The position numbers and the translations under genes were made by a program. From assembly GCA_017625675.1 (NCBI GenBank), contig JAGAKK010000024.1:1-40521 (forward strand): a stretch of DNA of 40,521 bases, given 5' to 3'. Below are positions 1-40,521 of this stretch, one piece after another. How positions within the stretch are numbered: position 1 is the stretch's first letter; every line of letters starts with the position of its first letter. A model generated the notes under the pieces. The model was given only the letters and a program-made list of their open reading frames with translations. It was not told the DNA's origin and did no database searches. Origin of the DNA: Clostridia bacterium. GTDB lineage: Bacteria; Bacillota; Clostridia; UBA1212.

Positions 1-1902
1 GTGGTGTCGGATGGTGTGTTGTTCCTGGATATGTTGTCCATTACGTCGAAACTGGGGATGACTTATGCTCTTTACACAGATGGTAGTTTCATTATAAGAG
101 GTACGAATATTACTGTGCAAGGAAACTGTCAGAGCAATTATATTTCTCTTAACGGAAAGACAGTCTCGCTTACGGCTGCTCCTGTGAAAATTAACGGCAG
201 GATACATGTAACGCCTGACTTCGTTAACGTGGTGACGCACGCCAAGGTCTGGTGGGACGAGCTGAATAAAATGTTCGTAATGTCCACCGGAAAATATATG
301 AGTGACGGAATTCTGAGAACTGTCGGCGGCATGCTGTATATGAACGGCGAGCCTTATTATGAGATAAGCTTTAACAAATATGATCTGTTTTATCAGACTA
401 TGGCGGGATATGCTTACAGCCAGGAATTTCCTACGGCAGACGTGCAATATTCAGCAGCGGAGAAAGCAGTGAAGAGAATCAGCGAGACTGGATTCAAGTC
501 TATAAGAGTTTTTATGCATTGTCCTTCTTATCTTGACCTGATGTACAACGAGGAACATCGGAATACGTATTTTAAGGCTATGGATCAGGTCTTTGACCTT
601 TGTGATAAATACGGACTCAAGATGACCGTGTGCCTCGGTCTTGCAGAGGAAAATCTTCTTGCCTGTGATTTTGTAGAGAGAGAAGGTTGGGCCCAAAGCA
701 CGGAGACGGTGTACGACCTTATTTCGAATCCCAATTGTCGTTCGAGGCAGAACGTTTACGATTATATTGATATTGTAATTAATCGCTACAAAGACCGCGA
801 TACGGTGCTTATGTGGGAGGTCAATAATGAATTGAGCCTTGAGGTGGATATCGGTTCTGTTTTCGGAAGGGTGCGATGTTCACTACTTCAACTCGCAACT
901 TTTTACGGAGACGTGGCAGACAGAATAAGGTCTATTGATCCGGATCACCTGATAACCAGTGGTGACAGTGCGTTAAGGCCTTCTCAATGGCATTTGCTTT
1001 GTGCGGCGCTTAAGGGTTGGGAAATCGATTGGACGCGAGATACTCTTGGGGATCACCTTAATGCGTTAGCTCTTGTAAATGAAAAACTTGACGTTATATG
1101 TATGCATCCTTACGCTCTTAATATGGGAATTACCGATGAGTACACGTATGCAAATGACTACGGCGCTCTGGTGCCTATGAACTGGCAATCGTATAAAGAT
1201 GAATGTACACGGTTGGGAAAACCTTTTTACTGCGGAGAGACCAACGTTCTTATAACGCCGGAAGCGGATGCGAATTATTATACAAAGGTACAGACGTATC
1301 TTGACGAGATAGTGGCGGCGGGTGTTCAGCTTACTCATTGGTGGACCTTCCGATCTGACCGAGTTGGCTTTAACGATGGATATTCCTGGGTAATTGACGG
1401 CGGAGAACTTCATAATATGATAATCAACGCTAACGCCAAGCTTAAAACTACGTACTGCGTAAATGCGTCGGCCTCCGATAACGTTTCTGAAAATCCGGAC
1501 GTATACGTTGACAGCACTGTTTCTAAAGGCGTTATCACGGGCGGAGAGGTAATCGAAGCAACGGAAGGCGCAACGGTTTCCGATGTTGTAAACGTATTTT
1601 TCAGGTCTTTTGATGAAAAGGACGTTTCTGTATACAAGGGCGATACAAGGGTTTCTGAGGGAACTGTTCTTTCAACGGGAATGACGGTTTCCACAGCGGA
1701 TGGAAAATCATACGTGATAATTATAGCGGGTGACACTACCTGCGACGGTATCGTTAACGTTTCGGATATATCAGAGGTGCTTTCTCACGTAAGGGGAAGC
1801 GTATCTTTGGATAGCAGCGCTCTTGATGCGGCGGCAGAGGCAGGCGGCAACAGCAACATAAACATATTGACCGCCACGGCAATGCTGAATATGCTCTTGT
1901 AG
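1..1902 (+). CDS. GH5-like glycoside hydrolase with CuAO-type N-domain and dockerin (5' partial)
   Basis: The reading frame is open from base 1, so the N-terminus and any signal peptide lie outside the window. Residues about 1-95 resemble a copper-amine-oxidase-type N-terminal domain, a non-catalytic surface module common in Clostridia (ISLNGKTVSLTAAPVKING). A (beta/alpha)8 glycosidase of the GH5/clan A type follows: MWEVNNE carries the likely acid/base Glu277 and YCGETNV the likely nucleophile Glu413. The last ~60 residues look like a type I dockerin, with one good Ca-binding loop (DTTCDGIVNVSD) and a degenerate second repeat. The enzyme is probably secreted and acts on plant or host beta-glycans such as mannan or cellulose, possibly docked to a scaffold. 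Substrate cannot be told from sequence alone. A rho-independent terminator follows. Confidence 0.8.
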   Translation: MVSDGVLFLDMLSITSKLGMTYALYTDGSFIIRGTNITVQGNCQSNYISLNGKTVSLTAAPVKINGRIHVTPDFVNVVTHAKVWWDELNKMFVMSTGKYMSDGILRTVGGMLYMNGEPYYEISFNKYDLFYQTMAGYAYSQEFPTADVQYSAAEKAVKRISETGFKSIRVFMHCPSYLDLMYNEEHRNTYFKAMDQVFDLCDKYGLKMTVCLGLAEENLLACDFVEREGWAQSTETVYDLISNPNCRSRQNVYDYIDIVINRYKDRDTVLMWEVNNELSLEVDIGSVFGRVRCSLLQLATFYGDVADRIRSIDPDHLITSGDSALRPSQWHLLCAALKGWEIDWTRDTLGDHLNALALVNEKLDVICMHPYALNMGITDEYTYANDYGALVPMNWQSYKDECTRLGKPFYCGETNVLITPEADANYYTKVQTYLDEIVAAGVQLTHWWTFRSDRVGFNDGYSWVIDGGELHNMIINANAKLKTTYCVNASASDNVSENPDVYVDSTVSKGVITGGEVIEATEGATVSDVVNVFFRSFDEKDVSVYKGDTRVSEGTVLSTGMTVSTADGKSYVIIIAGDTTCDGIVNVSDISEVLSHVRGSVSLDSSALDAAAEAGGNSNINILTATAMLNMLL

Positions 1903-1943
1903 GATAATACCTGAGATGTAATATAAAATTATAATTTATACCG

Positions 1944-1970
1944 GAGGGGCATTTGCCCCTCTGTTTTTTT
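1944..1970 (+). terminator. Rho-independent terminator after the glycosidase
   Basis: A 7-bp GC-rich stem (GAGGGGC/GCCCCTC) with a 4-nt loop is followed by TG and seven T. It ends the glycosidase transcript. Confidence 0.85.
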
Positions 1971-1977
1971 CGTAAAA

Positions 1978-2056
1978 TGAGTCAGTGACCTGCCCCCTGA
2001 CTCATCAGGGTGGCACATCGGTAGCACTTTGAGTCAGGGGGCAGGTCACTGACTCA
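1978..2056. repeat. REP-like inverted repeat pair (copy 1)
   Basis: Two 27-nt arms (1978-2004 and 2030-2056) are exact reverse complements separated by 25 nt. Each arm is itself a hairpin: TGAGTCAG, an 11-nt loop with CCTGCCCC, then CTGACTCA. The same unit recurs at 19729-19755 (single arm) and 40204-40273 (pair), always between genes. The organisation is that of REP/BIME elements mobilised by REP-associated tyrosine (Y1) transposases. No such transposase is in this window. Confidence 0.85.
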
Positions 2057-2075
2057 AAAAGAGACTCACTTTCTG

Positions 2076-2104
2076 TTGCAATTTTTCTGCAAATATGTTA
2101 TAAC
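2076..2104 (+). promoter_or_regulatory. Sigma-A promoter for the glycosyltransferase operon
   Basis: TTGCAA (2076-2081), a 17-bp spacer and TATAAC (2099-2104), with an upstream TG that makes it an extended -10. It sits about 45 bp before the start codon at 2148. Confidence 0.6.
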
Positions 2105-2147
2105 TTTTTTGTGTTATAGTGCATAGATTAATGAGAGGAGCAGGAAA

Positions 2148-3278
2148 ATGAAAGAAATTGTCCGAAAGAAAATTTTGTTTTTGACAAATGTTCCGTCTCC
2201 TTACCGTGTGGAGTTTTTCAATGAGTTGGGAAAGCATTGCGATCTTACGGTGGTGTTTGAAAAGCGCACGTCATCAGAGCGGGATGCATCATGGAAAAAC
2301 TACAGTTTTGACACGTTTAAAGGCATTTTTCTGAAAGGTATTTCTGTGAGGTCGGACGCGGCCTTGTGTTTTGGAATTACCGGCGTTTTGAAGAATGAAA
2401 AGTTTGACCACATTATCTGTACAAACGTTTCTTCGCCTACGGGTATGATTGCTGTTAACTATATGAAGAAGCACGGTATAGAATATTGCCTTGAATGTGA
2501 CGGCGCTGTGGCAGGCAGCGGCAAGGGTCTTAAAGAGAAAATTAAAAAGCATTTTATTTCCGGAGCAAAAAAATATTTCAGCACCAGCAGATCTGCTGAC
2601 AAATATTATATTACTTATGGAGCAAGGCCCAGCAGAATTGTGAGATATCCTTTTACATCTCTCAGGAAAAGCGATGTTGAGAAAGCTCCGGCTACAGAGC
2701 AGGAGAAAAAATTGCTTCGCGAGGAGCTTGGCATAAAGGCCGGGAAGCTTGCGGTATCGGTGGGAAGATTTTCTTACCTTAAAGGCTACGGCAAGGGTTT
2801 TGACCTTCTTATCAAGGCGGCCCACGAAATTAACGGTAACGAAGGGAAAATATACATTATCGGGGACGAGCCCACGGAAGAATTTATTGAGATGCGAAAT
2901 GCCTTGGCAAGTGACAACGTGGTATTCCTGGGGCACAAATCAAAGGAAGAACTGCGTAAATATTACAGGGCGGCAGACGTTTTCGTGCTTATGACGAGAG
3001 GAGACGCATGGGGTCTTGTAGTAAACGAGGCAATGTCCTGCGGACTTCCTGTAATTACTACCGATAAGTGTGTGGCAGGTCTTGAACTTGTTGAAAACGG
3101 TGTCAACGGTTTTCTTATCGAATCGGAGTCATGGAGAAAATGTGCAGACAGCCTGAAAATACTTTTTGAAAACGATGATATGTGCAAGGCTATGGGTCGC
3201 GCATCTCTTGAGAAAATAAGGATCTACACCATTGAAGAGATGGTTCTTGTACACCTTGCTGAGCTGGAGGAACAATGA
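2148..3278 (+). CDS. GT4-type glycosyltransferase
   Basis: A 376-residue GT-B fold retaining glycosyltransferase (family 4 type). It begins with the acceptor-side signature LFLTNVPSPYRVEFFNEL. The C-terminal nucleotide-sugar half contains SVGRFSYLKGYGKGFDLL and the EAMSCGLPVITTD stretch, whose Glu belongs to the conserved EX7E motif near residues 294-302. The start is set by AGAGGAG about 8 nt upstream of the ATG. It overlaps the next gene by 4 nt (ATGA), so the two are translationally coupled. Likely role: transfer of a sugar from a nucleotide donor to a cell-surface polysaccharide or glycolipid; donor and acceptor are unknown. Confidence 0.88.
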   Translation: MKEIVRKKILFLTNVPSPYRVEFFNELGKHCDLTVVFEKRTSSERDASWKNYSFDTFKGIFLKGISVRSDAALCFGITGVLKNEKFDHIICTNVSSPTGMIAVNYMKKHGIEYCLECDGAVAGSGKGLKEKIKKHFISGAKKYFSTSRSADKYYITYGARPSRIVRYPFTSLRKSDVEKAPATEQEKKLLREELGIKAGKLAVSVGRFSYLKGYGKGFDLLIKAAHEINGNEGKIYIIGDEPTEEFIEMRNALASDNVVFLGHKSKEELRKYYRAADVFVLMTRGDAWGLVVNEAMSCGLPVITTDKCVAGLELVENGVNGFLIESESWRKCADSLKILFENDDMCKAMGRASLEKIRIYTIEEMVLVHLAELEEQ

Positions 3279-4021
3279 AATTATTGATAATTCGTCACGC
3301 AGACCCATATTACGAGATTGACTCCCTTACCGAGAAGGGCTGGAGAGAGGCGGAGCTTTTGTCTGAAAGGCTTGGAAAGCTTGACATAAAGGCTTTTTAC
3401 CTTTCGCCCCTGGGCAGGGCAAAGGATACTGCTAAGATAACTCTTGAAAAGGCAGGGCGTGAGAATGAGGCTGTGGTCTGTGATTGGCTTCGTGAGTTTG
3501 CGCCTGAAATAAGGCGTCCTGACAGGCCTGAAAGAGGCTCCGTTTCCTGGGATTGGCTTCCGGCTGATTGGACAAGTCGCGACGAGTTCTATCATAAGGA
3601 CCGCTGGATGGAAAATCCGATAATAAAAGCGGCAGGTGTTCACGAAGAATACAAATACGTTACGGGAGAGCTTGACAAGCTTCTTGCAATGCACGGCTAC
3701 AGGCATATTGCGGAACGAGGCAACCTTTTTGAGGTGACGGAGGCAAACAATGACACCATTGCGCTGTTTTGTCACTTTGGTGTGGAGTGTGTTCTCCTTT
3801 CTCACATTATGGGTGTTTCGCCTTTTGTGCTGTGGCACGGTATGTGCGCAGCTCCGTCTTCTGTTACTACGGTTGTTACAGAGGAACGACGAAAAGGTAT
3901 TGCGTCTTTCCGGATGAGCTCTTTCGGTGACGTTTCTCACCTTTATGCAGGAGGGGAAGAGCCTGCTTTTGCCGCAAGATTTTGCGAATGTTTTGACAAC
4001 GAAGATGAGCGCCACGATTGA
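3275..4021 (+). CDS. Histidine phosphatase superfamily protein
   Basis: A 248-residue protein of the phosphoglycerate-mutase-like (branch 1 histidine phosphatase) superfamily. The catalytic motif RHAD is at residues 7-10, with His8 as the phospho-acceptor. LSPLGRAKDTA supplies the phosphate-binding Arg, and FCHFG near residue 170 the second His. It is longer than simple CobC/GpmB proteins, with a tryptophan-rich insert in the middle (about residues 80-120) that probably forms a substrate cap. The ATG overlaps the stop of the glycosyltransferase gene. The substrate is unknown. Confidence 0.85.
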   Translation: MKLLIIRHADPYYEIDSLTEKGWREAELLSERLGKLDIKAFYLSPLGRAKDTAKITLEKAGRENEAVVCDWLREFAPEIRRPDRPERGSVSWDWLPADWTSRDEFYHKDRWMENPIIKAAGVHEEYKYVTGELDKLLAMHGYRHIAERGNLFEVTEANNDTIALFCHFGVECVLLSHIMGVSPFVLWHGMCAAPSSVTTVVTEERRKGIASFRMSSFGDVSHLYAGGEEPAFAARFCECFDNEDERHD

Positions 4022-4028
4022 TGGCGCT
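4008..4028 (+). terminator. Weak hairpin overlapping the phosphatase stop codon
   Basis: AGCGCCA/TGGCGCT forms a 7-bp stem around the TGA at 4019-4021, followed by only a short broken T run. It may be an attenuator or mRNA stability element rather than a full terminator. Confidence 0.35.
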
Positions 4029-4063
4029 TTAACTTTTACGATAGCGAAAGGAATTTTTCAAAA

Positions 4064-5035
4064 ATGATCTGGTTTGCAAGCGATATACACCTTGACCACG
4101 AAAAAATAAGAACCCTTTGCGAGCGCCCCTTTGAAAGTGTGGCGGCAATGAATGACGTTCTTTTGAAAAACTGGAACGACAGGGTGAAAGAAGATGACCT
4201 TGTATACATTATCGGCGATCTTATGTACGAGGATTGCGAAAGGCCTGAATATTGGCTCGCGAAGCTTAACGGCCGGAAAATATTGATTAAGGGCAATCAC
4301 GATGCAGGCTGGCTTTCAAAGGTTGACGCCGGAAAATATTTTGAGAAAGTTACTCCATATCTTGAACTTGAATACGAAGGAATCAGGCTTACCCTGTGTC
4401 ATTACCCTATGATTGAATGGCCAACGGGACGGATCGATCTGGCGGGGTCAATGGGCTACCTTGTTCATGGGCATACTCATAATTATGCGCCTCCAAGGTA
4501 TATTTCAATGATGAAAACTCCGTTCTTGCTTAATGCTTCCGCAGAAATCAACGGCTATGCTCCCGTGAGTTTTAATGAGCTTATTGAGAATAATGAAGCA
4601 TTTAAGCTTGAAAATCTTGAAAGCTCCGTTGACAGGGCGCGATTTGTTGCAATGAAGTACCACGAAGGCCAAAAAGACAAGTCGGGGAAGGCTTATATAT
4701 TACACCCGATGAAGGTGGCGGCCGGAGTATCCGGCGATAATGAAAAGACGGTGGCATGGCTTCACGACGTTATTGAGGACACTGATTTTGGTGTGGAAAA
4801 GCTACGTAAATATTTCTCAACCGAGGTGGCAGAGGCGGTGCTTCTGATGACTCATGCTGACAACGAGGATTATTTTGACTACGTAAGACGATTGAAGAAT
4901 GTGCCCCTTGCGCGGACTGTGAAATTGTCAGACCTTGCCCACAATTCAGATATGTCAAGGCTTCCGGTAATTACTGAAAAAGATATTGCAAGGCAAAACA
5001 AGTACAAAAGAGCAATTGAGATATTAAGTAATTGA
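4064..5035 (+). CDS. Metallophosphoesterase fused to RelA/SpoT-type HD hydrolase domain
   Basis: A 323-residue two-domain protein. Residues 1-165 are a calcineurin-like phosphoesterase with all metal ligands visible: D7/H9 (DIHLDH), D52 (GDLMY), N78-H79 (KGNHD) and H137/H139 (HGHTH). Residues about 190-323 match the HD domain of RelA/SpoT and small alarmone hydrolases: GQKDKSGKAYILHP with H214, H234-D235 and E238-D239 in WLHDVIEDTD, and D290/N294 in KLSDLAHN. The Arg that stacks on the guanine in Rel enzymes appears to be Asp205, so the nucleotide substrate may differ. A purely hydrolytic role on a nucleotide or alarmone is inferred. AAAGGAA precedes the ATG. The upstream gene may share its transcript. 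Confidence 0.85.
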   Translation: MIWFASDIHLDHEKIRTLCERPFESVAAMNDVLLKNWNDRVKEDDLVYIIGDLMYEDCERPEYWLAKLNGRKILIKGNHDAGWLSKVDAGKYFEKVTPYLELEYEGIRLTLCHYPMIEWPTGRIDLAGSMGYLVHGHTHNYAPPRYISMMKTPFLLNASAEINGYAPVSFNELIENNEAFKLENLESSVDRARFVAMKYHEGQKDKSGKAYILHPMKVAAGVSGDNEKTVAWLHDVIEDTDFGVEKLRKYFSTEVAEAVLLMTHADNEDYFDYVRRLKNVPLARTVKLSDLAHNSDMSRLPVITEKDIARQNKYKRAIEILSN

Positions 5036-5099
5036 AATCTGTAGCTTTAGTGGTTTTATTAAAATTTTAAAAATTTTTTTAAAAAGGGTATGAAAAATA

Positions 5100-5128
5100 T
5101 TGCCAAGAAAAAACTCTCGTGGTAAAAT
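5100..5128 (+). promoter_or_regulatory. Sigma-A promoter for the CofE-like gene
   Basis: TTGCCA (5100-5105), 17-bp spacer, TAAAAT (5123-5128). It follows an A/T-rich stretch that could act as an UP element. The start codon is at 5205. Confidence 0.6.
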
Positions 5129-5204
5129 GTTGGCGTAGTTGTTTTTTTAAAAACAGCTGCGCTTTTTGTTTTTATTTTTGTCCTATACGGAAGGAGCAAT
5201 TTTT

Positions 5205-6410
5205 ATGGAAAAAAAGGAACGCAGAGTGGGTACAATCTCACGCGGTATCAGATGTCCTATCATCAGAGAGGGTGACGATATTGCGGACATCGTAGCAAGC
5301 AGCGTGATAGAGGCGGCAGAGTGCGAAGGCTTTGAGCTTCGCGACAGAGACGTTATTGCTGTCACTGAGTCTGTTGTTGCAAGAAGTCAGGGAAACTATG
5401 CAAGTGTTGAAGATATTGCCGAAGATGTAAGAAAGAAACTGGGCGGCGGAACAGTGGGAGTAATTTTCCCCATTCTTTCCAGAAACCGTTTCGCTATTTG
5501 TCTTCGCGGTATTGCTATGGGCGCAAAGAAGATTGTTCTTATGCTCAGCTATCCTTCCGATGAAGTTGGTAACGAATTGGTAAGCCTTGACAAAATCGAT
5601 AAGGCAGGGGTGAACCCTTACAGCGACGTTCTTTCGCTTGAACGTTATCGCGAGCTTTTCGGTGAGAACAAGCATGAATTTACAGGCGTTGACTACGTTG
5701 CATATTATGGTGATCTTATCAAGTCCTGCGGCGCAGAGGTTGAGATTGTTTTTGCAAACCAGGCGAAGACCATTCTTGACTACACCGATTGCATTATCAA
5801 CTGCGATATACACACCCGCGCACGAACAAAGAGAATTCTGAAGGCGGCAGGAGCAAAAATTGTTTGCGGTCTTGACGAGATTATGAACGCTCCCGTAAAT
5901 GGCAGCGGTTGCAATGAAAAATACGGTCTTCTTGGCTCTAATAAAGCTACAGAGGACAAGGTTAAACTTTTCCCCAGAGACTGCAAGGATATGGTTCTGG
6001 ACGTTCAGAAGAAGGTTCTTGATGCCACAGGAAAACACGTTGAGGTAATGGTTTACGGTGACGGCGCATTCAAGGATCCTCAGGGAAAAATCTGGGAGCT
6101 TGCAGATCCGGTTGTATCTCCTGCTTTTACAGACGGCCTTATCGGTACACCTAACGAGCTTAAGCTCAAATATCTTGCTGACAATGATTTTAAGGATCTC
6201 AGCGGCGAGGCACTCAAAAATGCTATTTCCGAGAGTATCAAGGCAAAGGGCGAGAAGGGAAGCCTGGTAGGAAATATGGCAGCTCAGGGAACTACTCCCA
6301 GACAGCTCACAGACCTTATCGGTTCACTTTGTGACCTTACAAGCGGTTCAGGCGACAAGGGTACTCCCGTTGTCCTTGTTCAGGGCTATTTTGACAACTA
6401 CACAAACTAA
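5205..6410 (+). CDS. CofE-like (F420-0:gamma-glutamyl ligase family) protein
   Basis: A 401-residue protein resembling the coenzyme F420-0:L-glutamate ligase family. N-terminal hallmarks are a GDDIADIV segment (residues 23-30) and a DRDVIAVTESVVARSQG segment (about 47-63), parallel to the GDDL and DGDVLVVAQKIVSKAEG blocks of CofE. It is much longer than archaeal CofE (about 250 residues). The start is ATG 5205, because GGAAGGAG lies just upstream; an in-frame TTG 39 nt earlier has no ribosome site. F420 is not expected in this type of organism, so the true reaction may be another amino-acid ligation; this is inference. guaA follows after 51 nt, probably in the same operon. Confidence 0.75.
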   Translation: MEKKERRVGTISRGIRCPIIREGDDIADIVASSVIEAAECEGFELRDRDVIAVTESVVARSQGNYASVEDIAEDVRKKLGGGTVGVIFPILSRNRFAICLRGIAMGAKKIVLMLSYPSDEVGNELVSLDKIDKAGVNPYSDVLSLERYRELFGENKHEFTGVDYVAYYGDLIKSCGAEVEIVFANQAKTILDYTDCIINCDIHTRARTKRILKAAGAKIVCGLDEIMNAPVNGSGCNEKYGLLGSNKATEDKVKLFPRDCKDMVLDVQKKVLDATGKHVEVMVYGDGAFKDPQGKIWELADPVVSPAFTDGLIGTPNELKLKYLADNDFKDLSGEALKNAISESIKAKGEKGSLVGNMAAQGTTPRQLTDLIGSLCDLTSGSGDKGTPVVLVQGYFDNYTN

Positions 6411-6461
6411 TCAAACATTTGATACAATATATTCAATATATTTTCAAGGAGGGCAATATTT

Positions 6462-7463
6462 ATGGAAAAAAATGTAAGACCCGAATCAATGAAAAGAATT
6501 ACAACTCCAGAGCTTGCTAATGCTTTTATTGACGAGCAGGTAAAAGAAATCAAGGCCCAGGTTGGTGACCGCAAGGTGCTTCTGGCTCTTTCAGGCGGCG
6601 TTGACTCCTCAGTTGTTGCAGCGCTTCTTATCAAGGCTATCGGCAAGCAGCTCGTCTGCGTGCACGTAAACCATGGACTTATGAGAAAGGGCGAAAGCGA
6701 AGCTGTTATTGACATGTTTGGCAAAGTTCTTGACGCTAATCTTATTTACGTAGACGCTACAGACCGTTTCCTCAATCTTCTTGCAGGTGTCAGTGAGCCT
6801 GAGAAGAAAAGAAAGATTATCGGCGCTGAGTTTATAAACGTTTTTGCTGATGAAGCACGAAAGCTTAAAGACATTGACTTTTTGGCACAGGGTACAATTT
6901 ACCCCGACATTCTCGAAAGCATAAAAGCTGCAGAGGGCAAAAAGGCAGTAAAATCACACCACAATGTTGGCGGTCTGCCTGAAGATTTAAAATTCGAATT
7001 GGTAGAGCCTATAAAGCTTCTCTTTAAAGACGAGGTTCGCGTGGTAGGCGAGGCATTAGGTCTTCCCCACGCAATGGTTTACCGTCAGCCGTTCCCGGGC
7101 CCCGGCCTTGGTGTTCGTTGCCTCGGAGCAATCACCCGCGACAGACTTAACGCGCTCCGCGAAGCAGATGCTATTTTGCGTGAAGAGTTTGACAAATGCG
7201 GACTTGCAGAAAAGGTATGGCAGTACTTCATTGCAGTGCCTGACATCAAGAGCGTTGGCGTGAAGGACGAGAGCCGTTACGAAGGCTGGCCTGCAATTAT
7301 CCGCGCCGTTAATACAAAAGACGCAATGACTGCCACAATCGAAGAAATTCCTTACGAAATTCTTCACAAGATTACGTACAGAATCACCCATGAGGTAGAG
7401 GGCATCAACAGAGTGCTGATGGATCTTACCCCGAAGCCTATTGGAACGATTGAGTGGGAATAA
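6462..7463 (+). CDS. guaA: GMP synthase ATP-pyrophosphatase subunit without glutaminase domain
   Basis: A 333-residue GMP synthase synthetase module that adenylates XMP and aminates it to GMP. The PP-loop SGGVDSS is at residues 44-50. HVNHGLMRKGE, the QGTIYPD block, SHHNVGGLP and the dimerisation domain with QPFPGPGLGVRCLG follow, and it ends in the family-typical TIEWE. The usual bacterial GuaA (about 510 residues) carries an N-terminal class I glutaminase of about 190 residues that is absent here. The frame has a clean start with AAGGAGGG and is not truncated. This is the two-subunit layout known from archaea, so a separate GATase subunit or free ammonia is needed. None is in the window. 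A terminator follows. Confidence 0.93.
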   Translation: MEKNVRPESMKRITTPELANAFIDEQVKEIKAQVGDRKVLLALSGGVDSSVVAALLIKAIGKQLVCVHVNHGLMRKGESEAVIDMFGKVLDANLIYVDATDRFLNLLAGVSEPEKKRKIIGAEFINVFADEARKLKDIDFLAQGTIYPDILESIKAAEGKKAVKSHHNVGGLPEDLKFELVEPIKLLFKDEVRVVGEALGLPHAMVYRQPFPGPGLGVRCLGAITRDRLNALREADAILREEFDKCGLAEKVWQYFIAVPDIKSVGVKDESRYEGWPAIIRAVNTKDAMTATIEEIPYEILHKITYRITHEVEGINRVLMDLTPKPIGTIEWE

Positions 7464-7528
7464 GTTGGAAGTATTTAAAGGCAATTTATGCTATCTGAAA
7501 AATTGGAAAAATATACAACAAAAACAGA

Positions 7529-7559
7529 CCTTGAGAAAAATTTTTCTCGAGGTTTTTTT
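7529..7559 (+). terminator. Rho-independent terminator after guaA
   Basis: A 12-bp stem (CCTTGAGAAAAA/TTTTTCTCGAGG, one G-T pair) with almost no loop, then seven T. It separates the housekeeping operon from the island to the right. Confidence 0.8.
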
Positions 7560-7591
7560 GATATTATTGCCAAAAGGTTGATGTAATTTGG

Positions 7592-7691
7592 GAAATATGA
7601 TATTATTTCATCTAATAGACATCAAAAACATCAAATTAACACGATATTTTAATGAAATGATATTGCTATTGTTCTAATTTTGGAATATAAT
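7592..7691 (+). promoter_or_regulatory. Promoter and possible operator of the restriction-modification cassette
   Basis: TTGCTA (7663-7668), 17-bp spacer, TATAAT (7686-7691). Upstream, GAAATA/TATTTC at 7592-7609 is a perfect 6-bp inverted repeat with a 6-nt centre, and GAAATGATAT occurs again near 7654. These could bind a controller such as the HTH domain of the first methylase; that link is inference. Confidence 0.55.
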
Positions 7692-7726
7692 CTTACTATA
7701 AATTTGATACGCAAGGAGTGGTAAGT

Positions 7727-8800
7727 ATGTTGGCATATATGACTGCTAACGAGGCTGCTGAAAAATGGAATATATCGCATAGGCGAGTTTTAAAGTTATG
7801 CAAAGAAAAACGCATAGCCGATGTTGCAATGCTGGGTAATATGTGGATAATACCAATTGATGCAAACAAGCCTGAAGATGCAAGAGGTCTACGGTATAAT
7901 AAATCTGAAGAAAAAGTTGTACGGCCTTTTTTGAAGTGGGCAGGCGGTAAAGGTCAACTCCTTAAAGAAATTGAACAATACTACCTTTTTGATAACGGAA
8001 GTATTACAAAATATGCTGAACCATTTGTTGGCGGTGGCGCTGTTTTATTTGATATACTCAGCAAATACGATTTAGAAGAAGTATACATCAGCGATATTAA
8101 CGCTGAACTCATCAATACTTATCGCATTATTCGTGATGACATAGATGCTCTGATTGAAATTCTTTACGCTATGCAGAACGATTTCATTCCATTAGATACG
8201 GATAATCGCAAAGCATATTATATGCAAAGGCGTGAGCGATTTAATGATTTAAAAGTCAACGGAAACGAGGACATCAATATCGAAAAAGCGGCTTTGATGA
8301 TTTTTCTTAATAAAACTTGTTTCAATGGTTTGTACAGAGTCAACAAAAAAGGTTTGTTTAATGTTCCTATGGGAGCATACAAAAATCCGATGATTTGTGA
8401 TGAAAACAATCTTAGAGCAGTATCAGAGAAATTGCAAAGAGTAAATATTGTATGTGGTGACTACAGAGAGTCGGCTGACTTTATTGATGAAAATACTTTT
8501 GTGTATTTTGATCCCCCATACAGACCTATTACAGATACAGCGAGTTTTACCGCATATACTGAGAACTTGTTTAACGATGAAGAACAAATTGAACTTGCTC
8601 GCTTTGTTGATGATATGCACCGAAAAGGAGCAAAGGTTGTAATAAGTAATTCAGACCCAAAGAATTCTGATATCGAGGACGATTTTTTTGATAGTATTTA
8701 TTCGTCTCATAAAATCAAACGAGTAGATGCTAACCGAATGATTAATTGCAATAGTGAGGCAAGAGGAAAAATTAAAGAGTTACTTATTAGCAATTTTTAA
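7727..8800 (+). CDS. dpnM: Dam/DpnM-type adenine-N6 DNA methyltransferase with N-terminal HTH domain
   Basis: A 357-residue D12-class m6A methyltransferase. The SAM site is FLKWAGGKGQLL (68-79) followed by AEPFVGGGAVLFDI (97-110), and the catalytic DPPY is at residues 262-265. Because a DpnII-like nuclease is two genes downstream, the expected target is GATC. Unlike the standalone enzyme (about 280 residues), it carries about 60 extra N-terminal residues (MTANEAAEKWNISHRRVLKL) forming an excisionase/MerR-like helix-turn-helix of the HTH_17 type, plausibly for autoregulation. The start is ATG 7727 with AAGGAG 8 nt upstream; GTG 7718 lies inside that ribosome site. It is first gene of an AT-rich cassette. 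Confidence 0.92.
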   Translation: MLAYMTANEAAEKWNISHRRVLKLCKEKRIADVAMLGNMWIIPIDANKPEDARGLRYNKSEEKVVRPFLKWAGGKGQLLKEIEQYYLFDNGSITKYAEPFVGGGAVLFDILSKYDLEEVYISDINAELINTYRIIRDDIDALIEILYAMQNDFIPLDTDNRKAYYMQRRERFNDLKVNGNEDINIEKAALMIFLNKTCFNGLYRVNKKGLFNVPMGAYKNPMICDENNLRAVSEKLQRVNIVCGDYRESADFIDENTFVYFDPPYRPITDTASFTAYTENLFNDEEQIELARFVDDMHRKGAKVVISNSDPKNSDIEDDFFDSIYSSHKIKRVDANRMINCNSEARGKIKELLISNF

Positions 8801-8815
8801 GGAGAACAAATAATT

Positions 8816-9352
8816 ATGATAAAGAATGGAAAAGGCGGAGGTAACACCAAAACAGGACTTGTCTTTGAAGGGAAAACTGATTTATCCACCTTCTTAAATA
8901 ATCAAGAGGGGTACCGTGTGACTGATGGCATTGTGTTTTATAACGACGAAAAAGTTGCTCGCATATTCAAAAAGCACGATTTTTATAAATATTTAAAAGA
9001 AGTCGGCGTTGATTGGAAAAAAATCATTTCTAAAAAACTTCTGCCGGACGACAGTATTTATGTAATTATCAACAACACTCTTTTTATTATCGAATGTAAA
9101 TATCAGCAAGTGGCGGGTTCTGTTGATGAAAAATTGCAGACTTGTGATTTTAAAAGAAAGCAGTATCAGAAGTTGATGGCGCAGATCAATATTGATGTGG
9201 AATACATCTATCTGCTTTCGGAGTGGTTCAAAGATCCTAAATACAAGGATGTTTTGGATTATATCATCAGTATGCGTTGCCACTATTATTTTGAATACAT
9301 ACCGCTTACAAAGTTAGGGTTGCCTGTGCCGCCTAATAGCGAGGAGGAATAA
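8816..9352 (+). CDS. PD-(D/E)XK nuclease, probable second restriction endonuclease
   Basis: A 178-residue protein with a textbook PD-(D/E)XK core: Pro77-Asp78, then Glu93-Cys-Lys95 at the end of the next strand (LLPDDSIYVI and FIIECKYQ). The Gly/Asn-rich N-terminus (GKGGGNTKTGLVFEGKTDL) with Glu18 fits type II restriction enzymes. It sits between the GATC methylase and the DpnII-like nuclease, 15 nt after one and 3 nt before the other, with a good AAGGAG site, so it is co-transcribed. It may pair with the methylase at 10234, giving a second specificity, or act as an accessory nuclease. The recognition site is unknown. Confidence 0.75.
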   Translation: MIKNGKGGGNTKTGLVFEGKTDLSTFLNNQEGYRVTDGIVFYNDEKVARIFKKHDFYKYLKEVGVDWKKIISKKLLPDDSIYVIINNTLFIIECKYQQVAGSVDEKLQTCDFKRKQYQKLMAQINIDVEYIYLLSEWFKDPKYKDVLDYIISMRCHYYFEYIPLTKLGLPVPPNSEEE

Positions 9353-9355
9353 GAG

Positions 9356-10234
9356 ATGTCAAGAGATTTTAGTGCGTGGTTGTCAGGCTTTCGTGACAGT
9401 ATCGCAGACTATGGTTATTACATAGATTTTGATAAGGTTCACAGAAATGTGGATGTCATTAAGATTGAACTTAATATTTTAAATTCTCTCATTGGCTCTA
9501 AAAATATCGAAGCCGATTTTGAGAATTTGATGAGAAAATATCCAGAAGTTTTAAAGTGTATTCCTCTGCTCCTAGCAGTTAGAGCAAATGAAATATACTG
9601 TCAAGATGAAAATGGTGGTCATTTATTCCGATTTAACTTTGGAAAGTATCCACCGAACAGCAACGCTCATTATGAGAGGTACAAATACTTTATGCGTGAA
9701 ACCGGGTTGTTTGATTTGCTAGAAAATCATATCGTGAATAATTTGGTTGACTATGCAACAGGTGTTGAAACAGGTCTTGATTCCAACGGCCGTAAAAATC
9801 GTGGCGGACACCTTATGGAAAATTTGGTTGAGAGCTTTATTCAAAAAGCAGGTTTCGTAAAAGGGGTTAATTACTTTAAAGAAATGTATATCCACCAAAT
9901 TACAGATAAATGGAACATAGACTTATCTGCTATTTCCAATCAAGGCAAGATGGAAAAACGCTTTGATTTTGTAGTTAAGACACCTAATATGATTTATGGT
10001 ATCGAAACGAACTTTTACGGAAGTGGCGGTAGTAAACTTAACGAAACTGCACGTAGTTATAAGACTCTTGCGTGGGAAACCGAAGAAATTGACGGTTTTA
10101 CATTCGTTTGGTTTACCGACGGAAAAGGTTGGACTAGCGCAAGAAACAACCTCGAAGAAACTTTTGACGTTATGCAACACATTTACAATATTAAAGATTT
10201 GGAAGATGGCATAATCAGCGAGGTTTTTAAATAA
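9356..10234 (+). CDS. dpnB: DpnII/MboI-type GATC restriction endonuclease
   Basis: A 292-residue protein that aligns by eye along its length with the pneumococcal DpnII endonuclease (about 288 residues). Shared blocks are LNILNSLIGSKNI, the HIVNNLVDYATGVE segment, DSNGRKNRGG, KRFDFVVK and ETNFYGSGGSKLNETARSYK, plus the C-terminal WFTDGKGW and NNLEETFD. This family cuts unmethylated GATC in double-stranded DNA. Catalytic acids probably lie in the FDFVVK...IETNFY region. The start has GAGGAGG within the tail of the previous gene. It overlaps the following methylase by one base (TAATG). Identification is strong; activity is untested. Confidence 0.94.
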   Translation: MSRDFSAWLSGFRDSIADYGYYIDFDKVHRNVDVIKIELNILNSLIGSKNIEADFENLMRKYPEVLKCIPLLLAVRANEIYCQDENGGHLFRFNFGKYPPNSNAHYERYKYFMRETGLFDLLENHIVNNLVDYATGVETGLDSNGRKNRGGHLMENLVESFIQKAGFVKGVNYFKEMYIHQITDKWNIDLSAISNQGKMEKRFDFVVKTPNMIYGIETNFYGSGGSKLNETARSYKTLAWETEEIDGFTFVWFTDGKGWTSARNNLEETFDVMQHIYNIKDLEDGIISEVFK

Positions 10235-10980
10235 TGGCAAAGAAAATAACAAAATGGGAGCCGGAAGATTTTGAACTGGAAATGACTACGCATTGGTCTT
10301 TTCCTAAACGTGGCGATTGGGCAACCCACGATGCAAAGTGGCGAGGTAATTGGTCACCATACATTCCTCGAAATATTCTGCTCCGCTATTCAAAAGAGAA
10401 CGACTTGGTTCTCGATCAGTTTGCGGGTGGTGGAACTACCCTCGTAGAAGCAAAATTACTAAACCGAAATATTATTGGCGTGGATGTAAATGATGTTGCT
10501 ATTGCTCGTTGTAGAGAAAAGGTTGATTTTGAGCACGAGGGTGCTGACGGTAAGGTTTATATACACAAAGGTGATGCACGTCATTTGGATTTTGTTTCGG
10601 ACAACAGCATTGACCTTATTTGCACTCATCCGCCGTATGCTGATATTATTCAATACAGCGAGGATATTCCTGAAGATTTGTCTTTGTTAAAGGTCAAAGA
10701 TTTTCTTGAGGAAATGAAAAAGGTTGCGGCAGAAAGTTATCGTGTTTTGAAAAAGGACAAGTTTTGTGCTGTTCTTATGGGTGATACACGCCAAAAAGGT
10801 CATATGATACCGATGTCTTTTGATGTTATGCGTATCTTTGAAGAAGCAGGATTTAAACTTAAAGAATTGATTATTAAAGAACAGCACAACTGCAAGGCTA
10901 CGGGATATTGGAAAACAAATAGCGTGAAGTATAATTTTTTGCTTATAGCACACGAGTATCTATTTGTGTTTAGAAAATGA
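10234..10980 (+). CDS. DNA methyltransferase (N4-cytosine/N6-adenine type)
   Basis: A 248-residue SAM-dependent DNA methylase. Motif I is DQFAGGGTT (61-69), motif II acid D84 (IGVDVND) and the catalytic motif IV THPPY (131-135), an SPPY/DPPY variant. The order is SAM motif then PPY, the reverse of DpnA, so it is not the usual second DpnII methylase. A conserved-looking N-terminal block (WSFPKRGDWATHDAKWRGNW) precedes motif I. The small size leaves little room for a target recognition domain. The start overlaps the DpnII stop (TAATG). Likely partner: the PD-(D/E)XK protein at 8816. Target base and site are unknown. Confidence 0.85.
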   Translation: MAKKITKWEPEDFELEMTTHWSFPKRGDWATHDAKWRGNWSPYIPRNILLRYSKENDLVLDQFAGGGTTLVEAKLLNRNIIGVDVNDVAIARCREKVDFEHEGADGKVYIHKGDARHLDFVSDNSIDLICTHPPYADIIQYSEDIPEDLSLLKVKDFLEEMKKVAAESYRVLKKDKFCAVLMGDTRQKGHMIPMSFDVMRIFEEAGFKLKELIIKEQHNCKATGYWKTNSVKYNFLLIAHEYLFVFRK

Positions 10981-10999
10981 TCGATAGGAGGATAATAAT

Positions 11000-12043
11000 A
11001 TGTATGCCGAACGAGTTGAATTATATAAAAAATTAGAAGAGAAACTAGACAGTAAATTACTCGTTTATATTACGAGTGATAGACCTGGATTCGAAGCTAG
11101 CATAGCACAAGATGTGATAGATAAATTTATTAACCAATTAGACAAAATAGGGGTTACTGAAAAAATTTCATTATATTTATATACACGTGGTGGTGACACT
11201 GCTGCTGCGTGGAATATAATTAATTTACTTAGACAATATTGCGATACTTTACAAGTTGTAATTCCTCATAAAGCGCATAGTGCAGGAACGCTTATAAGTA
11301 TCGGAGCAAATTCTATAATAATGACAAAACAAGCCACTTTGGGACCTATCGATCCAAGTGTTAACACTCCACTTAATCCTCCGATACCAAATGCACCGCC
11401 TCAAAACAATTATCCTGTTAGCGTAGAGGCGGTAAAAGGATACTTAGCTTTCGCAAAAGAAGAGTTAGCCATTAAGGATGATATGGCACTTTCAAATATT
11501 ATGATGAAACTCTCTGAATATGTGCATCCACTTGTATTAGGTCAGGTTTACCGTGCGAGGGCTCAAATAAAAATGCTTGCAGAAAAGTTGTTAACCAACC
11601 AAGTAACAGATAGTGCAAAAATCAAAGATATAATAGCTTTTCTTTGTAGTGATTCAGGAAGTCACGATTATACCATTAATCGCAGAGAAGCAAAAAATTC
11701 TCTCGGTTTAAATATTGAAAAACCTAATGATGAAATGTATAATATAATTAAAGAAATATATGATAATATAAGTGATGAACTTGGGTTTGGTGTACCATTC
11801 GATCCATTATCTGTATCACAATCCAATGGTGGAGCATATAATGTAAAAAGAGCTTTAATCGAAAGTGTTTATGGCGGAAGTAATTATTTTGTAACTGAAG
11901 GCGTTGTAAAACAAATTGCTGTGCCGGGCAATCCTGGTCAGGTACCGCAACAAGCGATACAAACCACAAAGATTTTTGAGGGATGGAAATATGAATCAAA
12001 TAACAATAACACAACTGATGATGCTACCGACAATGAATGTTAG
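11000..12043 (+). CDS. SDH_sah family ClpP/crotonase-fold serine protease
   Basis: A 347-residue protein of the SDH_sah (serine dehydrogenase proteinase-like) family, related in fold to ClpP and SppA. YTRGGDTAAAW (61-71) gives the oxyanion strand, HSAGTLIS (93-100) the likely nucleophile Ser94, and TLGPIDP (113-119) a conserved active-site loop. No signal peptide or membrane helix is seen, so it is cytosolic. The C-terminal ~25 residues are Asn/Thr-rich and low complexity. AGGAGG precedes the ATG and the gap to the methylase is only 19 nt, so it belongs to the same operon. A role in regulating or turning over the restriction enzymes is inference. Confidence 0.82.
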   Translation: MYAERVELYKKLEEKLDSKLLVYITSDRPGFEASIAQDVIDKFINQLDKIGVTEKISLYLYTRGGDTAAAWNIINLLRQYCDTLQVVIPHKAHSAGTLISIGANSIIMTKQATLGPIDPSVNTPLNPPIPNAPPQNNYPVSVEAVKGYLAFAKEELAIKDDMALSNIMMKLSEYVHPLVLGQVYRARAQIKMLAEKLLTNQVTDSAKIKDIIAFLCSDSGSHDYTINRREAKNSLGLNIEKPNDEMYNIIKEIYDNISDELGFGVPFDPLSVSQSNGGAYNVKRALIESVYGGSNYFVTEGVVKQIAVPGNPGQVPQQAIQTTKIFEGWKYESNNNNTTDDATDNEC

Positions 12044-12176
12044 TTATAGCGAATCAATTAAAACCAATTACGCAAATTATCAATCAAGTTCTACTACTCA
12101 AAATAGCAATGCATTAATTAATGTGCTAAGCGGTTCAGTGTTGTTAATAGAACATAATGAGATGCTTGAAAAATGA
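11991..12176 (+). CDS. Small hypothetical protein overlapping the SDH_sah gene
   Basis: A possible 61-residue protein (begins MNQITITQLMMLPTMNVSYS) in another frame, starting 53 nt before the SDH_sah stop. GAGGG lies 8 nt before its ATG. It is polar and Ser/Asn-rich, with a short hydrophobic stretch near the end. I do not recognise a family. Its placement as the last gene of the cassette, with its own ribosome site, makes it worth recording, but it could be chance. Confidence 0.45.
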   Translation: MNQITITQLMMLPTMNVSYSESIKTNYANYQSSSTTQNSNALINVLSGSVLLIEHNEMLEK

Positions 12177-12480
12177 TAGCAAACCGTGATGGCAAAATGA
12201 TAGCAAAAGTTAGGACTACCTATGTAGATAGGATAATCTAAGACAAAGCAAATCAATTTGTGCTACTATGCTAAAACAAAATCGTTTAAGGTCGGTTTTG
12301 TGGTTGCGAGTGGGAATAATGGCGAATGGCTTACAAGTGCCCGGAAACCCTTGAAAACAAAGGGCTTTCGGGCATTTATGCTTTGTTGAAAAAGGCTTTG
12401 CAACACTTTTGCAACACGCAAGGATAAATTTGCAAAAAAGAAAAAGTTGCAAGTGGCTTTTAAATAGACGGAGGTGTCGC
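12177..12480. other. Intergenic junction with long hairpin and TTGCAACAC repeats
   Basis: No convincing gene is present. A 15-bp near-perfect inverted repeat (12338-12352 with 12360-12374, starting TGCCCGGAAA) has no T run after it. TTTGCAACAC occurs twice in a row (12397-12406 and 12408-12417), and more TTGCAA motifs follow near 12430 and 12448. The left part contains the spaced pattern GCAAAATGATAGCAAAAG. It may be a remnant or attachment region of a mobile element. Confidence 0.4.
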
Positions 12481-13782
12481 ATGGGAACGTGGAATACCAG
12501 TGTTACAGGAAACGATACGGCGGAGGATTTATATAGTGAATATACCGCCGCCTTTTATAAGTTCGATGTAGAAGAAGCTTTGAGCCGGATTGATAAATAT
12601 ATCAGGACAGAAATGTTTGATGAATCCGATGAAGAAGAATGGTGCAATTACATTTATTCACTTGCTGATTTCATGTGGAAGAAAGGTATATTGACGGATT
12701 CGGTACGAAACAAAGCTATTGGAATGATTGACAGCGGATTTGGTTTAGAGTTGTGGGAAGAAGCCGGTCAAAAAACTTTGGTCGCCCGTAAAAAGAAGCT
12801 TGCTGAGTTCAAAGAAAAACTATTGTCGCCACAACCACCAAAGAAGAAAATTAAGCCGGACGCTCACACTGAGCGGATTTTTGACGATGGAGATATCGTT
12901 GCGGTTCAGTTGCAGACCGCCGGAAAGCCATATACGGAACAAGAATCAAAACCGATTTCGGAAAAGGATTTTCATGCTCTTGACGGGAAATACGTGTTGA
13001 TGCAATTGGTGAATTGTTACGCAAGCTGGACGTCAAGTATAGTGCCTGAAGTCAATGATTACTGGGCTTGTTTCCGCTTGTTTGACGGTATTTATGACGC
13101 TGTTCCGGATGATGTAGATTTACTGTCGTTGAAAGACGCATTGATACATCAAGGACACAAGATTACTTCAATCTTCAATTGCGAAAGCAGTATGTTTTAT
13201 TTCAAACGAAGGGATTATAAAGTGATATGCAATAGAAAAGATCTGCTCACGGGTTTAGATACAAACGGCTACAATTCAATTTATTGGGGAGTTAACAGAC
13301 CTTGGTTAAATCCCGACTCACAGCTTGTGGCTGCTATGGGAAAGCAAATTGTCTGCAAAGAGTTTTCGGGCAATATCGAACAGGTTGAGCATATTTGTAG
13401 ATATGCAAATCGTTATGGAAGATTTGATTATAGTTTGTCCCGAGAAGAAAACGAGGCAAGATACATCACGGAAGAAAATATCATTGCAGAAAAAATCAAT
13501 AAAGTAATTTCAGACGGCGGAAAACTGTATAGCATATCTTTGGGTAGAGAAATCGGAATCGTCACAGTACATAACGGACATATAGATAATCTATACATTG
13601 AGGGGCAGTATCAACGTAACGGATTTGGTACTCGGCTGCTTGAATATGCGTTGTCAATAGGCGGGAGCGGTGCATATATTGATGTGCCTATGTCAAACAA
13701 CGAGTTGATGCATATTTGTGACAAATTGGGCTTGATTAAAGTAAAAGAAACGGGGCAAATAGTTCGAATGGCGAAGCCATGA
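12481..13782 (+). CDS. DUF4259-like/GNAT multidomain protein, possibly immunity-type
   Basis: A 433-residue protein. Residues 1-110 resemble DUF4259 (begins MGTWNTSVTGNDTAEDLYSE), a family often found beside polymorphic toxins. The middle (about 135-230: DDGDIVAVQLQ, DGKYVLMQLVNCYASW, FRLFDGIYDAVP) looks like an Imm26-type immunity domain. The C-terminal ~90 residues are a GNAT acetyltransferase, with the acetyl-CoA loop EGQYQRNGFGTRLLEYAL around 370-388. The start is ATG 12481 with GGAGG; an upstream in-frame ATG at 12409 lacks a site. No toxin gene is adjacent. Fusion of immunity-like and acetyltransferase domains suggests modification of a toxin or its target; this is inference. Confidence 0.7.
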   Translation: MGTWNTSVTGNDTAEDLYSEYTAAFYKFDVEEALSRIDKYIRTEMFDESDEEEWCNYIYSLADFMWKKGILTDSVRNKAIGMIDSGFGLELWEEAGQKTLVARKKKLAEFKEKLLSPQPPKKKIKPDAHTERIFDDGDIVAVQLQTAGKPYTEQESKPISEKDFHALDGKYVLMQLVNCYASWTSSIVPEVNDYWACFRLFDGIYDAVPDDVDLLSLKDALIHQGHKITSIFNCESSMFYFKRRDYKVICNRKDLLTGLDTNGYNSIYWGVNRPWLNPDSQLVAAMGKQIVCKEFSGNIEQVEHICRYANRYGRFDYSLSREENEARYITEENIIAEKINKVISDGGKLYSISLGREIGIVTVHNGHIDNLYIEGQYQRNGFGTRLLEYALSIGGSGAYIDVPMSNNELMHICDKLGLIKVKETGQIVRMAKP

Positions 13783-13796
13783 GCCGGGCTTTCTCG

Positions 13797-14267
13797 TCAT
13801 TCTTCTGCATTAACTAAATCAATTTCCAATAGTTCGGGCATGTGTTTATACAAAATGCTCAGGACCTCCCGTTTGTTTTGCAGGACAAGGTCTATCAAAA
13901 AGTTATTGTTGTGAAAAATAAACGGATAACCTGTAAAATCATTGACTTCCATTGTTAGCGGTGACATGCAGCCGTCAAATGACTTGCTGATGAACCGTTC
14001 TTTTTTTATCCAGTTTTTGTCAAGGTGGATTGCTTCCGGGTTGACAATGTATTTCTCATCAATCTCCACAATTTCTTTTTCGCGGTGTTTCCAAGGAATA
14101 AAGATAACGTATAATGGAGTATTCAGGGTCCTGTGTTCATAAACGCTTTTTGATTTCCACAAGAATTTCTTTGTGCGTGTGTGAACTTCATCGTGGGGAC
14201 GACAGTATTTTGCTAACAAGATGCCTTTAATGATTTTGCCATTATCGAAGAATGCTATTTCTACCAT
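13797..14267 (-). CDS. Hypothetical protein, convergent with the DUF4259-GNAT gene
   Basis: A 156-residue protein I do not recognise. It begins MVEIAFFDNGKIIKGILLAK and is rich in Lys, Ile, Phe and Trp. No signal peptide, membrane helix or clear motif is seen. It is a real gene by its ribosome site (GGAAAGGAG on the minus strand, about 7 nt before ATG). It converges on the DUF4259-GNAT gene with a 14-nt gap and no obvious terminator between them. AT-rich codon use matches the island. Confidence 0.7.
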   Translation of the reverse strand: MVEIAFFDNGKIIKGILLAKYCRPHDEVHTRTKKFLWKSKSVYEHRTLNTPLYVIFIPWKHREKEIVEIDEKYIVNPEAIHLDKNWIKKERFISKSFDGCMSPLTMEVNDFTGYPFIFHNNNFLIDLVLQNKREVLSILYKHMPELLEIDLVNAEE

Positions 14268-14344
14268 TTTTAATACTCCTTTCCTTGTTTTGTTGATTGT
14301 TTTATTGTCTCATATTATAATTAATAATTAAAGCGGAAAAACGA

Positions 14345-14551
14345 TTGCCGGAGATAGGTTTGAGTTTTTTTTCGGCAGGGACTTGCACGAAGCCTCGGAT
14401 AAATCAGGACGCAGTGCGTTTGATGAAGGATCTTTACGGTATTGATATGGAGAAAGATCAATACAGCAAGACGGGGCAGAACGATGAGACTTTTAAAATT
14501 GTTATTGAGGATATTGAAAAGAAAGTAAGAGAGTTTGTAGTTGCAATTTAA
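14345..14551 (+). pseudogene. Remnant of ArsC-like low-molecular-weight protein tyrosine phosphatase
   Basis: The frame keeps a conserved mid-N segment (SAGTCTKPRINQDAVRLMKD, then YGIDMEKDQYSK) and then jumps to a typical C-terminal segment (TGQNDETFKIVIEDIEKKV). In intact ArsC-like LMW phosphatases the CxxNxCRS catalytic loop precedes the first block, and about 35-40 residues including the DDP acid loop separate the two blocks. Both are missing. The frame has a stop at 14318 and no ribosome site. I read it as a pseudogene with an N-terminal loss and an internal in-frame deletion, marking the right edge of the island. Confidence 0.7.
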
Positions 14552-14563
14552 TGTATTAAAGTC

Positions 14564-14592
14564 TTGAATTGTTTTGAGAAATGGTGTATAAT
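14564..14592 (+). promoter_or_regulatory. Sigma-A promoter of the symporter gene
   Basis: TTGAAT (14564-14569), 17-bp spacer, consensus TATAAT (14587-14592); the start codon is 51 bp downstream. Confidence 0.65.
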
Positions 14593-14642
14593 CAATCATT
14601 ATCGTATTTTTTTGATGAATTTTGCAGAAAGGGAAAATGTTT

Positions 14643-16175
14643 ATGCAAATATTGGCGTTTGTTTTGTATTTTGTTTTGATTCTGGGAATCGGTCTTTTCT
14701 TTTTCTTCCGTTCCAAAAATGATGGAGAGAAGGAATATTTCCTTGGGGGAAGGTCAATGGGTCCTTGGGTAACGGCTATGAGTGCTCAGGCCTCGGATAT
14801 GTCCGGTTGGCTTTTGATGGGTTTCCCCGGAAGTATTCTTGCCTTTGGTATGGGAAAAGTATGGATTGGAATAGGTCTTGCCTTGGGAACTGCTGCAAAT
14901 TGGATTTTTGTAGCAAAGAGACTTCGTCGTTTTTCAAAGGCATCAGGTGATTCAATTACGTTGCCTCAGTACCTTACCAACCGTTTTGCGTCTCAGAGTC
15001 CTGTGCTGAAGATCGTTTGCGCTGTTATCTTTTTAATAAGTTTTACAGTGTACGTTGCTTCTGCTTTCGTTGCGGGAAAGAGTGTGTTGGTGGCGGTTAT
15101 TCCTTGGTTTGCGGATAAAGAGTTGTTGGCAATGGCTCTTTTTGCCCTGTTGATTCTGATATACACGTTCCTTGGTGGATACAAGGCTGTTTGCTGGACG
15201 GATTTCTTCCAGGGACTTATGATGCTGGTGGCTTTGTTGGCAGTGCCTATTGTTATGGCGCTGGGTAATTTTGACGCATCTTTCAGCGGTGCTTTTGCGG
15301 AAGGCGTTACTGCTTTTGAGTCAAATCCCTTTACAGCGGACTGGCGGGATATCGTAACAGGACTTTCCTGGGGATTGGGATACTTCGGAATGCCCCACAT
15401 TATCGTGCGTTTTATGGGAATTCAGAAACCCTCTCAGGTTAAGAAGGCGTCTACCGTAGCAATAGTATGGGTTGTTCTCACCTTGGGTAGTGCTATTGCA
15501 TTGTCGATTTTAGGAAGAACCTTCCTTTTGTCAGAAGGTACCCCTTTGGCTGAAAAACTTTTGATGGCAGGCGCACAGGAAAAGATATTTATCACTTTGG
15601 TTCAGGATATTTTCCCGCCTATCATCGCAGGCCTTCTTCTTGCGGCTATCGTTGCGGCGGCAATGTCAACGGCGGATTCTCAGCTCCTGGTGGCATCTTC
15701 CTCTTTTACAAGTGACCTGTACAAACCCCTTATCAGAAAGGATAAAGCATCCGATAAGGAAATTCTTTGGGTAGGTCGTATCGTTGTTTTGGCAGTAAGC
15801 GTAGTGGCGTTCTTCATTGCGGCAAGCGGAACGGGCTGGGCAAGCAGCATTATGAGCATGGTTGAAAATGCATGGGGATTGTTCGGCGCGGCATTCGGCC
15901 CTGTTGTTTTGTTCTCCCTTTTCTGGAAGAGAATGAACTACACGGGAGCTTGCGCAGGTATTATTACCGGTGCGGCTGTGGATATTTTGTGGTTGCTTTG
16001 CTTCACAAATACCATTACAGATGCGCTTGTTGCTCCTACGGGAATATATGAGATATTGCCCGGATTTATCGCAGGCGCAATTGCCACAGTGGTTGTTTCT
16101 CTCTGCACCAAGAAGCCTTCGGCTGAGGTTGACGGAATTTTTGAGACGGCAACAGACGTGAGCGTTGACGATTAA
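14643..16175 (+). CDS. putP: Sodium/solute (proline-type) symporter, SSS family
   Basis: A 510-residue integral membrane transporter of the SSS family, closest in appearance to PutP Na+/proline symporters. About 13 hydrophobic segments are visible. Hallmarks are EYFLGGRSMGPWVTAMSAQA followed by SDMSGWLLMGFPG near the first two helices, and the helix-8 region IVAAAMSTADSQLLVASSSF, whose Ser/Thr residues bind Na+ in this family. The start is ATG 14643 with GAAAGGG at a 9-nt spacing; ATG 14637 is too close to the site. It is monocistronic, between its own promoter and a strong terminator. Substrate is likely proline or another small carboxylate. Confidence 0.88.
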   Translation: MQILAFVLYFVLILGIGLFFFFRSKNDGEKEYFLGGRSMGPWVTAMSAQASDMSGWLLMGFPGSILAFGMGKVWIGIGLALGTAANWIFVAKRLRRFSKASGDSITLPQYLTNRFASQSPVLKIVCAVIFLISFTVYVASAFVAGKSVLVAVIPWFADKELLAMALFALLILIYTFLGGYKAVCWTDFFQGLMMLVALLAVPIVMALGNFDASFSGAFAEGVTAFESNPFTADWRDIVTGLSWGLGYFGMPHIIVRFMGIQKPSQVKKASTVAIVWVVLTLGSAIALSILGRTFLLSEGTPLAEKLLMAGAQEKIFITLVQDIFPPIIAGLLLAAIVAAAMSTADSQLLVASSSFTSDLYKPLIRKDKASDKEILWVGRIVVLAVSVVAFFIAASGTGWASSIMSMVENAWGLFGAAFGPVVLFSLFWKRMNYTGACAGIITGAAVDILWLLCFTNTITDALVAPTGIYEILPGFIAGAIATVVVSLCTKKPSAEVDGIFETATDVSVDD

Positions 16176-16197
16176 TTAAACAGAATAATTTGATAAA

Positions 16198-16247
16198 CAG
16201 AGCCGACCTTGAAGACCTGATTTTTCAAGGTCGGCTCTGTATTTTCT
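16198..16247 (+). terminator. Rho-independent terminator after putP
   Basis: A long stem (AGAGCCGACCTTGAA with its complement, 16198-16214 and 16224-16239) followed by a T-rich tail. Confidence 0.85.
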
Positions 16248-16249
16248 TA

Positions 16250-16307
16250 TTGACAACTATATCGTAGTGCGATATAATGAGTATATCGAAGTGCGATGTA
16301 TCGCACT
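16250..16307 (+). promoter_or_regulatory. padR promoter with overlapping inverted-repeat operators
   Basis: Consensus TTGACA (16250-16255), 17-bp spacer, TATAAT (16273-16278). The palindrome ATATCG-TAGTG-CGATAT (16259-16275) covers the spacer and the -10. A second copy, ATATCG-AAGTG-CGATGT (16283-16299), overlaps a perfect 8-bp palindrome AGTGCGAT-GT-ATCGCACT (16290-16307). This is strong evidence for repression, most likely by the PadR protein encoded next. Confidence 0.8.
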
Positions 16308-16332
16308 GGAATAATACTTGGAGGTAACGTTT

Positions 16333-16647
16333 ATGGATCAGCACATAAGAAAAGTTTACGTTCCAATGACAGAAACTGCATTTTATATATTGTTGTGTCT
16401 GCGGGATCCAAATCATGGTTACGGCATTGTACAGAAGGTTGAAAAATTAACGGAGGGCGCTATCAGGCTGACTCCCGGCACTATGTACGGCAGCTTGTCA
16501 AAGATGGAGAAGGACGGCGTTATTCGTTTTGTCAGAGAAGAGGATAAAAGAAAAATTTATCAGATCACAGAGCTTGGTTCTGAGATTTTAGAGATTGAGT
16601 TTGAAAGAATAGAGCGCCTTTATAAAGTAGCACAGGGGGAAATGTGA
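16333..16647 (+). CDS. PadR family transcriptional regulator
   Basis: A 104-residue short PadR winged-helix repressor: FYILLCLRDPNHGYGIVQKV, the recognition segment RLTPGTMYGSLSKMEKDGVI, and a short C-terminal helix for dimerisation. The start is ATG 16333 with GGAGG; the TTG at 16318 belongs to the ribosome-site region. One base separates it from the DUF2812 gene, a pairing often seen in Firmicutes. Its promoter carries two inverted repeats over and after the -10, so autoregulation is likely. The inducing signal is unknown. Confidence 0.92.
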   Translation: MDQHIRKVYVPMTETAFYILLCLRDPNHGYGIVQKVEKLTEGAIRLTPGTMYGSLSKMEKDGVIRFVREEDKRKIYQITELGSEILEIEFERIERLYKVAQGEM

Positions 16648-16648
16648 A

Positions 16649-17182
16649 ATGGAGACTAAAAAGCAATTCAGATGGTTTAGTATATTTGAGTATGAAAAGG
16701 AACAGGATTATCTGCGCGAGATGCACAAGGCAGGTTGGAAATTTACAAAAGTAAAGGGCTTTGGTAGTTATCACTTTGAAAAATGTGAGCCGGAGGACGT
16801 GGTGTATCAGCTGGACTATAATAAAGATGGCCTTGAACACAAGGAGGAATACGTAAAAATGTTCAGCGATTGCGGCTGGGAATATTTGATGGACTATGCA
16901 GGGTACAGTTATTTCAGAAAGCCTGTGTCTGAAACCGGTGTGGCAGAAGAGATATTCTGTGATGATGAGTCAAAGATAATGATGATGGAGAGGGTACTGA
17001 AGGGAAGGATGCTTCCGCTGCTTGTGATTTTTCTCTGCGTGTTGTTGCCGCAATTTATTTTGAATATCTTTAATTATCGGAACTACGTATTGGCAACGTT
17101 TTTAGGCGGCATATTGGCAGTGTACATTATAATCTTTTCATGGTGCGCTGTGAAATATAATAAAATCAAAAATAAAAAGTGA
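16649..17182 (+). CDS. DUF2812 membrane protein
   Basis: A 177-residue DUF2812 protein. The cytosolic part (1-110) contains the family pattern: a FSIFEYEKEQDYLREMHKAG segment, GSYHFEKCEPED and YQLDYN, then WEYLMDYAGYSYFRKP. Two hydrophobic helices follow (about 120-142 and 148-166), and the protein ends in a Lys-rich tail. Such genes sit directly after PadR regulators and are thought to act in envelope stress sensing or as regulator partners, but no biochemical role is established. It shares the padR transcript. Confidence 0.88.
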   Translation: METKKQFRWFSIFEYEKEQDYLREMHKAGWKFTKVKGFGSYHFEKCEPEDVVYQLDYNKDGLEHKEEYVKMFSDCGWEYLMDYAGYSYFRKPVSETGVAEEIFCDDESKIMMMERVLKGRMLPLLVIFLCVLLPQFILNIFNYRNYVLATFLGGILAVYIIIFSWCAVKYNKIKNKK

Positions 17183-17197
17183 AAAGGCATAAAAATC

Positions 17198-17236
17198 AGC
17201 CCGGTAAGGAGTTCCTGCCGGGCTGTAATGTTTTAT
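17198..17236. terminator. Terminator between convergent DUF2812 and nuclease genes
   Basis: CAGCCCGG/CCGGGCTG 8-bp stem (17198-17205, 17218-17225) followed by a broken T run (TAATGTTTTA). Weaker T tracts on the minus strand make use in that direction uncertain. Confidence 0.6.
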
Positions 17237-17250
17237 TGGAAAATCAATGC

Positions 17251-18858
17251 TCAGTCTTTCCACCTGTCTTTTAGTTCTCTTATCTGAGACGTCAATTTCG
17301 CATTGTCCTTGTTGGGGCGTCCCTTACGCTCTTTTGTCAAGGCTAAAAGCTTTTCCGCTTCTGCAACAAGTTCATTGTAAATTATGTCTGCTCTTGTTCT
17401 GCCGCCGGATGTGCGGACTCTGTTTATTGTTTTTCCCTGGGTGAAGATTGTCATTCTGCCTGTGGTAAGGTCATACTCCGTGCCGCTGTAGGGAGCGTCT
17501 GCCCGATAACCGTGTTCCGTGAGATAATCTTTAAAATCCTCGCAGGAGTGTTCGTCTCCGTGATTTACAAAAACCAGCTGAGGCTTTGATTTAAAGCCTG
17601 TGATCCAATTGAAAAGTCCGTCCCGGTCTGCGTGTCCGCTGGTGCCGTGGAGAGTACATATCTCCGCATTAACGGTGATTTCCTCTCCGAAAAGAGTTAC
17701 CTTTTTCTCGCCGTTAATGAGGCGGCGACCAAGAGAGCCTTCTGCCTGATAGCCTACGAACAGTACAATGTTTTCGGCCTTCCAAAGATTGTGCTTCAGG
17801 TGGTGACGTATGCGGCCTGCTTCGCACATTCCGCTGGCTGAAATTATCACCTTCGGCTCTGTGTTAAGATTAATAAGCTTTGATTCCTCAGAGGTCAGGG
17901 ACATTCTTATATCGTCAAACCATATTGGATTGATGCCTTGCTTAACCAGAGCAAGGGTCTCCTCGTCAAAGCATATCGGATTACATTGCATAAATATTGC
18001 AGTAGCTTCTGCGGCAAGGGGGCTGTCTACGTAAACGGGGAAGTTGGGGTGGTTTTTTACAAGACCTTGCTGCTTGATTTCCCGGATTGCGTAAAGCATT
18101 TCCTGTGTCCTGCCTATTGCAAAAGAGGGGATAATGACATTGCCGCCTCTGTCCAGCGCTTTTTGGATATAGTCCGCCAGCTCATAAATTACGTTGCTGC
18201 GGTCGGCTTCATGGAGCCTGTTTCCGTAAGTGGATTCGATTACAAGGTAATCTGTTTCTTCTACGGTTTTCGGGTCGCAGATTATTCTCTGATTAGCATT
18301 GCCAACGTCGCCGCTGAAAACAATCTTTTTCCGGACGTTTCCCTCCGTAAGCCAAAGCTCAATGCAAGCAGAACCTAAAAGGTGGCCAATGTCTGTAAAG
18401 CGAAGTTCAATGCCTTCGCCGGGGTAGATTATTTCGTTGTAGTTGCAACGTCTGAACTGGGAGATTGCCGTCAATGCGTCTTCCGTGGTGTACACAGGCT
18501 CAATTTTGTCAAGGCCTGCTCGTTCAGCTTTTTTTGAGCGCCATATTGCCTCGGATTCCTGAATATGTGCAGAATCAAGAAGCATGATGTTACAAAGGTC
18601 GCAGGTGACGTCCGTTGCGTATATTGCGCCTTTAAAACCGTCCTTGCAAAGCTTCGGGATCATACCTGAATGGTCAATGTGGGCATGGGTCAGAAAAACT
18701 GCTTCAATGTCTGAGGGCGGCACCGGTAGCGTAATGTTCTGGAACACGTCAATGCCTTGCTCCATTCCGCAATCAACAAGGTAATACCTTCTGTTCACCT
18801 CCAGCAGTGTACAGCTTCCGGTAACTTCATGGGTGGCCCCAATAAATTGCACTTTCAA
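17251..18858 (-). CDS. Beta-CASP metallo-beta-lactamase fold ribonuclease
   Basis: A 535-residue MBL-fold RNA-processing enzyme of the YSH1/CPSF-73-like bacterial group. The Zn motif HAHIDHSG is near residues 59-66, followed by the GHLLGS and FSGDVG motifs and a beta-CASP domain with IPSFAIGRTQEML, ISASGMCEAGR and the terminal histidine motif HGTSGHAD. The C-terminus is Lys-rich, suggesting nucleic-acid contact. The start codon is TTG (18856-18858), chosen because AAAGGAGG lies 8 nt upstream and the protein then begins KVQFIGATHEVTGS, typical of the family. Predicted endo- or exoribonuclease in RNA processing. Confidence 0.9.
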   Translation of the reverse strand: MKVQFIGATHEVTGSCTLLEVNRRYYLVDCGMEQGIDVFQNITLPVPPSDIEAVFLTHAHIDHSGMIPKLCKDGFKGAIYATDVTCDLCNIMLLDSAHIQESEAIWRSKKAERAGLDKIEPVYTTEDALTAISQFRRCNYNEIIYPGEGIELRFTDIGHLLGSACIELWLTEGNVRKKIVFSGDVGNANQRIICDPKTVEETDYLVIESTYGNRLHEADRSNVIYELADYIQKALDRGGNVIIPSFAIGRTQEMLYAIREIKQQGLVKNHPNFPVYVDSPLAAEATAIFMQCNPICFDEETLALVKQGINPIWFDDIRMSLTSEESKLINLNTEPKVIISASGMCEAGRIRHHLKHNLWKAENIVLFVGYQAEGSLGRRLINGEKKVTLFGEEITVNAEICTLHGTSGHADRDGLFNWITGFKSKPQLVFVNHGDEHSCEDFKDYLTEHGYRADAPYSGTEYDLTTGRMTIFTQGKTINRVRTSGGRTRADIIYNELVAEAEKLLALTKERKGRPNKDNAKLTSQIRELKDRWKD

Positions 18859-18884
18859 TATAATCGCCTCCTTTAAGTGATTTA

Positions 18885-18913
18885 ATTATACCATAGTTAT
18901 CTTTTATGTACAA
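18885..18913 (-). promoter_or_regulatory. Promoter of the beta-CASP nuclease gene
   Basis: On the minus strand: TTGTAC (18913-18908), 17-bp spacer, consensus TATAAT (18890-18885), shortly before the AAAGGAGG site. Confidence 0.55.
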
Positions 18914-18939
18914 TAAATTTTAAAAATGTGTCGATACGT

Positions 18940-18980
18940 TCAAAGGGAGTCACAGCGTCTGACGCTGTGGCTCCCTTTGA
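18940..18980. repeat. 20-bp inverted repeat hairpin
   Basis: The arms 18940-18959 and 18961-18980 are complementary over 20 bp with one G-T pair (outer part TCAAAGGGAG, inner CACAGCGTC). No T run follows in either direction, so it is not a normal terminator. It could be a dispersed palindromic element or a solo insertion remnant. Confidence 0.6.
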
Positions 18981-18983
18981 AGA

Positions 18984-19019
18984 TAAAAAAACTGCCAACG
19001 GCCTGAACGCCGTTGGCAG
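18984..19019 (-). terminator. Terminator of the DUF308 gene
   Basis: The perfect 11-bp stem CTGCCAACGGC/GCCGTTGGCAG (18992-19019) is followed, on the minus strand, by six T. It lies just past the DUF308 stop. Confidence 0.85.
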
Positions 19020-19047
19020 AGCAAAAATAATAAAATATTAATTCATT

Positions 19048-19650
19048 TTATTTATCATTATCGTCCTTATCGTCATTGTCCTCGTCGGAAGACTCGTCCT
19101 CTGATTTTGTAACCTCTTTTTTCTTCAGATTGCTTACGATAAGGGCAGCAACGTCAAGTACGGCCTGAGCAATGAGATAGATGCCAATGAACATCCATAT
19201 CCAGCCTGTTTCAGCTAGTGCAATAATGATTACGGCGCATACGATCGTGACCAGTGCGCTGATTCCGTACATAAACCATTTGTCATTTTTGCGGCGGATA
19301 AGGTCTGCAGTGATCTGGACTTTGTTGAGGCCTGCCACAAGGATAACGATGCCGTACACAACAACCAGCAGATTTAGGTGGCTCTTGAACAGATCTGTTT
19401 TAATAAGCAAAAATGCGCCGATAGCTATTTCCGTCAATCCTTTTGTAAGGAGCTGGCCTAATCTGGCTTCTTCTGCCTCTGTTCTGAAATATTTAAGCGC
19501 AGTCACGATGCCTATTGCCAGAAGAATTACGCCTGCGCCGATAATAATAAACTCTGTCAATTTTTCATAGTTTATCAAGAGGAGAATACCTACTGCGATT
19601 TCCAAGAGGCAAAGGAGAATGCCGTTGCCGTTTTGTTTCAATGCTTTCAT
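19048..19650 (-). CDS. DUF308/HdeD-like membrane protein
   Basis: A 200-residue protein with about six hydrophobic segments in three helix-hairpin pairs, as in DUF308/HdeD proteins (GILLCLLEIAVGILLLINY, the IIIGAGVILLAIGIVTAL segment, and IWMFIGIYLIAQAVLDVAAL). The last ~30 residues form a strongly acidic cytosolic tail of Ser, Glu, Asp and Lys, not part of the usual domain. The ATG has GGAGG upstream. In E. coli HdeD is linked to acid resistance; here the function is unknown. A terminator follows. Confidence 0.82.
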   Translation of the reverse strand: MKALKQNGNGILLCLLEIAVGILLLINYEKLTEFIIIGAGVILLAIGIVTALKYFRTEAEEARLGQLLTKGLTEIAIGAFLLIKTDLFKSHLNLLVVVYGIVILVAGLNKVQITADLIRRKNDKWFMYGISALVTIVCAVIIIALAETGWIWMFIGIYLIAQAVLDVAALIVSNLKKKEVTKSEDESSDEDNDDKDDNDK

Positions 19651-19728
19651 AGCAAAACCTCCATATAAATTTCGTCAGTTTTATGATAATACAAAATAAT
19701 TCCTTCTGCAACAATTATTTCAACAAAA

Positions 19729-19781
19729 TGAGTCAGGGACCTGCCCCCTGACTCAGAGGAAAAAAGGTGTCAGGTATGGGG
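19729..19781. repeat. REP-like repeat, single arm (copy 2)
   Basis: 19729-19755 matches one arm of the 1978-2056 element with one base different (TGAGTCAG GGACCTGCCCC CTGACTCA). After 10 nt, a second motif, GGTGTCAGGTATGGGG (19766-19781), resembles half of a related REP type. The partner arm is missing. Confidence 0.75.
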
Positions 19782-19871
19782 TTTTTGTGAAAATTGGTGG
19801 CAGTTCGGTGGCGGTTTTGTTGAGGTGGAGAGTGGCGAAAAAGGTTCTGTTGTTGATGTGGGTTTAAACTC

Positions 19872-19901
19872 GTTGACAACTCAACATCTTGGATGTATAA
19901 T
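19872..19901 (+). promoter_or_regulatory. Promoter of the marR-degV-fakA operon
   Basis: TTGACA (19873-19878), 17-bp spacer, TATAAT (19896-19901). The -35 lies inside a small inverted repeat GTTGA-CAAC-TCAAC (19872-19885), a candidate MarR operator. Confidence 0.7.
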
Positions 19902-19934
19902 AGAAAGGTAGGTTATTTTTATAAAGGAGCAGCT

Positions 19935-20384
19935 ATGGTTGAGCGTTTTGAAAAGTTTTCATTTGCTATTTCTGATATAACTCATTATTTGCATAAGATT
20001 GCCGCAGATGAAATGCGAAAGCAAGGTCTCAGGTGGCCTCATGCGGTGTGTCTTGTTGTGTTGTCAAGGTTTGAGGAGGGTGTTACAGCCACAGAGCTTT
20101 GTGAGATATGCGGCAGAGATAAGGCTGATATTTCAAGGACAGTTTCGTTGTTGACGGAAAAAGGTCTTGTTACAAAAGAGGGTGCGAAGCAGAATTACCG
20201 TGCGTTGATTAAGCTGACGCAGGAAGGAAGAGCTGCATCGGAGCAAATAAGGGAGAGAGTGCGTCTGGCAGTGGAGATTGTCAGCAAGAACGTCAGCGAT
20301 GAGCATAGAACTGTTTTTTATGAGGTGCTGGAGGCTATTGGCAAGAACCTGCAGACCATAAGCGAACAAGGATTGCCTGAATAA
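19935..20384 (+). CDS. MarR family transcriptional regulator
   Basis: A 149-residue winged-helix MarR protein. The recognition region TATELCEICGRDKADISRTV and the wing LLTEKGLVTKEGAKQNYRAL (with a basic hairpin) are clear, flanked by dimerisation helices. Start at ATG 19935 with AAAGGAG; an earlier in-frame ATG at 19893 lies within the -10 region. It is the first gene of a run with DegV, FakA and a HAD hydrolase, so it may sense fatty acids or acyl groups, by analogy with FabT. That link is inference. The promoter has an inverted repeat at the -35. Confidence 0.88.
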   Translation: MVERFEKFSFAISDITHYLHKIAADEMRKQGLRWPHAVCLVVLSRFEEGVTATELCEICGRDKADISRTVSLLTEKGLVTKEGAKQNYRALIKLTQEGRAASEQIRERVRLAVEIVSKNVSDEHRTVFYEVLEAIGKNLQTISEQGLPE

Positions 20385-20424
20385 AGAGGCTGTTTTGAAA
20401 TATTAAAATTTTATGGAGGTTATT

Positions 20425-21291
20425 ATGAGTGATTACGTGATTTTTACCGATTCGGCTTGCGATATAAAGCCCGAGTTATTGAAGGAGTGGGGCGTTGGTT
20501 TTCAGAGCCTTACTCTGAGATTTGAAAAAGATGATAAAGAATATACCGATGGTGCGATTGACAGCAAGCTTTTTTATGATAGAATGCGAAACGGCGGTGT
20601 TGCAAAAACTGCGGCTGTAAACTCCGAGATGTTTTCAAATGCCTTTGAGGAGCACCTTAAGAATGGTATTGACCTGTTGTATCTCGGCTTTTCATCAGGT
20701 CTCAGCACTACGTTTAATTCTGCAAGACTTGCGGCTGAGTCTCTTCGTGAGAAATATCCTGAGAGAAAAATTGTGGTTGTGGATACGCTGTCTGCATCTG
20801 CAGGCTTTGGCCTGTTGCTGAATCTGACAGTGGAGAAGAAGAATGCCGGCGCGACTATTGAGGAGGCGGCAGCCTTTGCGGAGGAGCTTAAATACAAGCT
20901 TTGCCATTGGTTTACCGTAGATGACCTTGTTTACCTCAAAAGAGGCGGCAGAATCAGTCCTACAGTTGCTTTCGTGGGCAACGTTTTGGGTATAAAGCCC
21001 GTACTCCACATGGACAATGAAGGTCACCTTATCAATATGTTCAAGGTAAGGGGAAGAAAAACTTCCGTTGCGGCATTGGCCGACAAGTATGGCGAGCTTG
21101 CCGTGGATAAAGAAGGCGGCAAGGTATTTATTTCACACGGTGATTGCCTCAAAGACGCTGAAGAGCTTGCTAAAATACTTAAGGACAGATATAACGCCAC
21201 TGTTGAGCTTATCACAAACGTTGGTACAGTTATCGGAGCGCATTCCGGCCCCGGCACCCTTGCATTGTTCTTTGTGGGAACAGAGCGTTAA
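20425..21291 (+). CDS. DegV family fatty-acid-binding protein (FakB-like)
   Basis: A 288-residue DegV protein. It opens with DYVIFTDSACDIKPELL and has the SSGLSTTFNSARLA ligand loop, DTLSASAGFGLLL, and the C-terminal RGGRISPT and GPGTLALFF motifs. In FakAB systems DegV proteins bind a fatty acid, present it to the kinase FakA, and deliver the acyl phosphate to phospholipid synthesis. Start is ATG 20425, because the ATG at 20413 overlaps the GGAGG site. It lies 40 nt after marR and 61 nt before fakA. Confidence 0.92.
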   Translation: MSDYVIFTDSACDIKPELLKEWGVGFQSLTLRFEKDDKEYTDGAIDSKLFYDRMRNGGVAKTAAVNSEMFSNAFEEHLKNGIDLLYLGFSSGLSTTFNSARLAAESLREKYPERKIVVVDTLSASAGFGLLLNLTVEKKNAGATIEEAAAFAEELKYKLCHWFTVDDLVYLKRGGRISPTVAFVGNVLGIKPVLHMDNEGHLINMFKVRGRKTSVAALADKYGELAVDKEGGKVFISHGDCLKDAEELAKILKDRYNATVELITNVGTVIGAHSGPGTLALFFVGTER

Positions 21292-21320
21292 TTGCGGTGG
21301 CACAAAAGTCCGTTACTCTT

Positions 21321-21329
21321 TGCTATAAT
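21321..21329 (+). promoter_or_regulatory. Possible extended -10 promoter before fakA
   Basis: TGCTATAAT is an extended -10 hexamer in the degV-fakA gap, with no good -35. It may add an internal promoter. Confidence 0.35.
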
Positions 21330-21352
21330 TATTTTAAGGAGAAAGTTGTCTG

Positions 21353-23140
21353 ATGGCAAAAAAAGAAAGTACTGAGAAGACCAAAAATAAAAAAGAGAAA
21401 AAGACCAAGGGAAAGTCGAAGGGTCTTAAATATCTGGGCGGAATGTTGCTGACGAAGATGGCAATAGGCGGCGCGGCGCTTCTTCGCTCTCATGCGGAAG
21501 AGGTTAATAACCTTAACGTGTTTCCTGTGCCTGACGGAGATACCGGCGACAATATGCGTATGACCGTTGAAAGCGGAATTGCGGCCCTTGAGAATATTGA
21601 TTCTGACGATCTGGCTGAGGTTATGAAGGTCTTGTCTCACGGTATGCTTTTAGGCGCAAGAGGTAATTCCGGCGTTATTTTGTCCCAGTTTTTTGCAGGA
21701 ACTGCAAAGGGATTTGAAGGTGTGGATAAGGCAGACCCCGTTGCATTGGGTCGAGCTCTTGAAATGGGTGTAAAGCAGGCGTACACGTCCGTTATGACAC
21801 CTACCGAGGGAACTATTCTCACCGTTGCCAGAGAGTCTGTTGAGTATGCTGTCAGCCGCATTACTCCCGAAAGCGATATAAGAACTTTTTTTGCGGACCT
21901 CGTAAAGGAAATGAAGGCCTCTCTTGAGAGAACCCCTGAAATACTTACGGTGCTTAAAGAAGCTGACGTAGTAGACAGCGGTGGCGCAGGCCTTTTGTAC
22001 ATAATGGACGGTTTTAACAGAGCTCTTAACGGAGAGGACGTTGAGGAGGCTGAGGCATTGCCGAAAGCTGAGAGTGGCGCGCCGAAAGCAACTGTGTCTG
22101 CTCCTGCCTTTGACGTGACTTCATTGGGACCGGATTTTGAAATGACTTACGGATATTGCACTGAAATGCTTATTCAGCTTCAGAATTCAAAGACAGACCC
22201 TGAGTTTTTTGACGTTGACGAGCTGAAGTCGTTTCTTTCAAAGATAGGCGATTCCGTGGTTGCCTTTAAGACTGACAGTATAGTGAAGCTTCACGTGCAC
22301 ACTTTGACTCCTGAGAAGGTTCTGGCGTATTGCCGTGAATTCGGTGAGTTTATTACGGTGAAGATTGAAAATATGTCATTGCAGCACAGCGCTGTTGTAG
22401 AGGAGGCAAAGGATCTTCCCGCGGCTGACCTTACACTGGCGGAAAATGACGATGAGGCTTTCAGCGGAGAGAGAAAACAGTACGGCGTGGTGGCTGTGTG
22501 TAACGGAGCAGGCTTTAAATCTATATATAAGGAGTTGGGAACCGACCGCATAGTAGAGGGCGGACAGACACAGAATCCTTCCACGAATGATTTTCTTGAT
22601 GCATTTAAAAAGATAAATGCAGAGCACATTTTCGTGCTTCCTAATAACGGTAATATTTTTATGGCGGCACAGCAGGCGGCGGAGCTTTACGAAGAGGCAA
22701 AGGTACACGTTATCCCCAGTAAAAACGTAGGCGCAGGATATGTTTCTCTGGCTTCTGCAGATCTTAGCAATCCTGATGCAGACCTTGTGGAGAAGAGTTT
22801 TATCAGCGCCCTTGAAAACGTGGCGGCAGGATACGTCTCTCCTTCCATCCGCGATGCAGACATTAACGGTGTGCACGTAAATAACGGTGATACCATTGGT
22901 ATTATCGGAAAAGAAATCGTTGTTTCAGAAAAGGAAAAGCTTGTGGCGGCGGTGAAGCTTGCAGAGCATCTGATGGCGGACACTGATAAATTTATGTTGT
23001 CGGTTTTCTGCGGCAAGGATACTACTATTGAGGAAAATGACCTGTTGCAGGCGCGTATTGAGGATGCTTGTCCCGGCGCAGAGGTTTACTTTATAGACGG
23101 AGGACAGGATATTTACCCCTACATTTTTGTGTCGGAGTAG
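21353..23140 (+). CDS. fakA: Fatty acid kinase catalytic subunit (DAK2/YloV)
   Basis: A 595-residue FakA-type kinase that phosphorylates FakB-bound fatty acids. The DhaL-like ATP domain has NVFPVPDGDTGDNM (residues 55-68; the Asp residues bind Mg-ATP) and GARGNSGVILSQFF (about 99-112). A middle domain and a C-terminal DegV-like domain (FVLPNNGNIFMAAQQAAEL, IPSKNVGAGYVSLA) complete it. A Lys-rich extension of about 22 residues precedes the core, not usual for the family. AAGGAG lies 11 nt before ATG. Neighbouring degV supplies the FakB partner. Confidence in the family is high. Confidence 0.93.
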   Translation: MAKKESTEKTKNKKEKKTKGKSKGLKYLGGMLLTKMAIGGAALLRSHAEEVNNLNVFPVPDGDTGDNMRMTVESGIAALENIDSDDLAEVMKVLSHGMLLGARGNSGVILSQFFAGTAKGFEGVDKADPVALGRALEMGVKQAYTSVMTPTEGTILTVARESVEYAVSRITPESDIRTFFADLVKEMKASLERTPEILTVLKEADVVDSGGAGLLYIMDGFNRALNGEDVEEAEALPKAESGAPKATVSAPAFDVTSLGPDFEMTYGYCTEMLIQLQNSKTDPEFFDVDELKSFLSKIGDSVVAFKTDSIVKLHVHTLTPEKVLAYCREFGEFITVKIENMSLQHSAVVEEAKDLPAADLTLAENDDEAFSGERKQYGVVAVCNGAGFKSIYKELGTDRIVEGGQTQNPSTNDFLDAFKKINAEHIFVLPNNGNIFMAAQQAAELYEEAKVHVIPSKNVGAGYVSLASADLSNPDADLVEKSFISALENVAAGYVSPSIRDADINGVHVNNGDTIGIIGKEIVVSEKEKLVAAVKLAEHLMADTDKFMLSVFCGKDTTIEENDLLQARIEDACPGAEVYFIDGGQDIYPYIFVSE

Positions 23141-23156
23141 GAAAGGTTAATCGGTT

Positions 23157-23870
23157 ATGAGTATAAAGGCGGTTTTGTTTGATCTTGACGGAACGTTGCT
23201 TCCTATGGATATGGACAAGTTCGTGAAATTGTATTTTGGCGCTTTGGTGGAGAAATTTACCCCCTGCGGATATGAGGCTGAGGACTTTGTAAAGTCTGCA
23301 TGGAAGGGCATCAATGCAATGCGGAATAATGACGGAAAAGTCATTAATGAAACTGTTTTCTGGAACGTGTTCTATGAAATTTACGGTGAGGAGAGAGTCA
23401 GAGGCCACCAAAGCGTGTTTGATGATTTCTACGAGAATGATTTTGACAAGGCAAAAGGCGGTTGCGGTTACGTACCCGAGGCTGCGGAGATAATAAAGTT
23501 TGTTAAGTCAAAGGGCTTGAAAGCGGTGCTTGCTACTAATCCTATTTTCCCTGCGGTTGCCACAAGGCGCCGTATGAGCTGGGCCGGACTTGACCACAAT
23601 GATTTTGAATTGTACACCACTTATGAGAACTCCGGCTTTGCAAAGCCAAACCTTGATTATTACAGAGAGGTCATAGGAAAGCTTGGTCTTAAGGCCGAGG
23701 AGTGTCTTATGGTAGGAAATGACGTGTCAGAGGATATGGTGGCGGAAAAGCTTGGAATGAAGGTTTTTCTTCTGACGGATTGTCTGCTTAATAAGGACAA
23801 TGAGGACATTTCAAAGTATCCTTCTGGAAGCTTTAAAGAATTGAAAGAATATATTGAAAAAATAATATAA
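23157..23870 (+). CDS. HAD family hydrolase
   Basis: A 237-residue haloacid-dehalogenase-fold phosphatase: motif I FDLDGTLL (Asp9 and Asp11), motif II ATNPIFP, motif III Lys in FAKPNLDYY, motif IV VGNDVSEDM. A helical C1 cap lies between motifs I and II. It is 16 nt after fakA and ends in a strong terminator, so it is the last gene of the operon. It may remove phosphate from a metabolite of the acyl-phosphate route, but the substrate is unknown. Confidence 0.88.
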   Translation: MSIKAVLFDLDGTLLPMDMDKFVKLYFGALVEKFTPCGYEAEDFVKSAWKGINAMRNNDGKVINETVFWNVFYEIYGEERVRGHQSVFDDFYENDFDKAKGGCGYVPEAAEIIKFVKSKGLKAVLATNPIFPAVATRRRMSWAGLDHNDFELYTTYENSGFAKPNLDYYREVIGKLGLKAEECLMVGNDVSEDMVAEKLGMKVFLLTDCLLNKDNEDISKYPSGSFKELKEYIEKII

Positions 23871-23877
23871 AAAATCA

Positions 23878-23907
23878 GGCGGCCGAATTAACTTCGGTCG
23901 CCTTTTT
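23878..23907 (+). terminator. Operon terminator after the HAD gene
   Basis: GGCGGCCGAA/TTCGGTCGCC 10-bp stem with a 5-nt loop, then TTTTT. Confidence 0.85.
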
Positions 23908-23925
23908 GTATAACTGAATAGAAAT

Positions 23926-24105
23926 TTATTGATTTTCGTCCTTCTTTTTCTTGGGAGAAAAAATCTTGTTTATCAATACCGTTGCCAGAATGATTATTGA
24001 TATGATAATAAAAATTACAAGCATTCCAAGGCCCATGTATTTGAGCATTGACAAGAAGTTTGCAGGCTCAAAGGTTATTTTTGATGCAAGTGAAAAAATA
24101 CTCAT
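23926..24105 (-). CDS. OadG-like small subunit of Na+-translocating decarboxylase
   Basis: A 59-residue protein read on the minus strand. It begins MSIFSLASKITFEPANFLSM, has one strong membrane helix (about residues 27-46) and ends in a Lys-rich cytosolic tail (SPKKKKDENQ). AAGGAGG lies just before ATG 24105. Position, 12 nt downstream of the beta subunit gene, and topology match OadG-related small subunits, which link carboxyltransferase to the membrane pump. Confidence 0.82.
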   Translation of the reverse strand: MSIFSLASKITFEPANFLSMLKYMGLGMLVIFIIISIIILATVLINKIFSPKKKKDENQ

Positions 24106-24117
24106 ACAATTACCTCC

Positions 24118-25209
24118 TTAACCGAAAAAGTTCAATATGATTCCGCCTGCGATAACAGAGGCAATCTGTCCGGAAACGTTAACGCCGATTGAGTGCATAA
24201 GGAGGAAGTTCTGAGGATCCTCTTTAAGACCCATCTTGTGAACGATTCGTCCCGACATAGGGAATGCGGAAATTCCTGCTGCGCCGATCATGGGGTTGAT
24301 CTTTTTCTTTGAGAAAAGATTGAGGAACTTTGCAAACAGAACGCCGCCTGCGGTGTCAACCACGAAGGCAATAAGTCCAAGCCCCAGAATGATAAGGGTG
24401 TCAATCTTTATGAACTGCTGTGCTGTCATGTTGAAAGCAACGGAAATTCCGAGGAAAATGGTGATAAGGTTTGCCAGCACTTTCTGGGCTGTTTCTGAAA
24501 GGGAGTCAAGAACGCCGCATTCACGGATAAGATTTCCGAACATAAGGAAGCCGATAAGCGCGGTTGCCTGAGGAACTATCGCAGAAACTACCACGGTAAT
24601 GATAATAGGGAACATTATTCTGGTGAGCTTTGAAACGTTTTTTTGCTCGTAAGGCATTCTGATAAGTCTTTCCTTCTTCGTGGTAAGAAGCTTTATTACG
24701 GGGGGCTGAATGATAGGTACCAACGCCATATATGAGTATGCCGCCACGGTAATTGCTCCGATGTACCCTGAACCCAACGTGGTTGCTACTGCAATGGAGG
24801 TAGGACCGTCTGCTGCGCCGATAATTGCGATAGATGCCGCATCAAGCTCGGGGAAAAACATTCTTGCCATAGCGAGGGTAAAGAAAATACCAAACTGAGC
24901 TGCCGCGCCGAAAAGCATTAGCTTCGGGTTCGTAAGAAGGGGTCCGAAGTCAATCATTGCTCCGATTCCTATAAAAAGAAGCAGAGGGAAAAGCTCGTTT
25001 GCTATGCCGGCTTCGTAAAGCTCTTTGATAGGACCTACAAGAGCATCTGAATGGGGAATATTAACGAGAAGAGTACCAAAGCCCATAGGTAAGAGCAATG
25101 AGGGCTCCATCTCTTTTGCAATGGCAAGGTATATCAATAAGAAACCAATGGCTATCATGACAACCTGTTGCCACGTAAATTCTGACAAGTTTTTGTAAAG
25201 TATGTCCAT
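24118..25209 (-). CDS. oadB: Na+-translocating decarboxylase beta subunit (OadB/GcdB)
   Basis: A 363-residue integral membrane subunit that couples decarboxylation of a biotin-bound carboxyl to Na+ export. Family motifs are visible: FPLLLFIGIGAMIDFGPLL, IIGAADGPTSIAVAT with the essential Asp, and the C-terminal HSIGVNVSGQIASVIAGG. Start is the Met at 25209 (protein begins MDILYK), which follows GGAGG on the minus strand; an upstream ATG at 25248 is not preceded by a site. The biotin carrier and alpha (carboxyltransferase) subunits are not in the window, so the substrate (oxaloacetate, methylmalonyl-CoA or glutaconyl-CoA) is open. Confidence 0.92.
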   Translation of the reverse strand: MDILYKNLSEFTWQQVVMIAIGFLLIYLAIAKEMEPSLLLPMGFGTLLVNIPHSDALVGPIKELYEAGIANELFPLLLFIGIGAMIDFGPLLTNPKLMLFGAAAQFGIFFTLAMARMFFPELDAASIAIIGAADGPTSIAVATTLGSGYIGAITVAAYSYMALVPIIQPPVIKLLTTKKERLIRMPYEQKNVSKLTRIMFPIIITVVVSAIVPQATALIGFLMFGNLIRECGVLDSLSETAQKVLANLITIFLGISVAFNMTAQQFIKIDTLIILGLGLIAFVVDTAGGVLFAKFLNLFSKKKINPMIGAAGISAFPMSGRIVHKMGLKEDPQNFLLMHSIGVNVSGQIASVIAGGIILNFFG

Positions 25210-25284
25210 TACGTATATGCCTCCTGATATTTTATATAACAAAACCATTAGAGTCTACCACAAATTATCTCCGGTTTCAATTGC

Positions 25285-25321
25285 AAAAATAACAAATGAG
25301 GCCTGAAAAGACCCCATTTGT
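25285..25321 (-). terminator. Terminator of the DUF3793 gene
   Basis: The stem ACAAATG/CATTTGT (25292-25298, 25315-25321), extended by inner G-C pairs, is followed on the minus strand by ATTTTTG. It insulates oadB from the DUF3793 gene. Confidence 0.65.
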
Positions 25322-25333
25322 AGTAATATTGTC

Positions 25334-25888
25334 TTAGGCAATACAAACTGCCAGCTTATCAAGCGGACAACCGTTTTCGTGCTTTTTACAGCAAGCGGCA
25401 GTGCATTTTTTATAGCATTCAAATTTTTGCTTTGCGGCATTTTCGTCGCCGTACACCTTCCAGCAGCCTACCATCTTGCAATTCTGAGCCTTGTTGTTGA
25501 TAAAACCTTCCACGTCTTCCGGAGGGTAGCCCAGAAACAGACCTATCTCGTGAGGGAACTTCTCGCCTTTTTTCAGCTTGTTCATCAATTTTTTTATGCA
25601 AAGCTGAGGCTTTTCACAGTTGTAGCCCCTTTCGTTAAGAATTCTGCAGGCGACGTCATTGGCAAGGTCACAGGAGAGGGCAGATGGCCTGTATACGTAT
25701 ATCAACGAAGAATTTTTGCCTTTTCTGAGAGGCAGTACGCGAAGTCCTTTTTTCGTAAATATTCTGTTGTACTTACGGAGGCTTTCTTTCATCTCTGCAT
25801 CGTCTTTAAATGGGCAGGAAAACATGTTGCCGGTTTTCAGTCCGGAAAGAGTAGGGGCGCATTGCTGTACCAAGAGCTTTTCATGCAT
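25334..25888 (-). CDS. DUF3793 family Cys-rich protein
   Basis: A 184-residue DUF3793 protein, a family restricted largely to anaerobic Firmicutes and often near flavodoxin or iron-transport genes. Family signature HEIGLFLGYPPEDVEGF lies near residues 113-129. The C-terminus is Cys-rich (CYKKCTAACCKKHENGCPL), which could bind metal or an iron-sulphur cofactor. AAAGGAGG precedes ATG 25888. Two metal-repressor-like boxes lie between promoter and start, suggesting iron or manganese control. The molecular function is unknown. Confidence 0.85.
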   Translation of the reverse strand: MHEKLLVQQCAPTLSGLKTGNMFSCPFKDDAEMKESLRKYNRIFTKKGLRVLPLRKGKNSSLIYVYRPSALSCDLANDVACRILNERGYNCEKPQLCIKKLMNKLKKGEKFPHEIGLFLGYPPEDVEGFINNKAQNCKMVGCWKVYGDENAAKQKFECYKKCTAACCKKHENGCPLDKLAVCIA

Positions 25889-25928
25889 AAAATCGACCTC
25901 CTTTTATATATGGCTTGTTTGCGTAGTG

Positions 25929-26025
25929 GTTAGCTTAGGCTAACTAAATGGTTTAAAATCTGAGATAGTTAGCGGTGACTAACCATCTCTTTAAGTATAG
26001 TACAATAATTTGCGTTAATTGTCAA
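25929..26025 (-). promoter_or_regulatory. Promoter with two DtxR/IdeR-like operator boxes
   Basis: Minus-strand TTGACA (26025-26020), 17-bp spacer, TACTAT (26002-25997). Just downstream, GTTAGC-GGTG-ACTAAC (25968-25983) and the perfect GTTAGC-TTAG-GCTAAC (25929-25944) are two copies of one operator, 39 bp apart centre to centre. The TTAGGCTAA-type core resembles DtxR-family iron/manganese boxes. Confidence 0.65.
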
Positions 26026-26044
26026 GGGGGAATTGTGAAAGTAA

Positions 26045-26142
26045 TTGACAAGTTTGTAAAATGTTATAAAATATTGACGTCGGTTATATTTTATACCGAT
26101 TTGTTATTCGTAAATTAGTTATTATTAGTTATTATTCGTAAA
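26045..26142 (+). promoter_or_regulatory. glnN upstream region with promoter and repeats
   Basis: TTGACA (26045-26050), 16-bp spacer, TAAAAT (26067-26072) is a candidate promoter. Further on are a near palindrome, CGGTTATA...TATACCG (26081-26098), and two tandem 10-bp units TTAGTTATTA (26115-26134) bracketed by direct repeats ATTCGTAAA (26106 and 26134). These may bind a nitrogen regulator; no known box is recognised. Confidence 0.45.
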
Positions 26143-26158
26143 CTTTTAAGGAGACTTT

Positions 26159-28258
26159 ATGAGCAATATTTCTGAAATGTATTCAAGTATGGTGTTTAAC
26201 GACCAGGTGATGCGTGAGAAGTTACCGAAAGACGTATATAAATCGTTGCACAAGACCATTGAGGCAGGTCGGGATCTTGATATTACCGTTGCCAACGTGG
26301 TGGCAAATGCTATGAAGGATTGGGCCATTGAGAAAGGTGCGACCCATTATACCCATTGGTTCCAGCCTATGACCGGAATCACTGCGGAGAAGCATGACAG
26401 TTTTATTTCTCCTGTGGGTGACGGCACAGTTATTATGGAGTTTTCGGGAAAAGAACTTATAAAGGGCGAGCCTGATGCGTCAAGCTTTCCTTCCGGCGGT
26501 CTCAGGGCGACTTTTGAGGCCAGAGGATATACTGCCTGGGATCCTACGTCCTATGCTTTTGTGAAGGACGGCTCTCTTTATATTCCTACGGTGTTCTGCT
26601 CCTACGGCGGAGAGGCTCTTGACAAGAAAACGCCTCTTTTAAGGTCTGTTGAAACGATAAGTGAGCAGGCTCTGAGGATATTGAGATTGTTCGGAAACAG
26701 GACTGCAAGGCACGTTGTTACCACAGTCGGACCTGAACAGGAGTATTTCCTTATTGATAAGGGACTTTATGAAAAGAGGCCTGATCTCAGATATTGCGGC
26801 AGAACTCTTTTTGGCACAAAGCCACCCAAGGGACAGGAGATGGACGACCACTATTTCGGCGCTATAAAGCCCCGTGTGGCGGCATTTATGAAGGAGCTTG
26901 ATGAAGAGCTGTGGAAGCTTGGTGTTCTTGCCAAAACAAAGCACAATGAGGCGGCGCCTGCGCAGCACGAGCTTGCCCCGGTATTTTCTACAACGAATAT
27001 TGCCACTGACCACAACCAGCTTACTATGGAGGCTATGAAAACCATTGCCGCAAGACACGGCCTTGTCTGTCTTCTCCACGAAAAGCCTTTTGCAGGCGTT
27101 AACGGCAGCGGCAAGCACAATAACTGGTCACTTTCAACGGACACAGGGGAAAATCTTCTTGCTCCGGGGAAAAATCCTCAGGACAACGTTCAGTTCTTAC
27201 TGTTCCTTTCTGCGGTTATCAAGGCTGTTGACGAATATCAGGATCTTCTGAGAGTTTCCGTTGCGACAGCGGGCAATGACCACCGTCTGGGGGCAAACGA
27301 AGCTCCTCCTGCCATTGTATCAATGTTTTTGGGCGATGAGCTTGAGGCGATTCTTGACTCCATTGAAAAGGGCAAGGAATACGGCGCTCACGAGAAAATC
27401 AAGATGGAGACCGGCGTTCACGTGCTTCCTACTTTTAACAAGGACACCACCGACAGAAACAGGACGTCTCCTTTTGCCTTTACGGGCAACAAGTTTGAAT
27501 TCCGTATGCCAGGCTCCTCTGCATCGGTTTCCGGCGCAAATATTGCCATCAATACCGCTGTGGCTGAGGAATTGAAGCAATTTGCCGACGAGCTTGAAAG
27601 AGCAGAGGACAGGGAGCAGTTTGACGTTATCCTCAATGACATCATAAGACGCACTATTAAGAACCACAAGCGCATAATCTTTAACGGTGACGGCTACTCA
27701 GAGGCATGGGAGAAGGAGGCTGAAAGACGTGGGCTTTTCAATTTCAAGACTACGGTTGATGCGTTGCCTTCGTATATTTCCGAGAAGAATATCAGGCTTT
27801 TTACGGAGCACAGGGTATTTACTGCAGCGGAGGTTCACTCCCGCTATGAGATAAGGCTTGAGATATATTGCAAGACGCTTAATATTGAGGCGCTCACAAT
27901 GATTGAAATGGCAAAGCGGGATATTCTTCCTGCGGTTACAGGCTATTCTAAGAAACTTGCTGACACGATAATTGCAAAGCGCGGTGTTTCTGCGGCGCTT
28001 GATTGTTCTGCAGAGCTTTCAATCCTTGAAAAGCTCTCAAGGGCAACCGGGGAAATGTATGTTACAATCAGTGAACTTGACAAGGCTGCAACCGCTGCCA
28101 AGGCGATTTCCGGCATTTACGACAGAGCAAAATATTACCGTGATACGGTGATTCCTGTGATGGAAAAACTTCGCGCTGTGGTAGACTCTGTTGAACCTGA
28201 CGTGGAGTCCGGAGACTGGCCTTATCCGTCCTACGGCGAGCTATTGTACAAAGTATAA
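26159..28258 (+). CDS. glnN: Type III glutamine synthetase
   Basis: A 699-residue GSIII, which makes glutamine from glutamate, ammonia and ATP. The GSIII size and N-terminal domain are clear ([40 protein letters not shown]). Catalytic blocks include [36 protein letters not shown], and [20 protein letters not shown] near residues 435-460. GSIII forms dodecamers in Bacteroides and Clostridia. AAGGAG precedes ATG 26159. It is monocistronic with its own promoter and terminator. Confidence 0.96.
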
Positions 28259-28303
28259 GAGGTTTAAATTAATTAATATAATAAATGTGAAAAGTTTAAA
28301 GGA

Positions 28304-28346
28304 ACCCTCCTGCAACCGGAAACGGGCGCAGGAGGGTGTTTTGTAT
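28304..28346 (+). terminator. Terminator after glnN
   Basis: ACCCTCCTGC/GCAGGAGGGT 10-bp stem (28304-28313, 28328-28337), extended by a CCGG/GGG inner part, then GTTTTG. Confidence 0.75.
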
Positions 28347-28597
28347 GTTGAGTTGCTACTTGATTTATTTGACACGGTCCGGGAAATATGTTAATGTAGT
28401 TTTATACAAGAATTATTTCTTGTAATCATTATTTTTATTGTGTCTTAGTTGTCATACAGATTTAGTTTTAGTCGCATTAATTGACATTCTTTTTGTTTCA
28501 GCACATAGTTATTGATTTGGAATTATTTTTGCAGAGGTATCGGCATGCTTGCGATGCTTTTGTATCTTGGTTTATTAATTTTACGGGTGGTGTTTGT
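28347..28597 (+). promoter_or_regulatory. rho leader region
   Basis: A 250-nt AT/T-rich stretch before rho. TTGACA at 28369-28374 is a strong -35 but no good -10 stands at the right distance. T-rich, C-poor sequence follows. A long leader is expected because rho is commonly autoregulated through its leader; no terminator hairpin or riboswitch fold is seen here. Confidence 0.35.
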
Positions 28598-30076
28598 TTG
28601 AAAATTGAAGAGTTGAAAAAGAAATCCGTAGCAGACCTTAAGCAATTGGCAGGGATGATGGGGATAAGCCTTAGCGGAAAGGAAAAAAAGGCCGATCTGG
28701 TGGCACTTATTACCGGTGCGCCGGGTGGAGATAAAACCGAGGAGAAAACGCCGGAGAAGCCTGTTAAGAAAGTGGCGAAAAAGGCAGGTTCTTCTGCTTC
28801 TGTAAAAAAGAAGAAAGGTGAAACGGAGCAGAAAAAAGCTTTGACTCCTACAGAAACGGAGCCTTCTGAAGAAGTTGCCTCGGACGTACAGAAAGACGTT
28901 GCAGAAGGCGCTGTATCTGAGGGCAAGGATAATCAGGAAGAGAAGCCTGTTGTGAAGACCGGCGAGTTCTTCGGCAGTGAGGTTGTCGGAATTCTTGAGA
29001 TAATGGGAGAAGGCTACGGCTTTTTACGAACGGAGAATTTCTGTAGCAGTTCAAAGGACGTATTCGTGCCGCCCGTGCAGATAAAGCGCTTTGGGCTCAG
29101 AAACGGAGATTGTGTGAAGGGAAGGGCTAAACCTCAGAAGGACCATAATGCGTCCCATGCTCTTTTTTACATAACCGAAATCAATGGTATGACTCCGGAT
29201 CAATGGGGCAGGAGAGTACATTTTGAACAGCTGGTGCCTGTGTATCCTGATTCAAAGTTTGTGTTGGAAACTGAAAAGAACGAGCTTTCCACCAGAATAA
29301 TTGATTTTGTAGCTCCTATCGGAAGAGGTCAGCGTGGTCTTATTGTTTCACCGCCAAAGGCCGGAAAAACGGTGCTGCTGAAAAAGATTGCCAATAGCAT
29401 TACCGCAAATTATCCTGAAGTGGAGCTTATCGTGCTTCTCATTGACGAGCGTCCTGAAGAGGTTACAGACATGAAGGAATCTGTGAAGGGCACTGTGGTG
29501 TCTTCTACCTTTGATGAACTGCCTGAAAGGCATATAAAGGTGTCGGAGCTTGTGCTTGAAAGAGCGCAGAGACTTGTGGAATCAGGGAAAGACGTTGTTA
29601 TTCTTATGGATAGCCTTACGAGGCTTGCAAGGGCTTATAATCTTACGATACCCCCTACGGGAAGGTCTCTTTCCGGCGGTCTTGATCCCGGTGCGCTTCA
29701 TAAACCAAAGAAATTTTTTGGCGCTGCGAGAAATATAAGAGGCGGCGGAAGTCTTACTATCGTGGCTACGGCCCTTGTGGAAACGGGCAGCAGGCTTGAC
29801 GACGTTATTTTCGAGGAGTTTAAGGGTACGGGAAATATGGAGCTTCGCCTTGACAGGAATCTTTCAGAGAAGAGAATTTTCCCTGCTATTGACATTTCAA
29901 AGTCGGGCACGAGAAAAGAAGAGCTGCTTCTTAATGAGAAGGAGCTCAATGCAATTTATGCGCTGAGAAAAGCTATATCAAATATCGGAGCGGCAGAGGC
30001 GGCTGATATGATAATAGAAAAACTTTCAAAGAGCAAGGACAATGAATCTTTTATTGCAAGCCTTAAAATTGATTGA
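28598..30076 (+). CDS. rho: Transcription termination factor Rho
   Basis: A 492-residue hexameric RNA-dependent ATPase. Residues 1-40 are the Rho_N domain ([18 protein letters not shown]). A Lys/Glu/Pro-rich low-complexity insert of about 85 residues follows, then the cold-shock RNA-binding domain ([36 protein letters not shown]), and the ATPase with Walker [12 protein letters not shown] near residue 250, the [13 protein letters not shown] loop and the Q-loop region. The start is TTG 28598 with GGGTGG about 7 nt upstream; extending to 28481 would add a hydrophobic segment absent from Rho. Insert-bearing Rho proteins occur in several anaerobes. Confidence 0.95.
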
Positions 30077-30155
30077 GAAAATAGAAATTTTCAGCGTAGT
30101 TTGAAAAAACATAGAAATTTTCATCATAAACCTGAGAAAAAAATAAATTTTGCTA

Positions 30156-30184
30156 TTGCGTATTTGAAAATTATGGTGTATAAT
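30156..30184 (+). promoter_or_regulatory. rpmE promoter
   Basis: TTGCGT (30156-30161), 17-bp spacer, consensus TATAAT (30179-30184). Confidence 0.65.
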
Positions 30185-30242
30185 GATAGCCGTTGCTCGT
30201 GTGAGCATCAAGATTTTGGCTTTTTAAAGGAAGGTGACAAGA

Positions 30243-30440
30243 ATGAAAGAAGGACTCCATCCTAAGTTTGAGGAGACTACAGCAAAGTGTGCTTGCGGCG
30301 AAACTTTTACCACATTATCAACAAAGGGACCTCTCAATGTTGAAATTTGTTCTAAGTGCCATCCTTTTTACGCAGGCAAGCAGAAATTGGTTGATACAGG
30401 CGGACGCGTAGATAAGTTTAAGAAGAGATACGGTCTTTGA
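30243..30440 (+). CDS. rpmE: 50S ribosomal protein L31 (zinc form)
   Basis: A 65-residue L31 of the large ribosomal subunit. It begins [20 protein letters not shown] and retains the Zn ligands CAC and CSKC, so it is the C+ (zinc-binding) type. Start at ATG 30243, after AAAGGAAGG; an in-frame GTG 9 nt earlier is inside the site. It stands alone, with its own promoter and terminator. Confidence 0.97.
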
Positions 30441-30467
30441 TTCGTTGAACAACTGTAAGTACAGAGG

Positions 30468-30493
30468 GCCTGCTCTTTTTGCAGGCTTTTTTT
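30468..30493 (+). terminator. rpmE terminator
   Basis: GCCTGC/GCAGGC stem with T-rich loop, then seven T. Confidence 0.85.
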
Positions 30494-30573
30494 CTGTTTT
30501 TGTATTGAAAATACTGTCGCAGAGCGGTTTTGACCGACAATGCGATTTTGTCTGTTATTAGGAGGTTTTTGCC

Positions 30574-31863
30574 ATGAACGCAAAGTTCGAGGTTGTAGAA
30601 AAGAATTTAGTAAAAATTACTGTTGAGGTTGAGCCTGAAAAGTTTGAGGCAGGCCTTAAGAAATCATTTGAGCGTAATAAGAAGAAGTTCAAAGTTAAAG
30701 GATTCCGTGACGGAAAGGCTCCCAGAAAGATGGTTGAGCAGATCTACGGTATCGGTGTTCTTTATGATGACGCTTTCTATTATGTTCTTCCTGCAGAGTA
30801 TGACGAGGCAGTTAAGGAGCTGGGAATTGAGCCCGTTGACGAGCCCAAGTTTGATATTACAGAGGTTGAAGGAAATTCAAAGCTCACGTTTACTGCAGAA
30901 GTTTACGTAAAGCCTGAGGTTACTCTCGGCCAGTATAAGGGTCTTGAGCTTAAGAAAATTGACACCACGGTTTCTGACGAGGACGTTGAGAATGAGCTTA
31001 AGCGTCTTGCTGCAGAGGACTACAGAATGGTTGCAGTTGAGGACAGACCTGCTCAGCTTGGCGACACTGTAGACATTGATTATGCAGGATACCTTGATGG
31101 TGTTGCTTTTGAGGGCGGCACTGCTGAGAATTATTCTCTTGAGCTCGGTTCAGGCCAGTTTATCCCCGGATTTGAGGATCAGCTCGTTGGTTCTGCTGCA
31201 GGCGATGAGGTTAAGGTTAACGTTACGTTCCCTGAGGAATATCACGCAGAGAACCTTGCAGGAAAGCCTGTTGTATTTGAAGTAAAGGTTCATGCAGTTA
31301 AGACAAAAGAGATTCCTGAGATCAATGATGATTTTGCTGCAGAGAAGAGCAACTTTGATACTCTTGACGAGTACAAGGCTGACATCAAGGCTAAACTTGC
31401 TGAGAACAGAGAGAAGAGCGCTAAGGTTACTACTGAAAACGAGGCTGTTGATAAGGCTGTTGCCAATGCAGAGATGGATGTGCCTGAGTGCATGATCGAG
31501 CGTCGCATTGACAGTCAGGTAAGACGTTACGAGCAGATGCTTGCACAGAATGGTATTCCTTTTGACAAGTACCTTGAGATGACAGGCTCTGACATTCAGA
31601 CCATGAGAGATCAGCTCCGTCCTGAGTGCGAGAAGAGCGTTAAGGCTGTTCTTGTTCTTGAGGCAATTGTTAAGGCTGAAGGCATCAAGGCTACTGACGA
31701 GCAGATTGATGAGAAGATCAACGAGATGGCAGCTCAGTACGGCGCTAAGCCTGAAGATTTCGCAAAGCAGATCAATGATGTTGACCGTCAGTATATCGGT
31801 GAAGATCTTGCTATCGAGCTTGCTGCAAAGCTTCTTGTTGAGACAGCGGTATACGTTGACTGA
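30574..31863 (+). CDS. tig: Trigger factor (ribosome-bound chaperone)
   Basis: A 429-residue trigger factor. The N-terminal ribosome-binding domain has the signature KVKGFRDGKAPRKMVEQIYG (about 38-57, variant of GFRxGKxP). The PPIase (FKBP) domain is about 155-235 (GDTVDIDYAGYLDGVAFEGG, PGFEDQLVGSAAGDE). The C-terminal helical cradle completes it. AGGAGG lies 7 nt before ATG. It precedes clpP-clpX, the standard order in Firmicutes. Confidence 0.97.
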   Translation: MNAKFEVVEKNLVKITVEVEPEKFEAGLKKSFERNKKKFKVKGFRDGKAPRKMVEQIYGIGVLYDDAFYYVLPAEYDEAVKELGIEPVDEPKFDITEVEGNSKLTFTAEVYVKPEVTLGQYKGLELKKIDTTVSDEDVENELKRLAAEDYRMVAVEDRPAQLGDTVDIDYAGYLDGVAFEGGTAENYSLELGSGQFIPGFEDQLVGSAAGDEVKVNVTFPEEYHAENLAGKPVVFEVKVHAVKTKEIPEINDDFAAEKSNFDTLDEYKADIKAKLAENREKSAKVTTENEAVDKAVANAEMDVPECMIERRIDSQVRRYEQMLAQNGIPFDKYLEMTGSDIQTMRDQLRPECEKSVKAVLVLEAIVKAEGIKATDEQIDEKINEMAAQYGAKPEDFAKQINDVDRQYIGEDLAIELAAKLLVETAVYVD

Positions 31864-31897
31864 TTTTTTGTAAAACATAATTGAAATTGTAGTTGAT

Positions 31898-31958
31898 ATG
31901 CGGTATTATTCGTATTGGGGGTTGTTTTATTAACGCTTTTGAACGGGGAATACCGCAT
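31898..31958 (+). other. Long-range hairpin between tig and clpP
   Basis: ATGCGGTATT (31898-31907) pairs exactly with AATACCGCAT (31949-31958) around a 41-nt loop. No T run follows, so it is not a standard terminator. It could be an RNA control or processing element. Confidence 0.45.
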
Positions 31959-31980
31959 TGCTCTTATAAGGGCTTTGAAA

Positions 31981-32009
31981 TTGAAAATAATTTATTAATA
32001 AAATATAAA
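31981..32009 (+). promoter_or_regulatory. clpP promoter
   Basis: TTGAAA (31981-31986), 17-bp spacer, TATAAA (32004-32009). No CtsR box is seen. Confidence 0.55.
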
Positions 32010-32043
32010 TCAAACATTAAGATTATTATTAGGAGGATGTAAA

Positions 32044-32631
32044 ATGGCATTGGTTCCTTATGTTGTTGAACAGACAAGCGGAGGCGGAGAGAGATCCTAT
32101 GATATTTTTTCCCGTCTTTTAAATGACAGAATTATAGTATTGAGCGACGAGGTGAATGATACTACTGCCAGCCTTATCGTTGCGCAGCTTCTTTACCTTG
32201 AAAATGCAAATCCGGGAAAGGATATCCAGTTTTATATAAACAGCCCCGGAGGCAGTGTTTCAGCAGGTCTTGCGATCTATGACACTATGAAATTTATCAA
32301 GTGCGATGTTTCTACCATCTGCATAGGAAGGGCTGCAAGTATGGGCGCGTTTCTCCTTTCGTCAGGAACAAAGGGAAAAAGACTCGCTCTGCCAAACAGT
32401 GAGATTATGATTCACCAGCCTTTGGGCGGTACCAGAGGTCAGGCTACTGATATTATGATTGCTACTGAGCACATTCTGAGCCTTAAAAAGACTTTGAATG
32501 AAATATTAAGTGAGAATACAGGCAAACCTTACGATATTATTGCCAGAGATACAGACAGAGATTTTTATATGACAGCACAAGAAGCCTGTGAATACGGTCT
32601 TGTAGACCACGTTGTGACCCACAGAGCATAA
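32044..32631 (+). CDS. clpP: ATP-dependent Clp protease proteolytic subunit
   Basis: A 195-residue ClpP with the full triad: Ser99 ([11 protein letters not shown]), His124 (IMIHQPLGG) and Asp173 (RDTDRDFYM). It forms the two-ring peptidase chamber used with ClpX. AGGAGG precedes ATG; clpX follows after 51 nt. Confidence 0.97.
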
Positions 32632-32682
32632 TTCTCTGGGAGTTCATTCGTTTGAAATTTAACGGAAAGGAAAGGCTGTTTT

Positions 32683-34044
32683 ATGAGTGATAAAGGACAG
32701 GTACACTGTTCATTTTGCGGAAAAAAAGAGAGTATGGTAAAAAAGCTTATTGCAGGTCCGGGTGTTTGCATCTGTGACGACTGTGTAGAGCTTTGCTGGG
32801 ATCTTTTGTATGAGGATACAGATTCCGATTACGAGGGAGAGGGTCCATTGAAGGCGGAAAAGTCTTCTGAAATGAAGCTTTTGAAGCCTGTTGAAATTAA
32901 AAAGAAGCTTGATGAGTACGTAGTGGGACAGGATGCTGCGAAAAAAGCGTTGGCAGTGGCTGTGTATAACCATTATAAGAGAATTAACGACAATGCTGAG
33001 AAAAATGCAAAGTCTACGAATTCTAAGAAGAATGCCCAGAAGGAGGCAGAACCTAAAAACGTCAGACCCTTTGATGAGGCAGAGCTTGCGAAAAGCAACG
33101 TTCTTCTTATTGGTCCAACCGGCGTGGGAAAAACTTATCTTGCCCAGACTTTGGCGCGAATTCTCAACGTGCCATTTGCTATTGCAGATGCCACTTCTCT
33201 TACAGAGGCAGGCTACGTAGGCGAAGACGTTGAAAATATTCTTCTCAGACTTATACAGGCTGCTGATGATGATATTAAATTGGCTGAAAAAGGCATTATT
33301 TTCGTGGACGAAATCGATAAGATATCCCGCCGCGGAGACAATCCCTCCATTACCAGAGACGTAAGCGGAGAGGGTGTTCAGCAGGCGTTGCTTAAAATTC
33401 TTGAGGGAACTGTTGCTTCCGTACCTCCTCAGGGCGGTCGTAAACATCCTCATCAGGAGTATCTCCAGATAGATACTACGAATATATTGTTTATTTGTTC
33501 GGGAGCTTTTGACGGTCTGCCTAAGATTATTGAAAACAGATTGGGAAAGAGCACCATCGGTTTTTCCGGAAAACTTATTGAGGAAAATGACCTTGACACA
33601 AATGCGCTGCTCTCGAAAGTGGAGCCTCAGGACCTTTTGAAATTCGGTCTGATTCCGGAGTTCATAGGAAGAGTGCCTACTTTGGTTACGCTTGATGCAC
33701 TTGACGTCAATGCTTTGGTAAGCATTCTGACTACACCGAAAAATGCTCTTGTAAAACAATATCAGAAGCTTTTGTCTCTGGATAACGTAGAGCTTGAGTT
33801 TGAGCCTGAGGCAGTTGAGGCAATAGCAAAGCTTGCTATGGAGAGAAAAACCGGTGCAAGAGGACTTCGCGCCATTGTTGAAAATGCTATGGCAGACGTT
33901 ATGTTTACCGTGCCTTCTGAAAAGAACGTAGTTAAATGTATCGTTACAAAAGAAACAATTACAGAGAAAAAGAGTCCTGTGCTTATCTACGCAGATGAGA
34001 CTAAAACTAAGAATAAAAAAATGCCTGAGGAGTTTGGAGCATAA
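32683..34044 (+). CDS. clpX: ClpX ATPase subunit of the Clp protease
   Basis: A 453-residue AAA+ unfoldase. The N-terminal zinc domain has CSFCGKK and CICDDC. Walker A is GPTGVGKT, Walker [10 protein letters not shown]; the IGF-type loop (GKSTIGFSG) that docks on ClpP is present. A charged insert (about 107-127, Lys/Asn/Glu-rich) before the Walker A is longer than usual. It overlaps uppP by one base (TAATG), so the genes are coupled. Confidence 0.96.
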
Positions 34045-34850
34045 TGGATTACGTTTACGCGCTTATTTTGGGGATAGTCCAGGGTTTAACGGAATTTTTG
34101 CCTGTCAGCAGTTCTGGTCACCTGATATTGTTTAAGCATTTATTTGGAATGGATACGGCTCGTTTTGATCTTTCTTTTGACATTGCCGTGCACGTGGCCA
34201 CCCTTATTGCCGTATGTGTGGTTTTCAGAAAAAAAATCTGGGCGCTTTTGAAAAAGCCTTTTCAGAAGTACACGTATATGCTTGTAATCGCCACGATTCC
34301 TGCGGTGATTGTGGGACTTTTGTTTGATGACTTTATCGACGGAATATCTCAAAGCGGCGGCTTTTTAGGAATTGCGTTTCTTATTACTGCGGCGGTGCTT
34401 CTTATTGCAGAAAAGTGCGGAAAAAGAAGTAAAGGGGACGAGGATATAGGTCCCGGAGAGGCTGCTGTAATAGGAATTGCTCAGGGCATTGCCGTTATGC
34501 CGGGTATCTCACGTTCGGGAAGTACTCTGGCGGCAGGTATGCTCACAGGACTGAAAAAGGAAACGGCAATGGACTTTTCTTTTATTATGTCTATTCCGGT
34601 AATTCTCGGCTCTGCTGTTCTGGGCGTGAAGGATATAGTTGAAAATCCTGTAAAGCCCGATTTTCTTGTTCTTCTTATAGGTATGGTGGCTGCCGGATTG
34701 TCAGGCTATTTTGCAATAAAATTCATGCTGGACTTCTTTAAAAAGCACAGTCTTGTGTGGTTCTCGGTATATGTTGCGGCTGCAGGCATTTTTGTTCTTG
34801 TTGATCAATTGTTTATACATAATTTTTTTGATACCTTCCTTTTAGGGTAA
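34044..34850 (+). CDS. uppP: Undecaprenyl-diphosphatase
   Basis: A 268-residue membrane enzyme (BacA/UppP family) that recycles undecaprenyl pyrophosphate for cell-wall synthesis. Both active-site motifs are present: QGLTEFLPVSSSGHL (N-terminal) and PGISRSGSTLAAG (about 153-165). Seven to eight hydrophobic segments. It is translationally coupled to clpX, an unusual partner. Confidence 0.95.
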   Translation: MDYVYALILGIVQGLTEFLPVSSSGHLILFKHLFGMDTARFDLSFDIAVHVATLIAVCVVFRKKIWALLKKPFQKYTYMLVIATIPAVIVGLLFDDFIDGISQSGGFLGIAFLITAAVLLIAEKCGKRSKGDEDIGPGEAAVIGIAQGIAVMPGISRSGSTLAAGMLTGLKKETAMDFSFIMSIPVILGSAVLGVKDIVENPVKPDFLVLLIGMVAAGLSGYFAIKFMLDFFKKHSLVWFSVYVAAAGIFVLVDQLFIHNFFDTFLLG

Positions 34851-34856
34851 TGCTTC

Positions 34857-34885
34857 TTGATATTTAGAGCAAGGTGTGTTATTAT
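34857..34885 (+). promoter_or_regulatory. metK promoter
   Basis: TTGATA (34857-34862), 17-bp spacer, TATTAT (34880-34885) with an extended TG. No SAM riboswitch or T-box fold is seen in the 54-nt leader. Confidence 0.65.
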
Positions 34886-34938
34886 AGAGGTGTAACGCAA
34901 TAGTTATAGTTATTTTACAATAACAGAAGGAGTAGAAT

Positions 34939-36096
34939 ATGAGTAAAAGAGTTTTTACGTCTGAGTCAGTTACAGAGGGACATCCCGATAAAGTTTGTGA
35001 CCAGATTTCCGATAGTATACTTGATGCGATTCTTGCGCAGGATAAGATGGCTCGTGTAGCTTGTGAGGTTACAGTTGCTACAGGACAGATTCTTATTATG
35101 GGAGAGATTACTACTACTGCGGTGGTAGATTATGCGGCGATTGCCAGAGAGACCGTGAAAAAGATCGGTTATACAAGCTCTGAAATGGGATTTGATGCAG
35201 ATACATGTTCCGTGCTTAATTGCTTGCATGCTCAGTCTCCTGATATTGCCATGGGTGTTGACCTTGACGGCGCAGGCGACCAGGGAATGATGTTCGGATA
35301 TGCTTCTGATGAAACTGCTGCTACAGGAGAGTATATGCCTTTGCCTATTTCTCTTGCGCATAAGCTTTGCAGAAGACTTGCAGAAGTAAGAAAGACAGGT
35401 GTTTTGCCTTACCTGAGACCTGACGGAAAGAGCCAGGTGACCGTAGAATATAATGAAGAGGGACATCCCGTACGTGTGGATGCAGTGGTAGTTTCCACTC
35501 AGCATTCTGCAGACGTTACCACGGAACAGCTCAGAGAGGATATTGAGAAGTATGTTATCAGAGAAGTAATTCCTTTCGGAATGATGGATGATAATACAAG
35601 TATCTTTATCAATCCTACAGGAAGATTTGTTATCGGTGGTCCTTACGGAGATTCCGGTCTTACAGGAAGAAAAATTATCGTAGATACATACGGTGGTACA
35701 GGTCGTCACGGCGGCGGTGCTTTTTCCGGAAAGGATCCTACGAAGGTTGACAGAAGTGCTGCATATATGGCCAGATACATTGCGAAGAATATCGTAGCGG
35801 CGAAGCTTGCAGAGCGTTGCGAGATCCAGCTTGCTTATGCTATCGGTGTTCCGCATCCTGTTTCATTGCGTGTTGACACTTTCGGAACAGAGAAGGTTGC
35901 TGTGAGCGCTATTGAAAAGGCTGTGACTGAGCATTTTGATATGTCACCTAAGGGCATCATTGAAAAGTTTAATCTCAGAAGTCCTATTTTTGCACAGACT
36001 GCAGCTTACGGACACTTTGGCAGAACAGACGTTGAGCTTCCCTGGGAGAAGCTTGATATGGCTGATACTCTTGCAAAGGCTGTTGCAGAAGCATAA
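34939..36096 (+). CDS. metK: S-adenosylmethionine synthetase
   Basis: A 385-residue MetK making SAM from methionine and ATP. Motifs: [29 protein letters not shown] and [16 protein letters not shown]. Full length for the family. AAGGAG precedes ATG. It supplies the methyl donor for all methylases, including the two DNA methylases in this window. Confidence 0.98.
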
Positions 36097-36114
36097 TAAT
36101 TACGAATAACTAAG

Positions 36115-36161
36115 ATGCCGCCGTTACTTATTCCTGAACAAGGTGTTTCGGCGGTATTTTT
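36115..36161 (+). terminator. metK terminator
   Basis: ATGCCGCCG (36115-36123) pairs with CGGCGGTAT (36149-36157) around a 25-nt loop, then TTTTTAT. Confidence 0.7.
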
Positions 36162-36180
36162 ATAGTGAGGAGGGATGCAA

Positions 36181-37302
36181 ATGTCAAATATACTTGATTA
36201 TTTGAAATGGAGAGGCGATATCAGTTTTTTGAGCTCGTCTTTTAATGCTGTTGACGCTTTGCTTTTCTCCGTAATATCACATATTGATTTTGGCGGCATT
36301 GTTCCGTCAACCCCTGATAAAAGTATTTCATTGGCGGATGCGGCTGACGTTTTTTTTAAGAAGAATCACGGAACGCCGGAGCCTTTGGGCGCAATTGTTC
36401 CTGATGCGGTTTTTGATGCTCTTGAATTGATGATGAAGTCGGAGCGGTTTAAAAGTGCGGAGCTTACGTTTTATGCGGATCGTTTTAATTCAGAAAAGGA
36501 ACAACAGTTTTCTGCAATTACAGTGATTTTGCCGGAGAAGCAGGGTGTATATATCGCATTCAGAGGGACCGATGACACCCTTATAGGCTGGAAAGAGGAC
36601 TTTAACATGAGTTTCATGAAAATTGTTCCCTCTCAGATTGAGGCTGTAAGGTACGTTGAAAAAGCGGCGGAAGCATTGAATCCTGAGAAAATATACGTCG
36701 GAGGGCACAGCAAGGGTGGCAATCTTGCGGCTTTTGGAGGGGTTTTTTGTAATAAGTCCGTAGCAGGTCGTATTGAAAAAATATTCTGCAGTGACTCTCC
36801 CGGTTTTTCCAAGGAAGTAGCCTCCGCTGAGAAATTTATAAATTCCGGGGGGAAGATAATAAGATTGCTCCCTGAAATGAGTATTGTAGGGATGCTCCTT
36901 GAAAATCCCACAACTGAACTGGTGGTAAAGAGTACGGCGAAAGGCGTGTTTCAGCACGATCCATTTTCCTGGGAGGTTTTAGGAAACGATTTTGTGTACA
37001 CAGAGAAAATATCGGAAGGCAGCATCGTAATAAAAAATACTATTGATAAATGGCTTGCAGGCTGTTCTGCGGAACAACTTTCGGGGATTGTAAATTCTCT
37101 GTACGTGTTTTTGTCATTAACGGAGTCATCCACCTTGACGGAGCTGAATAATAACAGAAGCAAGTTGCTTAAAAGTATGAAAAATATGTCGGCTGAGACT
37201 AAAAGAAGTATTTTGCAGCTGGTAAAACTTATGACAAACGCAGAGGGGAATAGGTTAAAGAATGACATTAAGAAAAAATTTACAAAGGGAGGCGCGGAGT
37301 GA
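36181..37302 (+). CDS. DUF2974 (Mbeg1-like) lipase-fold protein
   Basis: A 373-residue alpha/beta-hydrolase of the DUF2974/Mbeg1-like group. The nucleophile elbow is GGHSKGG with Ser177; the oxyanion stretch is VYIAFRGTDDTLIGWKEDF. The C-terminal ~90 residues are helical. No signal peptide. Start is ATG 36181, since GGAGGG is 6 nt upstream; ATG 36175 would touch the site. It overlaps the next gene by 4 nt. Lipid or peptidoglycan-precursor substrates are possible; unknown. Confidence 0.85.
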   Translation: MSNILDYLKWRGDISFLSSSFNAVDALLFSVISHIDFGGIVPSTPDKSISLADAADVFFKKNHGTPEPLGAIVPDAVFDALELMMKSERFKSAELTFYADRFNSEKEQQFSAITVILPEKQGVYIAFRGTDDTLIGWKEDFNMSFMKIVPSQIEAVRYVEKAAEALNPEKIYVGGHSKGGNLAAFGGVFCNKSVAGRIEKIFCSDSPGFSKEVASAEKFINSGGKIIRLLPEMSIVGMLLENPTTELVVKSTAKGVFQHDPFSWEVLGNDFVYTEKISEGSIVIKNTIDKWLAGCSAEQLSGIVNSLYVFLSLTESSTLTELNNNRSKLLKSMKNMSAETKRSILQLVKLMTNAEGNRLKNDIKKKFTKGGAE

Positions 37303-38126
37303 AAGGTAAGATTCGCATAGGAATTATATCTTCAGCCAGAGAAGAAGTTGGTTCTGCACTGGTCAGATACTTCAGAAAATATATGCCCCAATTTGACGCG
37401 GCTTTTGAGTGGGGAACTGATGATGGGGGCGACCTTGAAAAAGTGTCCTCGAAGCTTGTGAGTACAAAGTCCGATGTTCTTATTCTAAGCTCAAAGGCAG
37501 AAAATATCTGGAGAAATATAGAAAAGCTCAGGAAAAATCCTTTGTTCAACCTGAAAATCGTTTTGCTGGCAGATGACACTACCGCGGATGAGGTGACAAG
37601 CCTTTCTGCCCTTGCGGATACGGTTTTCTTTAAGCATGATGACTACGTTGTTTTGTGCGCGAAGATTGAACAGTTATGTGACAAGGATTTTTTTCGTGAC
37701 AAGGAGCGGATTGCAACACGGTTGGAGCTTGTTGCCGAGGACGTATTGACGGAGTGCTTTTTTAAAAGAACGTCATCCGGTTGTGCATATTTTAAAAGCG
37801 CAATGGTTCTGTGCTGCTATAATTCTGAGTACATGGAATTTCTTTCGGCGCTATATTATGCCGTGGAGCACGATCTGAGTGCTGCTTCCGAGAAAACTGT
37901 TGAGAAGTGTATGAGAAGTGCCGTTCATCAGGCGGAAAAGAAATATCTGGAGTATAAGGAAAACGGCGAGAGCCGGGCGTCTTTGTCTTTTGTTAATACA
38001 GCACTTTGTGACCTTATTTTTGATAATAATAAAGTTACGGTGGGAAAGGTTTTGCCTATCCTTGTGGATGAACTGATGAAAAGAATTGAAGGGAAACGCG
38101 TTAATGATGAAAATAGTTGTGCTTGA
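37299..38126 (+). CDS. Spo0A-like protein with degenerate receiver domain
   Basis: A 275-residue protein. Residues 5-125 have the alternating strand/helix pattern of a receiver domain, but the phospho-acceptor position reads VLILSS instead of an Asp. The C-terminal part (about 140-215) fits the Spo0A DNA-binding domain: TSSGCAYFKSAMVLCC corresponds to the GYxYLxxAI helix, and KCMRSAVHQA to the VERAIRHAIExA helix. The start is GTG 37299 with GGGAGG. It overlaps genes on both sides, so it is part of a three-gene operon. Phosphorylation-independent control is inferred. Alternative: a diverged protein of unrelated function. Confidence 0.6.
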   Translation: MKGKIRIGIISSAREEVGSALVRYFRKYMPQFDAAFEWGTDDGGDLEKVSSKLVSTKSDVLILSSKAENIWRNIEKLRKNPLFNLKIVLLADDTTADEVTSLSALADTVFFKHDDYVVLCAKIEQLCDKDFFRDKERIATRLELVAEDVLTECFFKRTSSGCAYFKSAMVLCCYNSEYMEFLSALYYAVEHDLSAASEKTVEKCMRSAVHQAEKKYLEYKENGESRASLSFVNTALCDLIFDNNKVTVGKVLPILVDELMKRIEGKRVNDENSCA

Positions 38127-39054
38127 TGCGGCTACGTTGGGAGAGGACCTTGACCTTTCGGAGCTTGCTCTTTTGGGTGAGGCTGTGATATATAAGAAAA
38201 CAGAGCCGGAAGAGGTGGCAGAAAGACTGGCAGATTGTGACGTGGTCATATTAAACAAGGTTAAATTGTGGGAAGATAATTTAAAAGCGGCCGGAAATCT
38301 TAAATTGATATGCGTTGCGGCTACAGGCTTTGATAATATTGATACAGCATATTGCAGAAGCCGGGGTATTACCGTGTGCAACGTGGCGGGTTATTCCACA
38401 GACAGCGTGGCTCAGGTTACGGTGGCAACAGTCCTTGAACTTACCACGCATATCAGAGAGTACAACAAGAGTGTTACCGACGGAGAATACACCCGGAGCG
38501 GTGTGCAAAATAGACTGGTGCCTGTGTACCACGAGATAGCAGGGAAGACCTGGGGCGTAGTGGGCTGCGGCAATATAGGACGAAAAGTGTGTGAGATTGC
38601 GTCGGCCTTTGGATGCAACGTTATCGTGAACAAGAGGACTCCTATTGAAAATTATCAATGCGTTTCTTTGGAGGCGCTTTGCAAGACGGCAGATATTATC
38701 ACCGTGCATACTCCTTTAAATGATTCTACAAGGGGGCTTATCGGAAAAGAAGAGCTTGAGCTGATGAAGGCTGATGTTGTGCTCGTTAATGAGGCTCGTG
38801 GCGCAGTTCTTGATGAAAAGGCTGTTTGTGAGGCGGTGAAGAAGGGCGTTATCGGGGCTTTTGGTTGTGACGTGTATTCTGTGGAGCCTTTGCCTGAAAA
38901 TCATCCTTATCAGGAAATTAAGCATTTGCCAAACGTGTGTCTTACACCTCACATGGCCTGGGGTGCTTATGAGGCCAGAAGGAGATGCCTTTCCGAGATT
39001 ATTAAGAATATTAAGGCTTTTTTTGAAGGAAACAGCAGAAACGTAGTTAATTGA
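38104..39054 (+). CDS. D-isomer 2-hydroxyacid dehydrogenase
   Basis: A 316-residue NAD(P)-dependent dehydrogenase. The Rossmann motif is GVVGCGNIGRKVCEIASAFG; catalytic Arg is in NEARGAVLD, and His in TPHMAWGAYEARRR, the HxAW pattern seen in glycerate/hydroxypyruvate reductases. The residue after the second strand is Asn-Lys-Arg (VNKRTP) rather than Asp, which hints at NADPH use. The start is ATG 38104 with GAAGGG 10 nt before; it overlaps the previous gene by 23 nt. A second ATG at 38107 is equally possible. Confidence 0.87.
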   Translation: MMKIVVLDAATLGEDLDLSELALLGEAVIYKKTEPEEVAERLADCDVVILNKVKLWEDNLKAAGNLKLICVAATGFDNIDTAYCRSRGITVCNVAGYSTDSVAQVTVATVLELTTHIREYNKSVTDGEYTRSGVQNRLVPVYHEIAGKTWGVVGCGNIGRKVCEIASAFGCNVIVNKRTPIENYQCVSLEALCKTADIITVHTPLNDSTRGLIGKEELELMKADVVLVNEARGAVLDEKAVCEAVKKGVIGAFGCDVYSVEPLPENHPYQEIKHLPNVCLTPHMAWGAYEARRRCLSEIIKNIKAFFEGNSRNVVN

Positions 39055-39072
39055 ATTTTTAGTGATAAATTA

Positions 39073-39102
39073 TTGCTTTTTTTAAGGTTAGAAATGTATT
39101 AT
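39073..39102 (+). promoter_or_regulatory. Promoter of the DUF4353 lipoprotein gene
   Basis: TTGCTT (39073-39078), 18-bp spacer, TATTAT (39097-39102). Confidence 0.5.
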
Positions 39103-39137
39103 AGTAGTCGGAACAGTGAATTTTGCGGAGGTTTTGT

Positions 39138-40124
39138 ATGAATGTTCTTATAAAAAAGTATTATCGTAATTTTGCGGCGTTGACTTTAGCTTTGGTTTCC
39201 TTGCTTTGCTTGTGCGCTTGCGAGGATGGTGACGTCTTATCCGGCGATGGCGCGTCTCAGCCTACAGCCTCATCTACTGATAGTGCGTCGAAAGACCCCA
39301 ATGCCACACTTCCTAACGTTCAGGCATCGGACAATTTTTCTGATTTTGACACGACTATTGCCTATGACAGCGCTACTGCTACGAAGATAACCCTTTCGGA
39401 CGGCGCGTCAAAGGCTGAGGGTGATGGCGTGGTAATAAGCGGTGACGTGATTACTGTTAATCGTCCCGGAACTTATATTGTAAGCGGCTCTCTTTCTGAT
39501 GGTAGAATTGTGGTGACAGTTGAGAAGGTTGAAAAGGTGCAGTTGGTTCTTGCAGGCGTTAACGTAAAAAACAGCAAGTCAGCTCCGCTTTACATAACTT
39601 CTGCTGACAAGGTGTCTCTCACGTTGGCAGAGGGCAGCGAAAATGTTTTTGAGGACGCAAGATATTATGATACTGAGAGTGTTTCCTCAGGTGTCAATGC
39701 CTGCATTTTCAGCAAGGACGACCTTACCATAAACGGCTACGGAAAACTCACTGTAAAAGGCAATTATAACAACGGAATAGGCACTTCAAACGACCTTAAG
39801 ATAGTAAGCGGAAGCGTTGATGTTGTTGCGGCAAATAACGGTCTTAAGGGCAAGGACAGCGTGCTTATTAACAGCGGAGACGTAAACGTGGAGGCAGGGA
39901 AGGACGGCCTCAAATCTGATGAGACTGATGATCCGCTGAAGGGCCTTGTTTGCATTGAAGGCGGCAACGTGAATATTAAATCCGTTGACGATGCCATTCA
40001 GGCTGAAAACAGTATAATTATCACCGGAGGCACGGTGACCACGCAGGCGGAGGGAAAATCATATAATTGCAAGAATCTTGACGGCACTGTCACCATAAGT
40101 GACGGATGCCTTGTTGAGAAATAA
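39138..40124 (+). CDS. DUF4353 carbohydrate-binding-type lipoprotein
   Basis: A 328-residue predicted lipoprotein. A basic, hydrophobic signal (residues 1-27) ends in the lipobox LCAC with Cys28 as the lipidated residue. A Ser/Thr-rich linker follows, then a repeated beta-strand region (GVVISGDVITVNRPGTYIVS; KDDLTINGYGKLTVKGNYN; DGLKSDE; VDDAIQAENSIIITGG) typical of the DUF4353 right-handed beta-helix. Start is ATG 39138 with GGAGG; the upstream TTG lacks one. Its ligand is unknown; the family is often linked with CotH proteins and surface polysaccharide. Confidence 0.85.
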   Translation: MNVLIKKYYRNFAALTLALVSLLCLCACEDGDVLSGDGASQPTASSTDSASKDPNATLPNVQASDNFSDFDTTIAYDSATATKITLSDGASKAEGDGVVISGDVITVNRPGTYIVSGSLSDGRIVVTVEKVEKVQLVLAGVNVKNSKSAPLYITSADKVSLTLAEGSENVFEDARYYDTESVSSGVNACIFSKDDLTINGYGKLTVKGNYNNGIGTSNDLKIVSGSVDVVAANNGLKGKDSVLINSGDVNVEAGKDGLKSDETDDPLKGLVCIEGGNVNIKSVDDAIQAENSIIITGGTVTTQAEGKSYNCKNLDGTVTISDGCLVEK

Positions 40125-40158
40125 TTCGCATATTAAAGTAATTGAATTTTTAAAAACA

Positions 40159-40195
40159 CGGAGCAGTTTCTTAGGGAAACTGCTCCGCGTTTTTT
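40159..40195 (+). terminator. Terminator after the DUF4353 gene
   Basis: CGGAGCAGTTTC/GAAACTGCTCCG 12-bp stem, 5-nt loop, then CGTTTTTT. Confidence 0.88.
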
Positions 40196-40203
40196 GTCAG
40201 AAA

Positions 40204-40273
40204 TGAGTCAGTGACCTGCTCCCTGACTCAAAATTAATGCAAAAAATGAGTCAGGGGGCAGGTCACTGACTCA
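40204..40273. repeat. REP-like inverted repeat pair (copy 3)
   Basis: Two 27-nt arms (40204-40230 and 40247-40273) with a 16-nt spacer. The sequence is that of the 1978-2056 element except one base in the left arm (CTGCTCCC for CTGCCCCC). Confidence 0.85.
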
Positions 40274-40318
40274 TTGGGCAGAAGGGTCAAATTGTATGAT
40301 TTTTTATTGGGAAAGATA

Positions 40319-40348
40319 TTGACTGAGGGCAAAAAATTGTGTTATGAA
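40319..40348 (+). promoter_or_regulatory. Possible promoter of the acyl-CoA synthetase gene
   Basis: TTGACT (40319-40324), 18-bp spacer, TATGAA (40343-40348); the start codon is 22 nt downstream. Confidence 0.45.
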
Positions 40349-40369
40349 TGACTTGTCAGGAGGTTATTT

Positions 40370-40521
40370 ATGAGTAAAAAAGGATATGAAAAAATTAAAA
40401 TCGGAAACAGAGAGGCCGTAAAGGGGTTGGGCTCTTTCCCGCTCAGACCTGTAGGAGATCTTAAAAAGTTGGTATGCGGAGCTGCTGAGAGATACGGAGA
40501 GAAAACTGCTTTTAAATACAA
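40370..40521 (+). CDS. AMP-dependent (acyl-CoA) synthetase, 3' partial
   Basis: The first 50 residues of a protein cut by the window end (MSKKGYEKIKIGNREAVKGL, then AAERYGEKTAFKY). The AAERYGEKTAFKY stretch is the typical N-terminal segment of long-chain acyl-CoA synthetases and related adenylating enzymes. AGGAGG is 6 nt before the ATG. The catalytic motifs lie outside the window. Confidence 0.7.
   Translation, partial: MSKKGYEKIKIGNREAVKGLGSFPLRPVGDLKKLVCGAAERYGEKTAFKY

What the first reader, a model, noticed from the sequence alone, without database searches (positions are those of the whole stretch)
7727..12176. Interleaved double restriction-modification cassette with a serine protease
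Five or six genes run in one direction with gaps of -53 to +19 nt: GATC methylase, PD-(D/E)XK nuclease, DpnII-like nuclease, second DNA methylase, SDH_sah protease and a small ORF. DpnII systems normally have one nuclease plus DpnM and DpnA. Here the second methylase has the opposite motif order to DpnA, and an extra nuclease is inserted between the GATC methylase and its nuclease. This suggests two restriction systems fused into a single operon, or a new composite defence module in which the protease controls or is triggered by restriction. The DpnII pair is recognised from family knowledge; the composite function is inference.
Basis: partly seen in the sequence, partly recalled or inferred. 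Interest (0 to 1): 0.85.

Follow-up and report, generated by a model that had tools for sequence, protein, structure and literature searches.

The report
GATC restriction cassette with two nucleases
A small mobile DNA island carries one restriction system that marks its own DNA at GATC and appears to use two unrelated cutting enzymes, next to a separate protease-plus-small-protein pair that elsewhere travels in bacterial viruses; the two-cutter arrangement recurs in many bacteria, but the protease is not part of it.

Summary
The reading [quoted passage not shown] fails.

Among 64 other R2 loci, M1-R2-DpnII-M2 in this order recurs in about 11, and DpnII+R2 together in 21 of 59 rows of the R2 tree, with at least 4 gains or losses. 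R2 never pairs exclusively with M2: it also lies beside DpnA-type GATC methylases alone (10 loci) or Dam alone (1). M2 accompanies DpnII without R2 in 18 of 21 sampled loci. What R2's partners share is GATC. Best reading: one GATC system with two unrelated nucleases. All four genes are under purifying selection. M1 and M2 bracket a slot that elsewhere holds other nucleases or defence genes.

No homologous cassette carries the protease. Its 53-61% relatives lie in temperate-phage contigs, often near the antiterminator gene, and 42 of 44 have an overlapping small ORF: a separate two-gene phage module. Both modules sit in a 4.9-kb low-GC island at the guaA 3' end between GAGTGGGAATAA repeats.

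Activity, site and protease function are untested.

The parts
6462..7463 (+). guaA (GMP synthase subunit); its 3' end is the insertion target
   Evidence: Homologues in 9 of 9 genomes of the family; R2 and SDH were found in none of the other 8.
7452..7463 (+). candidate left att core GAGTGGGAATAA (last 12 nt of guaA)
   Evidence: Only two copies in the window at up to 1 mismatch, here and at 12308. The GIsul2 guaA core is GAGTGGGA (PMC9376610).
7526..7555 (+). intrinsic terminator-like hairpin between guaA and the cassette
   Evidence: Scan; fold of 7510-7570 has z = -6.2.
7663..7691 (+). candidate cassette promoter TTGCTA-17-TATAAT
   Evidence: Consensus match only; 34 such sites in the region against 20 expected.
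7727..8800 (+). M1: Dam-family GATC adenine methylase with N-terminal HTH_17 (about 7736-7855)
   Evidence: dN/dS 0.06-0.10 against six cassettes.
8816..9352 (+). R2: small PD-(D/E)XK nuclease, PDDEXK_11; P77-D78...E93-x-K95 invariant in 48 sequences
   Evidence: AlphaFold2 pLDDT 85; dN/dS 0.02-0.05 where calculable.
9356..10234 (+). DpnII-family restriction endonuclease (GATC)
   Evidence: PF04556 374 bits; PADLOC REase_II 336 bits; dN/dS 0.03-0.07.
10234..10980 (+). M2: permuted N6/N4 methylase, motif I before THPPY
   Evidence: dN/dS 0.02-0.04 where calculable.
11000..12043 (+). SDH-type ClpP-like serine protease; S94, D118, H176 and H222 invariant in 10 homologues; second module
   Evidence: (phrog_11747, unknown function, 212 bits).
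   Evidence: Such an ORF follows 42 of 44 phage SDH genes against 51 of 146 control genes (Fisher p about 1e-13).
12240..12319 (+). conserved right end of the island, finishing at the second GAGTGGGAATAA (12308-12319)
   Evidence: 95% identical over 80 nt to L039; similarity stops there in L039 and L038.

Best explanation
The locus holds two unrelated modules side by side in a 4.9-kb remnant of an integrative element at the 3' end of guaA. Module A (M1-R2-DpnII-M2) is a single-specificity GATC restriction-modification cassette. M1 (Dam-type) methylates host GATC and may autoregulate through its HTH. DpnII and the unrelated nuclease R2 both cut unmethylated GATC DNA, so incoming DNA meets two structurally different cutters controlled by one mark. 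M2, a permuted methylase, protects a GATC form that M1 handles poorly (single-stranded, hemimethylated or another base), the role DpnA has in classical DpnII systems. Module B (SDH protease plus an overlapping small protein) is a phage-type accessory pair, possibly an exclusion or defence device, which landed downstream and takes no part in restriction. Shown here: gene content, conservation, partner statistics, selection and att-like ends. Inferred: R2's cutting site, M2's target, the function of B.
For: R2 always lies with GATC methylases where the flanks are long enough: M1+M2 (about 24 loci without DpnII), M1+DpnA-type (5), DpnA-type alone (10), M1 alone (L050), and with DpnII in 21 (viral contigs agree). 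M1 and DpnA families share only GATC. DpnA-type identity: PADLOC PDLC03371; the same family lies on Lactococcus pSRQ700 between a Dam and a DpnII-family nuclease gene. M2 accompanies M1 in 20 of 21 and DpnII in 18 of 21 sampled loci, with R2 in none. DpnII+R2 arose or was lost at least 4 times, 7 by parsimony, in several gene orders. All four genes show dN/dS of 0.02-0.10. SDH is absent from 64 R2 loci but linked to a small ORF in 42 of 44 phage loci and to a Q-type antiterminator in 18 contigs. Island: GC 35% against 44% in the rest of the window; repeats; a fuller element in L038 with integrase, NikA-like and Mob_Pre genes at guaA.
Against: R2's site is inferred from its partners only; no REBASE or biochemical record could be consulted. 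Three cassettes (L139-L141) hold M2 as well as a DpnA-type methylase, so M2 is not a simple DpnA replacement. M2's THPPY motif does not identify the methylated base. GATC avoidance in the window (72 seen, 115 expected) is not specific, since CTAG, CATG and GGCC are avoided at least as much. The GAGTGGGAATAA repeat is short.
Confidence: 0.72

Rival explanations
1. Two complete restriction systems are interleaved: M1+DpnII for GATC, and R2+M2 for a second sequence, so two motifs are methylated.
For: Two methylases and two nucleases of different families lie in one operon; in about 24 loci R2 and M2 co-occur with no DpnII.
Against: In those loci M1 is present too. R2 occurs with a DpnA-type methylase only (10 loci) or M1 only (L050); M2 occurs without R2 in all 21 sampled class loci.
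Confidence: 0.1
2. R2 is a GATC nuclease with a different substrate from DpnII (single-stranded, hemimethylated or modified phage DNA), and M2 protects that substrate in the host; the pair widens the range of phages cut. (A sharper form of the best explanation, so its probability overlaps with it.)
For: The two nucleases are unrelated, both constrained, and repeatedly combined, usually with two methylases around them.
Against: R2 works as sole nuclease beside one methylase in 10 or more loci, which suggests an ordinary restriction enzyme. No direct data.
Confidence: 0.3
3. The protease and small ORF are functional parts of the restriction cassette: restriction triggers the protease, or the protease destroys the nuclease when methylation fails.
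For: It lies 19 nt downstream of M2 and inside the same att-like repeats. A 50% homologue (L128) lies upstream of an HsdM-like fragment (identified by eye).
Against: No SDH in 64 related loci. Close relatives lie in phage contigs without such a cassette and keep their own small partner.
Confidence: 0.05
4. R2 is a decaying passenger left by recombination, with no function.
For: R2 is rare in the class: 2 of 291 genomes; broken copies exist (L092, L093, Neisseria L172).
Against: dN/dS 0.02-0.05; invariant catalytic residues in 48 sequences; rows from about 10 phyla.
Confidence: 0.03

Closest known systems
DpnII / LlaDCHI / MboI type GATC systems (Dam-like methylase, DpnA-like methylase, DpnII-family nuclease)
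   Same: Dam-family M1 and DpnII-family nuclease in one operon with a second methylase. Lactococcus pSRQ700 shows Dam, DpnA-like and DpnII-family genes in a row.
   Different: A second, unrelated nuclease (R2) is present; M2 has the opposite motif order to DpnA and is a different PADLOC family (PDLC03376 against PDLC03371).
SsuDAT1I of Streptococcus suis (two methylases, two isoschizomeric nucleases)
   Same: Precedent for two nucleases of one specificity behind shared GATC methylases. Recalled from memory: Sekizaki 2001 is cited in PMC5198162, but the paper itself is not held.
   Different: As recalled, its nucleases are DpnII-like and LlaDCHI-like; the pSRQ700 nuclease (LlaDCHI, as I recall) is 37% identical to this DpnII, so both are one family, whereas R2 is of another.
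Neisseria NgoAXI / drg / dam locus
   Same: A 53% R2 homologue lies beside a DpnA-type gene and the DpnI-family drg gene next to leuS. The locus is GATC-specific (PMC6789123, PMC4269198).
   Different: The R2 and DpnA genes are broken there, and Drg cuts methylated GATC.
guaA-integrated genomic islands and IMEs (GIsul2, ATE-1)
   Same: 3' end of guaA as site, GAGTGGGA core (PMC9376610, PMC5704250); a fuller relative with integrase and mobilisation genes is L038.
   Different: No integrase or relaxase remains in the window's island.
PHROG 11747 / SDH-family ClpP-like proteases
   Same: Match over residues 5-261 at 212 bits, Ser-Asp-His pattern conserved.
   Different: Far below the NCBIfam Clp_like_SDH cut-off (77 against 250 bits); function unknown.

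Membership tests
DpnII-type GATC restriction-modification system | Dam-family methylase next to a DpnII-family nuclease | tested here: met
   (with R2 between them).
DpnII-type GATC restriction-modification system | second methylase of the DpnA (beta) family | tested here: not met
   M2 has motif I before IV; PDLC03376, not PDLC03371.
DpnII-type GATC restriction-modification system | single nuclease | tested here: not met
   R2 lies between M1 and DpnII.
DpnII-type GATC restriction-modification system | methylation and cleavage at GATC | not testable with these tools
   Inferred from families only.
SsuDAT1I-like dual-isoschizomer system | two nucleases sharing one specificity | tested here: inconclusive
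   Partner statistics point to GATC for R2; no cleavage data.
Two independent interleaved R-M systems | R2 and M2 co-occur as an exclusive pair | tested here: not met
PD-(D/E)XK nuclease superfamily (R2) | PD...ExK residues and core fold | tested here: met
   P77 D78 E93 K95 invariant; Pfam PDDEXK_11 in 48 of 48; model pLDDT 85. Foldseek hits are to this fold but weak, TM about 0.4 at most.
Integrative mobilisable element at guaA | direct repeats of the guaA 3' end at both borders | tested here: met
   GAGTGGGAATAA at 7452 and 12308.
Integrative mobilisable element at guaA | integrase and mobilisation genes | tested here: not met
   Absent between the repeats; present in relative L038.
SDH-family serine protease | SDH domain and conserved Ser-Asp-His | tested here: met
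   63.5 bits against cut-off 31.3; residues invariant in 10.

The most novel reading that the evidence does not exclude
R2 is an unrecognised family of GATC restriction nucleases spread over about ten phyla. The M1...M2 methylase pair forms a general protected slot into which different nucleases (R2, DpnII, Mrr-like and others) are repeatedly plugged, with R2 and DpnII attacking different forms of GATC DNA. Separately, the SDH protease with its overlapping small protein is an uncharacterised phage-borne two-gene exclusion or defence module.
Probability: 0.3. Interest if true: 0.7.

Novelty: new variant of a known kind. Interest (0 to 1): 0.52.

Why it matters
If right, GATC systems are modular: one methyl mark licenses several unrelated nucleases, which would make it hard for a phage to escape by blocking one enzyme. 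R2 matches no model in PADLOC or NCBIfam, so a widespread restriction-enzyme family would be going unlabelled there. The conserved protease-small ORF pair gives phage biology a defined, testable module of unknown function.

Tried and rejected
Exclusive R2-M2 pairing: rejected by partner counts. Protease as part of the cassette: rejected. M2 as a plain replacement of DpnA: weakened by L139-L141, which hold both. R2 as decaying gene: rejected by dN/dS. GATC avoidance as evidence of activity: depleted, but not specifically. R2 in solved structures by sequence: nothing meaningful; by fold: weak PD-(D/E)XK hits only, XisH, arenavirus endonuclease and BstEII. Rfam scan of 7000-15000: nothing. The Mrr-like slot gene as the LlaDCHI nuclease: not supported, because the pSRQ700 nuclease matches DpnII instead. 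Literature for R2's domain, or for methylase-bracketed nuclease slots: nothing found. Sekizaki 2001 not held.
Full report
**What is there.** Six ORFs run on the + strand. Their families were checked with Pfam, NCBIfam and PADLOC: a Dam-family methylase with an N-terminal helix-turn-helix (M1), a 178-residue PD-(D/E)XK nuclease (R2), a DpnII-family nuclease, a second methylase (M2), an SDH-type serine protease and a small ORF. The window lies on contig 11 of a 1.65-Mb, 76%-complete genome.

**The four-gene cassette is real.** A scan of the genome collection with R2 gave 64 other loci. Annotating them with profiles built here shows M1-R2-DpnII-M2 in the window and about 11 others, in different clostridial families. 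Other loci have M1-DpnII-R2-M2 or DpnA-type (L041, L049, L061, L067, L078, L079), M1-DpnII-M2-R2 (L083) or, cut by the contig end, DpnII-M2-R2 (L077). On an R2 tree of 59 rows from about 10 phyla, presence of DpnII changes 7 times by parsimony, at least 4 of them forced by well-supported branches. Between the window and six cassettes, dN/dS is 0.02-0.10 for all four genes where calculable. The combination has been assembled or lost repeatedly and is maintained.

**One specificity, not two.** If R2 and M2 were a second system they should travel together. They do not. R2 lies beside a DpnA-type methylase as sole methylase in 10 loci, beside M1 alone in L050, and beside M1 plus DpnA-type in 5; M2 occurs without R2 in all 21 M2 loci sampled from the class, 20 with M1 and 18 with DpnII. 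R2 loci in viral contigs show the same partners. The DpnA-type neighbours belong to PADLOC PDLC03371; a homologue lies on Lactococcus pSRQ700 between Dam and a DpnII-family nuclease, the plasmid I take, from memory, to carry LlaDCHI; the literature gives LlaDCHI as a GATC system (PMC4190342). A 53% R2 relative in gonococcus sits beside a DpnA-type gene at the GATC locus NgoAXI/drg. The simplest inference is that R2 acts at GATC. This is inference from partners; nothing was cut.

**A slot between the methylases.** Other genes also occupy the M1...M2 interval: a Mrr_cat protein (L034; relatives in L074, L081, L153, L155 and Fusobacterium L173), a GmrSD protein (L075, M2 side cut by the contig end), a TIR protein (L167), a DUF5655 protein (L076) and a DUF6997 protein that matches a PADLOC type II nuclease (L165). 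Ruminococcus bromii L034 has R2, DpnII and the Mrr-like gene together. Whether all of these depend on GATC methylation is unknown.

**The protease is another module.** No SDH homologue was found near any of the 64 R2 loci; in the class the best relative is 50% identical and isolated, though an HsdM-like fragment follows it at a distance. In viral contigs and an E. coli plasmid that carries phage genes, 53-61% relatives occur. In L205 the protease gene lies opposite-strand between antiterminator Q and holin; Q homologues occur in 18 contigs. Of 5426 complete E. coli genomes, 47 carry it. In 42 of 44 phage loci a small ORF (55-81 residues) overlaps or abuts the protease 3' end, against 51 of 146 control genes (Fisher p about 1e-13); among five related phages this ORF shows more synonymous than non-synonymous change. 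The window's small ORF fits if read from ATG 12033. The protease is PHROG 11747, function unknown; the small ORF is in no family, and neither is in PADLOC. An exclusion or defence role is a guess from its position.

**Why they are together.** guaA ends with GAGTGGGAATAA at 7452-7463 and the same 12 nt recur at 12308-12319. GAGTGGGA is the published core of GIsul2 at guaA (PMC9376610), and guaA 3' ends are known IME sites (PMC5704250). The 80 nt up to the end of the second copy are 95% identical in L039, and similarity stops there. L038 is a fuller element at guaA with tyrosine integrase, NikA-like, Mob_Pre and TnpV genes before M1. The island is 35% GC against 44% in the rest of the window, and R2 and SDH were not found in the other eight genomes of the family. 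The best inference is that both modules are cargo of one integrated element that has lost its mobility genes.

**Limits.** R2's site, M2's base and substrate, and any protease function are untested. The partner counts come from one R2-seeded scan and one class sample. The precedent of SsuDAT1I rests on memory because the paper was not held.

Noticed in passing
window 11000-12176; L189-L195, L205-L253: SDH protease plus overlapping small Ser/Thr-rich ORF is a conserved two-gene unit of temperate phages, often near the antiterminator Q gene; function unknown (PHROG 11747).
   Followed up: yes
L034:4495-5349, L173:4166-4984, L074, L081, L153, L155: A Mrr_cat nuclease of about 280 residues recurs inside the GATC methylase pair; possibly a third GATC-controlled nuclease.
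   Followed up: partly
L167:7648-8253, L075:5837-7432, L165:640-1908: TIR, GmrSD and DUF6997 (PADLOC type II nuclease) proteins also occupy the interval between M1 and the other cassette genes.
   Followed up: partly
L139, L140, L141: Cassettes with three methylases (M2, Dam, DpnA-type) and DpnII.
   Followed up: no
L035, L037, L039, L040, L043, between M1 and R2: In these loci about 215 nt separate M1 from R2, against about 15-25 nt in the window and others; an extra element may lie there.
   Followed up: no
window 12325-12385: Strong hairpin (-27 kcal/mol, z -5.8) just outside the right att-like repeat; no Rfam match.
   Followed up: no
L172:2155-4414: Gonococcal locus with DpnI-family drg followed by broken DpnA-type and R2 genes: remnants of a GATC system beside a methyl-dependent nuclease.
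   Followed up: partly
L128:5089-5496: HsdM-like N-terminal fragment downstream of the 50% SDH homologue; noted by eye, the only restriction gene seen near an SDH relative in the class.
   Followed up: no
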